Source: Hyphomonadaceae bacterium
GTDB taxonomy: Bacteria; Pseudomonadota; Alphaproteobacteria; Caulobacterales; Hyphomonadaceae
DNA: 64,000 bases
NCBI GenBank assembly: GCA_022760335.1
Contig: JALEGE010000024.1
Location: forward strand, 1 to 64,000
Direction of reading: 5' to 3'
Numbering within the stretch: the first letter of the stretch is position 1; each line of letters begins with the position of its first letter. Below, piece after piece: positions 1-64,000 of the stretch. A program made the translations under genes and the position numbers. Below the pieces are notes generated by a model, which saw nothing but the letters and a program-made list of their open reading frames with translations, made no database searches and was not told the DNA's origin.

Positions 1-445
1 CTCGCCGGCCTCGTTCTCCACGGTCAGGACCGGGTTTGCCGGCGAGGGCCGAAACCCGGTTGCCCTGTGACCGAAATGCATGCGGGCGCCGGATCTCATT
101 GCGCAGTCAACAAGCGTCTCGTCGAACTGGTCGCGACGGACCTGATAGACTGTTGCCGGACCGGACGAGGACTTCTTGCGGAAATCTATCGTCTCGGTTT
201 CCCCGTCACGCCAGAAGACGGCGCCATCCTTGAACTGGAAATTGCAGGCTTCGACCTCTGCCAGCATGCCCGCTTCTTCCATCAGGGTGACACACATGGG
301 CAGCAGACTCTCGCCGATCGAAAAGCGCGGGAAATGCTGACTTTCGAAGACCTCCACCTGCCAGCCCCTGGAGGCGAGCAATGACGCGGCGATTGATCCG
401 GATGGACCTGCGCCGATAATGGAAACATCACAAGATTTCTGTTTC
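1..445 (-). CDS. FAD-dependent oxidoreductase / flavin halogenase-like protein, N-terminal part (runs off window start)
   Basis: Minus-strand translation reads ...IIGAGPSGSIAASLLASRGWQVEVFESQHFPRFSIGESLLP..., a GxGxxG FAD motif plus the FPRFSIGESLLP motif of halogenase/geranylgeranyl reductase-like flavoproteins. Start approximate, overlapping the end of the MMPL ORF. Confidence 0.75.
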
Positions 446-2671
446 ACCCAGGCTTTCCCCGCGACTGGACTGCCCCAAGAGCAGAATTGTGTAACTCAAG
501 GCGCAAACAACACCTGTCGCAACCGTTATTCCAAAGCTTTGCACCGGAAACGTATCGCTAAGGCTGAGCAGGCCCATGGAAACTTCCGTTGTTGCAGCGC
601 CGATCAAAACGGAGGCAAGAGTCCAGTTCTCCCGGCGCGTGCGCGATTCCCAGAAAAAGGCTGCATAATCAATCCCGATACCGAACAGGACCATGCCGGC
701 TGCAACGGAGAAAAATGAGACCGGCATGCCGAAAAGGCAGGGAATGAAGATACCGCCCAGCATGGCGGCACAAGGACACAAGACGACCAGAGCCGATCTC
801 GGGTCTCTGAAAATCAGGACGACGGCGATCATCGCAATCACCGAGGCGATCGAGAGTGAGACCCCTGTCAGGTGGCGATAACGGGCAAAGGCGTCGGAAT
901 AGGTTGATGGGATGTCGACCAGATGCGCATTGTCACCAAGCGCGGGTGTGGGACCAGAAGCGAGGCTGACCGGAGCGACCAGAAAGTGTTTTCCGTCGTC
1001 TGTTTCCAGATGCAGTTGGTTCAGCCAGTCCGGGCGAACGGCAGCGGCCTGTGTGGCCGGTTCAGCCTCTCTCAGTCCGAACATTTCACGGGCTGCTCCA
1101 AGGTAGGGTGCTTCCAGTCTGTCTGCGATGACGGCGCGCGCTGCGGCACGTTTTTCCTGGGAAGGATCGAACCGTGAGAAACGAGCTCCACTGATCTGGT
1201 CCGCACCAAGAATGCCGGCAGCTGTTTCCTCAGCACGTTTCGCCTCGTTCAGCGTGGCTCCCTGAGAGACGAGATAGAGGTCTGCCGGGCTTGTGTTGAG
1301 CAAGCGCGCAATCTGGGCTTCCTCAGCGAGCAATTGTGCGTCGCGCGGCTGGAACCTGCGCACATCGTCGAGCGTGGTGTGGCGCGCTATTCCAAGTACG
1401 GTCAGGCCTGCAAACAGGGCTGAGCAGGCGATCAGAACGGGTCTGTATCCGATCAAGCGCCCTGCCCTTTCCGCCCGCACGGTCCATGCCTGCTTTCTAG
1501 GACCGCGATTGGAGGGAGGTGTATCAAACGGGATGAGAACCCATTGCACCAGTAGCCAGGCAGAGACGATCCCGCTGACCGCGAAAACCGCCAGTTGGGC
1601 CAACATGCCGACATTCAAAAACAGCAGGCCGGCAAATCCAATCACCGTCGTCAGCATGGAAACGGTCAGCGGGCGGCGAATGAGTAAGCGGCTTGTCTGC
1701 GCATCCGGCCAGTCATTGCTGAAGCGGGCGGCCATGGCGTGAACGGCGTAGTCCGCGACAATCCCGACAAGCGTCGCCGCAAAGACCAGGACCAGAAGAT
1801 GCACTTTCGGGAAGACGAGCAGGGTCGCGCTCAGACCAGCAAGGATGGAAGATCCGATCAGAAGAGATACGAGCACGAGTGAGCCGAGCCGCCGAAAGGC
1901 GAAGAGAAATATGAGAATGACCCCAGCCAGGCTGATACTGCCAATCAAGGTGACTTCGCGCTTGGCCGAGGCTGCACCATGGGCGGCGTGAAAGACGGCC
2001 CCCATGCGCACCAGCCGGACACCCTGCCCGCTCCAGTCCGCCTGCCAGGCCGACAGGATATCGGCAATTGCCGACTGGGTTTCAAACGCACCGGCAGGTG
2101 AAGTTAGCCGCCCGGTCAGGAGCGCGTCCTGTGTGCCGGCCGCGCCCAGCTCGCCTGACAGGCAATCGGCCAGGCGATAGGTCAGCAGGAAGGGGTCGGC
2201 CTGCAACTGTTCGCCAGTGACCGGGATTCCGACCCCGAAAACCTGCCCAATGGCTGAGCGCCAGACCTGCTCTGCGGTTTCCTCGGTAAACTCGGCTGCG
2301 GAAGCCTCGCACAGGATTTCTCGGCGATTTTCGAAGATCCATCGCCCCGTTGCGCTCGTGTCAGCCTGGTCGTCAATGAACAGGTTGGCCGCAACAAGTT
2401 GGGCTTGCAGGGCTGTACGCGCGGTCTTTGCGCGTTCCGGCGAGTCGGCTTCGACCAGAAAGGCGACACGGTCGGAAAAGACAGAAGACAGGACCCCGGC
2501 AACCTGCTGGGCCTGCTTTTGCTCATCTGCATGTGGCAGGATGGATTGCAGATCGGTATCGAAAACCGGGGTCGGGGCTGAAAAACGAGCCGTGAGGATG
2601 CCGCCACACACCAACAGCAGGGCGAGAAACACCAACAGCGCGCGCGGCTTTTCTGAGCCCGGCGCGTCCAA
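428..2671 (-). CDS. MMPL/RND-family exporter (aryl-polyene cluster type)
   Basis: 747 aa with two repeated sets of transmembrane segments and RND-like motifs (VGIVADYAVHAMA, FGIGIDYAAFFWES); neighbours are LolA, thioesterase and acyltransferase genes. Confidence 0.85.
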   Translation of the reverse strand: MDAPGSEKPRALLVFLALLLVCGGILTARFSAPTPVFDTDLQSILPHADEQKQAQQVAGVLSSVFSDRVAFLVEADSPERAKTARTALQAQLVAANLFIDDQADTSATGRWIFENRREILCEASAAEFTEETAEQVWRSAIGQVFGVGIPVTGEQLQADPFLLTYRLADCLSGELGAAGTQDALLTGRLTSPAGAFETQSAIADILSAWQADWSGQGVRLVRMGAVFHAAHGAASAKREVTLIGSISLAGVILIFLFAFRRLGSLVLVSLLIGSSILAGLSATLLVFPKVHLLVLVFAATLVGIVADYAVHAMAARFSNDWPDAQTSRLLIRRPLTVSMLTTVIGFAGLLFLNVGMLAQLAVFAVSGIVSAWLLVQWVLIPFDTPPSNRGPRKQAWTVRAERAGRLIGYRPVLIACSALFAGLTVLGIARHTTLDDVRRFQPRDAQLLAEEAQIARLLNTSPADLYLVSQGATLNEAKRAEETAAGILGADQISGARFSRFDPSQEKRAAARAVIADRLEAPYLGAAREMFGLREAEPATQAAAVRPDWLNQLHLETDDGKHFLVAPVSLASGPTPALGDNAHLVDIPSTYSDAFARYRHLTGVSLSIASVIAMIAVVLIFRDPRSALVVLCPCAAMLGGIFIPCLFGMPVSFFSVAAGMVLFGIGIDYAAFFWESRTRRENWTLASVLIGAATTEVSMGLLSLSDTFPVQSFGITVATGVVCALSYTILLLGQSSRGESLGETEIL

Positions 2672-3277
2672 TTATTCTACTCCGAAGACCACATTGACCG
2701 CATCGCCGTTCGGCTGGTGGATGGTTATCTCCTCAAGCTCGGTACAGCCCTTGAGGGTCAGGGAGGTGAGATGGGGAGAGACGGTTTCGCTTTTTGGAGC
2801 AAGCTCGGTCGTCCACCCATCCTCGGCGAGTTCATACATGGTCCTGGTATAATAGCTCTCCGATGCGGAAAGATCCCCGCGCATGATCGCGAGAAGTCCG
2901 GTCTCGGTCAGGATCGGATTGCCTGCGCCGCTGGAATTGAGCGGCGTTTCGGGACCGCCCATCACGGACTGGAAGATACCGTCTTCTGTAACGCGGGTGC
3001 TGATCTCGACCGGGGCTGTCACGGTCCAGACAACGCTGTTCTCTGATACAACAACCGTCCCATTCGAGATGATGGGGCGGTCAACGCCTGACAAGGTCCG
3101 CGTTTGCGTAAAAGCCTGCTCGCCGACCAGCGCGGCCATGGTTTCCGGAGGCGGGCAGGTCTCCTCGGCCACCGCCATCACTGACAGCGCGGCCAAGCCC
3201 GCCAAGACAATACCGCTTTTAAGCATCATGACAGATAAGGCTCCAGTTTCTGGCGCAGGACAGGCGGGGTTTCCCAA
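2672..3277 (-). CDS. LolA-like outer membrane lipoprotein carrier family protein
   Basis: 201 aa, N-terminal signal sequence, LolA-like composition (FTQTRTLSGVDRPIISNGTVVVSENSVVWTV); position next to MMPL as in aryl-polyene clusters. True start probably internal (MLKSGIVLAG...). Confidence 0.75.
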   Translation of the reverse strand: MGNPACPAPETGALSVMMLKSGIVLAGLAALSVMAVAEETCPPPETMAALVGEQAFTQTRTLSGVDRPIISNGTVVVSENSVVWTVTAPVEISTRVTEDGIFQSVMGGPETPLNSSGAGNPILTETGLLAIMRGDLSASESYYTRTMYELAEDGWTTELAPKSETVSPHLTSLTLKGCTELEEITIHQPNGDAVNVVFGVE

Positions 3278-3645
3278 AGCATTTCGCCGGTCGCGGCGTC
3301 AACGGCAACCTGCACTGTGTGCCCGGTGCAAAGGCGCTGATCGGTCGCTTTATCCCATATTGTGAACTGGACCTTGAGCCGGTTTTCCCACTCTACAAGG
3401 TCAGCGCGAATAAGGATCTGCATCCTGAAGAGGATTGGCTTGGCATAACGGATCTTCAACTCGATGACCGGCCAGGCGAAGCCGGAGTCGTTCATCTGCG
3501 GGTAGCTGTAGTTGATCTTCTCCATCAGGGCGACGCGGGCGATCTCGAAGAAGTCGGCATGGTTGCCGTGCCAGACAATATTCATTGGATCCAGATGGTG
3601 GAACTGGACCTGCGTTTCCGCTTCAGCTGAAAGAATTGCGCGCAT
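3226..3645 (-). CDS. Acyl-CoA thioesterase (4-hydroxybenzoyl-CoA thioesterase-like hotdog fold)
   Basis: VQFHHLDPMNIVWHGNHADFFEIARVALMEKI: hotdog thioesterase motif (D-x-M-x-x-V-x-H-x-x-Y/F). Confidence 0.85.
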   Translation of the reverse strand: MRAILSAEAETQVQFHHLDPMNIVWHGNHADFFEIARVALMEKINYSYPQMNDSGFAWPVIELKIRYAKPILFRMQILIRADLVEWENRLKVQFTIWDKATDQRLCTGHTVQVAVDAATGEMLWETPPVLRQKLEPYLS

Positions 3646-4694
3646 CAGCTTGCTGTCTCCTTTCCAGCCTGAATAGTGTCTGAAGGCTCCACCTCGCCTG
3701 ACCGGGCGCTGAACTCATCCCAGTAATCGTAGAAGTTGAACCACTGATAGGGCGCCTGCTTCACCGCGTCAGTCAGAAAATCCACATAGGTTTGCGCATA
3801 TCCGCGGATGGCATTCAGGCGATTGCGCCTTGGCAAGGTCACTTGATCCGCAATCTTCCGAAAGATGATCCGGAAGGGTTTCTCGTCCCGAGTTCGAATA
3901 CAGACAAGAAAGTACACTGGGCACTTCAGGGCCGAGGCGAGCACATAGGGCCCAACTGGAAAAAGAGCAGTATCGCCGAGGAAATCGCTGGTGATCGCGT
4001 CATCGGTCTTGCGGTCGCGTGGCGGTAGCCTGTCTGCCGCCATGACAACCCATTCGCCCCGCTCAACCGCTGCAGACAGCTCCATTGCGGTCGGAACATC
4101 GATGGAACTGACTTCAATAATGTTGACACTGGACGTCGGGGAAAACCGCTTGATCACATTATTGTAGTTCTGCGCATTCTCTGTGTGCATCAGGACGGTC
4201 ACAGCGAAACGGTTTTCGACGGTTGCAACAGCGCGGATCAGTTCCGGATTGCCGAGATGGGCCGTCAGAACTAGCCCGCCGCGACCCGAAGATTTTGCCG
4301 CTGAAAACTCCGGATCGTCGGCGCCTTCGACATCCTTGGCGGCAATGCCGCCGGTCCATCCCGCGAGCTTGTCGATCAGCGAGCCGGCAAAAGTCATGAA
4401 GTGATGAAAGGACGACCAGAGGCTTGGTTTCCTGTCCAGCATGCCGAGGCGATAAGAGCGTTTGAGATAGGCTTGGGAGGATTTGCGAGCGGCTTCACCG
4501 GTGAAGAAATAAAACAGAATCGCCGGTGAGATAATGATCAGCGTAACTGTTCGGCCTGCCAGCTTGTAAAGCCATGCAGCAAAAAGCACCCAGAACTGGG
4601 TTCCTCTTTCCGACTGTTTTTCCCAGTTGTCCGCCAATCGACCGCTCCGTTGATCTCTAGGCCTTGCATGCTTTGGAGCGGGCAATGCAAGCAA
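3645..4694 (-). CDS. LpxL/LpxM-like lysophospholipid acyltransferase
   Basis: 349 aa; GGLVLTAHLGNPELIRA and MAADRLPPRD motifs of HtrB/LpxL-type acyltransferases; next to the thioesterase. Confidence 0.8.
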   Translation of the reverse strand: MLALPAPKHARPRDQRSGRLADNWEKQSERGTQFWVLFAAWLYKLAGRTVTLIIISPAILFYFFTGEAARKSSQAYLKRSYRLGMLDRKPSLWSSFHHFMTFAGSLIDKLAGWTGGIAAKDVEGADDPEFSAAKSSGRGGLVLTAHLGNPELIRAVATVENRFAVTVLMHTENAQNYNNVIKRFSPTSSVNIIEVSSIDVPTAMELSAAVERGEWVVMAADRLPPRDRKTDDAITSDFLGDTALFPVGPYVLASALKCPVYFLVCIRTRDEKPFRIIFRKIADQVTLPRRNRLNAIRGYAQTYVDFLTDAVKQAPYQWFNFYDYWDEFSARSGEVEPSDTIQAGKETAS

Positions 4695-4818
4695 GAAATT
4701 CCCTCATGCGGATCTGACATGATGCAGCCCGCGACCAGTTCAGGGATGTTCTCAACTTGAAGGCAGGGCCGGGACACAGCGCAATGATGTCCCGGCTGCG
4801 CTCAAAATGGATCAGCGA

Positions 4819-5208
4819 TCATTCCGCGCGTGCAAGATCGCTTTGAAGATTGGCGATCCAGCGATTATAGTTGCGATGGATCGTCTTGTCGGACGCGTCG
4901 TAGAGCATGTTTTCGCTGTCGACATAGTCGAAGGAATAGCTGTCGGCATCATATGAAATATTGATGGTCACAGAGTGCTGGCCGACATCGGCATTCGGTT
5001 TGATGAACTGGGCCGTAATCGCGCCCGGTTCTTCATCAACAACCTGCCAGCCGCGGCCGCGAAGCGTGGACTTGATCGCAGTGCTGACGCCAGCTTCGCC
5101 ACCCTCAACACTGATCGGCATGTCCTGAATCTGCATGAGCGGCTTTTCCCGCATGGAGCATGCGGTCAGCATGAGCGTTGCGGCTGCAAGTACGAAAACT
5201 CGTTTCAT
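4819..5208 (-). CDS. Small lipoprotein of unknown function
   Basis: MKRVFVLAAATLMLTACSMREKPL lipobox signal peptide; internal start chosen within ORF 4819..5349. Confidence 0.65.
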   Translation of the reverse strand: MKRVFVLAAATLMLTACSMREKPLMQIQDMPISVEGGEAGVSTAIKSTLRGRGWQVVDEEPGAITAQFIKPNADVGQHSVTINISYDADSYSFDYVDSENMLYDASDKTIHRNYNRWIANLQSDLARAE

Positions 5209-6151
5209 GGTCTGTATCCCACCCTGGATCCGTCTTCTGGAAGGCACTGTTTCACAGCCATTTCGATCGCGCAAAACCGAAGAGATCAAAGCGCGTCGAA
5301 TGCCGTTCTTCCAATTACCGCGTGTAGAGGAAGGCAGCTCTGGAATCAATCCTGATCGGGGTGATCGCAGTCTACTGCGAACTCATCTCCAGCATCGCTT
5401 GATGCTCACAGTTTGACACAATCAAAACTCAATATTCGCAGAGATTGTTGCGGTGGCGGGGGGGTTAATCTCGCGAGACTGGTGTTAGCTGTGCTGCTTA
5501 TGAGTCACCATCCTCGGCACTGTCCAGCCTCGCAAACTCAAGGGCTGCCTCCATGAGGGCATGGCGCATGTCACTGCGGCCCGACTGGTTGATCGTGCCC
5601 GTCAGGGTGAGGTTGCTTTGCGGGCAATGGAAAGTGAATGAGCCCCAATGCGATGTGTCCATGAAGGATGAAATGGTCATAGACTGAGGCACGCGTAGCG
5701 GCGAAAACGGGACATAGCGCGTTCTCGTCATCGGAAAGACCGGTGGTGCGAGGTCTCGCAAGAATTGTTAAACAGCGACCGGTTACCTGGCGGTCAGCTT
5801 TGCCGATCTGGATCATCGCAGCGCGACATGTGCCGAATCCTCTCCGCCCCCAGATGTCTCTCAGCGCCAAGAGTGGTCGAAAATTCGGCAAATGCCAATC
5901 TTCTAGCCCATTGTCTGACCTGTATTGTGCGCCACGAAACCCGACTTGGCGGTTTCTGTTGTCGCCTGCACTGATCTGATGTCTTTAAGGTCAGCTTTGA
6001 ATGGTCAAAGTCTTCGCGCCCGAAGCAGGGCGCAGTTCTTCGGTGATGAAGATGTGAACCCGTCCGGGCCGCTGCTGCCTGGGCTTACCTTCTTCATGCT
6101 GGCTCGCCCCCAAACTGACAGCTGCGGCCAGCTCCGATCCGAGGACTGATC

Positions 6152-7384
6152 ATGTCTGCAACCAAATATCTCCGCGCCGGGCTCGTGCCGGTCGCTCTTT
6201 TGTCTACGTCCATTCTGAATGTCGCCCAAGCTGAGGAAACCGCCTCTGCCTGGGAGACGGCACTTGCCGAAACCAAGCCGATCTTCAATGCCCGCCTGCG
6301 TTATGAAGGCGTGGACCAGGACGGGCTTCCCGAGGAAGCAAGCGCGCTAACCTATCGCCTGCGCGCCGGCCTGGAGACCGGAAAGTTCCTGGACACCAAG
6401 TTTCTCGTCGAATTCGATCATATCGACGACTTTGTCGATGACTTCAATTCCACCATCAATGGCAAGACCATGTACCCGGTCGTGGCCGATCCGAATGCCA
6501 CCGAACTGAACCGCATCCAGCTCACAAACACCTCGCTGCCAGACACCACAATCACGCTCGGCCGCCAGCGCATCGGGCTCGATGATGCCCGTTTTGTCGG
6601 CAATGTCGGCTGGCGCCAGAATGAGCAGACCTTTGATGGCCTGCGCATCCAGAACACCTCGCTCGGCGACCTGAAAGTCGACTTTACCTATATCACCCAG
6701 GTCAACCGCATCTTTGGGGATGATTCCCCGATCGGCCGTTGGGACGGTGACACCTATCTCCTCAATCTCAGCCACCCGACGCCGATCGGCAAGCTGACAG
6801 GGTTCGCCTACAATGTGGATGTGGACAATGCCGGCGGTGTCTTCTCCTCACAGACCATCGGCGCACGGCTCGCCGGCAAACAGCCGGTTGGTCCCGGCGA
6901 GTTGGGCTATGCCCTGTCCTATGCGACCCAGTCCGACTATGGCTCCAGCAACCTGGACTACACCGCAGACTACTATCTCGTGGAAGGCAGCTACACTGTA
7001 GACGCCTTTACAGGCGGGCTCGGCATCGAGGTGCTCGGCGGAGATGATCAGCGCGGATTCCAGACCCCGCTTGCTACGCTGCACAAATTCCAGGGCTGGG
7101 CAGACAAGTTTTTGACCACTCCGGCCACGGGCGTGGAAGATATTTATGCAAAAGCTGGCTACAAGGTCGGGGATGTCGGCCCGCTCAGTGGCCTGAACCT
7201 CACCGCCGTCTATCATGATTTCACTGCAGACGTTGGAGGGGCGGACTACGGTAGCGAACTCAATCTCGCAGCGTCTGCAAAATGGGACTCAGTCAGGATA
7301 ACCCTGAAATTTGCGGATTATAGCGCGGATGACATCGCAACAGATACCAGCAAGTTCTGGATCCAGTTCGACTTCGCTCTCTGA
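6152..7384 (+). CDS. Alginate-export-family outer membrane porin, probably nitrate-associated
   Basis: 410 aa with signal peptide, beta-barrel composition and terminal aromatic FWIQFDFAL; motif FDGLRIQNTSLGDLKVDFTYI. Confidence 0.75.
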   Translation: MSATKYLRAGLVPVALLSTSILNVAQAEETASAWETALAETKPIFNARLRYEGVDQDGLPEEASALTYRLRAGLETGKFLDTKFLVEFDHIDDFVDDFNSTINGKTMYPVVADPNATELNRIQLTNTSLPDTTITLGRQRIGLDDARFVGNVGWRQNEQTFDGLRIQNTSLGDLKVDFTYITQVNRIFGDDSPIGRWDGDTYLLNLSHPTPIGKLTGFAYNVDVDNAGGVFSSQTIGARLAGKQPVGPGELGYALSYATQSDYGSSNLDYTADYYLVEGSYTVDAFTGGLGIEVLGGDDQRGFQTPLATLHKFQGWADKFLTTPATGVEDIYAKAGYKVGDVGPLSGLNLTAVYHDFTADVGGADYGSELNLAASAKWDSVRITLKFADYSADDIATDTSKFWIQFDFAL

Positions 7385-7403
7385 AGAGCAGGCACCCGAA
7401 CTG

Positions 7404-8036
7404 ATGTCTGAGCAGGGCGTGGTCGTAAAGGCCGCGCCCCTTTGCGTTTTGCTGATTGATGAAGACCCCGAGCGCGCACGCCAGGTCGAAGACGGGCTGA
7501 TCGCCAATGCCGTTGTCCACACCGCGACCGCCACCCATGGCCGGGTCCTGCTCGATCTCATCGCCCGGATCAGCCCCGATGTGATCATCATGGATTGCAA
7601 TTCCCCCGATCGCGACACGATCGAAAGCCTGCGTCTGGTCGCCCAGTCCAATCCCAAGCCCATCGTCATGTTTGTGGAGGAAGAAGGCGGCGACCGGATG
7701 CACGACGCTATTGAGGCGGGCGTCAGCGCCTATGTGATCGACGGGCTGAAGCCCAAACGCGTCCAGCCGCTGATCGACACGGCCATTGCTCGCTTCCGGC
7801 ATATGGATGGCCTGCGCAATGAGCTGAAGAAGACCAAGGAAGACCTCGCCGCCCGCAAGGTGATCGAACGCGCCAAGGGGCTCCTGATGCAGCATCATGG
7901 CATGACGGAGGATCAGGCCTTTTCCTCAATGCGCACCATGTCCCAACAACAGGGCAAGCCACTCAAGGATGTCGCGGAAAACGTGCTGACCATTGTCGGC
8001 ATGCTGTCCGGCAAGACCGGAAAGGCAGACGAGTGA
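7404..8036 (+). CDS. nasT: ANTAR-domain response regulator (NasT-like)
   Basis: Receiver-like N-terminus (VLLIDEDPERA) and C-terminal ANTAR helix set (RKVIERAKGLLMQHHGMTEDQAFSSMRTMSQQQGKPLKDVAENVL); stop overlaps the nasS-like gene. Confidence 0.85.
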   Translation: MSEQGVVVKAAPLCVLLIDEDPERARQVEDGLIANAVVHTATATHGRVLLDLIARISPDVIIMDCNSPDRDTIESLRLVAQSNPKPIVMFVEEEGGDRMHDAIEAGVSAYVIDGLKPKRVQPLIDTAIARFRHMDGLRNELKKTKEDLAARKVIERAKGLLMQHHGMTEDQAFSSMRTMSQQQGKPLKDVAENVLTIVGMLSGKTGKADE

Positions 8037-9316
8037 TGGCCACTTCCCTAACCCTCGGTTTCGCCCAACTCACCGATTGCGCACCGCTCGCGGTTGCGAA
8101 GGAACGCGGCGCTTTTACCGCGCATGGTTTGGATGTGACGCTGAAGCGTTTCGTCTCCTGGGCCGCCATGCGCGATGCGCTCGGGACTGGCGCGATTGAC
8201 GGCGCGCACATGCTCTCACCTATGGTCGTGGCCTCGGCGGCCGGCGTCGGGCCGTTTCCACGTGAATTTACTTCCGCCTTCACACTGAACCTCAATGGCA
8301 ATGCAATCACGGTATCGACGGCCCTTTTTGAGGCCATGGCGGGGATGGCGCCGGACACCATCACGCGTCGTCCGCTGTCTGCCTACGCGCTGAAAATGGT
8401 CATCGACCGGCGTAAGGAAGATGGGCTGGAGCCGCTCACTTTCGCTCATGTCTATCCCCATTCCATGCATGCGCTGGAATTGCGCTATTGGCTGGCAGCG
8501 GCCGGGATCGACCCGATGCGTGACCTCAAACTGGTTGTCGTGCCCCCGTCGCTGGTGGTGGATGCGCTCGCGTCGGGTCAGATCGATGGGTATTGCGTTG
8601 GCGAGCCCTGGAACAATGCCGCCGTCGTGGCGGGCATCGGGCGCACCCTCATCACCTCCGGAGAGATTTGGTCCAACGGGCCGGAAAAGGTGCTCGCCGT
8701 GCGCGAAAGCTGGGCCAGCGCCAATCATGAGACGCATCTGAAATTGCTCGCGGCACTATCGGAAACCTGCGCCTGGCTCGATGAAATGGACAACCGGATC
8801 ACGGCGGCGCAGATCATTTCCACCCCGGATTATGTCAATGCGCCCTTCGATGAAGTGGTCGGATCGCTCACCGGCAAGAACCGCCAGACCGGCGGTGAGT
8901 TGCGGGTCGACATGCCAGACTTCAACGTGTTCCACCGCTATGCCGCAAACTTCCCCTGGCGCTCGCATGCCAAATGGATTCTCTCCCAGATGATCCGTTG
9001 GGGCGAGGCACCCGCCGATATCGACACAGGCGCCGTGGCGAAGGCCGCCTTCCGGCCTGACATTTATTGCGAGGCGGTGAAACCTCTCGGCGTTGCCTGT
9101 CCAGGCGCGGATGAGAAACTGGAAGGCGTGCATTCTCATGCCTGGCTTCTCAAGGATGCAAGTGAAGCCGTCGCCATGGGCCCTGACCTGTTCCTCGATC
9201 GGCGCGTGTTCGATCCGTCCAATCTCGATGGCTATATTTCCAGCTTCTCGGTGCGCGATCAGGAAAGCCGCCTCGGCGCGCTTGATACCAGCCAGGTCAG
9301 TAGCCTCGCGAAATAG
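8033..9316 (+). CDS. nasS: CmpA/NrtA-family nitrate-binding protein without signal peptide (NasS-like sensor)
   Basis: 427 aa; [40 protein letters not shown]; no secretion signal; overlaps nasT by 4 bp. Confidence 0.8.
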   Translation: MMATSLTLGFAQLTDCAPLAVAKERGAFTAHGLDVTLKRFVSWAAMRDALGTGAIDGAHMLSPMVVASAAGVGPFPREFTSAFTLNLNGNAITVSTALFEAMAGMAPDTITRRPLSAYALKMVIDRRKEDGLEPLTFAHVYPHSMHALELRYWLAAAGIDPMRDLKLVVVPPSLVVDALASGQIDGYCVGEPWNNAAVVAGIGRTLITSGEIWSNGPEKVLAVRESWASANHETHLKLLAALSETCAWLDEMDNRITAAQIISTPDYVNAPFDEVVGSLTGKNRQTGGELRVDMPDFNVFHRYAANFPWRSHAKWILSQMIRWGEAPADIDTGAVAKAAFRPDIYCEAVKPLGVACPGADEKLEGVHSHAWLLKDASEAVAMGPDLFLDRRVFDPSNLDGYISSFSVRDQESRLGALDTSQVSSLAK

Positions 9317-9494
9317 CAAATCCTGGAGCCTCTTGAGGTTCAGCAGAATCGTATATGCGCTGCAGACACCTGCGAAGGCAGGTGTCCATGGACCAATCTA
9401 GCAACCGGGAGTGCTTGGGGTATCTTTCGCCCATGGGTCCCCGCTGTTGCGGGGATTCGCGGATATCTACTGCGTCCGCCGAAACCTGAAATGC

Positions 9495-10247
9495 TCAGAC
9501 CCGCTCGGCGACGGGCAGTGCCGCCTCAGCCTCGGCAGCGCTCAGCGGATAGCGGATAAAGAGGATGGCCGGGTTCTTCACGCCCTGCTCGCGGGCATCG
9601 AGCGCCAACCGGTCCAGCCGCGAACGCGTCCAGCGGCAATCGGGCTTGCCGACATTTTCGATCCAGTCAGCGGGCAGATGGCCGGGAATGCCTCGCGCCA
9701 TCAGGGCGGTCTGGATGCGCCAGGCCTGCGCCACGCTCATATAGAAGGCGACGCACACGCCGGGCTTCACGAGCTCGGCCCAGTCCGGCTCCTTGTCCTT
9801 TTCCGCAGATCGCCCTGTGGTGACGACAAAACTCTGCAGCTCAGCGCGTTCGGTCACTGTGATCGCACTCTCGGCAGCAGCAGCCAGCGCGGCGGTGACA
9901 CCGGGCACAATCTCGATTTCCGCGTCGAGGGAAACGGCGACGGCAATCTCCTCTGCGGCCCGGCCAAAGATCATCGGATCACCGGATTTCAGGCGGGCCA
10001 CACGGCGGCCCTCCGCAAGGGCCTCGCGCAGGAGCGTGTTGATATCGGCCTGCTGGCGCCCGCCATCGGTGCACTGCTTGCCGACATAACAAAGCTCCGC
10101 AGAAGGGCTCGCATGTCCCAACACCTCCGGGTCGACCAGCCTGTCATAGAGGATGAGATCGGCCTCGGCGATGCGTTGCACCGCACGAAGGGTGAGCAGG
10201 TCCGCCGCGCCAGGACCACATCCGATAAGGGAGAGTTTTCCAGTCAT
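9495..10247 (-). CDS. cobA: Uroporphyrinogen-III C-methyltransferase
   Basis: MTGKLSLIGCGPGAADLLTLRAVQRIAEADLILYDRLV and RLKSGDPMIFGRAAEE; GxGPGxxxLLTLRA signature. Confidence 0.9.
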   Translation of the reverse strand: MTGKLSLIGCGPGAADLLTLRAVQRIAEADLILYDRLVDPEVLGHASPSAELCYVGKQCTDGGRQQADINTLLREALAEGRRVARLKSGDPMIFGRAAEEIAVAVSLDAEIEIVPGVTAALAAAAESAITVTERAELQSFVVTTGRSAEKDKEPDWAELVKPGVCVAFYMSVAQAWRIQTALMARGIPGHLPADWIENVGKPDCRWTRSRLDRLALDAREQGVKNPAILFIRYPLSAAEAEAALPVAERV

Positions 10248-10251
10248 GATC

Positions 10252-12948
10252 CTACTCCGCCGCGATGGTTTGGGATTGGGCGTGCTCGGCCTTGAAGCGC
10301 TCAAGCATGGCGCGGATTTCAGGCTTGCAGGAGCCGCAATTGGTGCCCGCGCCCGTCGCCGCGCCAATGCCATCCACGCTGAGCGCGCCGGCATGGACCG
10401 CCTCCTGAATGGCGGCGCTGCCGACGCCCAGACAGGAACAGATGATCTTGCCGGCGGACTTGCCCATGGCCGGGCGCCCCGCCAGCAAGCCGATCCGCGT
10501 TTCGCCATCAATGGGCAGGTCCAGCAGGCCCGCCAGCCAGGTCCGGTCGGCCTCAACCGGGCCATTGGAAGAGGCAATGATGGCAGCTTCAAGCCGGTCG
10601 CCCTGAACCAGGGCGCGCCCAAGCTGGTCGTGCCGGCTCGAAAGCTGGAGCGCCTCGTCCGCCGGGATCGCCTTGCCGAGCCAGTCTGACATTTCCGCCG
10701 AGCCCGCCAGTTCGTAGCGCCAGCCCGATCCGGCCTTGGCAACGGCCCAATAGTCCAGTTCGCTCAGAAGCTCTGGCGTCAGCGCCTCGCGCGTCACCAT
10801 GAAGCCAAACCAGGCCGCTTTCAGGGGCGCGATGAAGACGGTCCCATGCTTGGACTCCGGCTGGCCCGAAACAGGATCCGTATTCGGCGCGACAAGGGCA
10901 TCGACCCTGCCGCTGGAGCTGTAACGGTCGGTCCAGTGCATGGGCGCGAACACCGTGCCTGGTTGCGCACGATCAGTAATGAGCACGCGCAAGACGGCGC
11001 GGCCATAGGCATTGGTCAATTCGGCCAGACTGGCAGGTGCCAGGCCGATCTTGTCCGCATCCTTCGGGTGCACTTCCAGAAATGGCTCGGCAATATGGGC
11101 AGACAACCGGGTCGATTTCCCGGTGCGCGTCATGGTGTGCCAATGGTCGCGCACGCGGCCTGTATTCAGGATGAAGGGCGTGGCCGGGCCGGGCTGCGAA
11201 GCCGCCGGGCGGTAGGGCGTCGCGACGAAGCGGGCGCGCCGGTCTGGCGTATAGAACTGGCCGTCTGCGAAGAAGCGGTGATGATCCCCAGTTCCTGCAC
11301 CGGGGCGCGCGCGGCCCGCAGGCTTCGGCCACTGATATGGCTCCAGCGCGTCATAGTCTGCTTTACTGATCTCGGCATCCGCGCCGATATCGAAGTCACG
11401 GCTGTCATTGTTTTCGAAAGCCGAGAGGGCGGCATATTCGCGATAGATGTCTGCGGGCGAGCCGAACTCGAACCCGTCAAAGCCCATGCGCCGGGCGACC
11501 TCGCAGACCGCCTGCCAATCATGGCGCGCCTCGCCGGGGGCCTTCAGGAAACTGCGCTGTCGGGAGATGCGCCGTTCGGAGTTTGTCACCGTGCCGGTCT
11601 TTTCGCCCCAGCCCGTGGCCGGCAGGGCGATATTGGCGAGTTTCACCGTGTCGGAATTGGCCACCACTTCGGAGACCACCACAAGCGGACAGGCCGCGAT
11701 GGCCGCCTTCACGCGGTCGGCATCGGGCAGCGAGACAACCGGATTGGTCGCCATGATCCAGAGCGCCTTGACCTCCCCGCGATGAACCGCCTCGAACAGG
11801 TCCACCGCTTTCAGGCCGGGCTCTGTCGCCATGTTCGGCGCGTTCCAGAAGCGCTTCACCCTGTCGACATCTTCCGGCGCGAAATCCATATGCGCGGCGA
11901 GCTGGTTGGCGAGCCCGCCGACCTCGCGCCCGCCCATGGCATTGGGTTGGCCGGTGACGGAGAAAGGTCCACAGCCCGGCTTGCCGATGCGGCCCGTCAC
12001 CAGATGGCAATTGAGGATGGCATTGACCTTGTCTGAGCCCGCCGAGGACTGGTTCACGCCCTGGGAATAGATGGTGACAGTGCGCGGGGTCTCTGCGAAC
12101 CAGCCGAAGAATTTTGCAATGTCCCCAGCGGCGATGCCGGTGTCGCGTGCGAGTTCTGCCCGGCTCAACGGTGCTATGGCGGCGAGCGCTTCATCCAGGC
12201 CGCGTGTATATCTCTCGACAAAGGCAACATCGCCGGCTTCGGAGCCTGCGAGATGCGCGAAGAGGGCGTTGAACAAGAGGACATCCGCACCCGGACGGAT
12301 CGGCAGGTGCAGGTCTGCGGCATCGGTCGTGGCGGTCTTGCGCGGGTCTATGATGACCAGCCGTGTACCCCGCTTTTTCCGGGCGGCGAGGATACGGCTG
12401 TGCAGGATCGGGTGGCACCAGGCGAGATTGCTGCCGACCATGACGATGAGGTCGGCTTCTTCCAAGTCTTCATAACAGCCCGGCACCGTGTCGGCCCCAA
12501 AGGCGCGCTTGTGCCCCACCACGGAGGAGGCCATGCAGAGCCGGGAATTGGTGTCGATATTGGCCGAGCCGATAAAGCCCTTCATCAGCTTGTTGGCGAC
12601 ATAATAATCCTCGGTGAGGATCTGCCCGGAAACATAGAGCGCCACACTGTCGGGGCCATGCTCGGCAATGGTCTCGGAGAACCCCTTGGCGATCTGATCC
12701 AGCGCGATGTCCCAGTCGGCTCGCTTTCCGTCCACGGAGGGATACAGCAGTCTTTCCTCAAGGCTGAGCGTTTCGCCCAGCGCCGAGCCCTTCGAGCAGA
12801 GCTTGCCGAAATTGGAGGGATGTGCCGGATCACCGCGCACGCTGGCGCTTTCTCCGCTCACATCCGGCGTGACGCGCACGCCGCAGCCCACGCCACAATA
12901 GGGGCAGGTGGTCGCCGTTTCGGCCGGCCGGTTGTTGCGCGCGCCCAC
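10252..12948 (-). CDS. nasA: Assimilatory nitrate reductase catalytic subunit with C-terminal BFD-type [2Fe-2S] domain
   Basis: CPYCGVGCGVRV [4Fe-4S] motif and molybdopterin-domain motifs; C-terminus CSCLGVGSAAIQEAVHAGALSVDGIGAATGAGTNCGSCKPEI. Confidence 0.92.
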   Translation of the reverse strand: MGARNNRPAETATTCPYCGVGCGVRVTPDVSGESASVRGDPAHPSNFGKLCSKGSALGETLSLEERLLYPSVDGKRADWDIALDQIAKGFSETIAEHGPDSVALYVSGQILTEDYYVANKLMKGFIGSANIDTNSRLCMASSVVGHKRAFGADTVPGCYEDLEEADLIVMVGSNLAWCHPILHSRILAARKKRGTRLVIIDPRKTATTDAADLHLPIRPGADVLLFNALFAHLAGSEAGDVAFVERYTRGLDEALAAIAPLSRAELARDTGIAAGDIAKFFGWFAETPRTVTIYSQGVNQSSAGSDKVNAILNCHLVTGRIGKPGCGPFSVTGQPNAMGGREVGGLANQLAAHMDFAPEDVDRVKRFWNAPNMATEPGLKAVDLFEAVHRGEVKALWIMATNPVVSLPDADRVKAAIAACPLVVVSEVVANSDTVKLANIALPATGWGEKTGTVTNSERRISRQRSFLKAPGEARHDWQAVCEVARRMGFDGFEFGSPADIYREYAALSAFENNDSRDFDIGADAEISKADYDALEPYQWPKPAGRARPGAGTGDHHRFFADGQFYTPDRRARFVATPYRPAASQPGPATPFILNTGRVRDHWHTMTRTGKSTRLSAHIAEPFLEVHPKDADKIGLAPASLAELTNAYGRAVLRVLITDRAQPGTVFAPMHWTDRYSSSGRVDALVAPNTDPVSGQPESKHGTVFIAPLKAAWFGFMVTREALTPELLSELDYWAVAKAGSGWRYELAGSAEMSDWLGKAIPADEALQLSSRHDQLGRALVQGDRLEAAIIASSNGPVEADRTWLAGLLDLPIDGETRIGLLAGRPAMGKSAGKIICSCLGVGSAAIQEAVHAGALSVDGIGAATGAGTNCGSCKPEIRAMLERFKAEHAQSQTIAAE

Positions 12949-12954
12949 AGCCCG

Positions 12955-13287
12955 TCAGCCTGCACTGGCTTTGAGAAAGACGCGCTGATTCTCGCGAACT
13001 TCCACCGGATAGGTGCGTACACATCCTGTGTCGGCGCCGCGCGCCTGCCCGGTTTCCAGATCGATGATCAGGGCGTGCAGCGGGCAGGTCACGCCTGTGT
13101 CATGCACAATGCCTTCGCTCAGCGGTCCGCCCTTGTGCGGGCAGCGATTGTTGATCGCATAGATGGTATTGCTCGCGGTACGGAAGATGGCGATTTCATC
13201 TTCGTCCAGTTTCACACGGCGCGCCCCGCGCAGGGGGATATCGGCTAGCCCGCACAGGTCGATCCAGGTTTCGGTCGTCATGCTCAT
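12955..13287 (-). CDS. nirD: Nitrite reductase (NADH) small subunit
   Basis: Rieske-like CPHKGGPLSEG and CPLHALIIDLETGQA; directly downstream of nirB. Confidence 0.92.
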   Translation of the reverse strand: MSMTTETWIDLCGLADIPLRGARRVKLDEDEIAIFRTASNTIYAINNRCPHKGGPLSEGIVHDTGVTCPLHALIIDLETGQARGADTGCVRTYPVEVRENQRVFLKASAG

Positions 13288-13290
13288 CGC

Positions 13291-15729
13291 CTATTTCGCC
13301 AGTTCGAGGGGTTGGAATTCATGCGCATCCGTCCCGCCTGTGGCGCGCTCCGCCCACGGATCGGATTGCGAGAATTGTTGGGAATACCGGAACCGTTCCA
13401 CGAGCGCAGCACGGTTTTCTGCGTCCTCGACAATCTGCTCACGGACTTTATCGATGCCGACACGGGCCGACCATTTGTAGATGCGCTCCAGATAGAAGCC
13501 CCGCTCGCGATAGAGCTGCAGGATGGCGGTGCACATCTCGATGGCTTCGTCTTCGGTCGTCACCTTGGTCAGGAGATCAGTGGCGCGCACTTCCATGCCC
13601 GCCGCGCCAGCAAAGTGGATCTCATAGCCGCTATCGACACAGACGACGCCGATATCCTTGCAGGTGGCCTCGGCGCAATTGCGCGGGCAACCGGATACGG
13701 CCAGCTTCACCTTGTGCGGCGTCCATGAGCCCCACATCAGCTTTTCCAGCTTGATGCCGAGTCCGGTGGAATCCTGCGTGCCCACGCGGCACCAGTCCGA
13801 GCCAACGCAGGTCTTCACCGTGCGCAGCGACTTGCCATAAGCATGGCCGGAGACCATGCCGGCGGCGTTGAGATCGGCCCAGACGGCGGGCAGGTCTTCC
13901 TTTTTCACGCCCAGCATATCGATGCGCTGGCCGCCAGTATATTTCACCGTCGGGATCTTGAACTTGTCGACCACATCGGCGATGGCGCGCAGTTCATCCG
14001 CGCTCGTCACCCCGCCCCAGGCGCGCGGGACGACGGAATAAGTGCCGTCCTTCTGGATATTGGCGTGGACGCGCTCATTGATGAAGCGGGACTGGCCATC
14101 ATCGGTGTATTCCCCCGGCCAGGCGGCGAGCAGGTAATAGTTCAGCGCCGGACGGCATTTGGCGCAGCCGCAGGAGGTCTTCCAGCCCAGCTCCTGCATC
14201 ACGGCCGGGATGGATTTCAGCTCCTGAGAGAGGATCAGGCGGCGCACATCATCATGGCCAAGATCGGTGCAGCCGCACACGGTTTTCTTGGCGGGGGCAA
14301 CGAAGGCATCGCCGAGCTTGTAGGCGAGCAGGCTCTCTACCAGGCCGGTACAGGTGCCGCAGGAGGAAGATGCCTTGGTGCAGGCGCGCACGCCTTCGAG
14401 ATCGGCCAGGCCGTTCTCATCGATTGCGGTGAGGATCTGACCCTTTGATACGCCGTTACAGCCGCAGATCTCTGCCTCATCCGGCAAGGCTGCAACGGCC
14501 GCCATAGGGTCCAGCGGGGTCCCTCCGGCATAGGACTGGCCGAAGATGAGCGTGGCGCGCTCATCATCGGCGATAGGCTCGCCGGTCTTGATCTTGTCGA
14601 AGAACCAGGCCCCGTCGGAGGTCTCGCCATAGAGCACCGCACCGATCAGGCAGCCATCCTTGAGCACAAGGCGCTTGTAGATGCCGCGCGCCGGGTCGCG
14701 GAACACCACTTCGTCGCGATCCTCACCATCGGCGAAGTCGCCGGCGGAGTAGAGGTCCACGCCGGTCACCTTCAGCTTGGTGGCGGTTTCTGTGTGAATG
14801 AAAGCCGGTTCTGTGTCGCCAGTCAGCGCCTGGGCGCAGATCTTGGCTTGCTCAAAGAGCGGCGCGACCAGCCCGTAGCAATTGCCCTCGAATTCGACGC
14901 ATTCCCCGATGGAAGAGATGGCCGGGTCGGAGGTCTGCATCCGGGCATCGACCTTTATGCCGCGTCCGACATCCAGCCCCGCTTGCTTGCCGACAGCCAC
15001 ATTCGGTCGAATGCCGACGGCCATAACCACGAGGCTTGCCGGGATCTCGGTGCCATCGTCGAGCCGCACACCTTCGACCTTGCCGTCACCGAAGATTTCC
15101 TTCGAGTTGACACCGGTGCGGATGTCGATGCCGCGCGTGGAAAGCTCCTTTTCGAGCAGGTAGCCCGCTGAGGGGTCGAGCTGGCGTTCCATCAGGGTTG
15201 GCGCCAGGTGGAGGACGGTCACGTCCATGCCGCGCAGGCGCAGACCCGCCGCCGCCTCAAGCCCGAGTAGGCCGCCGCCAATGACCACAGCGCGCGCGCC
15301 CGGCTCGCAGGCCGCGATCATCGCGTCGGTATCGTCGGCATCACGATAGGCCAGCACGCCGGGCAGATCATGGCCCGGCAGGGGGATGATGAAGGGGTTG
15401 GACCCGGTCGCGATGACAAGGCGGTCATAGGCCACCTCGCCCTTCTCGCCGATCACGACCTTGCGGTCGCGATCAATATCCACAACCCGCTCCCCGAACC
15501 GGCAGGCGACCTTGTTCTCGGCATACCAGGCGTCGTCATGGGTGACGATTTCGCCATAGCTCTTCTCGCCCGACAGCACCGGCGAGAGCATGATGCGGTT
15601 ATAGGTCCCGCGCGGTTCGGCATTGAACAGGGTCACCTCATAGGCGGCTGGGTCCACCTTGAAGAGGTGTTCCAGCAAGCGCCCGGCGGCCATGCCGGCA
15701 CCGATAATGACAAGCTTTTGTTGGGCCAT
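13291..15729 (-). CDS. nirB: Nitrite reductase (NADH) large subunit
   Basis: NAD(P)/FAD domain MAQQKLVIIGAGMAAGRLLEHL; BFD-type Cys motifs; siroheme motif TCVGSDWCRVGTQDS...CPRNCAEATCKDIGV. Confidence 0.93.
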   Translation of the reverse strand: MAQQKLVIIGAGMAAGRLLEHLFKVDPAAYEVTLFNAEPRGTYNRIMLSPVLSGEKSYGEIVTHDDAWYAENKVACRFGERVVDIDRDRKVVIGEKGEVAYDRLVIATGSNPFIIPLPGHDLPGVLAYRDADDTDAMIAACEPGARAVVIGGGLLGLEAAAGLRLRGMDVTVLHLAPTLMERQLDPSAGYLLEKELSTRGIDIRTGVNSKEIFGDGKVEGVRLDDGTEIPASLVVMAVGIRPNVAVGKQAGLDVGRGIKVDARMQTSDPAISSIGECVEFEGNCYGLVAPLFEQAKICAQALTGDTEPAFIHTETATKLKVTGVDLYSAGDFADGEDRDEVVFRDPARGIYKRLVLKDGCLIGAVLYGETSDGAWFFDKIKTGEPIADDERATLIFGQSYAGGTPLDPMAAVAALPDEAEICGCNGVSKGQILTAIDENGLADLEGVRACTKASSSCGTCTGLVESLLAYKLGDAFVAPAKKTVCGCTDLGHDDVRRLILSQELKSIPAVMQELGWKTSCGCAKCRPALNYYLLAAWPGEYTDDGQSRFINERVHANIQKDGTYSVVPRAWGGVTSADELRAIADVVDKFKIPTVKYTGGQRIDMLGVKKEDLPAVWADLNAAGMVSGHAYGKSLRTVKTCVGSDWCRVGTQDSTGLGIKLEKLMWGSWTPHKVKLAVSGCPRNCAEATCKDIGVVCVDSGYEIHFAGAAGMEVRATDLLTKVTTEDEAIEMCTAILQLYRERGFYLERIYKWSARVGIDKVREQIVEDAENRAALVERFRYSQQFSQSDPWAERATGGTDAHEFQPLELAK

Positions 15730-15743
15730 TGTGCCGGCTCCCC

Positions 15744-16673
15744 TCAGCAATACCAGGCGACGACGTGCGACAGCTCGCCGGCCTGATGGATTGGCAGGGC
15801 AACAACGGACGCGTAGCCGGCTGTTTCCACGCTGGAGCTTGAAACCACCGGCAGCCCTGTGCCGAGGGCGCGCCCGATCACGCCGCGAAAGGCATAGACC
15901 TTTTGCGGCGCCTCATCGTCCCAGAGCTTGCCGTCTCTTTCGCAGATGCCATCGGCGAGGATCGCCGCACCGGACGAGCCGACCTTGGCCGCGCGCGCAT
16001 CCCAGATCTCAAACCGCCGCGCGATGGGTGTGCCTCTGGCCGAGAGCAGCGTCAGGACGATGTCCTGGTCGCCCGGCACGGGAACCGGCAGGCCAAGCCC
16101 GGTGGTCAGGCCCGCCCGGCCCGCACTGTCAGCGCGCACGAAGCGATAGCCGGAGCCGAGATCGCGGAACAGCATTGGCGTGGAAGCTGCCCAGACACCG
16201 CCCGGCAGGCCCTGCCCGCGCGGGAAATGAGTATGCTGGGAGACCCATTCGAAATGCTTGGCCGCGCCATAATAGCCCTCTTGCAGCAGCATCATGCCAT
16301 TGGTGTCGGCCCAGACTTCGATCGCGCCCATGCGGGTCTCATCATCGCTGCACAGGACGACCAGGACAGCCTTGAGTTCATCGCCAGCGAAGACGGGGAT
16401 CGCGACACCGGAGGTAAGTCCGGCCTGCTTGGCCGCATCCTGGCGTTTGAAATAGGAGCCATCCATGGATTTGAGCACAATCGGCCTGGCATCAGCCCAG
16501 GCCTTGCCGGGCAGGCCTTCGCCCTTCTCGAAGCTTTCCTGGCGGGAGGCTTCGGCAAACTCGTCAAGCGAGCCGTAATTGCCCTCGCCGAGGACGAGCT
16601 TGCCATCTTCGGGCACCCAGACTTCCGAGACAGAAATGAAGGTACGGGTGGTTGCTTCAACTGCGGTATCCAT
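15744..16673 (-). CDS. GAF-like domain protein with internal repeats, in the nitrate operon
   Basis: 309 aa; repeated segments EVWVPEDGKLVLGEGNYGS...FEKGEGLPGKAWA / EVWADTNGMMLLQEGYYGAAKHF...FPRGQGLPGGVWA; GAF-type GxGLPGxxW pattern. Confidence 0.7.
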   Translation of the reverse strand: MDTAVEATTRTFISVSEVWVPEDGKLVLGEGNYGSLDEFAEASRQESFEKGEGLPGKAWADARPIVLKSMDGSYFKRQDAAKQAGLTSGVAIPVFAGDELKAVLVVLCSDDETRMGAIEVWADTNGMMLLQEGYYGAAKHFEWVSQHTHFPRGQGLPGGVWAASTPMLFRDLGSGYRFVRADSAGRAGLTTGLGLPVPVPGDQDIVLTLLSARGTPIARRFEIWDARAAKVGSSGAAILADGICERDGKLWDDEAPQKVYAFRGVIGRALGTGLPVVSSSSVETAGYASVVALPIHQAGELSHVVAWYC

Positions 16674-18385
16674 CAGGCCGCCTCCGTCTCTGTCTTGGTG
16701 TCAGGGTCAGGCTCTGCGGGCGTTTTGTGTGCGCCCTTTTCATACTCTTCGAGAAAATTGAGGACCTGCTCGCGATAGAGATAATAGTCGGGGTGTTCGA
16801 GCAGGGCCTTGCGGGTGCGCGGGCGCGGAATGTCGATTTCCATCACCTTGCCGATGCGGGCATTGGGGCCATTGGTCATCATGATCACGCGGTCAGCCAG
16901 CAGGATGGCCTCATCGACATCATGGGTCACGCAAGCGGCCGTCACCTGGGTGCGCTGCCAGACTTCCATCAACACTTCCTGCAGCTCCCAGCGCGTCAGG
17001 CTGTCGAGCATGCCGAAGGGCTCATCAAGCAGGAGGAGCTTGGGCGAGAGCGCGAAAGCGCGGGCGATGCCGACACGCTGGCGCATGCCGTTGGAGAGCT
17101 CGGCGGCGAGCTTGTCCATCGCGTCGCCCAGCCCGACCTTGTGCAGATAGTATTCTACCACCTGCTCACGCTCGGCGCGCGTTGCGTCCGGGTAGACCCG
17201 GTCGACCCCCACGGCAACATTCTGTTTCGCCGTCAGCCAGGGGAAGAGGGATGGGGCCTGAAAGACCACGGCGCGCTCAGGGCCGGCGGTCGCGACTTCC
17301 TTATTGTCGAGGATGATCCCGCCGCGGCTCACCTCATTGAGGCCTGCCGTCATGGTCAGCACGGTAGACTTTCCGCACCCGGAATGGCCGATGATCGAGA
17401 CAAACTCTCCCTTCTTCACCTTGATGTCGAAGCCTTCGACCACGGTGAGTGGCCCCTTCGGCGTGGGATAAACCTTGCTGACATCGGAATATTCCAGATA
17501 GCGCTCTTCATTCATGCCCGAGGTTTCAGACGCCTGGCGGTAAGCCTTCGGCTTGCCCAGCGTGATCGGGGTCACGTCCGGCAGGGGCGGCTCGACCTGG
17601 GCGCGCTTCTTGGCCACGCCGACATCCATCAGATAGGCCGTCACATCCCGGCGTAGCGTCTTGTAGCCCTCATCATGGTTCATCGCAGTGCGCTCGCGCG
17701 GGCGCGGCAGGTCCACTTTGAAGGAGGGACCAAACGTGGCGTTCGGACCCGGATTGAGCGGGATGATCCGGTCGGCCAGCAGGATGGCTTCGTCCACATC
17801 ATTGGTGATCAGCACCACCGTTTTTCGGTCCTGTTCCCAGATCGAGGTGATCTCGTCCTGCAGATTGGCACGCGTCAGAGCGTCGAGCGCCGAGAGCGGC
17901 TCATCAAGCAGCAGCACTTTCGGGTCCATGGCAAGCGAGCGGGCCACCGCCACACGCTGGCGCATGCCGCCTGAAAGTTCGGCCGGGCGCCGGTCAACGG
18001 CATGGCTGAGGCTCACCATGTCGATATATTTCTGCGCCCGGCCGTTCCGCGCGGCCTTGCTTTCGCCGGGAAACACAGCGTCCACAGCCAGGCGGATATT
18101 CTCCTTCACCGTCATCCAGGGCATCAGGGAATAGGACTGGAAGCAGACGGCGCGGTCCGGCGCGGGACCTTCCACCGCCTCGCCCTTGAAGAGCACTTCG
18201 CCCTTATCAGGGAATTCGAGGCCGGCCATCAGGTTGATCAGGGTCGATTTGCCCGAGCCGGAAAAACCGACAATCGCAACGAATTCGCCCTCTTCGACCG
18301 CGAGATCGATATCGCTCAGGACGTCCACACGTTCAGCATCTTCACCGAACCATTTGGACACATTCTTCAGTTCAAGCAGTGCCAT
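16673..18385 (-). CDS. Nitrate ABC transporter ATP-binding protein, two ATPase domains in one chain (NrtC/NrtD-like)
   Basis: Two Walker A motifs (GFSGSGKST, GHSGCGKST) and two signature/Walker B sets (LSGGMRQRVAVARSLAMDPKVLLLDEPLSALD; LSNGMRQRVGIARAFALSPKLLLLDEPFGMLD). Confidence 0.9.
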   Translation of the reverse strand: MALLELKNVSKWFGEDAERVDVLSDIDLAVEEGEFVAIVGFSGSGKSTLINLMAGLEFPDKGEVLFKGEAVEGPAPDRAVCFQSYSLMPWMTVKENIRLAVDAVFPGESKAARNGRAQKYIDMVSLSHAVDRRPAELSGGMRQRVAVARSLAMDPKVLLLDEPLSALDALTRANLQDEITSIWEQDRKTVVLITNDVDEAILLADRIIPLNPGPNATFGPSFKVDLPRPRERTAMNHDEGYKTLRRDVTAYLMDVGVAKKRAQVEPPLPDVTPITLGKPKAYRQASETSGMNEERYLEYSDVSKVYPTPKGPLTVVEGFDIKVKKGEFVSIIGHSGCGKSTVLTMTAGLNEVSRGGIILDNKEVATAGPERAVVFQAPSLFPWLTAKQNVAVGVDRVYPDATRAEREQVVEYYLHKVGLGDAMDKLAAELSNGMRQRVGIARAFALSPKLLLLDEPFGMLDSLTRWELQEVLMEVWQRTQVTAACVTHDVDEAILLADRVIMMTNGPNARIGKVMEIDIPRPRTRKALLEHPDYYLYREQVLNFLEEYEKGAHKTPAEPDPDTKTETEAA

Positions 18386-18397
18386 TTCAGCCTCCCC

Positions 18398-19534
18398 TCA
18401 GCGTGTTGCGGTGTGGGTGAACATGGTCTGCAGGGCGAACATCACACGATCGAGCAGGAAGCCGATAATGCCGATGGTGAGCACTGCAACGATGATCTTG
18501 GCGAGCGACTGGGAAGACCCGTTCTGGAACTCATCCCAGACGAATTTCCCGAGGCCGGGGTTCTGCGCGAGCATTTCCGCCGCGATTAGCACCATCCAGC
18601 CCACGCCCAGCGACAAGCGCATGCCGGTGAAGATCAGCGGCAGGGCCGAAGGCAGGATCAGCTTGGTGATCTGCGTACTCGGCTTCAGCTTCAGCACCTT
18701 GCCGACATTGACCAGATCCTTGTCGACAGAGGCCACGCCCAGCGCGGTGTTGATCAGCGTCGGCCAGAGCGAGCACAGCGTCACCGTGATCGCCGAGGTG
18801 AGGAAGGACTTGGAAATCCCGGAGTCGGTGGCCACAGTCGCGGAGACGACCATTGTCACGATGGGCAGCCAGGCCAGCGGCGAGACCGGCTTGAAGATCT
18901 GGATCAGCGGGTTGAAGGCCGCATTCATCGCTGTGGACATGCCCATCAGGATGCCGAGCGGCGCAGCGATGACCACAGCCAGGAAGAAGCCGAAGAACAC
19001 GGTCTGCAGGCTGGTCCAGATCTGCTGGTAATAGGTCGATTTGCCGGTATAGGACGCGCTTGCCACTTCATCGCCGCGGCCGGCGGCAATCAGAGCATCA
19101 TTGCGGGCCGCCTGGCGCTCATAAAAGGCATCAGCGCGCTCCATTTCCTGGGCATGATCCGCATGCAGCACCTGGGCCTGCTCCCAGACCTCAACTGGTC
19201 CCGGAATGGCGCCGAGTGAGGTCTTCACCTGCGGAGCCAGGACGCCCCAGGCCCCCAGGAAAACCAGAATGGCGATCACCGGGATAAGCAGGCGCTCAGT
19301 CAGGAGCGGCAGGTTGCGTTTGGGGCTGTCGCCTGCTGCCATCATGAGAAGCGGCGTTACCCATGAGAGGGCGAAGACATCGAGGAATTTCGATGCACGA
19401 TTGATGAGCGAGAAGATCTTTTCCTGGCGTTCCGCCTTGGCGGCGGAGGCGGCGGTCGCTTCGGCCTCAGTGGGTTCAGTCACCGGGCCTGCACCCGTGG
19501 GTTCATCGACCTTTTTCAAAGCAGTATTTCCCAT
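18398..19534 (-). CDS. nrtB: Nitrate ABC transporter permease
   Basis: BPD-type permease motif (EMLAQNPGLGKFVWDEFQNGS), multiple TM segments; start at MGNTALKK inside ORF 18398..19603. Confidence 0.88.
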   Translation of the reverse strand: MGNTALKKVDEPTGAGPVTEPTEAEATAASAAKAERQEKIFSLINRASKFLDVFALSWVTPLLMMAAGDSPKRNLPLLTERLLIPVIAILVFLGAWGVLAPQVKTSLGAIPGPVEVWEQAQVLHADHAQEMERADAFYERQAARNDALIAAGRGDEVASASYTGKSTYYQQIWTSLQTVFFGFFLAVVIAAPLGILMGMSTAMNAAFNPLIQIFKPVSPLAWLPIVTMVVSATVATDSGISKSFLTSAITVTLCSLWPTLINTALGVASVDKDLVNVGKVLKLKPSTQITKLILPSALPLIFTGMRLSLGVGWMVLIAAEMLAQNPGLGKFVWDEFQNGSSQSLAKIIVAVLTIGIIGFLLDRVMFALQTMFTHTATR

Positions 19535-19607
19535 CTTGTCAGACTCCGATGGTTCGAGATTGGAGGGAGATGGGCCGGCGCTCTGCCGGCCCAAACAGAC
19601 CATCAGG

Positions 19608-21071
19608 TCAGTCGTTCACAACGGCGCCAGAGGACACGGTTTGCGTGCCTTTCAGGCCGATGGTGAGACTGTCGAGATAGGCGTTCGGCGCACGGCCATC
19701 ATAGGTGATGCCGTCGATGAACTCGGCCGTAGCCGGCTTGTAGCCATCGGTCTCCCAGGGGAAATCGGCTTCATCGGCGAGGCCATCTTCGACCAGCGAG
19801 CGCGCCGCATCGAGATAGATGTCCGGGCGGTAAACCTCGCGCGCCGTGGCATCATACCAGGCATCGTCCTTGGCTTCGGCAATCTGGCCCCAGCGGCGCA
19901 TCTGGGTGAGATACCAGACCGCGTCGGAATAGTAGGGATAGGTCGCGTTATAGCGGAAGAAGACGTTGAAATCGGGCACGTCGCGCTTGTCGCCGCGCTC
20001 ATATTCGAAGGTGCCTGTCATCGAGTTGGCGATCACCTCGGCATCCGCGCCGACATATTCAGAGCGGGCCAGGATCTCCACGGCCTCTTCGCGATTGGCG
20101 TTGTCGTTCTCGTCCAGCCAGATCGCCGCGCGGATCAGGGCGCGGGTGACGGCCTTGGTCGTGACCGGGTTTTCCTCGGCGAAGTCGGCATTGATACCGA
20201 ACACCTTTTCCGGATTGTCCTTCCAGATTTCATAGTCGGTGATCACCGGCACGCCGATGCCCTTGAACACGGCTTGCTGGTTCCACGGCTCGCCAACGCA
20301 GTAGCCATAAATAGTGCCGGCTTCGAGCGTGGCGGGCATTTGCGGCGGCGGTGTCACCGAGAGCAGCGCATCAGCTTCGATCTGGCCGGACACATCATCA
20401 GGCGAGTAGAATCCGGGATGGATATCGCCGGCTGCCAGCCAGTAGCGCAGCTCGTAATTGTGGGTCGAGACCGGGAACACCATGCCCATATTGAAAGGCT
20501 TGCCTTCAGCGGTGTACTGATCGACCACCGGCTTGAGCGCCTCGGCGCTGATCGGGTGCACCGGGCGGCCATCTTCCATGGTCGGAATGTTCGGCTTCAT
20601 GGCCTCCCAGACCTCGTTGGACACGGTAATGCCGTTGCCGTTGAGATCCATGGAGAAGGGCGTGACGATATGGGCTTCGGTGCCGTAGCCGATCGTGGCC
20701 GCCAGCGGCTGACCGGCCAGCATGTGGGCGCCGTCCAGTTCGCCATCGATCACGCGGTCGAGCAGGACTTTCCAGTTCGCCTGCGGTTCCAGCGTGACAT
20801 AGAGGCCCTCATCCTCGAAGAAGCCTTTCTCATAGGCAATGGCGAGCGGCGCCATGTCGGTGAGCTTGATGAAGCCGAATTTCAGTTCGGTCTTCTCAAG
20901 GCCTTCCATGGGAATGATGATCGGTGTTGCCGAGGCGCTCGGGGTGTCGGTGGCCGGGGCTTCCGGTCCGCTGCCGCCACATCCGGAGAGGGCGAGCGCA
21001 ACCAGGGCGACAGAGCCGCCCAGGAGGGAACGACGGGAAAAGGGTGTCTTGGTGTTTGACAGAAGGGTCAT
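19608..21071 (-). CDS. nrtA: Nitrate ABC transporter substrate-binding lipoprotein
   Basis: Tat/lipobox-like N-terminus ([22 protein letters not shown]); [43 protein letters not shown]. Confidence 0.9.
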
Positions 21072-21568
21072 GTGTTTCGGTCCGCGATGCTGTGCAGCGC
21101 CAGTTGGCGCGTGCTGTGAAAAACTTTCTGGAACGGATCTGGCGTTGAGAGCAGCCAGTCGCTCGACACTCGAAAGTCCTTCGGCGGACGTCGATATGAC
21201 CTATGACGACATCGTCATGCACTCCCCTGCCACGAGACAGCAAAAGTTATCAAGTGGGCTCATTTCGCTGATGCGAGAAAATTTTAACTTTCCCATTGGA
21301 CGCACAACTATCGTGCGGAGTCGACTGCAAAATGGGCAATTCATGGTCTTGCCGGACTAGATTGAGCTCTGGAAGAGCGCTCCTAGAAGCAAGGAAAGTC
21401 ATGGATCTGGACAGTCGAAAACCCGTGTGTCCGCCTTTTGGCGCAAAATCCGGTGGCAATTCGAAGCGGCTGATGACCACCAAGATTGGCGGTGGTGCGG
21501 AGAATGTCCTCTATGTGTTCGACATGATCTGCAAATATATGGCGGGTTTTGGCAAGTATTGCATGCGC

Positions 21569-21671
21569 CTAGAGCATCGGGCGTTCTATGTGAAATGCTT
21601 GATGCTCTAGGTTTTTGTGGTCGCACCGGTTTTGCGAAAAACCGGAGTCCACTTTTTCGCCCGTCGCTCTA
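21569..21671. repeat. Dispersed ~100-bp hairpin repeat, copy 1
   Basis: ctagagcatcgggcgttctatgtgaaatgcttgatgctctag (10-bp perfect terminal arms) followed by caccggttttgcgaaaaaccggagtccactttttcgcc...gctcta; second copy at 63208..63312. Confidence 0.85.
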
Positions 21672-21751
21672 AAACGGCCATAGCCCCCACGCGTCGTCAA
21701 AGGGGCTGATCTGAAGTTTCGCCACAAGTTCGCACGGCAGGCGATGTTTCT

Positions 21752-24451
21752 TTACCCACCATATATGGCATAGCCGGCCCAGTGACGGGGATGGTGATAG
21801 CGGGTCTGGCTCTCATCCTGAAGGAGGGTCTCGATTGCGCTGCGCAGAGCCTGCGGCACGGGCAAACCGGTTTCTCCGCCATGCAGAGCCAGCACGGAGG
21901 GTACAAAGCCGGATGTGAACCCGTCCTCAACTTCGAAATGTGTTGCCAGGATGGAGCGGGCCCCCGCCTGAAGAAAACCGAGTGTCAGACCGGAAAACAT
22001 CTCGCCGCGCGGTGCGCCGCTCGGCCCGGCCGTACTGCATCCTGACAGAATCACCAGATCGACATTCATCGGGATGCGCGCGATCTCGCCGGCGGTCAAA
22101 AGCCCATCATATTCCGACTGGCTGTCGGAGGCCGATTGAGTGGGTGTGAAGACTAGCGCCGGCTGGTCGAGGGAAAAATCCTCCGCCGACAGGGCATGCG
22201 TAGCGATCAGCAGGGTTTGCGCTGCCGACCAGTCCCGATTGGTAAAACGCTCTTCGGTGAATGCATCCGCGATCAGGCTCTCGGCACGCGGCCCTTCCAG
22301 AGCTTCCACTTGCTTCAACTCGCGATATGCACCCGGAAGGCCATCCAGGTTCAGGACCTGGGCACGGTCGCCGCTCGGATCGGCATTCCGGAAACGGCTG
22401 GCAAGGCTCGAGGGCGACAAGGTGCGATCAGCATCAACTGCCATCAGGGCACGGCAGTCTTCCCCACTATAACGGCCGAGACATGGCGCGCCGGCCAAGA
22501 CAAGCTTTCCGGCCGCGCTGCGACCTGTTCGTTGCCTGCGTGTCGCGATCAAGGCCTGAGCGGACGGTGTGTAGATCAAGGCCTTGGACTGGCCGAGCCA
22601 GTCCATCTCGGCAAAGTCGGCACCTGGCTCTGGCGCCGAGCGCAAAAGCGCCCCCATTGGCAGGGCAGCATGGGTGCGCGCGGCGTTGATGATCCAGGTT
22701 TGGCTTGGATCAAGCAGTTCGGCCGCGGGGCCAAAAACCCGCTGATAATATGCGTGCGCCTGTTCAGGATCAAAGACAGGGGGCTCGATCGCAACCTCCT
22801 GCAAGTTTATGCCCTTGCCATCACACAAGAGGGGCGCGGCGTCTGTGAGACTGTTGCGGATATTGCTGATGAGGCCGCAAGCCTCTCCATTCGCAAACTC
22901 GGCGACATGAACCCATTTTGCCTCGCGCGTCACCACGACGACATAAAGGTCGGTGTAAAGTGATGTGATCAGAATATAGGCCTCGCCCTCGCTCAGAACA
23001 TTCTGGAGCTCGGCCACAGACGCACCATCGGTCCGCCAAAGCCTGTCGAACAAGGGATCGGCATCTGCAATCCAGTCGCTCAGATCGTCAATTTCCGCTG
23101 CGAGGTCTGCCTTTGCCTCTAGCAGGCGGCTCGGAGCGTCAGCGACCGATCCGGTGCTGCGCCAGATATCCAGCTGCGACTCAAGGCCCCGCCATTGTTG
23201 GCGAAGATCGCGGCGGCGTTTGGCAGCGTCCAGAATCTCAGGCGCACGCCCTGCGGCATCCTGCGAGGCCAAAAACATCGCGTGAGACATGGCGGTCATC
23301 TTGTTGAGCTGTGCCACCTGGAAGATACGTTCAAAGGTCGCGTCCGGCAGGTCGCCCGAGTGGGTCTCGCCATTCAGTACGGCTTCGAGCATGGCCACAC
23401 TGGCAAAGGTCAGGCCGGCATGAGCGTCAGGGACAGGCCCATTCATGTCCAGCATGGCGCGCTCATAATAGGCCATGATCACTTCGATTGCCGTATCTCC
23501 CCAGGCCAATGCCTCTTCATGGCGTCCTGTCCGCTGGGTGTAGTAGGTCATAAATGTTGCAAGTGCGGCGTAATCACGGCCACGATCGAGGCCGAGTTGC
23601 TCCATCAAGGCGAGCCCTTCGCCGAGATGGGCCACAGCCTCTTCCCGCAAATCCATATTCCATTCCACCCGGGAGAGGGCTTCAAGATAGATCGCCGTTC
23701 CGTAGTCATCTCCTTCCAGGCGCTCTTCAGCGACAGCCTTTAGGGCATACTCCCTTGCCAACTGCTCATGGACTTCGGCCCCTTCATCCTCATGAACACG
23801 TTTTTCCACACCGATCTGACGATGGATCCGCGAAAGCCACACAAACAACGCCCCCCGCGTGTCATGGGACACACTTGCCCCTGCGCGCGCAGCAATATCT
23901 TCTGCTCTCTCGATGGGCTCAAGCGGTGCGTATCTATCATCGCCATCGGTCAGCACGACCGCGCGCTGGACCAGCAAGGTCACCGCCAGGTCCGGGTCGG
24001 CCTGTTCAAGATCCTCCCGCAGAGCCAGTGCAGAGACGGTCATCTGGTCGGCTGCAGCGACATCCCCAAGCCAGTAAAGCGTTTCCGCCAGCATTGCCCG
24101 TGACCGAGCCTCGTAAAGGGTGTTGCCACGCTCGGAAAAAGCGGCAAGCGCGCGTTCCTCGACAAGGGCAGCGGCCTGCAGGTCTTCCAACATATGAAAA
24201 AGGTCGCTTGCCTCCTGTGTGATGGCATGGAGTTCCTCGGCGCTGGCTTGCGCGTCGATTGCAGCCGCCTGGCGCTGGCGCAGAAACTCACCCGCAGCAG
24301 CCCAGTCGGAGTCGCGTTTGATCGCCTCTACTTCTTCCTGCCAGGCATAGGCCTCATCGCCTGAAGACGGCTCAGGCGACAGATGGGCGCAGCCGGCCAC
24401 ACCGATGAAAAACGCAATCAGGAGAGCGAAAAGAAGGGGATGTCGTGTCAT
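21752..24451 (-). CDS. TPR + CHAT (caspase-like) domain lipoprotein
   Basis: 899 aa; lipobox GVAGCAHL; helical repeats; C-terminal CHAT catalytic-like His (LLIATHALS) and Cys (VILSGCSTAGP) with GLTLGFLQAGARSILATHFEVED. Confidence 0.88.
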   Translation of the reverse strand: MTRHPLLFALLIAFFIGVAGCAHLSPEPSSGDEAYAWQEEVEAIKRDSDWAAAGEFLRQRQAAAIDAQASAEELHAITQEASDLFHMLEDLQAAALVEERALAAFSERGNTLYEARSRAMLAETLYWLGDVAAADQMTVSALALREDLEQADPDLAVTLLVQRAVVLTDGDDRYAPLEPIERAEDIAARAGASVSHDTRGALFVWLSRIHRQIGVEKRVHEDEGAEVHEQLAREYALKAVAEERLEGDDYGTAIYLEALSRVEWNMDLREEAVAHLGEGLALMEQLGLDRGRDYAALATFMTYYTQRTGRHEEALAWGDTAIEVIMAYYERAMLDMNGPVPDAHAGLTFASVAMLEAVLNGETHSGDLPDATFERIFQVAQLNKMTAMSHAMFLASQDAAGRAPEILDAAKRRRDLRQQWRGLESQLDIWRSTGSVADAPSRLLEAKADLAAEIDDLSDWIADADPLFDRLWRTDGASVAELQNVLSEGEAYILITSLYTDLYVVVVTREAKWVHVAEFANGEACGLISNIRNSLTDAAPLLCDGKGINLQEVAIEPPVFDPEQAHAYYQRVFGPAAELLDPSQTWIINAARTHAALPMGALLRSAPEPGADFAEMDWLGQSKALIYTPSAQALIATRRQRTGRSAAGKLVLAGAPCLGRYSGEDCRALMAVDADRTLSPSSLASRFRNADPSGDRAQVLNLDGLPGAYRELKQVEALEGPRAESLIADAFTEERFTNRDWSAAQTLLIATHALSAEDFSLDQPALVFTPTQSASDSQSEYDGLLTAGEIARIPMNVDLVILSGCSTAGPSGAPRGEMFSGLTLGFLQAGARSILATHFEVEDGFTSGFVPSVLALHGGETGLPVPQALRSAIETLLQDESQTRYHHPRHWAGYAIYGG

Positions 24452-24454
24452 TTT

Positions 24455-25096
24455 TCAGTTCGTTATGAAGAGAATTTCCAGCAGGTCAGGGTTTTCGGTT
24501 TCAATCTGAACAGAGACAGGTCTCGCGCCGTCAGCCTGCCAGCGACAGATCTGCCGGATCTTGTCCGGATCGCTGCACTGGACGCCTAGTGTGTCAGTCT
24601 GAAGGATCGAAAGCGCATAAGAGGCCCCAGGTTCAGACTCGGTATAAATGATGGCAGGCAAGTCCGCCTGGAAGAGGATCTCCTCCGAAAACGGCGCCGT
24701 TCGGGAGACCTGCAAGTGCCTCACGACCGGTCCGTTTACGCGCCCGCGCGTGCGGCGGGCTTCGATCCGGTCCAGATATGCCAGCGCCAGCGTGTCCGTG
24801 CCCGCTGCCTGGCGCGCCATGTCGAGCATTTCCTCGGGCGAGAGCACACCGCCAGGCAGGTCACCTGCAGGTTGCCAACTGCCGAGAGACAAAGCCCGCA
24901 TCTCGGCTGCCAAACCCATCACCACCGGCTCATTGGATTTCTGGCCACGCACAAACAGCCGGTCTGCAGCGGCGAGCTCATCTTCGATTTGGCTGAAACT
25001 GTCTTCCATGAGAGGAGCGGCGCGGTCTGCACCTGAATGCATGCAGGAGGCAAGCAAGACGCAAAGGGCTGTAAGCAGCATTGCGGTCTTGGTCAT
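24455..25096 (-). CDS. Lipoprotein of unknown function, likely co-transcribed with the CHAT protein
   Basis: MTKTAMLLTALCVLLASCMHSG lipobox; 4-bp gap to the CHAT gene. Confidence 0.65.
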   Translation of the reverse strand: MTKTAMLLTALCVLLASCMHSGADRAAPLMEDSFSQIEDELAAADRLFVRGQKSNEPVVMGLAAEMRALSLGSWQPAGDLPGGVLSPEEMLDMARQAAGTDTLALAYLDRIEARRTRGRVNGPVVRHLQVSRTAPFSEEILFQADLPAIIYTESEPGASYALSILQTDTLGVQCSDPDKIRQICRWQADGARPVSVQIETENPDLLEILFITN

Positions 25097-25226
25097 ATTC
25101 TGGCCAGTCCTTGCGCAACGGTGCGTCGCGCACCCATCATATCCTGACCCCTTATTTCAGTGTTCTCTGGGCAGTTGCAAGCTATGCTCATCAATCAAAT
25201 TGTTTCATTTTTGCTGGCACTTGCTG

Positions 25227-25931
25227 ATGACCCCTGCATCCAATATTCACATTCTGCTTCTGGAAGATGAAACGGCTTGGGCAATTCAGGTCCAGGAGGT
25301 GGCGGATGAACTGGGCTGGCAAGTTGAATGGCACCGGGATTTGCCCGACGCGCTGGCGGCGGCACTAGACCGAGTGTTCGATCTTGTCATCATCGACCGC
25401 CAGATCGATGGCCAGGTTGACGGCCTGTCGCTCCTGGAAGCGTTCCGGAAATATGAAGTGACTCCGCTGACCCTGGTCGTCAGCCAACTGGGCGCAACCC
25501 ATGAACGTGTTGCCGGACTGAGCGCCGGGGCCGATGACTATCTGCCCAAACCCTATGACAAGACCGAGCTCAAAGCGCGCCTGGTTGCGCTGGCGCGCCG
25601 CAGCGGTCTGTGGTCGGACTATCCCACAGTCTGCCGTCTCGGCGCATTGGAAGTTCGCCAGCATGCGCGCACCGCCACATGGAAGGGCGAGAGCGTGCGC
25701 ATCCCTGAACAGCTGTTCGATCTGCTCTGGCTGTTTGTCTCCAATCGCAATGCCACGCTTTCCCGGGAGATGATCTGGCGGGAGGTCTGGACAGATTTCC
25801 AAGGCCTGGACCCGCAGGCCAATACGATCGAGGTTGCGATAGGCAGGTTGCGGCGCATCCTTGCCGATGTCACCGGACGCAACATGATCAAGAGCGTACG
25901 CGGACAGGGCTATCGGTGGGCGGATGACTAG
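25227..25931 (+). CDS. OmpR-family response regulator
   Basis: Receiver domain (LLLEDETAW...LVIIDRQIDG) and winged-helix C-terminus (LSREMIWREVWTDFQGLDPQANTIEVAIGRLRRIL...IKSVRGQGYRW). Confidence 0.9.
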   Translation: MTPASNIHILLLEDETAWAIQVQEVADELGWQVEWHRDLPDALAAALDRVFDLVIIDRQIDGQVDGLSLLEAFRKYEVTPLTLVVSQLGATHERVAGLSAGADDYLPKPYDKTELKARLVALARRSGLWSDYPTVCRLGALEVRQHARTATWKGESVRIPEQLFDLLWLFVSNRNATLSREMIWREVWTDFQGLDPQANTIEVAIGRLRRILADVTGRNMIKSVRGQGYRWADD

Positions 25932-27267
25932 GCTGGGCGTCTCGCCGCTTGTTTCCCGGATCGCACTGCTCCTGACCGGGATTTTTGCAGCCGCGCTGAT
26001 CGCAGCGGGAACGGCAAGCTGGTTTTTCATCTCCAAAACCTATGATGCGCAATTGCGCCGGGAGATTGCTGCGGATGCGGCTGAGCTGAAACAGCGTGTG
26101 GAACGGCTCAGAATTGTCGCGGTCATTGATGCCATCGATTATCGCCTGGCCAAGAGCTTTGGGACAGGAAGCGATGTGGTCTACCTCCTGGTCGATGCTC
26201 AAGGCGAGGTGATTACCGGCAATCTCGATGCTTGGCCGGCCGACATGCCGCCAGCCGCCCCGTGGGCCCGTTTCGCACTTTTCCGCCAGGGGGAGTCCGT
26301 TCAGATTCTCGCCCATATGGAAGAGATCGACGGCCATTACTGGCTCCTGACCGGCCGTACCCTGGCCTCGGCGGAACGGTTCCAGCGTGCCGCAGCCTTT
26401 ATCCTTTGCGCCGTGGGCGGCTTGTCGATCCTGGGCTCGGCCCTACTGACCATCCTGTTCAGCCGCGTCCTGGCCGCACGGTTTGAGACCGTGACACAGG
26501 CCTTGGAGGCATTTGGCCGTGGCGATGCCAATGCGCGCAGCAATCTGCAAGGCCATGACGAGATCGCCCGGCTCTCAGCTGGTGTTGACAGATTGTTGGT
26601 GACTGTCGATCGCCAGCTCTATCATCTGCGCAATATTTCCAGGGTGATCGCACATGAATTCCGCTCCCCGCTCTCACGGGTGCGTTCCCAACTGGCGTCT
26701 ATTGATCCAGTTCCTGCCGCTATGGAAGCCGAACTTGCCGAAGCACAGGAGGAGTTGGCCGGCCTGCTCGCCCTGTCCAATCAATTGCTTGAAATCGCCG
26801 AATATGAGTCCAACGCTTCCGTACATTCTGAGGAGGTGAGCCTGCCGGGCATCGTTCAGAGGATTGCAAGCCTACTGGACCCCGTGGCCGAGGAAAGAAG
26901 CATAGAGCTGCGCGTCGATGCGGCTCCGGCAATGGTGCGGGGAGAGCCAGCCTTGCTCGAGCGTTTGCTTGCAAACCTGCTCGAAAACGCCCTTGAAGCG
27001 ACGCCACCAGGCGGGCAAATCACTTGCGCGTGCGGGACTGACGCCAGCAGTGCCTTCTTGCAGGTCCGCGACTCCGGGCCGGGTGTGCAGGCCCAGACGC
27101 TGGACGAATTGATCTCGCAACAAGCCGCACTTCGCATATCCTCTCCGCAACCGGGAAGTCATGGCATTGGGCTGCGCCTTGTGCGCGCCATCGCCTTGCG
27201 TCACGGCGCGAGGGTGACGCTGGGAAATGTATCGGACGGATTCGCTGTTCAGGTGAATTTCCCCTGA
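25924..27267 (+). CDS. Sensor histidine kinase
   Basis: H-box VIAHEFRSPLSRVRSQL, N-box LLANLLENALEATPPGG, G-box GSHGIGLRLVRAIALRHG; overlaps the regulator by 8 bp. Confidence 0.9.
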   Translation: MTRLGVSPLVSRIALLLTGIFAAALIAAGTASWFFISKTYDAQLRREIAADAAELKQRVERLRIVAVIDAIDYRLAKSFGTGSDVVYLLVDAQGEVITGNLDAWPADMPPAAPWARFALFRQGESVQILAHMEEIDGHYWLLTGRTLASAERFQRAAAFILCAVGGLSILGSALLTILFSRVLAARFETVTQALEAFGRGDANARSNLQGHDEIARLSAGVDRLLVTVDRQLYHLRNISRVIAHEFRSPLSRVRSQLASIDPVPAAMEAELAEAQEELAGLLALSNQLLEIAEYESNASVHSEEVSLPGIVQRIASLLDPVAEERSIELRVDAAPAMVRGEPALLERLLANLLENALEATPPGGQITCACGTDASSAFLQVRDSGPGVQAQTLDELISQQAALRISSPQPGSHGIGLRLVRAIALRHGARVTLGNVSDGFAVQVNFP

Positions 27268-27420
27268 TATTTCGGCGCATTAGAGCCCGAACCTGAAAAT
27301 CAATGTCAGGAATCCCAAAACAGTTGAGCACACCTGCCAGCTCATGAATTGTCTATCCGGGCCGGCTGTTTCGGCAGCCATTCGGGGAAGCAAATCCCCA
27401 CGCATTTTTCGGAGGGACCT

Positions 27421-27756
27421 GTGGTGTCTTGTCTGTTCAGGAAAGCTGGAACTTTACTTCTCGCGGCAGGCATGGCGATCAGCCTCAGCGCCTGCGGGGG
27501 CATGTCAAATGAAGCCCAGGCCGTTGCCGACGCCTGCGTGGAAATCGGCCAAGCGCAAAAATCGGTCTGCACATGCTTTGCCCGTGAGGCCAGCAAGGAG
27601 CTTTCAAAAGACGAACTTGCCTCGCTGAGCCAACTGATCGGCGACCCGACAGGGATGAAGTCGGTCGACATAATGTTGGAATCGGCCAGCGATGAAGGTG
27701 CAAGCCTGTTGCGCTTGGGCAATATCAGCGAGCGCGCCATGGGAGCCTGCTCATGA
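27421..27756 (+). CDS. Small lipoprotein
   Basis: LLLAAGMAISLSACGGMSNEAQAVADACVEIGQAQKSVCTCFAREAS; lipobox; start uncertain (GTG). Confidence 0.6.
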   Translation: MVSCLFRKAGTLLLAAGMAISLSACGGMSNEAQAVADACVEIGQAQKSVCTCFAREASKELSKDELASLSQLIGDPTGMKSVDIMLESASDEGASLLRLGNISERAMGACS

Positions 27757-29864
27757 GCCCCCGCCGCGTCTTGCTCGCCAGCTCTGCGATAGTCGTGTCG
27801 TTTGCCGTGGCGGCCTGCGGCGGCGATCCTGAGGAAAAGAGTGCTGCAGAGCTTGAAAAGGCATATGAAACCTGGACAGACGCCAAGGCCGACTCGCGCC
27901 TGACCCGCCGATTGAACGGCTATGAACAAGCCATCGAAACCGCAGAAAACGTCCTGGAGCGCTACCCGGAAACCGAGGCTGGCGAGCGGCTTGCCCGCTA
28001 CGGCGCGTGGAGCGGTGTGGATATGGAGGCCTGGCGCACGGCCCATGACGATCTGGCAGACAAACTGCCCTGCATCGAGAAGCCGGACGCGGCATGCCTG
28101 GCCGACTATGCGATCAGCCCGGCGGGTGAAGGCAGCACGCCGCGCAGCCGGAATGGCGAGATACAACCGGCCGTCAATGCCGCCTGCACAGGCGATGCAC
28201 AGGGGGCCCGCGCCGCGCTCTCGAAATTCCAGGCAAACGGACAAGCCTATCGTACAAACCTGATCCAGACGGCCATGATGGCCGCCGATTGCGGTGAGGA
28301 TGGCGTTGTCGCCGATCTGGTCGCCACAGCCGTCGATAGCGACAATGCCACCGGCCAGATGCGCGTGCAGAACCTTGCCCAGATCCTGGCAACTCCCCGT
28401 CTACGCCCTGGCTGGGCACATACAGCCGATGCCATGCTCACGCATATTGAAGCGAGCAATTTACCCGAGCAGATTGCGGCCAATGGACTGTTCGCCGCCA
28501 TGCCCGCCTATGCCGGTGCGGGACAGCCTGACAAGGCGCTGGCTATACATCGCCAGGTGGCTGGCGAAATGGGCTATCGGGTGAATGTCAATGACACGGT
28601 TGTCGAGTTGCTGGCCAATGGAGGCGCAGAGATCGCACTGGCCGAGCCGTTCCGGCAAACAACACTTGGCAACCATAATACCGACATGTTCGCGCGCGCC
28701 TTGCTGCAAGTCATGGCCGATGCGGGTCTGACCGGTGTCACAGACCATGAGCGCGCAACAGGGCGGTTCGCATCTCGTCCAGCATACGCTTTGCGCAGCG
28801 ATCCACAGGATGTGCTCGTCCCGATCACGGACCCAGTCAGGCGCGCGGCACTCAAGGCCAGGCTGGAGGATTTCCAGCTTGCCATCACCGCAGCCATCCA
28901 GGCCGGTGAAGGCAACCCGATTAACAGCATCACTTTCCAGGAAGCGCAGTATCTGATCGCCTTGATCTATCTACGCCTGGGAGAGCCTGAAACGGCGGCA
29001 AGCCTTGTTGAAGCGGCAGCAGATATCCCGTCATCTCGCCGCAATGGTCAGAATTACACCCCGCCCTATGATGTCACCTACTGGCTGGCGACGGGTGATC
29101 TCGATGCAGCACTTGAAGCCACTCGGCGGAATATCGGCATGGTGAATGAACGGGTTGCCCAGGAATTCGGCCAGGCCGGGCGCGCCAGTGAGGCACAGGC
29201 CGTTATCGGTCACCTCCTCAATGCCAGCATGCAAACGGGCAATCAGCCGTCGCTCAGTCTCTCTTTTGCAGAAGGGCTGATCGAAGCTGGCCAGCCTGGC
29301 GACGCCATGCCCATGATCGTCTCGCTCCGCGGCGAGTACCGGAACTCCGCACACTCAGACCGCGTTTTTCTCGCCCTTGTCAGCGCGCTTGCCGCGCAAG
29401 GGGATATCTCCTCGCTGGAGGCGCTGGACGTCCCCAGCACAACAGGCGCTCGTTCTGAAGACCAGATCGCCTTCCTGGCCGCCAAGGCGGAAGGGCTGAT
29501 CAAGCGCGGCAATGATGCAGAGATCCGCACGGCCCTTGAAGCGCTCTATGCCTATGCCGAAACCGCCGAACCGAGCCAAGGCGATTCCACGCTGCGGATC
29601 CTGCAGTCAACAGGCACATTCGGAGCGAACCGGGCCTTCCTTATGGAGCCGGCGCGGGTCGCCCTGGAAGGCGGATTGATCGATCTCGGGCTCGATTATT
29701 ATGAGCGTGGCGGGCGCTGGAACTCTGCCCCGCTGGTGGCCGCAGCCAAAACCACGACCAGTCAGGCAGACCGCACCAGGCTGCTCACGGCCGCATATGA
29801 CACAAGTGACGATGCGTTTGCCGCCACGGCCTGGGGCATCTTGCAATCTTTGGGGGAGAGCTGA
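27753..29864 (+). CDS. Large TPR-like helical-repeat lipoprotein
   Basis: 703 aa; lipobox AVAACGGDPEEKS; repeated alpha-helical content; overlaps the upstream lipoprotein by 4 bp. Confidence 0.65.
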   Translation: MSPRRVLLASSAIVVSFAVAACGGDPEEKSAAELEKAYETWTDAKADSRLTRRLNGYEQAIETAENVLERYPETEAGERLARYGAWSGVDMEAWRTAHDDLADKLPCIEKPDAACLADYAISPAGEGSTPRSRNGEIQPAVNAACTGDAQGARAALSKFQANGQAYRTNLIQTAMMAADCGEDGVVADLVATAVDSDNATGQMRVQNLAQILATPRLRPGWAHTADAMLTHIEASNLPEQIAANGLFAAMPAYAGAGQPDKALAIHRQVAGEMGYRVNVNDTVVELLANGGAEIALAEPFRQTTLGNHNTDMFARALLQVMADAGLTGVTDHERATGRFASRPAYALRSDPQDVLVPITDPVRRAALKARLEDFQLAITAAIQAGEGNPINSITFQEAQYLIALIYLRLGEPETAASLVEAAADIPSSRRNGQNYTPPYDVTYWLATGDLDAALEATRRNIGMVNERVAQEFGQAGRASEAQAVIGHLLNASMQTGNQPSLSLSFAEGLIEAGQPGDAMPMIVSLRGEYRNSAHSDRVFLALVSALAAQGDISSLEALDVPSTTGARSEDQIAFLAAKAEGLIKRGNDAEIRTALEALYAYAETAEPSQGDSTLRILQSTGTFGANRAFLMEPARVALEGGLIDLGLDYYERGGRWNSAPLVAAAKTTTSQADRTRLLTAAYDTSDDAFAATAWGILQSLGES

Positions 29865-29893
29865 CGGCCAGAAGCCGTCGCGCACGCGGAGGA

Positions 29894-30646
29894 ATGAATA
29901 TGAACACCACACTGAAATCGCTTTTGCTGGCAGGCCTGATGGGACTAGGCCAACCCGCGCTGGCGCAAACCGGAGATAGCCCGCCCGCCTATGATGTGCG
30001 CGGGGTCGTCATGGGCATGACGCCGGATGTTGCCGATGCGCATTTCCGGGAGCTCGGCTGGGAAATTATCGATGAAAAGGCCTTCATCATACAGGATACA
30101 GGCGAGGAATTCGTCGCCTCGCGCACCTATGCGGTAACCGATCGATCGGAGAACCAGGACCAGGTGGAGCTGGATTTTTCCCGCCCCCCCGTCTCACCGC
30201 ATGTGATCCGCCTGTTTCGCACCTATAAGCCCTATCCCGCAGACTTCATGATCCAGCCAAAACTCTTGCCCCTTGACCAAATGGAAAGCTCCGTTCTCGG
30301 CAAGTATGGCACGGCACAATACAGGGAAACTCGTACGGCCGGTGAGATCTACAGGTGGAGCAGCGACCCGGACGCGACGCGCTGTGCGGCATATACAAAT
30401 GGGCATTTCCGTATCGTACCAAACAGCGGCCGCGCTCCAGTACCAGACTGTCATGGCGAGCACCTGAGTGTAACCTTGCAGTTTCAGAGGCAGAATATCG
30501 GCCCGACACTGAGCAAGGCAACATTTGAGCTGGTCGAGGTCGATGAGTTCCGTGTCGATTACATGCGCTTCCAGTCCTATCTCGCCGATATCCAGACCCA
30601 GAAGGAACGCGAGCAAACCCAAGGCGCCGAAGCTCCGCCGCTTTAA
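29894..30646 (+). CDS. Secreted protein of unknown function
   Basis: Signal peptide LKSLLLAGLMGLGQPALAQTG; same orientation and short spacing after the TPR lipoprotein. Confidence 0.55.
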   Translation: MNMNTTLKSLLLAGLMGLGQPALAQTGDSPPAYDVRGVVMGMTPDVADAHFRELGWEIIDEKAFIIQDTGEEFVASRTYAVTDRSENQDQVELDFSRPPVSPHVIRLFRTYKPYPADFMIQPKLLPLDQMESSVLGKYGTAQYRETRTAGEIYRWSSDPDATRCAAYTNGHFRIVPNSGRAPVPDCHGEHLSVTLQFQRQNIGPTLSKATFELVEVDEFRVDYMRFQSYLADIQTQKEREQTQGAEAPPL

Positions 30647-30688
30647 CAGCCTTTACGCTCTGAAACGGTATTCTCGCAGGAGATCCAG

Positions 30689-31180
30689 ATGAAAAATCAC
30701 GTTGTTGACGGCACAATCGAAGTGCTTGGGGATTATCTCGCCACTGGACGTCAGGACAAGTCCGTCGAGATGAAGAAATACGCATACATCCAGTTCCGGG
30801 AAACTGGCGGCGATGAAGTGCTGGTGAAGAATGTAACCGTGCCGGTGGATGTCGACCGTATTCTGGAGCCCGGCGCAACTGGCTTGTTCCTGATTTCGAA
30901 ATCCACTTTTCCGCCCTCGCGATCCCTGCTCGCGGCCAAAGTGGGAGATCGCGAAGCCGTGAACGAATATGTTCTGGGTGGTGCCGGCAGCTATGTTGGT
31001 GCTTATCTGCAGTTTTTGGTGCTGCTCATTCCTTGCATCTTATTGAGTTTCATCATGATCGGGATACCCATGGCCATGATCGTAATCTGGATGATGATCC
31101 GCTATCCGGCCTGGATGGCCAATCTGCGTAACGTAGCCATGAATGCCGGCTTCAATCTGAAACGGGCGAAATCTATTTAA
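30689..31180 (+). CDS. Small membrane protein of unknown function
   Basis: 163 aa with a TM stretch YLQFLVLLIPCILLSFIMIGIPMAMIVIW; same gene string. Confidence 0.5.
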   Translation: MKNHVVDGTIEVLGDYLATGRQDKSVEMKKYAYIQFRETGGDEVLVKNVTVPVDVDRILEPGATGLFLISKSTFPPSRSLLAAKVGDREAVNEYVLGGAGSYVGAYLQFLVLLIPCILLSFIMIGIPMAMIVIWMMIRYPAWMANLRNVAMNAGFNLKRAKSI

Positions 31181-31379
31181 TCGTACGTTCTCGTCGTCTG
31201 AAGCATTGGTGCGAGGTCTTGCAAGGCTTGTCGAGATAGCGCCCTGTTATCTGAGCGACCGGGGTTCCCGATCCACCTCTCCGCGCGTACCAAGAACGGA
31301 GCCTGTCCATCACGTTTCCCGTGGTTCGCCGTGGTTTTCAGAGCTTTCTTCAGCAATTTCAAGGTGGAGACCCGGATAA

Positions 31380-32561
31380 TCAGGGAAGTCGATACAGTAT
31401 CGAGCTGCGGTTCAACGACCAGCATTCACTGGAGTCATCGCTGCAGAGGGGAGCTTCCTGGCCGAAGGAAAGTGTTTTCACGCTGGCGGACGCGCGGATG
31501 CGTTCGCGGATTTTCTTGAGCCGGTCACCAACGGTCTCTTCCGGCAAGTCCGGATCCCCACGATGGATGAGCAGGTACCGCGCCCTGGCGGCTTCCACTT
31601 CTCCCTCCTGAGATGCCTTTTCAATGGCGTCTTCTATCGCCTCCAGCAGCGGATCAAGCGGGACCATGCCGATTTCTTCTGTCCCGTCGCGGTTGAGGAT
31701 CACAGTCGGATCCAGCATGATCGGTAATTCTGGCGCAGGGGCGACATAGGGCTCGCCCGATGGGTCGGTCTCGACGCTGCCTCCGCGCAGCAGGACTGGG
31801 TAATCCAGGATCAGGCCACGCGAGAAAGGCAGAGGGATGATCGCAGGATCCTGCACGCGTGCAGGCCCGCCTTCGACGATGACGAGAACATCATCGGCAT
31901 TGTCTGATGCAAACGGGTCGTGCGCGCGGAAGGCCTTCACATTGTCGCTAAAGTCCTGGCCGGCCAGTTGCTGCCAATCCTTGTCGTAAACATAGGAGCC
32001 AGAGCCCCAGACAAGGCCAACACGTTGGGGGCAGGAGATTTTTTTCCAATCACTGGTTCGCGTCCCAGCCGCTTCCACTGCAGTTGCGCTTGCCGCATCG
32101 AGCCCCCCGTTGGTGCGCCCCCCACCCTGCCCGGTTCCTTTGTGTTGATTGTCGGTACAAGCGTCATCTTCATCCACCGCGCTCAATGGCCCGCTCGGCA
32201 GATAGCCTTCCTCCAGAGCAAAGAGTGTGACAGCAGGCGTGGCGAAAGCTTCCCTGACAGGCAGATAATTCTCACCTTGAAGAACGAGGAAATGGCTGTC
32301 CCAGCCGCCGATGGAAGGCGGAAGGGGCCAAGGCTCATTGCTGACTGGCCCACGCTTCTCCTCGGCATCGTCGCCTTGAGACTGTCTATTCAACTCGTTG
32401 ATGACGGCGAGGAAATCCCGGGCAGCTGTCAGGGATGGATCATCGCTATAGTCGACCGCCTCCTCGGAATTTTCGGGATTTTCCTGGCCGGAAGCCGTCC
32501 CGCCACCTAGCATGCCCGTGGCAAACAAGCCCGCCAGCATGAAGCTGGAAACATATCTCAT
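31380..32561 (-). CDS. Secreted protein of unknown function
   Basis: 393 aa with signal peptide (MRYVSSFMLAGLFATGMLGGGTASGQ); 2-bp gap to the next upstream gene. Confidence 0.55.
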   Translation of the reverse strand: MRYVSSFMLAGLFATGMLGGGTASGQENPENSEEAVDYSDDPSLTAARDFLAVINELNRQSQGDDAEEKRGPVSNEPWPLPPSIGGWDSHFLVLQGENYLPVREAFATPAVTLFALEEGYLPSGPLSAVDEDDACTDNQHKGTGQGGGRTNGGLDAASATAVEAAGTRTSDWKKISCPQRVGLVWGSGSYVYDKDWQQLAGQDFSDNVKAFRAHDPFASDNADDVLVIVEGGPARVQDPAIIPLPFSRGLILDYPVLLRGGSVETDPSGEPYVAPAPELPIMLDPTVILNRDGTEEIGMVPLDPLLEAIEDAIEKASQEGEVEAARARYLLIHRGDPDLPEETVGDRLKKIRERIRASASVKTLSFGQEAPLCSDDSSECWSLNRSSILYRLP

Positions 32562-32562
32562 T

Positions 32563-33222
32563 CTAGTTCCCCTGGCCGAGAATATCAGCGAGCCCGCCAG
32601 GCAGGTTGGAAAGGTCTGGCCCGTCCGACACAGTCATGTTCTGGTAGAGCGTATAATTCTCATCTGCGCCGCCGGAGGTGCGGTCCACAGAGGTCGCGCT
32701 CTGGCCCATGCCCATCACCGATTGCTCCAGCATCAGCCAATCGCTTGTGAAGCAGGCCGTCCCCATCATGGGCGAGGAATAGACCGTGCATCCCTCTCCG
32801 GCGACCGTATTGGTTTCACCGGTGGGCGACATGTTCATGGCCTCAAGAAAACTTGCGCCGAGCTCTTCCGGGCTGGCATCTTCCATCGCATCCGCCAGGC
32901 CGGCATACATGGGATTGGTCGTTTGTGTGGCGGTGTTGGACTGCAGGTCAATCGTATAGATCGTGTCACCGATTGTGATGGTGTGCGTGGTCTGGGTCTG
33001 GCTGAATCCGCCAAAACCAATTGAGACGTCCTGTATTTCATAGGATTCATAGCCAAAGTCGCGATGGCAACGGGTCACCGTGCCCGACTGCATCTGGCCG
33101 TTCATCTCGTAAGTAACACAGGCTTTCTCGACGGGGTGAAGCTTCGGCGTGTCGGGATTGGCGAAAGCGGGGGCGGCTGAGATGGCCAGCATGGAAGAAA
33201 CGGCAAGACTGCGCAGCAACAT
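32563..33222 (-). CDS. Secreted protein of unknown function
   Basis: 219 aa with signal peptide (MLLRSLAVSSMLAISAAPAFA). Confidence 0.55.
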   Translation of the reverse strand: MLLRSLAVSSMLAISAAPAFANPDTPKLHPVEKACVTYEMNGQMQSGTVTRCHRDFGYESYEIQDVSIGFGGFSQTQTTHTITIGDTIYTIDLQSNTATQTTNPMYAGLADAMEDASPEELGASFLEAMNMSPTGETNTVAGEGCTVYSSPMMGTACFTSDWLMLEQSVMGMGQSATSVDRTSGGADENYTLYQNMTVSDGPDLSNLPGGLADILGQGN

Positions 33223-33236
33223 GGGGGCTCCAGGAA

Positions 33237-35189
33237 TTACGAGTTGAGTTCGAGTGTGACAGCGTGCTGGGCACCTGCTGTGATGGTGATTTCCTGCGGG
33301 GCAAAATCCCCGGCCGTGGACCAGCCTTCCACCAGATACCGCCCCGGAAGCAGCTTACGGGCCTCTCCCGGCTGGAAGATCCCGCCAATGATCGGCTGAC
33401 CGTCAAGTGCGGTGACGAAAGCCCGGTCCGGTATGGTGGTGTAAGCCTCGGATGGCGCATAGGAGACGGTGAGTTCGCCCACGGGCTTCGGCTCCAATGT
33501 CGCCGTGACGGTCTCATCCGCCGCGATTGTCACGTCCAGCGGATCGAAATGGGCCGTGCGGTCATAGCCGTGTACGCGGTACGCGCCTGGCGCCACTGGG
33601 ATTGCGCCGCCCGGCGTGGCATAGCTTCTCCCGCCCCGGTCAAGGGATTCCAGGAAGGCCCGGTTGGGCTGGGCGACATAGTTGAAGGGATCCCCGCCAT
33701 ATTCGATGGTCAGGAAACCGGCCGCGAGGGGAACTGTCAGGGGCTCCCCATCATTGGTGAGGGTCACCTCCACCGGAACGAGTGGCAGGTTCTGATCATC
33801 TGAGCGCAGCTCATATGTGCCCGGCTGTATGGTCTCTCCATTGGTGGCATGCAGGGTGTAGAGCTTCTCACCCGCGCGCCACAGTTCCGAGGCGCGCTTG
33901 ATGGTTTCGCCATCTGGCAGCGTGAACTGGATATAGGCCTTGATGGTCTGCGTCAGGTCGTAGACCAGATCGGTATGCGCGCCGGCCTCAAGAGTTTGCG
34001 TCAGGGTGAGTTCATTGTCGGCATTGGGCGCGGTGCGGAAGTTGTAGGTGCCTTCCCGGGCAAAGGCGACATCGCCCGGCCGAAAGCTGAACACCTCCTC
34101 GCTATCCTGATAGGCGCGGATCAGGGCGCCGGAATGGGGCTCGCCCATCTCAAGGAAGCTGGCCGAGACCGAAGCCGGGCGCGGAACTTCCAGCGTCAGG
34201 GACATCACACCCGGCTCGGAGACACTCACACTCGTTTCGACGAGGGTGTAGGCCGAACCATCGGCGAGCCGCGCGCCGGCCTCGATCACATAGTCTCCCG
34301 GGCCGGGGACAAGATTGACCCCATACCCCTTGGTTTCCACCTCGCTCAGAATGCTTGCATCCTGGCGCAATTGCCCTATGCCGCGCAGGCTTTCGCCGGT
34401 CTCGTCGATGAGGTCGAGTGCAATGGCATATGTGATGGGCTGCGGCACAGGATCGGGCTCAGCCATGGCGGTGCTGGCATCGGTGAGCGCCTCATTGAAG
34501 GCCAGCTCGCTGTCGGCGTCGAAATACTGCCCGCCGGAGACATCCGCGATGCAGGTCATGGCCGTGCGCTCCAGATCGCTGAGGCCCACACCCACCACAT
34601 GAACCTGGACATCCACGCCCGCGCTCTGCCAGTCGCGCATCAGATCGCACGGGTCAGCGTCGCAGGTTTCAATCCCATCGCTGATCAGCAGGATATCACC
34701 CGGCCCGCCGCCCAGATCTTCCAGACCCTGGCTGAGCGACCATGTGATCGGCGTCATGCCGGTGGGGCGAATGTCTTCCAGGGCCGACTGGATGGACGCC
34801 GCCCCCGTTTCTGCCGTCTGAAACGGCACCAGAAGCTCGCTGTCGCGGCAATCATCCCGGTAGCGATGGCCATAGGCGCGAAAGGCCACGTCGCGTTCCC
34901 CGATCCCAGTCGCGATAAACTCGGAAATGGCGTTTCGGGCCGCCGCATATTTACGCGATGCATCTGACAATTCTCCCCACATGGAGTTTGACGAGTCGTA
35001 GATCACGAGCACCTTATTGTCCGGGGCTGGCGCTGGATCTGTTTGTTCCGCCAGGGCGGCAGGCCAGCAAAGACACAGGGCGGCGATCATAATCGCCTTG
35101 AACACTACTTGCATCGCGGCGGAACCTCTTGTCGCGTGGCCTGCCTGTGTTCCGCAAATCCGCGCCCGAACCAACTCGTACAGATGCAC
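33237..35189 (-). CDS. Secreted von Willebrand factor A domain protein with carboxypeptidase-regulatory-like repeats
   Basis: MIDAS-like DSSNSMW, vWA-type ILLISDGIETC; repeated segments IPVAPGAYRVHGYD / LLPGRYLVEGW / IQPGTYELRSDD. Confidence 0.75.
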   Translation of the reverse strand: MHLYELVRARICGTQAGHATRGSAAMQVVFKAIMIAALCLCWPAALAEQTDPAPAPDNKVLVIYDSSNSMWGELSDASRKYAAARNAISEFIATGIGERDVAFRAYGHRYRDDCRDSELLVPFQTAETGAASIQSALEDIRPTGMTPITWSLSQGLEDLGGGPGDILLISDGIETCDADPCDLMRDWQSAGVDVQVHVVGVGLSDLERTAMTCIADVSGGQYFDADSELAFNEALTDASTAMAEPDPVPQPITYAIALDLIDETGESLRGIGQLRQDASILSEVETKGYGVNLVPGPGDYVIEAGARLADGSAYTLVETSVSVSEPGVMSLTLEVPRPASVSASFLEMGEPHSGALIRAYQDSEEVFSFRPGDVAFAREGTYNFRTAPNADNELTLTQTLEAGAHTDLVYDLTQTIKAYIQFTLPDGETIKRASELWRAGEKLYTLHATNGETIQPGTYELRSDDQNLPLVPVEVTLTNDGEPLTVPLAAGFLTIEYGGDPFNYVAQPNRAFLESLDRGGRSYATPGGAIPVAPGAYRVHGYDRTAHFDPLDVTIAADETVTATLEPKPVGELTVSYAPSEAYTTIPDRAFVTALDGQPIIGGIFQPGEARKLLPGRYLVEGWSTAGDFAPQEITITAGAQHAVTLELNS

Positions 35190-35273
35190 TAGTCAGCTCG
35201 CGGATAGGGCAAGCGCCCTAATTGGCAGCCAGGCCTGGTTGCGCCCCATTAGGCGGCCAAACAGGAGACATAT

Positions 35274-35621
35274 ATGAGACTGAAACTGCTGTCCTCCGGA
35301 GCCTTGCTTGGTGCCATTGCCGCGCTCGCCGCGCCGCCGGCTTCGGCGAGCTATATGGAAAACTGCAAGGCCCTGATTGCCGATTGGGATGCCTGCCGCA
35401 CCAAGGGCGAAGCCTGCAAATCCGAGCAGGAGGCGATCGAGACCGAATGCAAATGCCATGCGCAGAAAGGCGATGAGTGGGAGCTTGTCATGGCCGCGGT
35501 CGGCAAGGACAATGTCTGCGAAACCGAATGGCCGCCAACCGACATTCCAGACTCCTCCCCTCCGCCGCATGAAACGCGCGACAATCCCGGTTCAGAGCCG
35601 GAGGTTCGCACCCCGAACTGA
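35274..35621 (+). CDS. Small secreted Cys-containing protein
   Basis: Signal peptide [25 protein letters not shown] then [31 protein letters not shown]. Confidence 0.5.
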
Positions 35622-35671
35622 TGCCCCCCTCAGGCCTGCCAACACCTTTGCCTTTGTGTTACGAGCACACC

Positions 35672-36301
35672 ATGAGTAGTGCCATGAAAATCCTGCTGGT
35701 GGATGATCATCCCGTCTTTCGCAATGGCATGATGGTGATGCTCGGCAAACTGTTTGCCGGCGCTGAGATTGTCGAGATTGGCGACCATCCAAAGCTGGTC
35801 GAGGCGGTTGCCAATCCCGCGCCGCCGGACCTTGTCCTGCTCGATCTGGTGTTCCCCGGCTTTGATCCGCAAAAGGATTTCCCCGCATTACGCCGCCGCC
35901 TGCCGCTGACGCCGATTGTGGCGGTCAGCATGGTGTCGGACTTTTCCATTGTCGATGACATCATGGCCGCCGGCGCGAACGGATTTGTCTCCAAGACAGC
36001 CCGCCCGGACTCCATGTCGGCAGCCTTTCTTTCGGTGATGGATGGCGAGACCGTGGTGTTGAAGGCTTCCAGCGATGCCACGCCATTCTCGCAAGGCGAG
36101 GACGCACTCAGTGCCCTGACCAACCGGCAGATCGAAGTGTTGCGCTTCATCTGCCGGGGCCTGTCGAACAAGGAAATCGCCCGCGAGCTTGATATCTCTC
36201 CCTACACGGTGCGCATCCATGTCTCAGCGCTGCTCAAGACGCTTGGTGTGCAGAGCCGGTCTGCGGCTGCCTCGCTGGCCAGCTCACGAGGCTTTGTTTG
36301 A
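35672..36301 (+). CDS. LuxR/NarL-family response regulator
   Basis: Receiver [15 protein letters not shown] and Lux[49 protein letters not shown]. Confidence 0.9.
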
Positions 36302-38062
36302 ACTCGCCAGCGCATTGAGCAGCGCCGACCGCAACTGGGCGGGCCGGATCGGCTTGTGCAAAAGCGGGATGCCGCGCTCGGCAACGGCGAGCTGCATCTC
36401 CTTTGAGGTGTGGCCGGAAATCATGATGGTCGGGACGGTGCCAGTCGCTGTCTCGGCCAGTCCGTCAATGACATCCAGACCGGTCATGCTGGGCGAAAGC
36501 TCATAGTCACAAATGATCACATCTGGTGCGTGTTCACCAATGGACTCCGGTGTGGACAAGGATTTAACACGACATCCCCAGCGGGTCAGAAGCAACTCGG
36601 TCGCCGCCAGGGTGGCCGGATCATCGTCGACCACCACGATGCTCGCGGCCTCAAAGTTCCCCGCCTGCGCCCCCCGGGGCTGAGGGAGACTGGCCTCATT
36701 GCCATCCGCGCGTTCAAACCCGTTGATTGAAAAGACCGAGCCGCGCCCTTCGCGTGAAACCAGACTGATATTGAGCCCCAGCTCATCGGCCACGCGCTGC
36801 ACAATGGAGAGGCCAAGCCCCAGCCCCGGCGTTGCCTTCGCCCCCATGCGGGCGCTGTCGAGCCGGGCGAACTCCTTGAAGATGCGTTGTTGCTCATCTG
36901 CGGGAATGCCCCTGCCCGTGTCGCAGACCTGGATCGAAACGCCTCCGCCACGCCGCCGGCAGCCGATCAGCACATCCTGCCCCTCGGAATGGCGAATGGC
37001 ATTCGAAACAAGGTTTTGCAGCATGCGCCGAACCAGCACGGGGTCGCTGCGGAGCTTCAGGCGCGTCGGCGCGATGTGGAGCGTGACATCGCACGCACGG
37101 GCGACCAGTTCGAAATCGCGCTGCAGTTCCACAAACAGATCCATCGCATTGAACACGCTGATGCGCGGCTGAACCCCGCCCGTATCGAGCAAAGAGACAT
37201 CAAGAAGCGAGTCGAAGAGCTTGGTCAGCACGTCCAGAGACTGGCGCACCCGGCCCATGATCTCCTCATGCTCTTCGGGCGTTTCCGCATCCGGTAGGGT
37301 TTCCACATACAGGCTGATCGCATGCAGCGGCTGGCGCAGGTCGTGACTGGCCTGCGCGAGAAAGCGCGACTTTGAGAGATTGGCCTCATCGGCCGCCTCG
37401 CGCGCCCTTTCCAGTTCAACGGCTTGTTGCTGAAGGTCGCGCAAGAGGCCGTCTTTCTCGATCTGGAGACGGAAGGCCTGGAGCATGAAGTCATTGATCT
37501 TGCGCGCCAGCGAAACCAGCACGACCACATAGAGCAGGATCAGCCCGCCGGAGAGCCAGTTGCTGAGCCCGCCTTCCAGCATGTAGCGCACGCCCAGCGG
37601 CACCATGCCCGGCAAGACGGATGTATAGCATGTGCGCAGGCGCATGCCCTGGGTTCCCACGGCGCTGAGCGACATACCGCCCATAACGAAGGTCAGGAAC
37701 AACTGTTTGGCCGGCTCCCCGCTGGGGAACAGCATCAGGCCGGCAAATCCCCACATGCAGCCGACCCAGAAAGCCAGCCGGTCAAACTCGTGGCGCGCGT
37801 CCAGAACGCTCTCATCGCTCCAATCTTCACGCGCCACACGGCTCGACAGCCGCAATTGCAGGAGGATCGGAATGGCGAGACCGGCGGCGAAGAAAGCACA
37901 TCGCCAAATGGGCACTGAGGTCGACGCCACCACGGCGATGAGAATGCCGACCAGAATATGCATGCCGCTGGCAAGCCGGTTCCGGTCCAGCAGCATCCTC
38001 AATGCATGGACTTCGAGTTCTTCGTCTCTCGCGGTTACGAAATTCGGGTCGGATTTTCTCAT
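36284..38062 (-). CDS. Hybrid sensor histidine kinase with C-terminal receiver
   Basis: H-box [20 protein letters not shown]-box [18 protein letters not shown], receiver [17 protein letters not shown]...[10 protein letters not shown]; convergent with the LuxR regulator. Confidence 0.9.
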
Positions 38063-38096
38063 AGATGATGTCAGTCTAATGCGAAGCCGTCTCTAA

Positions 38097-38345
38097 TAAC
38101 ATCCTTCGAGCACCTCGCCTTCATGATCAAATGCGCACCAGAGATAATGGATCTTGGCGCCGATTGTGATGAACACCCCACCCATGTGCCAGCGCCATTG
38201 GGGAACACGGCGTATTGCTTGTGCTCGCTGTTTCTTGATCTCAGGCGCGAAGATCGATCCGAAGCGAAAGCGGGAAACGGACGCACAATATGACCGCGAG
38301 ACGAATGATCTGTGGTGACGTCTTGAAGTAGCGGTACGGCGACTT
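38097..38345 (-). pseudogene. Decayed, internally deleted IS6-family-like transposase remnant
   Basis: Minus-strand fragments in different frames: SPYRYFKTSPQIIRLAVILCVRFPLSLR and AIRRVPQWRWHMGGVFITIGAKIHYLWCAFDHEGEVLEGC, resembling the IS6 pattern F-K..-P-P-E-I-I-x-x-A-V...R-F-x-L-S-L-R ... W-R-W-H-(L)-D-E-V-F-V-x-I-x-G-K-x-x-Y-L-W-R-A-V-D-x-E-G-E-V-L. Confidence 0.65.
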
Positions 38346-38600
38346 GCTTATGGTGCAGTCAAGATATGACGCCTCGTGCTGCCCAGGCGTCCTGACGAGT
38401 CCCTTCATGTTTACCAAAAACGGACAGCGTCCTGACGGCGTGGTGCTGCATGTGCACAAATTTTTGTGCGCGCGCACACATATTTGCCCGAAGCTTAGTC
38501 ATACCCCCCACGATGCAGGACTTATTTCATAAGATAACTATCCGAATGATGAGGCGTCGGACTCTTTCACGCAGGTTTGTATGTCGAAGAGGACGTCCCG

Positions 38601-40943
38601 ATGGCCAGAGTCTTAAGATCCGTCGCTTGTGTAGCAGTTACTGCAGTTTGTAATTTCCTTCCCCTGCATGTCGCGGTCGCGCAGGAAGGAGTTGATGACG
38701 CCGAAGCACGCCTTGATGCGGTCGTCGTTGAAGGCCGGCGTGTGTCAACGGTGGATCAGGCAATCGGGACTGGCCAAGCCTCGAACACAGTCGCAGTGAC
38801 GCGCGAGGAACTCCTTTCCGCACCGGCTGGGATCTCGGGCCTGAAAATGCTGGAGACCCTGCCGGGCTTCAATGTACAGACCGATGGCGCACTCGGGCTT
38901 TACGAATTCGGCAACTCTGTCACGGTACGTGCCTTCAATCTGCAGCAGATCGGCTTCGTCCTGGATGGCGTGCCGATGGGGCGGTCCGATGCCTTTGGCG
39001 GCAGTCCGATCTTCCGCTATGTCGACAATGAGAACCTCGCGTCGGTCGTGGCCTCGCCCGGTGCCGGCGATGTCTCGTTGCCGAGCTATGCCTCGCTTGG
39101 TCCGATCGTGTCCTACAACTCCGTCGAGCCATCGGAGGAATTGGGTGGGATGCTGGCTTATACCGCCGGCGAGTACGGACTTGAACGCAGTTTCATCAAG
39201 CTGGAAACCGGTCAGATCGGCGGCTTTTCAGCCTATGCCAGCCGGTCCAAGACAGATTCTGATCTCTGGCGTGGAGCGGGAAGCATCGACCGCGAGCATA
39301 TCGAGGCGAAACTGAAATATGAGTTCAGCGACGTCACCGCACTGACGTTCGGCTATGTCGCAAATGAATTCTTTGATTATGATTCCCCTTCGGCGCCTGA
39401 GACCTTCTTCGAGAATGACTATTACCTTGGCTATACTGGCACGATCCCGGACGGTTGCATTATGCCATATACAGATGCCGCCGGTGACCTGATCTATCCA
39501 TTTGACTATAATGGCGATGGCGTCGCAGACGAGAATGATTTCTCGCCAACTTTCATCGGCGGGACCTGTACCAATTACTATCAGGATCGCATCAATATCC
39601 GCCAGGATGCGCTCTACCACCTGAATTTCGAGACCGAGATCACTGAGGGTCTTGACCTGACCGCAACTTATTACTTCGAAGACAAGGATGGTTTCGGGGT
39701 CTCGCCCGACGGTTTCTCCAACACACTTTCCAACTATACTGAACAGGCCGCTGCCGGCCTTGACGTGGTCTTTCCGCGTGGTGTTCAGTACGGCCTGTCG
39801 GAAGTGGGTGGCGAGCGCGAAGGCTTCCTTGCCGGCCTGAGCTGGGATATCGCCAACCACACCATCGAAGTCGGTGGCTGGATTGAGGATGAGACCTACA
39901 ACCGCACACAGCTGCGCCTCAACAAGGTCGGCGGTTCCCAGGATGGCGCCGTGTTGTTTGACGAGGTGGCCTATTATCGTCGTGACTATACCTCCACTCG
40001 CGAAGCGACCCAGCTTTACATCAAAGACACGATCAGCCTGCTCGACGACCGGCTGAATGTCGAGCTTGGCGCAAAAAGCCTGAGCGTGGACTATTCGCTT
40101 GATGGATATCGCGACTTTGACGACTACTCACTTGCTGGCGGCATGCCCGGCTATGGCCCACAATTCATTGAAGCTGACTATGAAGAAAGCTTCCTGCCCA
40201 TGGTCGGGGCCGTCTATGAGCTGAATGCAACCGATCAGGTCTTTGCCTCCTGGTCGCAAAACTTCGCTCTGCCGCGCGGCGCCGACGATATCTTCGACAA
40301 TGCCACATCGACGCCGCTGGCTGCGCCTGCTGGCGAAGAATCGGAGAATTTTGAACTCGGTGTGCGCACAAACCGGCCTTCCTTCTTTGGCGCTGCGGCG
40401 CTGTTCTACACCACATTCGACAATCGTCTTCTGGCCGGCAATGTCATCAATCCCGCAACCCAACAGCCCGAAGCCTTCTATTTCAATGGCGGCGAGACCA
40501 GTGCCTATGGCCTGGAACTGTCAGGTGTCTACCAGCCCGACATTTTCGATGACCAAGTCTATTTCACAGGCAATCTCACCTACAACAAGACCGAGGACGA
40601 GGATGGGTTCACACTGGCTGACAGCCCGGAATGGCTGTTCACCGGCGGGGTGACTTATGAGCCCACGCCCTGGCTCGTGGCCAATATATCTACAAAATAC
40701 ACCAGTGAGCGCTATGCGACCTTCACCGAAACGGGTGAAATGGAAGCATTTGCAGTGTTTGACGGCTATGTGGATGTCGGTGGCCCCAATGGATTTGGCC
40801 TGCCGGACACCATCAGCTTCCGTTTGAATGTCAGCAACATTCTCGACGAAGAAGTGCCAACCGCCTTCGTTTTTGCCGGCGCGCAGTTCTTCCGCCCGCT
40901 GAACCCGCGCACCGTGCAGGCCACCGTGTCGGTCCAGTTCTGA
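38601..40943 (+). CDS. TonB-dependent receptor
   Basis: Plug domain (GISGLKMLETLPGFNVQTDG), barrel, C-terminal ...VQATVSVQF. Confidence 0.88.
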   Translation: MARVLRSVACVAVTAVCNFLPLHVAVAQEGVDDAEARLDAVVVEGRRVSTVDQAIGTGQASNTVAVTREELLSAPAGISGLKMLETLPGFNVQTDGALGLYEFGNSVTVRAFNLQQIGFVLDGVPMGRSDAFGGSPIFRYVDNENLASVVASPGAGDVSLPSYASLGPIVSYNSVEPSEELGGMLAYTAGEYGLERSFIKLETGQIGGFSAYASRSKTDSDLWRGAGSIDREHIEAKLKYEFSDVTALTFGYVANEFFDYDSPSAPETFFENDYYLGYTGTIPDGCIMPYTDAAGDLIYPFDYNGDGVADENDFSPTFIGGTCTNYYQDRINIRQDALYHLNFETEITEGLDLTATYYFEDKDGFGVSPDGFSNTLSNYTEQAAAGLDVVFPRGVQYGLSEVGGEREGFLAGLSWDIANHTIEVGGWIEDETYNRTQLRLNKVGGSQDGAVLFDEVAYYRRDYTSTREATQLYIKDTISLLDDRLNVELGAKSLSVDYSLDGYRDFDDYSLAGGMPGYGPQFIEADYEESFLPMVGAVYELNATDQVFASWSQNFALPRGADDIFDNATSTPLAAPAGEESENFELGVRTNRPSFFGAAALFYTTFDNRLLAGNVINPATQQPEAFYFNGGETSAYGLELSGVYQPDIFDDQVYFTGNLTYNKTEDEDGFTLADSPEWLFTGGVTYEPTPWLVANISTKYTSERYATFTETGEMEAFAVFDGYVDVGGPNGFGLPDTISFRLNVSNILDEEVPTAFVFAGAQFFRPLNPRTVQATVSVQF

Positions 40944-40950
40944 GGAAAGG

Positions 40951-42321
40951 ATGATGCTTCGACACTGCTTGCCGCATGGCACCGTCATGGCTGCAATCTG
41001 GGGATTGGCGGCATGCGCCGCCAGTCCTGTATCAACGCAAGGAAACCTGGCTGCACCACCCGTGCAGGATGCAGCCATAAAGGCTGACGAAACCGCACCG
41101 GAAGCGCCTGACCGGGCGGTTTCCGATGTGGTCTGGTCTGCACACGATGCGGCGATCACACTGGACAGCCATCTCGACACTCCGATGCTTCTGGAGTTGC
41201 CCGGTTTCGATATCACTGAGCGCCATGATCCCCTGCGCGATTACTCCCAAGTAGATCTGCCTCGCATGATAGAGGGCGGCCTGGATGGCGGCTTCTGGGT
41301 GATCTACACACCGCAAGGCCCGCTGAGCGAGACCGGCTATAAGGCCGCGCGCAATGCCGCGCTGATGCGAGCTGTCGCCATACAGCGTATGCTGGCAGCG
41401 TATCCGGAGCATTTCGAATTGGCGTTGAGCCCACAAGATGCCGAGCGCATTGAAGAGGCGGGCAAACGGATTGTCTTTCAGAGTATCGAGAACTCCTATC
41501 CCCTCGGCGAGGATCTCTCGCTTCTCGATACGTTTTATGCGCTTGGCGTTCGCATGCTGGGACCTGTGCATTTTGCCAACAATCAGTTCGCTGACAGCGC
41601 GACCGACATAAAAGGCGCAACCTGGGACGGCCTGTCTCCGCTTGGCGAGGAGCTTGTGCGAAAGGCCAACCGGATGGGAATCATTCTGGATGCCAGCCAT
41701 GCGAGCGATGCGACGTTCGATGACATGATCGAGCTGTCTGGCGCACCGATCATATTGTCTCATTCAGGCGCCAAGGCGGTATTCGATCATCCGCGCAATA
41801 TCGATGATGCGCGTCTCATACAGCTGGCGGAGGCTGGCGGCGTGATCCAGATGAATGCGCTCGGTGCCTATCTGAAGGCCCTGCAGCAGGAGCCTGCACG
41901 TCAGGAGGCCTATCGCGAGCTTTTTCAGTCCTTCGCCAATATCTCCTCCATGACGGAGGAAGAGTATACTGCTCTGTTGGAAAAACGCCGCGAGATAGAT
42001 GCCCGGTTTCCCGCCGATATGGCTGATTTCGAGGACTATATGGACCACTTCTTACATGTCCTGGACCTGATCGGACCGGAGCATGTCGGCGTGGGGGCTG
42101 ACTGGGATGGCGGCGGTGGCGTCGTCGGTATGCGCGATATTGCGGCATTCCCGATGCTTACAGAGCGCCTTCTTTCAGAAGGCTACAGTAGTGATGAAAT
42201 TGAGCTGATATGGGGCGGTAATTTGTTGCGTGTGCTTGGCGAGGTCCAGGCATATGCGGCTGAACTAGCCGTTGCCGAAGCGGCAGAAGATATCGATTCG
42301 GAGGCTGGCGATGCTGATTGA
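40951..42321 (+). CDS. M19-family membrane dipeptidase (renal dipeptidase-like), lipoprotein
   Basis: DSHLDTPMLLELPG, GVRMLGPVHFANNQFADSATD, ILDASHASDATFDDMIELSGAPIILSHSGAK, VGVGADWDGGGGV. Confidence 0.88.
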   Translation: MMLRHCLPHGTVMAAIWGLAACAASPVSTQGNLAAPPVQDAAIKADETAPEAPDRAVSDVVWSAHDAAITLDSHLDTPMLLELPGFDITERHDPLRDYSQVDLPRMIEGGLDGGFWVIYTPQGPLSETGYKAARNAALMRAVAIQRMLAAYPEHFELALSPQDAERIEEAGKRIVFQSIENSYPLGEDLSLLDTFYALGVRMLGPVHFANNQFADSATDIKGATWDGLSPLGEELVRKANRMGIILDASHASDATFDDMIELSGAPIILSHSGAKAVFDHPRNIDDARLIQLAEAGGVIQMNALGAYLKALQQEPARQEAYRELFQSFANISSMTEEEYTALLEKRREIDARFPADMADFEDYMDHFLHVLDLIGPEHVGVGADWDGGGGVVGMRDIAAFPMLTERLLSEGYSSDEIELIWGGNLLRVLGEVQAYAAELAVAEAAEDIDSEAGDAD

Positions 42322-43225
42322 GATTTTGCCTTTCGTCCTGACCATGCTGGTCGCAGGCGCGTTGGCAGGTTTTGTCGCCGGTCTGTTCGGGATTGGCGGC
42401 GGTTTTGTCGTGGTGCCGACACTTGCTGCTGTATTTTCATTGCTGGCCGCCGACACTGATGCCGACGCGGTAGACAAGACCATGCACATGGCCATTGGCA
42501 CCTCGCTGGCGACCATTATTTTCACCTCGATCAGATCGGTGCATTCGCACGCCAAGCGGGGCGCGGTCGATTTCGAGATCCTCAAGAGCTGGGCGCCCTA
42601 TGTGGTGATCGGTGTGGCCATCGGTATGGCGTTGGCCCGTTTCATGGACGGGCGCGGGCTGAGCCTGCTCTTCGGCATTGGCGTTTTTGTCATGGCCTGG
42701 CATTTCCTGTTTCCGGTCCTCTCGCGCAGGGCACCGTTGACACCGACCATGCCAACCGGTGTGCTTCGGGGCGGGCTGGGCAGTTTCCTGGGCGGCTTTT
42801 GCGCCTTGCTCGGGATTGGCGGTGGAACGCCAGCCGTCCTGATCATGACACTCAGTGGCCAGCCCATTCACCGCGCCATCGCGACAGCGGCCGGTTTCGG
42901 GACCTTGATCGCCATTCCCGGCGCGATCGGCTCGGTCCTGATCGGACTTGGCGAGGAGGGATTGCCTTATGGCTCGGTCGGCTATGTGAACCTGATCGCG
43001 CTGGCAGGCATTGCCGGCATGAGTGTGCTAACGGCCCCGCTCGGTGTTGCCGTGGCCCACAGTCTGGACCCCGGCCGTCTGCGCCGTGTGTTCGGCATTT
43101 ATTTGCTCGTCACATCCAGTCTCATGCTCTTCAATGCATTCGCACCTGAACGAAACAACGACTCGCCTGCGCTCCCGCACGCAACAGCAATCCAATCGCA
43201 AGGAGGAATTGAAAGTGGCATATGA
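42311..43225 (+). CDS. TSUP (TauE/SafE) family membrane permease
   Basis: GALAGFVAGLFGIGGGFVVVPTLAAVF and GSFLGGFCALLGIGGGTPAVLIMTL duplicated motif. Confidence 0.85.
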   Translation: MLIEILPFVLTMLVAGALAGFVAGLFGIGGGFVVVPTLAAVFSLLAADTDADAVDKTMHMAIGTSLATIIFTSIRSVHSHAKRGAVDFEILKSWAPYVVIGVAIGMALARFMDGRGLSLLFGIGVFVMAWHFLFPVLSRRAPLTPTMPTGVLRGGLGSFLGGFCALLGIGGGTPAVLIMTLSGQPIHRAIATAAGFGTLIAIPGAIGSVLIGLGEEGLPYGSVGYVNLIALAGIAGMSVLTAPLGVAVAHSLDPGRLRRVFGIYLLVTSSLMLFNAFAPERNNDSPALPHATAIQSQGGIESGI

Positions 43226-44372
43226 CATTTCCAGACGCAGGCTCTTCGGGACCGGGCTTGCAGGTCTCGGGCTCGCCGGCTGTGCATCGACCGGCGCGAC
43301 TTCACTTTCCACGGCAACAGAGGCCGCCTTTCCGCCTGGCGCGGCAGAGCCGGACATATTCGGCCCGCCCGCAGGTCTCGCCATGCTGGCGCGCAACGAA
43401 AATCCGTATGGTCCGGCACCTTCGGCTCTGAGCATGCTCAGCAAGGCGGCGGAAAAGGGGGCCTATTATACCTCCTTTGAAGCCATGGAGACCTTGGCGT
43501 CGCTGATCGCTGAGCGCCATGGGCTGGAGCCCGAGCAGATTGTGGTTACGACGGGGTCCGGAGAGGCGCTGAGCGCACTGGCGCTGATGTATGGGCCGAA
43601 CGGACCGATTGTGGCCCCACGGCTGTTCTGGGACACGACCGCACTTTACGCCGCCAATCTGGGCCTTGCCAACATCCAGCGCGTCGCACTGACGCCAGAT
43701 ATGGGGATCGACCTGCCTGCTATCGAGGCCGCTGTCACGGCTGAAACCGGGATGGTGCAATTGTGCAATCCCAACAATCCGACAGCGCTCGTTCTGCCCG
43801 GAGAGACCATCCGTCCCGCCGTGGCGCGGATGTCGGAAAAGACAACCGTCGTGGTCGACGAGGCTTATATCGAACTGGCCGACGATCCGGCCGGAACCAC
43901 TTGCATTCCATTGGTGAAGGAAGGCAAGGACGTCATTATCACCCGCACCTTCTCGAAGATCTACGGCATGGCCGGCATTCGCGTTGGCTATACAATCTCA
44001 TCGGCCGAGACAGCTGAGAAGATCCGCGCGACGGCCATGTCCTGGACCCCATCGACCTCCTTTGCCGCAGCGATAGGCTGCTATGACGACGAGGCATTCC
44101 TGCACATGTCGCGGCGCAAGATTGTCGAGGCAAGAGAGATGGTGACAACAACCCTGGATACGCTTGGGCTGACCTATCTGCCCTCGCAGACAAACTTCGT
44201 GTATTTCCAGAGCGGCAAACCCGCCAATGATGTGCAGGCGGCCCTGCTCGAAAAGCAAATCGCCATCCGCGGACAATATATGGATTACACGTCCTGGAGC
44301 CGCGTCTCCATGGGCAAACTGGAGGATGTTGAACGATTCTGCCGCGCCTTGCCCGCGGTGATCGGTGCATAG
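43215..44372 (+). CDS. Histidinol-phosphate aminotransferase-like class I/II PLP enzyme with Tat-type signal
   Basis: GTG start; SRRRLFGTGLAGLGLAGC Tat/lipobox-like N-terminus; LARNENPYGPAPSALSML, LCNPNNPTALVLPG, VVVDEAYIELA, RTFSKIYGMAGIRVGYTIS. Confidence 0.85.
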   Translation: MAYDISRRRLFGTGLAGLGLAGCASTGATSLSTATEAAFPPGAAEPDIFGPPAGLAMLARNENPYGPAPSALSMLSKAAEKGAYYTSFEAMETLASLIAERHGLEPEQIVVTTGSGEALSALALMYGPNGPIVAPRLFWDTTALYAANLGLANIQRVALTPDMGIDLPAIEAAVTAETGMVQLCNPNNPTALVLPGETIRPAVARMSEKTTVVVDEAYIELADDPAGTTCIPLVKEGKDVIITRTFSKIYGMAGIRVGYTISSAETAEKIRATAMSWTPSTSFAAAIGCYDDEAFLHMSRRKIVEAREMVTTTLDTLGLTYLPSQTNFVYFQSGKPANDVQAALLEKQIAIRGQYMDYTSWSRVSMGKLEDVERFCRALPAVIGA

Positions 44373-44884
44373 ATCGGCTGCCCCGGCATCCGGAAGACAG
44401 CTCCGGATGCCGGTGGAAGTTGAATATCGACCCCGCCTCTAGCAGCAAATATTGCCAAACTCGTCAGGCGGCGAGGTGCCCGCGACACTCTGTGAGGGCG
44501 GCGCTTGTAGTGACTTGAACCTGGTGCGCAGCGCTCGATGCATCTCCAATGATTGAAAAGATCGCGGGAGAGGCATGGGGCGCGCTTTCCTGTTTGTCTC
44601 CGTATCGCTTCGCTCAGATGAGACGCGCTCATGGCTGTAGAGCTGCTGCAGCCCTGAGCGCGATCCATGTGAGGGCGAAGCCCGATACGGGATCAAAACA
44701 AAGACTCAGCCCTGAGCGCGATCCATCGCGAAGGGCGCCAGGTCGAAGTGGGGATCCAACAAGGAAAACCGGCCCTCGTCCTTCGACTTCGCTCAGGATG
44801 AGGGCTGTGATGTAGCAAGCTAAACACAACCGGCTCCAGCTGAGCCGTGCCGCCATGTTCGGCCAAGCCAAATCCCAGAAATGG

Positions 44885-44921
44885 AAACAGGGGAACAGCT
44901 AAGGCCGTTCCCCTGTTTTTT
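44885..44921 (+). terminator. Rho-independent terminator-like hairpin
   Basis: aaacaggggaac / gttcccctgtttttt inverted repeat followed by a T tract. Confidence 0.7.
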
Positions 44922-44971
44922 AGTACTATGGCAGAGAATCTTGCGCTACTTTTAGCAGCACATGCCACACT

Positions 44972-47632
44972 TTAGAATTCGGCGCTGACGCGGGCATAGT
45001 AGAAGCCACCCTGCCAATCGACGATCAGCCCCGATTCATAGACCCGGCCACAGCAGGCATCGCCGATCGATTTGTCGGCCTCATCGGGATATTCGTCAAA
45101 GACGTTACGCGCTCCCAGAGACAGCTTGACCAGGTCCGTCGCCTGCCAGCTACCTTCAAGGTCGATCATTACGACCGGATCGTACTCCTGGATGTTGCCA
45201 TCCGCACCGCCGCTGTCGGAATTCTCGTGGCTGCCATAATAATTGGCGCGCCCGAGAACGGTGAATGATCCGAACTCATGTGTCGCCGTGATTGCGCTAC
45301 GCCACTTCGGATCATAATTCTCGAAATCATAGCGGCTTTCGGCATTGAAGAGATCCGTCACATCGCCGTCGAACTCGGTTTGGTTATAGTTCAGCGACCC
45401 GACGAAGCTGGTGTTCGAGCCGTCATAGAATGAGGTCGAGTAGGTTCCCACAACATCAACACCTTGCGTTGTCGTGTCGAAGGCATTGGTGAAGTAGAAT
45501 ACACCGCCGATCGATTCCGCGCCGACAACACCGGCATCGACCAAAGCGACATAGTTGTCATACGCCACTCCAGTGGTTGGATCAGAGGAGACGTCCTGGG
45601 TCGAGATGGCGTTCACACGGTCTTCGAGGTCGATCTGGTAGGCGTCCACCGTCAACGTGAAGGCATCCCAGTTGGTCGTTAAGCCAAGTGTGTAGTTGGT
45701 CGACTTTTCAGGCTCCAGCGGCGTCGCACCGAGGGCCTGGGCAACCGGGCCGCCGGCCGGGAAGAGGCCGGTCGCGACCGGGAAGCCGTTCGGCAGGCGG
45801 GTCGAGACATTGGTCGTACCCTGCTGTCCGGGCGTCGGAGCCCGGAACCCGGTACCAACTGACCCGCGAACCGCGAAGTTCGGCGTGAACTCATACCGGC
45901 CAGCGACCTTCCAGACCACTTCGGAATCGAAGTCCGAATAATCCTCAAACCGCACCGCGCCCTGCAGGAAGAGGGCATCCGTCACATCCGCGCTGACATC
46001 GATATAGGCGGCATAGGAATCACGGGTGTATTCGCCCGAAAATTCCGGCGAGTAACCCGGGAAACCATTCGAGCCGACCCCGACCACCCGGTAAACCGGC
46101 TCAAGCCCGGGGATGCCGTCGTCTTCAATGCCATCTCCGTCCGAATCGTTCTCGGTGTAGTTGGCACAGTCCAGGTCAGCGATCCCGGCACCGGCAGCTG
46201 TCGGCAAGTAGGTATCGGTACAGAAATCCCAGGGATCCACACCGGCATAAGGGCCTGCCGCATAGGAGGCCATATCCCCACCAACCAGTTCGTAGGATTC
46301 ATCCATATAACTGAGACCGAACGCGAAAAGCAGCGGGCTGGAAAACCCTACTTCAAAGGACTGGCCGAAATCCGCCTGGAACTGGAGTTCCTCGTTGATC
46401 AGATCGCCGGGATTGAAGCTCGTTGGCGACATGTTGCCGAGAGACGGGTTTACCGTATTCTTCAGCGTGTAGGAGATCTCATTCGAGCCGAAGCGGCCGG
46501 ATAAATCCCAGGTGAAGCCACCTTCGGTCTCCCCCTTGATCCCGCCAAGCAGGGAGTAGTCCGTCACCTCACCGAAAAAGCGCGGCGTGAAACCGCCTGG
46601 AAAGAAGAATAGCGGCGACCATAGCGAACCATCCTCGAGGCGGAGATTCTCAATCGTGCCATTTCCGGGAAAACGGTAGAAGAAGCTGCCATCGGCTTCC
46701 GATGTCGAATAGTTTCCGAAGCTGTAGAGTTCAGCAAAGCCCAGATCATAGCCGGCATTGTAGAACAGCCGGAAGCCGCTGGATTCCGGCTGCCCCCAAG
46801 GCTGGACGACGTCGCCGAAACCGATATTCGCGTCCGGCAGGCCGGCCGTATAGGTGTCGATGTCATAGCCGGCCACCATGGTGTTGATCGGACCTGGAAA
46901 GGCCGGGTTATTCGGATCGGTACAGGCCCAGAGTTCGCAATAGGGCTCTGACCGGCTCGTCGCCTCGGCATCGGAGTATTCGGCCGAAATACTGAGGAAG
47001 CCGTCCTCACCAATTGGCAGGCCGATATTGCCGGCCACGATGTACTCCGTGCCGTCGCCTTCATAGTACTGGCCAGTTTGAGCCGTTAGCGTAACGCCTT
47101 CGGCATTGTCCTTCAGGATGAAATTGATGACACCGGCAATGGCGTCGGAGCCATACTGAGCAGCTGCACCATCGCGCAGAACTTCAACGGATTTGAGCGC
47201 CGTGGACGGGATGGTCGCAAGGTCAGGACCCTGCGTGCCGGATCCGCCAATCGACACCAGAGCCGCACGATGGCGCCGCTTGGAGTTGACAAGCACAAGA
47301 GTCTTGTCGGTCGGCAGGCCGCGCAGCGAGGCTGGACGGATGAAGGTACCGCCATCCGATATAGGCTGGCGGGCCAGCGTATAGGACGGCACGAGCGTCT
47401 TCAGGACATCATTGGTATCGATGAATGAAACAGCATCAATCGCCTCTTCGTTGAAGACGTCGATTGGTACCGGACTATCAGAGACTGTGCGCGGCTGACC
47501 GCGACCGCCGGTGACGACAATGGTCTCCTGTACGGATTCTTCATCCGCAGGAGCCTGTTGTGCGTGTACCGGACTGGCAAAGGCAGCTGCGGCGATACCG
47601 CAGAGCAGGATACACTTGAATGAACTTCGCAT
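44972..47632 (-). CDS. TonB-dependent receptor
   Basis: 886 aa; signal peptide, plug domain with LVNSKRRHRAALVSIGGSG and YGSDAIAGVINFIL, C-terminal aromatic YYARVSAEF. Confidence 0.9.
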   Translation of the reverse strand: MRSSFKCILLCGIAAAAFASPVHAQQAPADEESVQETIVVTGGRGQPRTVSDSPVPIDVFNEEAIDAVSFIDTNDVLKTLVPSYTLARQPISDGGTFIRPASLRGLPTDKTLVLVNSKRRHRAALVSIGGSGTQGPDLATIPSTALKSVEVLRDGAAAQYGSDAIAGVINFILKDNAEGVTLTAQTGQYYEGDGTEYIVAGNIGLPIGEDGFLSISAEYSDAEATSRSEPYCELWACTDPNNPAFPGPINTMVAGYDIDTYTAGLPDANIGFGDVVQPWGQPESSGFRLFYNAGYDLGFAELYSFGNYSTSEADGSFFYRFPGNGTIENLRLEDGSLWSPLFFFPGGFTPRFFGEVTDYSLLGGIKGETEGGFTWDLSGRFGSNEISYTLKNTVNPSLGNMSPTSFNPGDLINEELQFQADFGQSFEVGFSSPLLFAFGLSYMDESYELVGGDMASYAAGPYAGVDPWDFCTDTYLPTAAGAGIADLDCANYTENDSDGDGIEDDGIPGLEPVYRVVGVGSNGFPGYSPEFSGEYTRDSYAAYIDVSADVTDALFLQGAVRFEDYSDFDSEVVWKVAGRYEFTPNFAVRGSVGTGFRAPTPGQQGTTNVSTRLPNGFPVATGLFPAGGPVAQALGATPLEPEKSTNYTLGLTTNWDAFTLTVDAYQIDLEDRVNAISTQDVSSDPTTGVAYDNYVALVDAGVVGAESIGGVFYFTNAFDTTTQGVDVVGTYSTSFYDGSNTSFVGSLNYNQTEFDGDVTDLFNAESRYDFENYDPKWRSAITATHEFGSFTVLGRANYYGSHENSDSGGADGNIQEYDPVVMIDLEGSWQATDLVKLSLGARNVFDEYPDEADKSIGDACCGRVYESGLIVDWQGGFYYARVSAEF

Positions 47633-47982
47633 TGAATTTCCCCGGATTTTGCAGGATTCCGACTGTGGGAAGCGTCATAAGTTCAGCCGCAATGCAGCCC
47701 TGAGCAGGCTGTCATTGTGGCGACATACGAGCCGTACAGTCGTTGATTGAACAAGATTTGATCTCAAACCGGCACGCTTAGCGTTTAAGCGTCCTGTGGC
47801 CCCTCAATGAGCCCGGTTTATGGTTCGCCGTTGAACGCTGCCAATCGAGACGAATGTAACGCATGCGTAAATAAGGCGGCTGTTACAGATGAACTGCTTT
47901 TACTGCTTCAGCCTAAGTTTTGTGCGTCGCAACATAATGCAGGGTCAGAATTCTCGCAGTCGCGAATGCCGACAAGCATGTC

Positions 47983-48630
47983 TCAGTTCTGATCCCGATA
48001 TGATCTGGCAGTTCCGGCGAGGCCAATGACCGTCTTGGCAATGTCGAGCACGGTTCGCCCCTGCGTCATGGCCAGCCGTCGCATAGTCTCATAGGCATCT
48101 GCTTCCCTCAGACCTTGCTGTTCCATGAGCAAGCCCTTTGCACGTTCTATGGTCTTGCGCGCGGACAGTGCATTTTTCGACTCGATGACTTCCTTCTGCA
48201 GGGCGGACAAGATCCGGTACCGCTCAAGCGCTGCCTCACAGATCAATGCAATTCTGTCGGGAGCCAGGCCGGCAACGACAAAGGCGCTGGCACCTTTACG
48301 TACATACTGGCCGACCGCAGTGGAGGATGCACTGTCGACGAAGATCACGACAGGCAGTGTCAGTGCATTGACAATGGTTTCGAAAGCCCTGGCAAAATCG
48401 TCAGCAGGTCTGTCAGCACCGAGAATGACAAGGTCTGCGGCACTTTTTTGCGCCTGGTTGATGATGATACCGGGTTCCAGTCGATCGATGACAAAAACCG
48501 CGCGTACGGCATCAAGTCCCGATACAAGAACCTGCCGGCGTACTTCTGTGGGATCGGCCACAAGCACGGTCTTGTCCGACAAGGCTCGTTGATCGAGCGG
48601 GATTTCCGGAGGTGTGTGCATCGGTTGCAA
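47983..48630 (-). CDS. ANTAR-domain response regulator (second NasT-like protein)
   Basis: C-terminal KTIERAKGLLMEQQGLREADAYETMRRLAMTQGRTVLDIAKTVI, ANTAR signature. Confidence 0.85.
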   Translation of the reverse strand: MQPMHTPPEIPLDQRALSDKTVLVADPTEVRRQVLVSGLDAVRAVFVIDRLEPGIIINQAQKSAADLVILGADRPADDFARAFETIVNALTLPVVIFVDSASSTAVGQYVRKGASAFVVAGLAPDRIALICEAALERYRILSALQKEVIESKNALSARKTIERAKGLLMEQQGLREADAYETMRRLAMTQGRTVLDIAKTVIGLAGTARSYRDQN

Positions 48631-48799
48631 GTCTTGTTGAGGTCACTCAAGAAATCGTCACCGCTTCATATTGGAAAGCCCTTTTCGCACCACGATGATT
48701 GGGAAATTGAACATTGACAATTTTATGTTCACTGTTGCCAGTACAACAGTCAGCGGTATTTTCATGTGCCAACGATACAGGACGTATAAGGATCGTTTC

Positions 48800-49032
48800 A
48801 AAGAGGGCAGAAGAACATGCTCCGTCGCTCATGTCTCGCTGGAAAACGCAGAGGCCTATGCGATCTGGGTCGGCGCAGCCTGCCCGACCCCGAAGCGGAG
48901 TATGAATATGCCGCGCGCGCTGGACGTGTCGGCGCTGACTATGCCCGGGGTGATGGTCTGACGCCCGGCGGCCAGCACAGAGCCAATACCTGGCACGGCG
49001 TTTTCGCCTTCGTGGTCTATGGCGCGCGTTGA
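48800..49032 (+). pseudogene. Frameshifted fragment of a formylglycine-generating enzyme/sulfatase-modifying-factor-like domain
   Basis: Two frames together read VAHVSLENAEAYAIWVGAACPTP... and DPEAEYEYAARAGRVGADYARGDGLTPGGQHRANTWHGVF, matching the FGE pattern P-V-x-H-V-S-W-x-D-A-x-A-Y-x-x-W...P-T-E-A-E-W-E-Y-A-A-R-G-G...N-x-W-x-G-x-F. Confidence 0.7.
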
Positions 49033-49225
49033 AGGGCGCCTCTCCTGACAGCGCCTTCGATTTTGAACTTCACCCACCTGCTTGTAGTGCGCCCCAGAAC
49101 TGGTCGTTGTTGCTATGGAATTGATAAGGTCTCACCTTTGGTGTTTGCTCTGCAAGAATTCCTTCAGCAACGGAATTCCGGTTGGCTTGAGTCACCGCTG
49201 ATCCATCACGCCCCGGGGATTATCC

Positions 49226-51787
49226 GTGTTCAACTGGCCTGGAAAATCCAATAGCGACGAGATGTTTCATCCAGCGGCGCTGCACATGCTGGATGTCGGC
49301 GCCTGCGCACTGGAGCTTGGCTTCCCACGCCAGGTTCGGGATCTGGGGGACGAGGTCTGCAATGCGCTCGGCCTTCTCATCGCCGTGCACGACCTTGGTA
49401 AATTCTCGAATGCGTTTCGGTCACAAATACGCGATGGGGCACGACCGCCATCATGGGCGCGCCATTGGGAACTCAGCGATGTGCTTTTTGATGAACATGA
49501 CGCCCTCTTTGCGGAGGCCTTCAATCAGCACCCCAAAGACTCCGGAACGCTCGGCCGCCGACATCGGAGCGTTCGCAAGCAATTCTACAAAGCCGTGGCC
49601 TGGCACCACGGGCGCGTTTCCAGTGGGGGAGAACACTCCGCCCAGCTGAAGTATATCGGCGAAGATGCGCTTGCCGATTCGAAGGGGTTCCTTGAGCTGG
49701 CCATACCGCTGTTCGGTGGCATGGACTTGTCCAGGCTGGAGCTGGCACAGGCGAAAACGCTGTCCTGGCTTGTGAACGGACTGACCTCACGCGCGGACTG
49801 GCTCGCCTCAAATACCACTTGGTTTCCCTTTCAGACCGAGCCCATTGCGCTTGATACGTACTGGAACATCGCCCGTGAGCGCGCCCGCATCGCAGCAAGG
49901 GAATCCGGCCTGGCAGGCGCATCGCCATCGGCGTCTCTTAGCGGGAGCACGCTGGTCGGTGGGCACGAACTTCGGCCCATGCAGGCCGCCGTGGAGGCGG
50001 CCGAGTTGCCTGATGGCCCCGTCCTCGCCCTGATTGAGGATGCGACCGGGTCGGGCAAGACGGAGGCGGCGTTGATGCTCGCCCATCGCATGATGCAGGC
50101 GGGCAAAGGAAAGGGGCTGTTCTTCGCCCTGCCGACAACTGCAACGGCCGATAGCATGTTCGCCAGGATGGAAGGTCAGGTCCGATCGCTGTTCGATGGC
50201 ACGCCATCGCTCTCCCTTGCTCATGGCAGGGCCTGGCTGAACGACAGATTTGCAGAACTGAAAGGTGCCCGGGTGAGCGGATCTCCCGAAGCCTCGTGCG
50301 CAGAATGGCTGGCGGCTGACCGCCGCCGGGCGCTTTTCGCCGAAATTGGCGTGGGGACGGTGGACCAGGCTCTTATGGGCGTCCTTCCGACACGTTTCCA
50401 GGCGATGCGACTGGCCGCGCTCTCTGAACGGATCATCATTGTCGATGAAGCTGCCTTTGGTCCTTATATGGCGCGGGAGGCGGAAGCGCTGCTTGAAGCG
50501 CAGGCGGCGTTCGGCGGTTCCGCGATAGTCATGACGGCGACCCTGCCGCTAGCCCTGCGCAAGAGATATGCCGCGAGCTTTGCGCGTGGGGCGGACGCGG
50601 CCGTTAAGGACCTGGATGATGCGAGTTGGCCAGCGCTCAGCCTCGTATCGAAGCACGGTGTTTCCCAGACATCCGTGACGCCAGTCTCGGCTACGTGTCG
50701 ATCGGTCAAGGTTCGACGGCTTGCCGATCGGGAAGCCGCACTGAACTTGCTTGCTGATGCGGCCAGCAAGGGTGCGGCCTGCATCTGGGTGCGAAACGCG
50801 GTGGACGAGGCGGTCGATGCGACCCTGGCGCTCCGGGCACGGGGTATCGAGGCCGACCTCCTCCATGCCCGCTTCACCCTGTATGACAGGGCCAAGCGGG
50901 AGGCCGATATGCTGCGGCTTTATGGCAAGGACCGCGCGCCACGCCCTGGGCGCGTTCTGGTCGCAACGCAGGTCATCGAAAGCTCGCTTGACCTCGATGC
51001 CGACGTGATGGTCAGCGATCTGGCCCCCATGGACAGTCTGATCCAGCGCGCAGGCCGGCTTTGGCGGCACATGGACAGACGCCCGGCCGATGAGCGCGCG
51101 ACAGCCAAGTCGGTTCTCCACATCCTGTCACCTGATCCTGGCATGGTCACCTCGAACTGGCTTGAACCCACGCTTGGAAAGGGCGCCTGGGTCTATCCAG
51201 CCGATCACCAGTGGCGCACGGCAAACATGCTGTTTCGTGAAGGCGAGATCAGGACGCCGGAACGGTTGCGATCGCTGATGGAGGCTGTCTATGGAGAGGA
51301 AGGCGACATTGCCGAAATGCCTGAACGGCTTTGCGCGGCCGAACAGGAAGCCGAAGGCCAACGGTTCGGTGAACGCAGCTCTGCGAACATGAACGTGATC
51401 GAGCTGTCGAGAGGCTTTTCCTCGGTCAGCAATGGCCTCAGCCAGGATGACCCGGCTGTCGGCACGCGGCTGGGCGAACCCCAGATACCTCTGAAGCTTT
51501 ACCGGATGGAGGCCGATGGGCCGGTCTGGTGGTCGGGCCGCGCAGGCCGCCGCGATGAGGCGCTGAGCACGATCCAGCTTCGCGAGACCCTGTTTAACCG
51601 GAACATCGGTGCGGACCAGCGCGGTACGATCCCGGGCGAAGCCGAACCGCTGGTGGCAGACTGGAAAGACTGGCAGCGCGCCGAAGGCCTCGTGGCGCGG
51701 GTGAATGACGATGGCAGCCTGGAAGGGCTGCCGGGCTTGCATTATTCGCCGGAGGCTGGTTTAAATGTGGTCCCGTTATCGGGCTGA
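49226..51787 (+). CDS. cas3: Type I-E CRISPR-associated helicase/nuclease Cas3
   Basis: HD domain (FHPAALHMLDVGACAL...AVHDLGKFSNAFRS), helicase EDATGSGKTEAALMLAHRM, IIVDEAAFGPYM, TQVIESSLDLDADVMVSDLAPMDSLIQRAGRLWRH; GTG start. Confidence 0.95.
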   Translation: MFNWPGKSNSDEMFHPAALHMLDVGACALELGFPRQVRDLGDEVCNALGLLIAVHDLGKFSNAFRSQIRDGARPPSWARHWELSDVLFDEHDALFAEAFNQHPKDSGTLGRRHRSVRKQFYKAVAWHHGRVSSGGEHSAQLKYIGEDALADSKGFLELAIPLFGGMDLSRLELAQAKTLSWLVNGLTSRADWLASNTTWFPFQTEPIALDTYWNIARERARIAARESGLAGASPSASLSGSTLVGGHELRPMQAAVEAAELPDGPVLALIEDATGSGKTEAALMLAHRMMQAGKGKGLFFALPTTATADSMFARMEGQVRSLFDGTPSLSLAHGRAWLNDRFAELKGARVSGSPEASCAEWLAADRRRALFAEIGVGTVDQALMGVLPTRFQAMRLAALSERIIIVDEAAFGPYMAREAEALLEAQAAFGGSAIVMTATLPLALRKRYAASFARGADAAVKDLDDASWPALSLVSKHGVSQTSVTPVSATCRSVKVRRLADREAALNLLADAASKGAACIWVRNAVDEAVDATLALRARGIEADLLHARFTLYDRAKREADMLRLYGKDRAPRPGRVLVATQVIESSLDLDADVMVSDLAPMDSLIQRAGRLWRHMDRRPADERATAKSVLHILSPDPGMVTSNWLEPTLGKGAWVYPADHQWRTANMLFREGEIRTPERLRSLMEAVYGEEGDIAEMPERLCAAEQEAEGQRFGERSSANMNVIELSRGFSSVSNGLSQDDPAVGTRLGEPQIPLKLYRMEADGPVWWSGRAGRRDEALSTIQLRETLFNRNIGADQRGTIPGEAEPLVADWKDWQRAEGLVARVNDDGSLEGLPGLHYSPEAGLNVVPLSG
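51737..51765 (+). promoter_or_regulatory. Weak sigma70-like promoter candidate inside the cas3 3' end, upstream of the crRNA-like element
   Basis: TTGCAT-N17-TTTAAA. Confidence 0.3.
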
Positions 51788-51821
51788 CCCAGTATGTCTG
51801 GGAGTCGCTTCGACAGTGGCT

Positions 51822-51882
51822 GTGTAGTCCCCCGCAACGCGGGGCTAAGGTATGTCTGGGAGTTCAAGAGGGTTGACAAAGC
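51822..51882 (+). ncRNA. crRNA-like element: degenerate CRISPR repeat with intact Cas6e-type hairpin plus spacer-like tail
   Basis: gtgtagtcCCCCGCaacGCGGGGctaaggta compared with array repeat gtgtcCCCCGCacctGCGGGGctgaaccg: identical 6-bp stem, loop one nt shorter, altered 8-nt handle. Isolated, ~6.3 kb upstream of the array, between cas3 and cas8e. Confidence 0.6.
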
Positions 51883-51901
51883 CTGACCTCAGGCGTAAAC
51901 A
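51873..51901 (+). promoter_or_regulatory. Candidate sigma70-like promoter for the cas8e-cas2 operon or a leader RNA
   Basis: TTGACA (51873-51878), 17-nt spacer containing the CCTGA-CC-TCAGG inverted repeat, TAAACA (51896-51901). Confidence 0.5.
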
Positions 51902-51951
51902 AAAAAACCCGGCACCGAGATGAGCTTAGAAATCATACCTCGGCGCCGGGT
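51901..51951 (-). terminator. Terminator-like hairpin on the minus strand (same stem also forms on the plus strand)
   Basis: acccggcaccgag ... ctcggcgccgggt inverted repeat (12 of 13 positions paired); read on the minus strand it is followed by TTTTTTTGTTT. Confidence 0.6.
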
Positions 51952-52004
51952 CAACTTGTACTCAAACAAACGGAGGCAGATCCAGTTATGACCTTAAGCG
52001 CCTA

Positions 52005-52046
52005 GGCTGTTTGATGGGCTGGATATAGTCTAGCCCATCAACAGCC
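52005..52046. other. Strong inverted repeat/hairpin in the cas8e leader
   Basis: ggctgtttgatgggct / agcccatcaacagcc, 15 bp with one bulged T, ~11-nt loop. Confidence 0.75.
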
Positions 52047-52106
52047 GCAAACAAAATTTCGCGCCGCCTCGCGCGGCATTGAATTTATTTTGCAACTAAC
52101 ACTCTC

Positions 52107-53690
52107 ATGAACCTCAACCTGATTTCAGACCCGTGGATCCCCGTACGCACACGGCAGGGCAAGCGGGTGATCGCGCCTCATGAAATTGCCGATCCGGACG
52201 TCCTGTTTCCGGACTGGCCGCGGCCGGATTTCAACCTGAACACGCTGGAGCTTCTTATCGGTCTGGTGAGCCTCGCCGTAGCGCCTCAGGAGGAACACGA
52301 ATGGTACGAGATTGGAGCGGAGATAGACCCTTCGTCGCTGGCGAAGCACCTGGCTCCGCTTACGCCCTTCTTCAACCTGCTGGGCGATGGTCCTTATCGC
52401 TTCATGCAGGACCTGGACGACATTGAGGGCTCCGCCAACCCCGCTGAAGCCCTGCTGATCGATGCCGCTGGCGAGAATACCAGCAAGAAGAACGCCGATC
52501 TCATGGTGCATCGGGGGCGCCATGAAGGTTTCGACCTGCCGACCGCTGCCATCGCCCTTTATACACTGCAGAACAGTGCCCCCTCCGGCGGCGCAGGCAA
52601 TCGCACCAGCCTGCGCGGTGGCGGGCCCCTCACCACGCTGGTTATCCCCAATGACGCCCCAACGCTCTGGGATATTGTCTGGACCAATGTCCCCATTGGC
52701 ACGTCCTGCCAGGACGAGGCGTCCATAAAGGCCGCCCTGCCCTGGTGCCGACCAACGCGCACCTCAGAGAAGGGCACTGGAGAGGTCACCTCCCCCCCGA
52801 ACAGTGAGAAGCGAATATCACCTGAAGTCTTCTTCGGCATGCCGCGACGCATTCGGCTGCGCGCGACTGAAGGCCTCGTGACAGGCTGGGCGCAAGTCCC
52901 CTGGGGGACGAACTATTCCCACTTTATCCATCCACTGAGCCCCTATTATGCGAACGAGAAGGGCAAACCGCACGATCCTCCGCTACTCCCGATCCACCCC
53001 AAGCCCGGAACGCTCAGCTATCGCGACTGGCTCGGCCTCAGCCTCAGGCGCCCTCCCGGTGAAGGCGGCGAGGTCGCACGATGCGTCCAGGAGGCCGAAG
53101 CAAAGCTCGACCGAGACGACGCCCAAAACCGCCTTCTGGTGGCTGGCTGGTCGATGAAAAACATGACGCCCGTGGACTTTCAGTGGAGCGAAATCCCGCT
53201 GCAGCTTGGCATGTCTCCTGATGCGGAAGACACGGCCCGGCAAATGGTGGATGCCGCCAGCCTCGCCGCATCCTTCCTCGTCAAACAGCTCGGTGTCGCA
53301 CTGAACCTCGAGGCAGGTGACGCCGCCGCCATCGCGCCAGAGCGCGAGGCGTTCTTCCATGACACCCAAAGCGCGTTCGAGGAGGCGCTGTTGCATCTCG
53401 CACGCGGCGGCGATGCTGATCAACTGGCTCAGCTGAAGGCGGAATGGTTCCGCACGATCGAACGCGCTGCCCTTCGGCGATTCGATGCTGCGGTTCTGCC
53501 GGGGCTTGCCTTGCGCGACATCTCTCACCCGTCCCAGCGTGCCGATGCGAAGAAAATCCCCCCCGGCTCAGCTGAGGCTGTGGCCCGGGCGCGCGAAAGC
53601 CTGCGCAAACAGCTCTGGAGCAAGAAAATGCTGACCGACACGCTCGGCGTCGCGAAAGAACAAATCACCAAGAGCAAGGAGGTCGCATGA
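52107..53690 (+). CDS. casA: Type I-E Cascade large subunit Cas8e/Cse1
   Basis: N-terminus MNLNLISDPWIPVRTRQGKRVIAPHEI typical of Cse1; position after cas3. Confidence 0.95.
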   Translation: MNLNLISDPWIPVRTRQGKRVIAPHEIADPDVLFPDWPRPDFNLNTLELLIGLVSLAVAPQEEHEWYEIGAEIDPSSLAKHLAPLTPFFNLLGDGPYRFMQDLDDIEGSANPAEALLIDAAGENTSKKNADLMVHRGRHEGFDLPTAAIALYTLQNSAPSGGAGNRTSLRGGGPLTTLVIPNDAPTLWDIVWTNVPIGTSCQDEASIKAALPWCRPTRTSEKGTGEVTSPPNSEKRISPEVFFGMPRRIRLRATEGLVTGWAQVPWGTNYSHFIHPLSPYYANEKGKPHDPPLLPIHPKPGTLSYRDWLGLSLRRPPGEGGEVARCVQEAEAKLDRDDAQNRLLVAGWSMKNMTPVDFQWSEIPLQLGMSPDAEDTARQMVDAASLAASFLVKQLGVALNLEAGDAAAIAPEREAFFHDTQSAFEEALLHLARGGDADQLAQLKAEWFRTIERAALRRFDAAVLPGLALRDISHPSQRADAKKIPPGSAEAVARARESLRKQLWSKKMLTDTLGVAKEQITKSKEVA

Positions 53691-54247
53691 TGGGGGAGGC
53701 GACAAAAATCAACGTCGCGAAGATCGCGTCAGACTGGTGGAAGCAGTGTTGTAGCCTCAAGAACCCGGCTGGTCATGGCGGCGCGCGCCAATTTCGTGCC
53801 GCCTGCAGAAGGCTCCGGTCACCCATGGAAGCCTACAGGCTGGAGCAAACTATTCTCCTGCATCGTGAACTCGCCAAAGCGGCATATTTGCGCGGCGACG
53901 AACCGGACTCCCGCGTGGGGCTGATCGCGGGCCTGCTTGGCCAAGTTGAATGCATTGAAGCCGACGGCCCTGAAAAGAGCTTTGCCGCATTTCTCATGGG
54001 CAAAGGCGATCCTCCCAAGGTATCGCCCATGCGCTTTCAGAAACTTGTCCGCGCCAATGTAGGCGAGCTGATGACGCCGCTCCGCCGCACCCTCGCCCAG
54101 ATCGAGTTCCGGTGCGATCCGGGCCGGCTCGCCAGTGATCTCTTCTTTTGGGGTGACGACGTGAAGGCGCGCTGGTGCCTGCAATATTATGGCGACACCC
54201 AGCCGCCCCACCTCTCAAACACCGCTTCCGAGGAGACCCCGGCATGA
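53687..54247 (+). CDS. casB: Type I-E Cascade small subunit Cse2
   Basis: WWKQCCSLKNPAGHGGARQFRAACRRLRSPMEAY; order in operon; 4-bp overlap. Confidence 0.92.
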   Translation: MMGEATKINVAKIASDWWKQCCSLKNPAGHGGARQFRAACRRLRSPMEAYRLEQTILLHRELAKAAYLRGDEPDSRVGLIAGLLGQVECIEADGPEKSFAAFLMGKGDPPKVSPMRFQKLVRANVGELMTPLRRTLAQIEFRCDPGRLASDLFFWGDDVKARWCLQYYGDTQPPHLSNTASEETPA

Positions 54248-55326
54248 GCTTTTTCCAGTTCGACTATCTGACTGTCTACCCGCCCTCCAACCCGAACCGC
54301 GATGACCAGGGCCGACCGAAAACAGCCTTTTTTGGCGGCGTTCCGCGCCTGCGCCTGTCGAGTCAGTCGATCAAGCGCGCGGTGCGGATGTCGGATGTCA
54401 TGCAGACCGCGCTCACTGGAAACCTGGGGGATCGCACGCGCAGGGCGTCCAATGGCATCCGCAAGGCATTGCTTGAGGAGGGCGTGCCTGAAGACAAGGC
54501 CCGGGAGGCGGCGATCGCTGTTGCGGGCGTGTTCGGCAAGCTCTCGGCAAAGGATGATGAAAAAGGCGCATCGGCGGAGAAGCCTGACGTGTTGACCGCC
54601 CAGCTCGCTTTCATCTCACCGCAGGAATACGACGCCGCGCTTGACGCTGCCCGGCGCCTGACTGCAGGCGAAGAAGACGCCAAGAAGGACCTCGCCCAGA
54701 AGATCCTCACCACAGCGGATACCGCCGTTGATATCGGGATGTTTGGCCGGATGCTGGCTGACCAGCCAGGCTTCAACCGTGAAGCCGCTGTGCACGTCTC
54801 CCATCCCATTACCACGCACAAAGCCGACGTGGAGGACGATTACTACACCGCTGTCGACGATCTCAACACGCGCGAGCAGACAGGCGCAGGCTTCGTCGGC
54901 GAGGCGGGGTTCGGGTCGGGGGTCTACTATCTGCATGTCACAATCGATGAAGACTTGCTGCTCAAGAATCTCGGCGGTGAGGCTCAACGCGAGCTGGCAG
55001 CGCGCGCCATCGCCGCCGTTGCGGAGGGGTTTGCAACTGCGTCACCATCGGGGAAACGGGCGAGTTTCGCGCACGCGCCCCGTGCCGGCGTCATTCTGGC
55101 CCGCCATGGCAAGCAGCAGCCTATGGACCTGACCGGTGCTTTCCTCAAACCCGTGCAGGGACAAGACCTGCTCGCGGCATCCGAAACGGCCCTCAACGAA
55201 ACGCTGACCCGGATGGAAGGCATCTATGGCCCATCCGCTGATTCGGACTATCGTGTTTCCTTGCCCAAGGAAGAAGGATCACTGGACGGCCTGAAGCGCT
55301 GGATCGCGGAACGGGTTCATGGCTGA
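54244..55326 (+). CDS. casC: Type I-E Cas7e (Cse4/CasC)
   Basis: FFQFDYLTVYPPSNPNRDDQGRPKTAFFGGVPRLRLSSQSIKRAVR; DIGMFGRMLAD. Confidence 0.95.
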   Translation: MSFFQFDYLTVYPPSNPNRDDQGRPKTAFFGGVPRLRLSSQSIKRAVRMSDVMQTALTGNLGDRTRRASNGIRKALLEEGVPEDKAREAAIAVAGVFGKLSAKDDEKGASAEKPDVLTAQLAFISPQEYDAALDAARRLTAGEEDAKKDLAQKILTTADTAVDIGMFGRMLADQPGFNREAAVHVSHPITTHKADVEDDYYTAVDDLNTREQTGAGFVGEAGFGSGVYYLHVTIDEDLLLKNLGGEAQRELAARAIAAVAEGFATASPSGKRASFAHAPRAGVILARHGKQQPMDLTGAFLKPVQGQDLLAASETALNETLTRMEGIYGPSADSDYRVSLPKEEGSLDGLKRWIAERVHG

Positions 55327-56068
55327 GACGGTTGCCTTCAGCCTTTATGGTGCGTTCGGCGCTTTCGGGGGACCGGCGGGCTATACGCGGCGCGGAACGC
55401 AGATGGAACCTTCGCGCTCTGGCCTGCTCGGCATTTGTGCTGCAGCCCTCGGCATTCCGCGAGACGACAAGGACCGTCAGGCCGCCCTTTCAGCTTGGAG
55501 ATTCGCTTGTGCCCGCATCGAACCCTTGCGATCCCGCCAGCGTGTCATCCGCGACTATAACACAGCACAGACGGTGCACCGGAAGGTCAGGACTCCTCGA
55601 ACCCGGCGGGACGCAATATTGCGAGGCCGCGTGAACGACGCCATCCATACAGAGATCACCCAGCGCGACTACCTTACCGACTGCGCCTTTGCCATAGCGG
55701 CCTGGGGCGGCGATACCGAAGGCCTTGCCGCAGCGTTGAAACGTCCGGTCTTCGCGCCCTTTCTCGGACGCAAATCATGCCCGCTCTCTGCGCCGATGGA
55801 TCCGAAAGTCATCGAAACCGATATGCCCTGGGCCGCTTTCGCGCATCTGCGTTGCCCGCCTTGGTTCGGCGAAGGACGGATCGAGCGGATCACCTGCGAC
55901 CCACTTGGTCCAGCCCTGGCTGGCAGCCGCATTATCTCCACCTCCCACGCTTATGACGAGCCGGGCGCGCGCAGCACATGGTCCTTCCACCGGCGCGCCG
56001 TTGAAACCCGAAAGCTGGACTCCGCGATCATCCTTCCACTCGCCACAGTGGATGAGGCGCCAGCATGA
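55319..56068 (+). CDS. casD: Type I-E Cas5e (CasD)
   Basis: FSLYGAFGAFGGPAGYTRRGTQMEPSRSGLLGICAAALGIPRDD. Confidence 0.94.
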   Translation: MAETVAFSLYGAFGAFGGPAGYTRRGTQMEPSRSGLLGICAAALGIPRDDKDRQAALSAWRFACARIEPLRSRQRVIRDYNTAQTVHRKVRTPRTRRDAILRGRVNDAIHTEITQRDYLTDCAFAIAAWGGDTEGLAAALKRPVFAPFLGRKSCPLSAPMDPKVIETDMPWAAFAHLRCPPWFGEGRIERITCDPLGPALAGSRIISTSHAYDEPGARSTWSFHRRAVETRKLDSAIILPLATVDEAPA

Positions 56069-56784
56069 CCCATTATCTTTCCCGCCTGACGCTGTCGCGA
56101 GACCCTTCCATCAAATCGGTCGCTCCGCTCCTCAACCCATCGCCCGGCACCAATCACGGTCACGCGGCTTCCGCCCACCACCGTCTCGTTTGGAGTGCGT
56201 TCAGTGATGGCAGCGATGCGCCAAGGGACTTTCTCTGGCGGGCTGAGGACCGGGGCGCGTTCTATGTGCTGTCGGCCACACCGCCGAAACAAAGCGCCTT
56301 GTTCGAGGCCGCCGAAATCAAGCCTTTCGACCCGGCCCTCTTCCCCGGAGACCGTCTCGATTTCAGGCTGAGGGTTCATGCCACTGTCAACACGCCAATC
56401 CCGGGCGGCAAGCGGGGCAAGCGCCACGATATCGTCATGCAACGGCTGCACGGCGTCCCCAAAGATGAACGAGCCGGGAAACGCATGGACGTCGCAGAAG
56501 CCGCTGCGATCGACTGGCTTGATATGCAAGGTAGCCGGAATGGGTTCTCGCTTTTGCGTCCACGCGATCCAGACATCCGCCTCGTTCAAGACTACCACGT
56601 TCTCGATATCCCGCGCAAAGCCGTATTCGCCAACAAGCGTGATCACCGCATGCGCGTCGGCGTCCTCGATCTGGAGGGCCGCCTGGAGGTCACCAATCCG
56701 ATGGCGTTCCTCAGCCGCCTTTATGGCGGTTTTGGGCGGGCAAAAGCGTTCGGCAATGGTCTCATGCTGATCAGGCGCGCCTGA
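56065..56784 (+). CDS. cas6e: Type I-E crRNA endonuclease Cas6e
   Basis: MTHYLSRLTLSRDPS...HRLVWSAFSDG...DFLWRAED; C-terminal GGFGRAKAFGNGLMLIRRA glycine-rich loop. Confidence 0.95.
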   Translation: MTHYLSRLTLSRDPSIKSVAPLLNPSPGTNHGHAASAHHRLVWSAFSDGSDAPRDFLWRAEDRGAFYVLSATPPKQSALFEAAEIKPFDPALFPGDRLDFRLRVHATVNTPIPGGKRGKRHDIVMQRLHGVPKDERAGKRMDVAEAAAIDWLDMQGSRNGFSLLRPRDPDIRLVQDYHVLDIPRKAVFANKRDHRMRVGVLDLEGRLEVTNPMAFLSRLYGGFGRAKAFGNGLMLIRRA

Positions 56785-56790
56785 CGCCCG

Positions 56791-58006
<1,216 letters not shown>

Positions 58007-58089
58007 CGATAGGTACATATGAGTCAATTTTGGTTGGTAGCTGTTTGACATTGCAAAAATGCGAATCCTTTCAATAGGTTTCAGGAAGA
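58007..58089 (+). promoter_or_regulatory. CRISPR leader
   Basis: AT-richer 83 bp between cas2 stop and first repeat; the opposite end of the array carries the degenerate repeat. Confidence 0.75.
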
Positions 58090-59033
58090 GTGTCCCCCGC
58101 ACCTGCGGGGCTGAACCGTGAGCCGGGAAGAGGCTGAGGAAATCCTGACCGTGTCCCCCGCACCTGCGGGGCTGAACCGACATATCAGGAAGCCGAGAAG
58201 GTGCGCCAGGAGTGTCCCCCGCACCTGCGGGGCTGAACCGGCCCCGCCCTTGGTGGGCCAGGTGTCTTCCCCGTGTCCCCCGCACCTGCGGGGCTGAACC
58301 GCGAGCGCGCCCAGTTCGGTGGCGCTCAGGCCAGTGTCCCCCGCACCTGCGGGGCTGAACCGGGCGAGGAGTTCGACGACTATGTCGAGGCGACGTGTCC
58401 CCCGCACCTGCGGGGCTGAACCGGTGACCGCCTCACCGGGCCTCGCCCAGCCATGGTGTCCCCCGCACCTGCGGGGCTGAACCGTTGAGAAACGGGTGAC
58501 CGGCGTGGCGCCGCGCGTGTCCCCCGCACCTGCGGGGCTGAACCGTCATCGTCTGCCGGAACAGTGTCGGTGAGCAAGTGTCCCCCGCACCTGCGGGGCT
58601 GAACCGGCGACGTCTTCGTCGGCGAGGTTCGCTGCCGCGTGTCCCCCGCACCTGCGGGGCTGAACCGCCAGACCTGTCGCGCGGAAGCGGTGTCAATGCG
58701 TGTCCCCCGCACCTGCGGGGCTGAACCGGACAGGGATTTGCCGTTCAGCGCCCAGCTTTCGTGTCCCCCGCACCTGCGGGGCTGAACCGGATATTCCAAC
58801 GGAATCCGCTTCGCGCGCAGAGTGTCCCCCGCACCTGCGGGGCTGAACCGAGCACAGCCAGCCTCTCGGCTCACCTCCCCTCGTGTCCCCCGCACCTGCG
58901 GGGCTGAACCGCACTACACAGCGGTCATTGACGGCGTGCTATAGTGTCCCCCGCACCTGCGGGGCTGAACCGCGGCCGCAGAACATTGCCAAGATGTTGC
59001 CGGAGTGTCCCCCGCACCTGCGGGGCTGTATTC
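58090..59033 (+). CRISPR. Type I-E CRISPR array, 16 repeats of 29 bp and 15 spacers of 32 bp
   Basis: Repeat gtgtcccccgcacctgcggggctgaaccg at exact 61-bp period (58090, 58151, ... 59005); last repeat diverges at its 3' end (ggggctgtattcg). Confidence 0.99.
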
Positions 59034-59152
59034 GGAGCCACTTCCTCTGACAGCGCCTTTGGCACTGTCGGTTGACGATGATCTCATAGCCGTTTCTGAG
59101 CGCTTCCAATTCAGTGTTTGCAGTCGACTGATCCTGACGAGATAATGTGGTC

Positions 59153-60073
59153 ATGGACACTGCATGGCTCCAAGACTTCCTCGAATTGTCTGAGACGCGG
59201 AACTTCTCTCGTGCTGCGGAGATCCGGAATCTCTCTCAATCGGCGTTCAGCCGCCGCATCCAGATGCTGGAGGAGTGGATTGGATGTCCACTGGTTGAAC
59301 GCCATTCCCGCCACACCAGGCTGACCGCTGCTGGAGAGACCCTGAAACCCATTGCGGAAGAAATCGTTCGCCAGGTTCATACCGCCCGCCATCGTGCAAT
59401 CGAGGCGACAAGAGCAGAAGAGACATCCCTGCGCATCTGTTCCACCCACGCACTGTCCATTGCCTTCCTGCCATCCTGGCTGCGCACACTGGACGAAACC
59501 TATGAAACCACGCAGCTGGTCAGCCTTGTCGCCGACGGGCTCGCGGGCAGTCTGAAAACCTTCGGACGCGGCGATGCACAATTCCTCGTCTGCTACCATC
59601 ACGGCATTGCACCGCCCCCGCTCTCGACTCAGTATCATGATTATCTGACCATCGGACACGACACAGTGCAGCCCGTCAGTGCCGCCTCTGGCAAAAAGCC
59701 CGCACACGAGATCATCAAAGGCGCTACGATCCCTCTGCTCGCCTATGGTTCGGGATCGGGTATCGGCCAGATCCTCTCCGCCTTCCTCGCTGCACCCCCT
59801 TTTCCCTGCCATTTCGAGCCGTTCTTCCGCTCACCGGTCGCGGCCGTGCTCCTGCAGATGGCGAAGGACAGAAAGGGCGTGGCATGGCTTCCAGGCAGCC
59901 TCACCAGGCCAGATCTTGAACAGGGCAAGCTCGTAGCGGCGGCTGACCCGGACTGGACCGTTCCACTGGATATCCGGATTTACCGTCCAAGGGCGCGCCA
60001 GAGCCCGGCAGCGGAGACATTCTGGGCTCGAACCCGGGAGCTGGCATTCGAGGTGTCTGCGTCCGACGCATGA
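59153..60073 (+). CDS. LysR-family transcriptional regulator
   Basis: MDTAWLQDFLELSETRNFSRAAEIRNLSQSAFSRRIQMLEEWIGCPLVERHSRHTRLTAAGE. Confidence 0.92.
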   Translation: MDTAWLQDFLELSETRNFSRAAEIRNLSQSAFSRRIQMLEEWIGCPLVERHSRHTRLTAAGETLKPIAEEIVRQVHTARHRAIEATRAEETSLRICSTHALSIAFLPSWLRTLDETYETTQLVSLVADGLAGSLKTFGRGDAQFLVCYHHGIAPPPLSTQYHDYLTIGHDTVQPVSAASGKKPAHEIIKGATIPLLAYGSGSGIGQILSAFLAAPPFPCHFEPFFRSPVAAVLLQMAKDRKGVAWLPGSLTRPDLEQGKLVAAADPDWTVPLDIRIYRPRARQSPAAETFWARTRELAFEVSASDA

Positions 60074-60153
60074 ATTGATGCGTCATTTGCATCACTAAAC
60101 CACACGAAATACCGCTAGTTTCAAGGCTGTGAACTGATAAAGCTGGATCGCTG

Positions 60154-61572
60154 ATGCTCGCGCCGAAAACCCTGTATGACAAACTCGTCGATGCTCACAC
60201 TGTCTGCAACCTGGACGAGGCCGGACAGGAAATCCTGCTCTATGTCGATCGCACTGTGCTCAATGAATACACCAGCCCGCAGGCTTTCACGGGGCTGCGC
60301 GAGGCCGGGCGGAAAGCGTGGCGCCCAGAAACGGCGCTCGGAGTTGTCGATCATGTCAACTCGACCCGGCCAGCCCGGATAACCCTGATTGGTGGCGAGC
60401 AGGATATCCAGTCGGAGTATTTCGCGCGCAACTGCCGCGATTTCGACATTGAGCTTTTTGACCTGTTTCACCGTCAGCAGGGCATCGAACATGTCGTGAT
60501 GCCGGAGCTCGGGCTCGTCCTGCCGGGCCTGGTGATAGCAGCAGGGGACAGCCATACAACCACTTATGGCGCCTTCGGCTCCCTGGGCTTCGGCATTGGC
60601 ACATCTGATATCGAGCATCTTCTGGCGACTCAGACACTCGTCTACCGGCGCCTGAAGAACATGCTGATCCGCGTGGAGGGAGATCTGCCTGTCGGGGTTA
60701 CCGCGAAGGATCTGATCATGTCGGTCATTCGCAAGATCGGCGCGGCCGGCGCCAGCGGATTTGCCGTGGAGTTCGCCGGACAAGCGATCGACCGACTCTC
60801 GATGGAAGGCCGCATGACGATGTGCAACATGGCTGTCGAATGCGGCGCGCGAGGCGCCCTGGTCGCACCCGACCAGAAGACCTTCGATTATATTTCGGGT
60901 AAGCCAAGGGCGCCCAGTGGCGAAGACCTGGCTGCGGCCCTGACCGCATGGACAGATCTGCGCTCCGATCCAGAGGCAGGGTTTGACGAAACCGTCACCC
61001 TCGAGGCCAGCGCCATTGAACCCATGGTCAGTTGGGGAACCAGCCCGGACCAGGCCGCCCCGATCTCAGCCCGTATTCCCGATCCGGAGCGCGAAACGGA
61101 TCCCGACCGCAAGCGCGACGCGATTCGGGCACTCGACTATATGGGCCTCGAGCCTGGCATGGATCTGCGCGCCATCCGCATTGATCACGCCTTTATCGGC
61201 TCGTGCACAAATGCGCGGATCGAGGATCTGCGCGCGGCAGCTGCCATTCTGAAAGGGCGCAAGGTCGCATCCGGTGTCCACGCCATCATTGTGCCAGGTT
61301 CCAGCGAAGTGCGGCGTATGGCCGAAGCCGAAGGTCTCGACCGCATCTTCATCCAGGCCGGTTTCGAGTGGCGCCAGTCGGGGTGTTCCATGTGCCTTGC
61401 CATGAATGACGATGTCGTGGCGCCCGGTGAGCGGTGCGCCTCCAGTACCAACCGCAATTTCGAAGGCCGACAGGGCGCGGGCGCCCGTACACATCTCATG
61501 AGCCCAGCCATGGTCGCGGCCGCTGCGGTGGCCGGACGGCTCAGCGATATCCGATCACTGGGGAGCAACTGA
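60154..61572 (+). CDS. 3-isopropylmalate/homologous hydroxyacid dehydratase large subunit (LeuC-like)
   Basis: MLAPKTLYDKLVDAHTVCNLDEAGQEILLYVDRTVLNEYTSPQAFTGLREAGRK; aconitase Fe-S motifs GSCTNARIEDLRAAA, CSMCLAMN. Confidence 0.92.
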   Translation: MLAPKTLYDKLVDAHTVCNLDEAGQEILLYVDRTVLNEYTSPQAFTGLREAGRKAWRPETALGVVDHVNSTRPARITLIGGEQDIQSEYFARNCRDFDIELFDLFHRQQGIEHVVMPELGLVLPGLVIAAGDSHTTTYGAFGSLGFGIGTSDIEHLLATQTLVYRRLKNMLIRVEGDLPVGVTAKDLIMSVIRKIGAAGASGFAVEFAGQAIDRLSMEGRMTMCNMAVECGARGALVAPDQKTFDYISGKPRAPSGEDLAAALTAWTDLRSDPEAGFDETVTLEASAIEPMVSWGTSPDQAAPISARIPDPERETDPDRKRDAIRALDYMGLEPGMDLRAIRIDHAFIGSCTNARIEDLRAAAAILKGRKVASGVHAIIVPGSSEVRRMAEAEGLDRIFIQAGFEWRQSGCSMCLAMNDDVVAPGERCASSTNRNFEGRQGAGARTHLMSPAMVAAAAVAGRLSDIRSLGSN

Positions 61573-62198
61573 TGCGTTTCGAACCTTTCGTCTGCGAAAA
61601 AGCCCATATTGCGGCCCTGCCTGCGGCCAATATCGACACCGATGTGATCATGCCGAAAACCTTCCTGAAAGGGATCGACAGGAAAGGATTGGATGTCGGG
61701 GCCTTCCATCACCTGCGGTTCGCATCCGACGGTGTGCCAAGGGCTGATTTCGTTCTCAATCAGGCGCCCTGGACACAAGCGAAATTCCTGGTGACCGGCG
61801 AAAATTTCGGCTGCGGCTCCAGCCGCGAACATGCGGTCTGGGGACTTCTTCAACTCGGGATCCGCGCCGTCGTCGCCCAGTCCTTTGGCGGGATCTTCTT
61901 TGACAATTGCGCACGCAATGGCCTCCTCGCCATCGAATCCGATGAGGCCGATGTCGAACGCCTCTCACGCCATGCGAACGCCGGTAAAGAGATCACGATC
62001 GATCTCGATTCACAATCCATCATCACCCCCGGCGAGACCATCGGCTTCGACATCGGTGAACGCCGGAAGTTCATGCTGATGAATGGCCTCGACGCGATCG
62101 GTATCACGCTGAAGCGGCGCGACGAGATCGCTTCATTTGAAAACGAATATCTCGGCCAACGGAAGTGGCTGGCAGGTAAAGGAGTATCAGCGGCATGA
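61572..62198 (+). CDS. 3-isopropylmalate/homologous dehydratase small subunit (LeuD-like)
   Basis: NIDTDVIMPKTFLKGIDRKGLDVGAFHHLRF, FGCGSSREHAVWGLLQLGIRAVVAQSFGGIFFDNCARNGLL. Confidence 0.92.
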   Translation: MRFEPFVCEKAHIAALPAANIDTDVIMPKTFLKGIDRKGLDVGAFHHLRFASDGVPRADFVLNQAPWTQAKFLVTGENFGCGSSREHAVWGLLQLGIRAVVAQSFGGIFFDNCARNGLLAIESDEADVERLSRHANAGKEITIDLDSQSIITPGETIGFDIGERRKFMLMNGLDAIGITLKRRDEIASFENEYLGQRKWLAGKGVSAA

Positions 62199-63211
62199 GC
62201 ACGCCCCCCCGGAAAGTCGTCGTCACCCAGAAATTCTTCGATGATGATGCGATCGCCTTCCTGAAAGCCAACCGATGCGAGGTGGAGATTGCCCAGCTGC
62301 CGGAAGGCACCTCCGAGGCCCAGCTTTCGCCCGATCAGATCGAGGGCCTGCTTGCTGGCGCAGGCGGCTGGATTGTCGGGCATGCCCGGATCACCCGCGA
62401 GGTGCAAACGCGCCTGCCGGATCTCGCCATTGTCTCCCGCCGTGGTGTCGGCTTCGAGAAGGTTGACACTGAGGCCGCAGAAGATCTCGGCAAGGTTGTG
62501 ACGATCGCGGCGGGTGGCAATGATGCCTCCGTGGCCGATCAGGTCATCGGCATGATGATCTCTATCGGACGGCGCTTCCGCGAAGCCCAGGAGGCAATGA
62601 ATGACGGCAGCTGGAACATCCTTGTCGGCACGGAACTTTATCGCAAGACGGTCGGCATTGTTGGACTCGGTCGGATCGGGCGAAGCCTGGCAAAGCGGCT
62701 GCAGGGTTTTGAGGCCAGGGTCCTGGTCTGTACTCCAAATCTCTCGGCAACTGATATTGCCGAGTTTGGTCTTATCGAAAGCGATTTCGACAGTATCGTC
62801 GAGCAGGCGGACTATATCTCGGTCCATGCTCCGCTCACGGATGAAACCCGCCATCTCTTCAATACTGATGTCTTCGCCCGGATGAAACGGTCTGCCGTGC
62901 TGATCAATACCGCCCGCGGCGGCCTGGTCAGCGATGCCGACCTGCTCGCAGCCCTTGAAAGCAAGCAGATCCTCGGTGCTGGGCTGGATGTCTATGAAAG
63001 CGAAACCAACCCGGCCCTCAAGCCGGTGACCGAAGCCCTCATCAAACTGCCAAACGTGATCGCCGCACCGCATGCAGGCGCCTCGACGGATGAGGCGCTC
63101 AAGCGGACCAACATGATCGCGGCGCAATGTGCTGTGGATGTGCTCGATGGCCGGGATCCGCCAGCCCAATGCGTTGTCGCCGACGGTCGCAAGACCATTG
63201 TCAGCAACTAG
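62195..63211 (+). CDS. D-isomer-specific 2-hydroxyacid dehydrogenase (phosphoglycerate dehydrogenase-like)
   Basis: VGIVGLGRIGRSLAKRLQGFEARVLVCTP, LINTARGGLVSDADLLAALESKQILGAGLDVYESE, VIAAPHAGAST. Confidence 0.9.
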   Translation: MSTPPRKVVVTQKFFDDDAIAFLKANRCEVEIAQLPEGTSEAQLSPDQIEGLLAGAGGWIVGHARITREVQTRLPDLAIVSRRGVGFEKVDTEAAEDLGKVVTIAAGGNDASVADQVIGMMISIGRRFREAQEAMNDGSWNILVGTELYRKTVGIVGLGRIGRSLAKRLQGFEARVLVCTPNLSATDIAEFGLIESDFDSIVEQADYISVHAPLTDETRHLFNTDVFARMKRSAVLINTARGGLVSDADLLAALESKQILGAGLDVYESETNPALKPVTEALIKLPNVIAAPHAGASTDEALKRTNMIAAQCAVDVLDGRDPPAQCVVADGRKTIVSN

Positions 63212-63312
63212 AGCATCGGGCGTTGTATGTGAAACGCTCGATGCTCTATGTTTTTTGTGGTCGCGCCGGCTCATGCGAAAAACCGGAGTCCACTTTTTCG
63301 CCTGGCGCTCTA
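63208..63312. repeat. Dispersed ~100-bp hairpin repeat, copy 2
   Basis: ctagagcatcgggcgttgtatgtgaaacgctcgatgctct...gcgaaaaaccggagtccactttttcgcctggcgctcta; homologous to 21569..21671; overlaps the stop codon of the upstream dehydrogenase gene. Confidence 0.85.
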
Positions 63313-63328
63313 AACAGCAAGAAGGCAC

Positions 63329-64000
63329 TCAGGCCTCGGGCAAAACCTTGCCTGGATTGAGCAAATTATGCGGGTCAAGGGTCGTCTTGATCTGACGCAT
63401 GAGCGCGATCTCTTCGGAATTCCGTGACAGCGGCAACCATTCGAGCTTGTCCAGCCCGATGCCATGCTCGGCCGACACCGATCCACCAAGCGCCGCAAGG
63501 GGCTTGTAGACGAGTTCCTTCGCCTGATGGATCGTTTCCGAATTGCATGGGCGCGGGGACACCATGACGTGCAGATTGCTGTCCCCGATATGGCCGAAAA
63601 CAGCCATGCGCGCGTCTTCACCGCAAGCCTGGTGAAGCTGTTCATCAAGACCGGAGATATAGTCATCCATCATTATGATGGGCAGACTGACATCGAAGGC
63701 CACCCCTGGCATGAATGCGTGCACAAGCCCTTCGATATCCTCGCGAATACCCCATATCGCATCGCGCTGGGCTTTCGAGGATGCGATCACAGCATCAGCT
63801 GCGATGCCGGCTTCGATCGCGGTGCCGAGCACCTCTGTGAACAGGGCTTCGTCAGCCTCCGGATCATTCCCCGTGATCTCGACGACAATGTAGAAATCGT
63901 GGCCCGCAACGAGCGGCGGCTTGTGGCGGCCACTCTGGACGCCGATGACCTGATAATAGTTGTTCCACATCACCTCGAAAGAGCTGAGCATGCCCGCGAA
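63329..64000 (-). CDS. FAD-binding (GlcD/D-lactate dehydrogenase-type) oxidase, C-terminal part (runs off window end)
   Basis: Translation ...ARMAVFGHIGDSNLHVMVSPRP...GSVSAEHGIGLDKLEWLPLSRNSEEIALMRQIKTTLDPHNLLNPGKVLPEA, typical of the FAD-oxidase C-terminal domain. Confidence 0.9.
   Translation of the reverse strand, partial: FAGMLSSFEVMWNNYYQVIGVQSGRHKPPLVAGHDFYIVVEITGNDPEADEALFTEVLGTAIEAGIAADAVIASSKAQRDAIWGIREDIEGLVHAFMPGVAFDVSLPIIMMDDYISGLDEQLHQACGEDARMAVFGHIGDSNLHVMVSPRPCNSETIHQAKELVYKPLAALGGSVSAEHGIGLDKLEWLPLSRNSEEIALMRQIKTTLDPHNLLNPGKVLPEA

What the first reader, a model, noticed from the sequence alone, without database searches (positions are those of the whole stretch)
51873..52106. 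Possible toxin-RNA or leader transcript with a Shine-Dalgarno and a 5-codon ORF upstream of cas8e
Seen: TTGACA-N17-TAAACA, then hairpin acccggcaccgag/ctcggcgccgggt, then GGAGG (51972-51976), then ATG ACC TTA AGC GCC TAG (51988-52005), then a 15-bp hairpin (52005-52046), then ~60 nt to the cas8e ATG. A strong ribosome site feeding a minimal ORF followed directly by a stable hairpin resembles the CreT arrangement (ribosome/tRNA-sequestering mini-ORF), and TTA is expected to be rare in a GC-rich genome. It could instead be an attenuator or leader controlling Cascade expression. Assignment is inference.
Basis: partly seen in the sequence, partly recalled or inferred. Interest (0 to 1): 0.68.

Follow-up and report, generated by a model that had tools for sequence, protein, structure and literature searches.

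The report
CRISPR-guarded RNA toxin beside cas8e
Between two CRISPR genes this bacterium carries a degenerate two-repeat mini-CRISPR whose guide matches the promoter of a tiny five-codon RNA, which by its anatomy is a CreTA-type RNA toxin-antitoxin pair (type I-E) that would make the cell dependent on its own CRISPR machinery; the toxicity itself is untested.

Summary
The CreT reading is well supported, once a part outside the given coordinates is added. Immediately upstream (51767-51849), overlapping the cas3 stop codon, lies a degenerate mini-CRISPR: PsiR1 (8-nt handle CTGACCCA), a 32-nt PsiS, and PsiR2 (stem nearly identical to the array repeat). The first 14 nt of PsiS recur at 51850-51863 directly after an AAG PAM. 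The 32-nt protospacer (51850-51881) covers the TTGACA -35 box. This is the CreA-target-promoter arrangement of CreTA. Downstream come a +1 hairpin, GGAGG, ATG ACC TTA AGC GCC TAG and a 19-bp hairpin. TTA is the rarest codon in the window (14 of 15,367). The same slot in other alphaproteobacterial type I-E loci holds the same module: 21 loci (window included) have AAG-flanked targets, and guide-target matches dip at positions 6, 12 and 18, the signature of Cascade pairing. Nine of the 21 pass a strict SD + mini-ORF + hairpin rule (0.14 expected). GGAGGCAGATCCAGT is identical in Paracoccus aestuarii CreT. Toxicity, Cas6e processing and repression are inferred, not shown. Main rival: CreR-like cas autorepression with a harmless leader. 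CreTA is known from I-B and I-F; I found no held paper on type I-E or a UUA codon.

The parts
49226..51787 (+). cas3 (type I-E helicase/nuclease); its stop codon TGA 51785-51787 lies inside the PsiR1 handle
   Evidence: NCBIfam cas3_core/cas3_HD; coordinates; handle/stop overlap
51767..51791 (+). PsiR1, degenerate CRISPR repeat GTGGTCCCGTTATCGGG-CTGACCCA; 8-nt 5' handle 51784-51791 matches array handle CTGAACCG at 6 of 8
   Evidence: weak hairpin, z -1.2
51792..51823 (+). PsiS, 32-nt spacer-like guide of putative CreA RNA (same length as the array's 32-nt spacers)
51824..51849 (+). PsiR2, degenerate repeat GTAGTCCCCCGCAACGCGGGGCTAAG; GTCCCCCGCAAC-GCGGGGCT aligns to the array repeat with one mismatch and one gap over 21 positions
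51847..51849 (+). PAM AAG directly 5' of the target (overlaps 3' end of PsiR2)
   Evidence: AAG also in 20 other loci when any PAM is allowed
51850..51881 (+). CreA target (protospacer); first 14 nt identical to PsiS (51850-51863); covers the -35 box
   Evidence: only AAG-flanked hit in the 64-kb window; the only other seed copy in the genome is preceded by GCT, not AAG
51873..51901 (+). putative PcreT: -35 TTGACA (51873-51878), N17, -10 TAAACA (51896-51901)
   Evidence: TTGAC/TTGAA lies within 46 nt of the target start in 17 of 21 loci; generic scan negative
51907..51951 (+). hairpin at the predicted transcript 5' end
   Evidence: -25.2 kcal/mol, z -5.4; similar hairpins at the same place in relatives
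51972..51976 (+). Shine-Dalgarno GGAGG, 11 nt before ATG; part of 15-nt block GGAGGCAGATCCAGT (51972-51986) identical in P. aestuarii CreT
51988..52005 (+). creT mini-ORF ATG ACC TTA AGC GCC TAG (MTLSA), with TTA the rarest codon
52005..52046 (+). 19-bp hairpin directly at the mini-ORF stop codon
   Evidence: -32.4 to -32.7 kcal/mol, z -7.3
52059..52077 (+). small GC hairpin followed by T-rich tract, weak terminator-like site between creT and cas8e
52107..53690 (+). cas8e (cse1/casA), followed by cse2, cas7e, cas5e, cas6e, cas1e, cas2e to 58006
   Evidence: NCBIfam
58090..59033 (+). CRISPR array, 16 repeats GTGTCCCCCGCACCTGCGGGGCTGAACCG, 61-nt period, last repeat degenerate

Best explanation
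[quoted passage not shown] Upstream, overlapping the end of cas3, a degenerate two-repeat mini-CRISPR (51767-51849) gives a crRNA-like antitoxin RNA, CreA, predicted to be cut by Cas6e and loaded into Cascade. Its seed pairs with an AAG-flanked site (51850-51881) over the -35 box of the creT promoter. Because the match is partial, Cascade is expected to sit there and block transcription rather than recruit Cas3. If Cascade is lost or inhibited, the promoter at 51873-51901 fires. It makes a short structured RNA with a hairpin at its 5' end, a strong SD, and a five-codon ORF holding the rarest codon (TTA), ended by a stable 19-bp hairpin. By analogy with haloarchaeal CreT, repeated initiation on this mini-ORF would sequester a scarce tRNA (here tRNA-Leu UAA) or tie up ribosomes, arresting growth and so making the cell depend on its Cascade genes. 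Shown by sequence: repeats, seed match, PAM, promoter overlap, SD/ORF/hairpin, rarity of TTA, recurrence in relatives. Inferred: transcription, Cas6e processing, repression, toxicity, and which tRNA is hit.
For: (1) An unbiased scan finds exactly one repeat-handle/spacer/repeat-stem plus seed-matching AAG target in this gap. It is the only AAG-flanked hit in the 64-kb window. Under the strict rule 0 of 40 shuffles of the gap pass; over all loci 11 hit against 0.0 expected. (2) The same slot in 20 other, mostly alphaproteobacterial, I-E loci carries it. With any PAM allowed, 31 loci hit against 4.6 in shuffles, and 21 of these have AAG. (3) Guide-target matches over 24 loci: positions 1-5 23-24/24, 6 8/24, 7-11 19-24/24, 12 9/24, 13-17 14-21/24, 18 9/24; Fisher P 2.9e-5 for 12+18 versus 13-17. 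This is the every-sixth-base pattern of Cascade pairing. (4) SD + mini-ORF + hairpin: 9 of 21 modules against 0.14 expected. (5) Aligned to seven relatives, every mini-ORF has TA in the same column, giving ATA or TTA. (6) GGAGGCAGATCCAGT is shared exactly with the CreT of Paracoccus aestuarii plasmid p296221. (7) TTA is the rarest codon; one tRNA-Leu(UAA) gene found. (8) The anatomy matches experimentally studied CreTA: two divergent PsiRs, seed 1-5 and 7-11, SD/mini-ORF/stem-loop (PMC8501985).
Against: Nothing is measured. The mini-ORF has one TTA, not the tandem rare codons of the two haloarchaeal toxins. tRNA-Leu(UAA) may also read TTG (153 in the window). Pooled rare-codon enrichment is strong against gene codon usage (P 2e-8) but only marginal against local base composition (P 0.08). 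The -10 box is weak. PsiR1 folds poorly. There is no strong terminator before cas8e, so the transcript may also be the cas8e leader.
Confidence: 0.8

Rival explanations
1. CreR-like autorepression: the crRNA-like RNA guides Cascade to the promoter of cas8e itself, and the mini-ORF and hairpins are just a 200-nt untranslated leader. Cascade would thus limit its own synthesis, with no toxin.
For: No other convincing promoter or strong terminator between creT and cas8e. Several short-gap I-E loci have the same guide/target with the target close to cas8e (51-112 nt in L044, L071, L075) and no mini-ORF; also L170. CreR is reported as widespread in type I (review PMC12737573). In H. hispanica the cas6-cas8 region holding creTA carries a strong promoter for downstream cas genes (PMC9458426).
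Against: A pure leader does not explain the recurrent SD + 3-10 codon ORF + immediate hairpin (9 of 21 against 0.14 expected), the ATA/TTA at one fixed column, or the near-constant 251-284 nt target-to-cas8e distance in most mini-ORF modules. Both functions could coexist.
Confidence: 0.15
2. Translation-dependent attenuator or leader peptide: ribosomes on the MTLSA ORF, sensitive to leucyl-tRNA(UAA), decide whether the downstream hairpin stops transcription into cas8e.
For: Leader ORF with a rare leucine codon next to a hairpin.
Against: The 52005-52046 hairpin is followed by CGCAAACAAAA, not a T-run. Relatives use ATA, AGA, AGG or ACA instead of leucine codons. Attenuation does not explain the CreA target.
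Confidence: 0.03
3. The repeats are a decayed remnant of a second CRISPR array and the 14-nt direct repeat is a chance duplication.
For: The PsiR sequences are degenerate and resemble the local array repeat.
Against: Seed matches with AAG PAM recur in unrelated PsiS sequences of 21 loci with mismatches at positions 6, 12 and 18; decay or duplication would not produce that.
Confidence: 0.02

Closest known systems
CreTA of haloarchaeal type I-B systems (Haloarcula hispanica, H. hubeiense; PMC8501985)
   Same: Two divergent degenerate repeats flanking PsiS, 8-nt handle best kept in PsiR1, seed 1-5 and 7-11 match to a PAM-flanked promoter site, mini-ORF with a minor codon followed by a stable stem-loop, location beside cas genes.
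   Different: Type I-E with AAG PAM; placed between cas3 and cas8e; creA lies upstream of PcreT and its first handle contains the cas3 stop codon; minor codon is UUA (Leu), single, rather than tandem AGA or AUA; strong hairpin at the predicted transcript start.
CreTA of Acinetobacter type I-F (PMC10097628)
   Same: Also found in the gap between cas3 and the first Cascade gene of a bacterium; SD + mini-ORF; two PsiRs; partial match next to a PAM.
   Different: I-F, CC PAM, creA divergent from creT; toxicity of that CreT is not explained by codon rarity.
CreR cas-regulating RNAs (review PMC12737573)
   Same: crRNA-like RNA guiding Cascade to a promoter upstream of cas genes.
   Different: CreR is generally not coupled to a toxin; here a mini-ORF/hairpin unit stands between target and cas8e.
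CrePA (protein toxin under CreA control; review PMC12737573)
   Same: Same control logic.
   Different: No protein gene in the window's gap; some relatives in the same slot do carry small ORFs (L063, L105, L119, L081).

Membership tests
CreTA (type VIII toxin-antitoxin) | creA with one or two degenerate CRISPR-repeat-like sequences near cas genes | tested here: met
   PsiR1 and PsiR2 at 51767-51849; handle 6/8; PsiR2 stem aligns with one mismatch and one gap over 21 positions
CreTA (type VIII toxin-antitoxin) | PsiS seed (1-5, 7-11) matches a PAM-flanked site at the creT promoter, partial overall | tested here: met
   10/10 seed, 14 contiguous, little match beyond; AAG PAM; overlaps the -35 box
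CreTA (type VIII toxin-antitoxin) | creT with efficient translation start, mini-ORF with minor codon, stable stem-loop | tested here: met
   GGAGG, 5-codon ORF with TTA (14/15,367), 19-bp hairpin; only one minor codon
CreTA (type VIII toxin-antitoxin) | CreA RNA matured by Cas6 with 8-nt 5' handle | not testable with these tools
   needs sRNA-seq with and without cas6e
CreTA (type VIII toxin-antitoxin) | CreT is toxic when Cascade is absent and silenced when present | not testable with these tools
   needs transformation or induction assays
CreTA (type VIII toxin-antitoxin) | toxicity through sequestration of the minor tRNA | not testable with these tools
   candidate is tRNA-Leu(UAA), one gene found among 39 tRNA hits
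CreR (cas autoregulatory crRNA-like RNA) | target lies in the promoter that drives the cas operon, with no toxin gene in between | tested here: inconclusive
   Target is 257 nt from cas8e with a mini-ORF/hairpin unit between, but no separate cas8e promoter or strong terminator was identified
Rfam families | match above gathering score to a known RNA family | tested here: not met
   No match near threshold; best 16.8 bits against a gathering score of 46

The most novel reading that the evidence does not exclude
The cas3-cas8e gap of alphaproteobacterial type I-E systems is a general cassette slot for Cascade-repressed poisons. The window's member would starve the cell of a leucine tRNA (UUA), a codon not reported for CreT in the papers read here. 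Sister loci carry ATA, ACA or AGA mini-ORFs, small proteins, and in one case (Sandaracinobacter, L100) a tRNA-like gene with anticodon ACU and an Arg-like D-arm that could mistranslate Ser codons.
Probability: 0.45. Interest if true: 0.75.

Novelty: new variant of a known kind. Interest (0 to 1): 0.62.

Why it matters
CreTA explains why costly CRISPR systems are kept and how cells respond to anti-CRISPRs. The papers I could read describe it in archaeal I-B and Acinetobacter I-F. A widespread type I-E form puts it in a very well studied CRISPR subtype and in culturable bacteria such as Paracoccus aestuarii DSM 19484, where deletion of cas6e or cas8e with and without the module is a direct test. 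The dips at positions 6, 12 and 18 also give a simple comparative test that such mini-CRISPRs act as Cascade guides.

Tried and rejected
Cas8e alone as query in genome contigs found no relatives; a Cas7e alignment found 409, of which 80 were kept. First reading of the 14-nt repeat, with PsiR2 as leading repeat and the upstream copy as target, was rejected: the upstream copy lacks a good PAM or promoter, and PsiR1 with its 8-nt handle was then recognised. Minus-strand reading (hairpin 51908-51951 followed by T7 on the minus strand looks like a terminator): no plausible minus-strand gene by inspection. Rfam: nothing. Intergenic DNA in 60 related genomes and in plasmids: no nucleotide-level match, so conservation is mainly architectural. 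Exact matches to GGAGGCAGATCCAGT in two other genomes of 385 are about what chance gives and were not used. Pooled rare-codon test against local composition is only marginal (P 0.08) and is not used as proof.

Full report
WHAT IS THERE. The window holds a complete type I-E locus on the + strand: cas3 49226-51787, cas8e from 52107, cse2, cas7e, cas5e, cas6e, cas1e, cas2e, then an array of 16 repeats GTGTCCCCCGCACCTGCGGGGCTGAACCG with 32-nt spacers. The cas3-cas8e gap is 319 nt. The -35 box is perfect; the -10 box (TAAACA) is weak, and a generic promoter scan does not list the site. The RNA from 51907 folds far better than shuffles (z -6.4), with hairpins at 51907-51951 (z -5.4) and 52005-52046 (z -7.3, 19 bp).

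THE MISSING PART. The gap also contains sequence resembling the array repeat: GTCCCCCGCAACGCGGGGCT at 51827-51846. The 14-mer GTATGTCTGGGAGT occurs at 51792 and 51850. The arrangement resolves as PsiR1 (51767-51791, ending in the 8-nt handle CTGACCCA, array handle CTGAACCG) - PsiS (51792-51823, exactly 32 nt) - PsiR2 (51824-51849) - AAG - target (51850-51881). The TGA inside the handle is the cas3 stop codon. The protospacer covers TTGACA (51873-51878). A scan requiring handle, stem, seed positions 1-5 and 7-11 and a plausible PAM finds only this candidate in the gap. It is also the only AAG-flanked hit in 64 kb on both strands. The one other seed copy in the genome is preceded by GCT, not AAG.

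RELATIVES. Cas7e searches of whole genomes and a Cas7e profile search of genome contigs gave about 90 further type I-E loci, mostly alphaproteobacterial. Their cas3-cas8e gaps are mostly either about 45-180 nt or 240 nt and longer. Under a strict rule 11 loci (window included) contain the guide/target unit against 0.0 expected from shuffles. Under a looser rule with any PAM, 31 loci hit against 4.6 expected; 21 of the 31 have AAG, although AAG was not required for detection, and ranking hits without any PAM preference gives the same count of 21. As a real-sequence control, 2.7 Mb outside these gaps and arrays gave 305 any-PAM hits, with AAG not among the commonest trinucleotides listed. Matches between PsiS and target over 24 loci fall at positions 6 (8/24), 12 (9/24) and 18 (9/24) but stay high between them (Fisher P 2.9e-5 for 12+18 versus 13-17). 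Position 6 was ignored by the scan, and positions 12 and 18 were not used by it at all. Every sixth nucleotide is not paired in Cascade R-loops (established knowledge; also PMC8501985), so this is direct comparative evidence that these are Cascade guides. The window itself matches without a break through 14 nt, so it does not show the dips.

THE TOXIN SIDE. After the target, 9 of 21 modules (including the window) have SD, a 3-10 codon ORF and a strong hairpin right after the stop; shuffles give 0.14. Mini-ORFs include ATG AGA ATC TTA ATA GCC TAA (L053, Paracoccus), ATG CAG ACC TTA AGA GTC TGA (L090, Tropicimonas), ATG ACC ATC AGG ATA TAA (L028), ATG GGT CCG ATA TAA (L092) and ATG ACA ACA TAA (L115). 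In an alignment of the window with seven relatives chosen for an NTA codon or close SD similarity, the T-A of that codon is invariant, so ATA or TTA stands in the same column; L106 and L115 have neither codon. The 15 nt GGAGGCAGATCCAGT (51972-51986) is identical in the CreT of Paracoccus aestuarii DSM 19484 plasmid p296221, found in an independent set. There the start is GTG and the rare codon is ATA; here GTG is GTT, the ATG is one codon later, and TTA takes the place of ATA. TTA is the least used of 61 codons in the window (14 of 15,367). One tRNA-Leu(UAA) gene was found among 39 tRNA hits. Rare codons are strongly enriched against gene usage (P 2e-8) but only marginally against local composition (P 0.08), so the fixed-column pattern is the better argument, with the selection caveat just given.

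MECHANISM AND MEMBERSHIP. These features match CreTA as defined experimentally in haloarchaea: two divergent PsiRs, the first keeping the 8-nt handle; seed 1-5 and 7-11; PAM; SD or AUG-driven mini-ORF with minor codon; stem-loop (PMC8501985). They also match the Acinetobacter I-F case in its cas3-csy1 gap (PMC10097628). All sequence-testable criteria are met. Cas6e processing, repression and toxicity cannot be tested here. The main rival, CreR-type autorepression of cas8e, is the likely reading of some sister loci (L044, L071, L075, with targets 51-112 nt from cas8e, and L170). It could coexist here because no strong terminator or separate cas8e promoter was found.

NOVELTY. None of the papers I could read in the held library describe CreTA for type I-E or a UUA-based CreT. 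The 2021 Science supplement was not available, so I-E members may already have been predicted. I rate it a new variant of a known kind.

Noticed in passing
L100:4000-4374 (Sandaracinobacter neustonicus NZ_VFSU01000006): In the cas3-cas8e gap, the CreA-like target (AAG, 9/10 seed) lies over a minus-strand promoter-like site (TTGAAA-N17-TATGTT) of a 77-nt tRNA-like gene with encoded CCA, anticodon ACU and short variable loop, D-arm like tRNA-Arg. It could be a Cascade-repressed mistranslating tRNA.
   Followed up: partly
L063 about 1868-2059; L105 7393-7653; L119 about 7436-7610; L081 7363-7470; L033 (reverse-complemented coordinates) about 2411-2584: In the CreA-like slot of these loci the downstream gene is a small ORF instead of a mini-ORF: HTH-like or basic peptides, a DUF1508 protein (E 2.8e-5) and a 35-aa hydrophobic peptide. 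Candidate CreP-type protein toxins. L033 has only a single repeat-like hairpin and no scored target.
   Followed up: partly
L044, L071, L075, L170, L167: Short-gap type I-E loci with the same guide/target unit close to cas8e and no mini-ORF, often with ATG, AAC or AAA instead of AAG; probable CreR-type autorepressors.
   Followed up: partly
window 51901-51951: A7 followed by a strong hairpin on the + strand reads as a hairpin plus T7 terminator on the minus strand; A-rich sequence before the first hairpin recurs in relatives. Function unknown.
   Followed up: no
window 51785-51787; L028, L092, L100, L075: The cas3 stop codon is the TGA within the PsiR1 handle, so Cas6e cleavage of creA would cut near the very end of the cas3 message.
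   Followed up: no
L064, L091 downstream of the mini-ORF hairpin: In these relatives a T-rich terminator-like hairpin follows the creT hairpin before cas8e, suggesting creT is a separate transcript there (by inspection).
   Followed up: no
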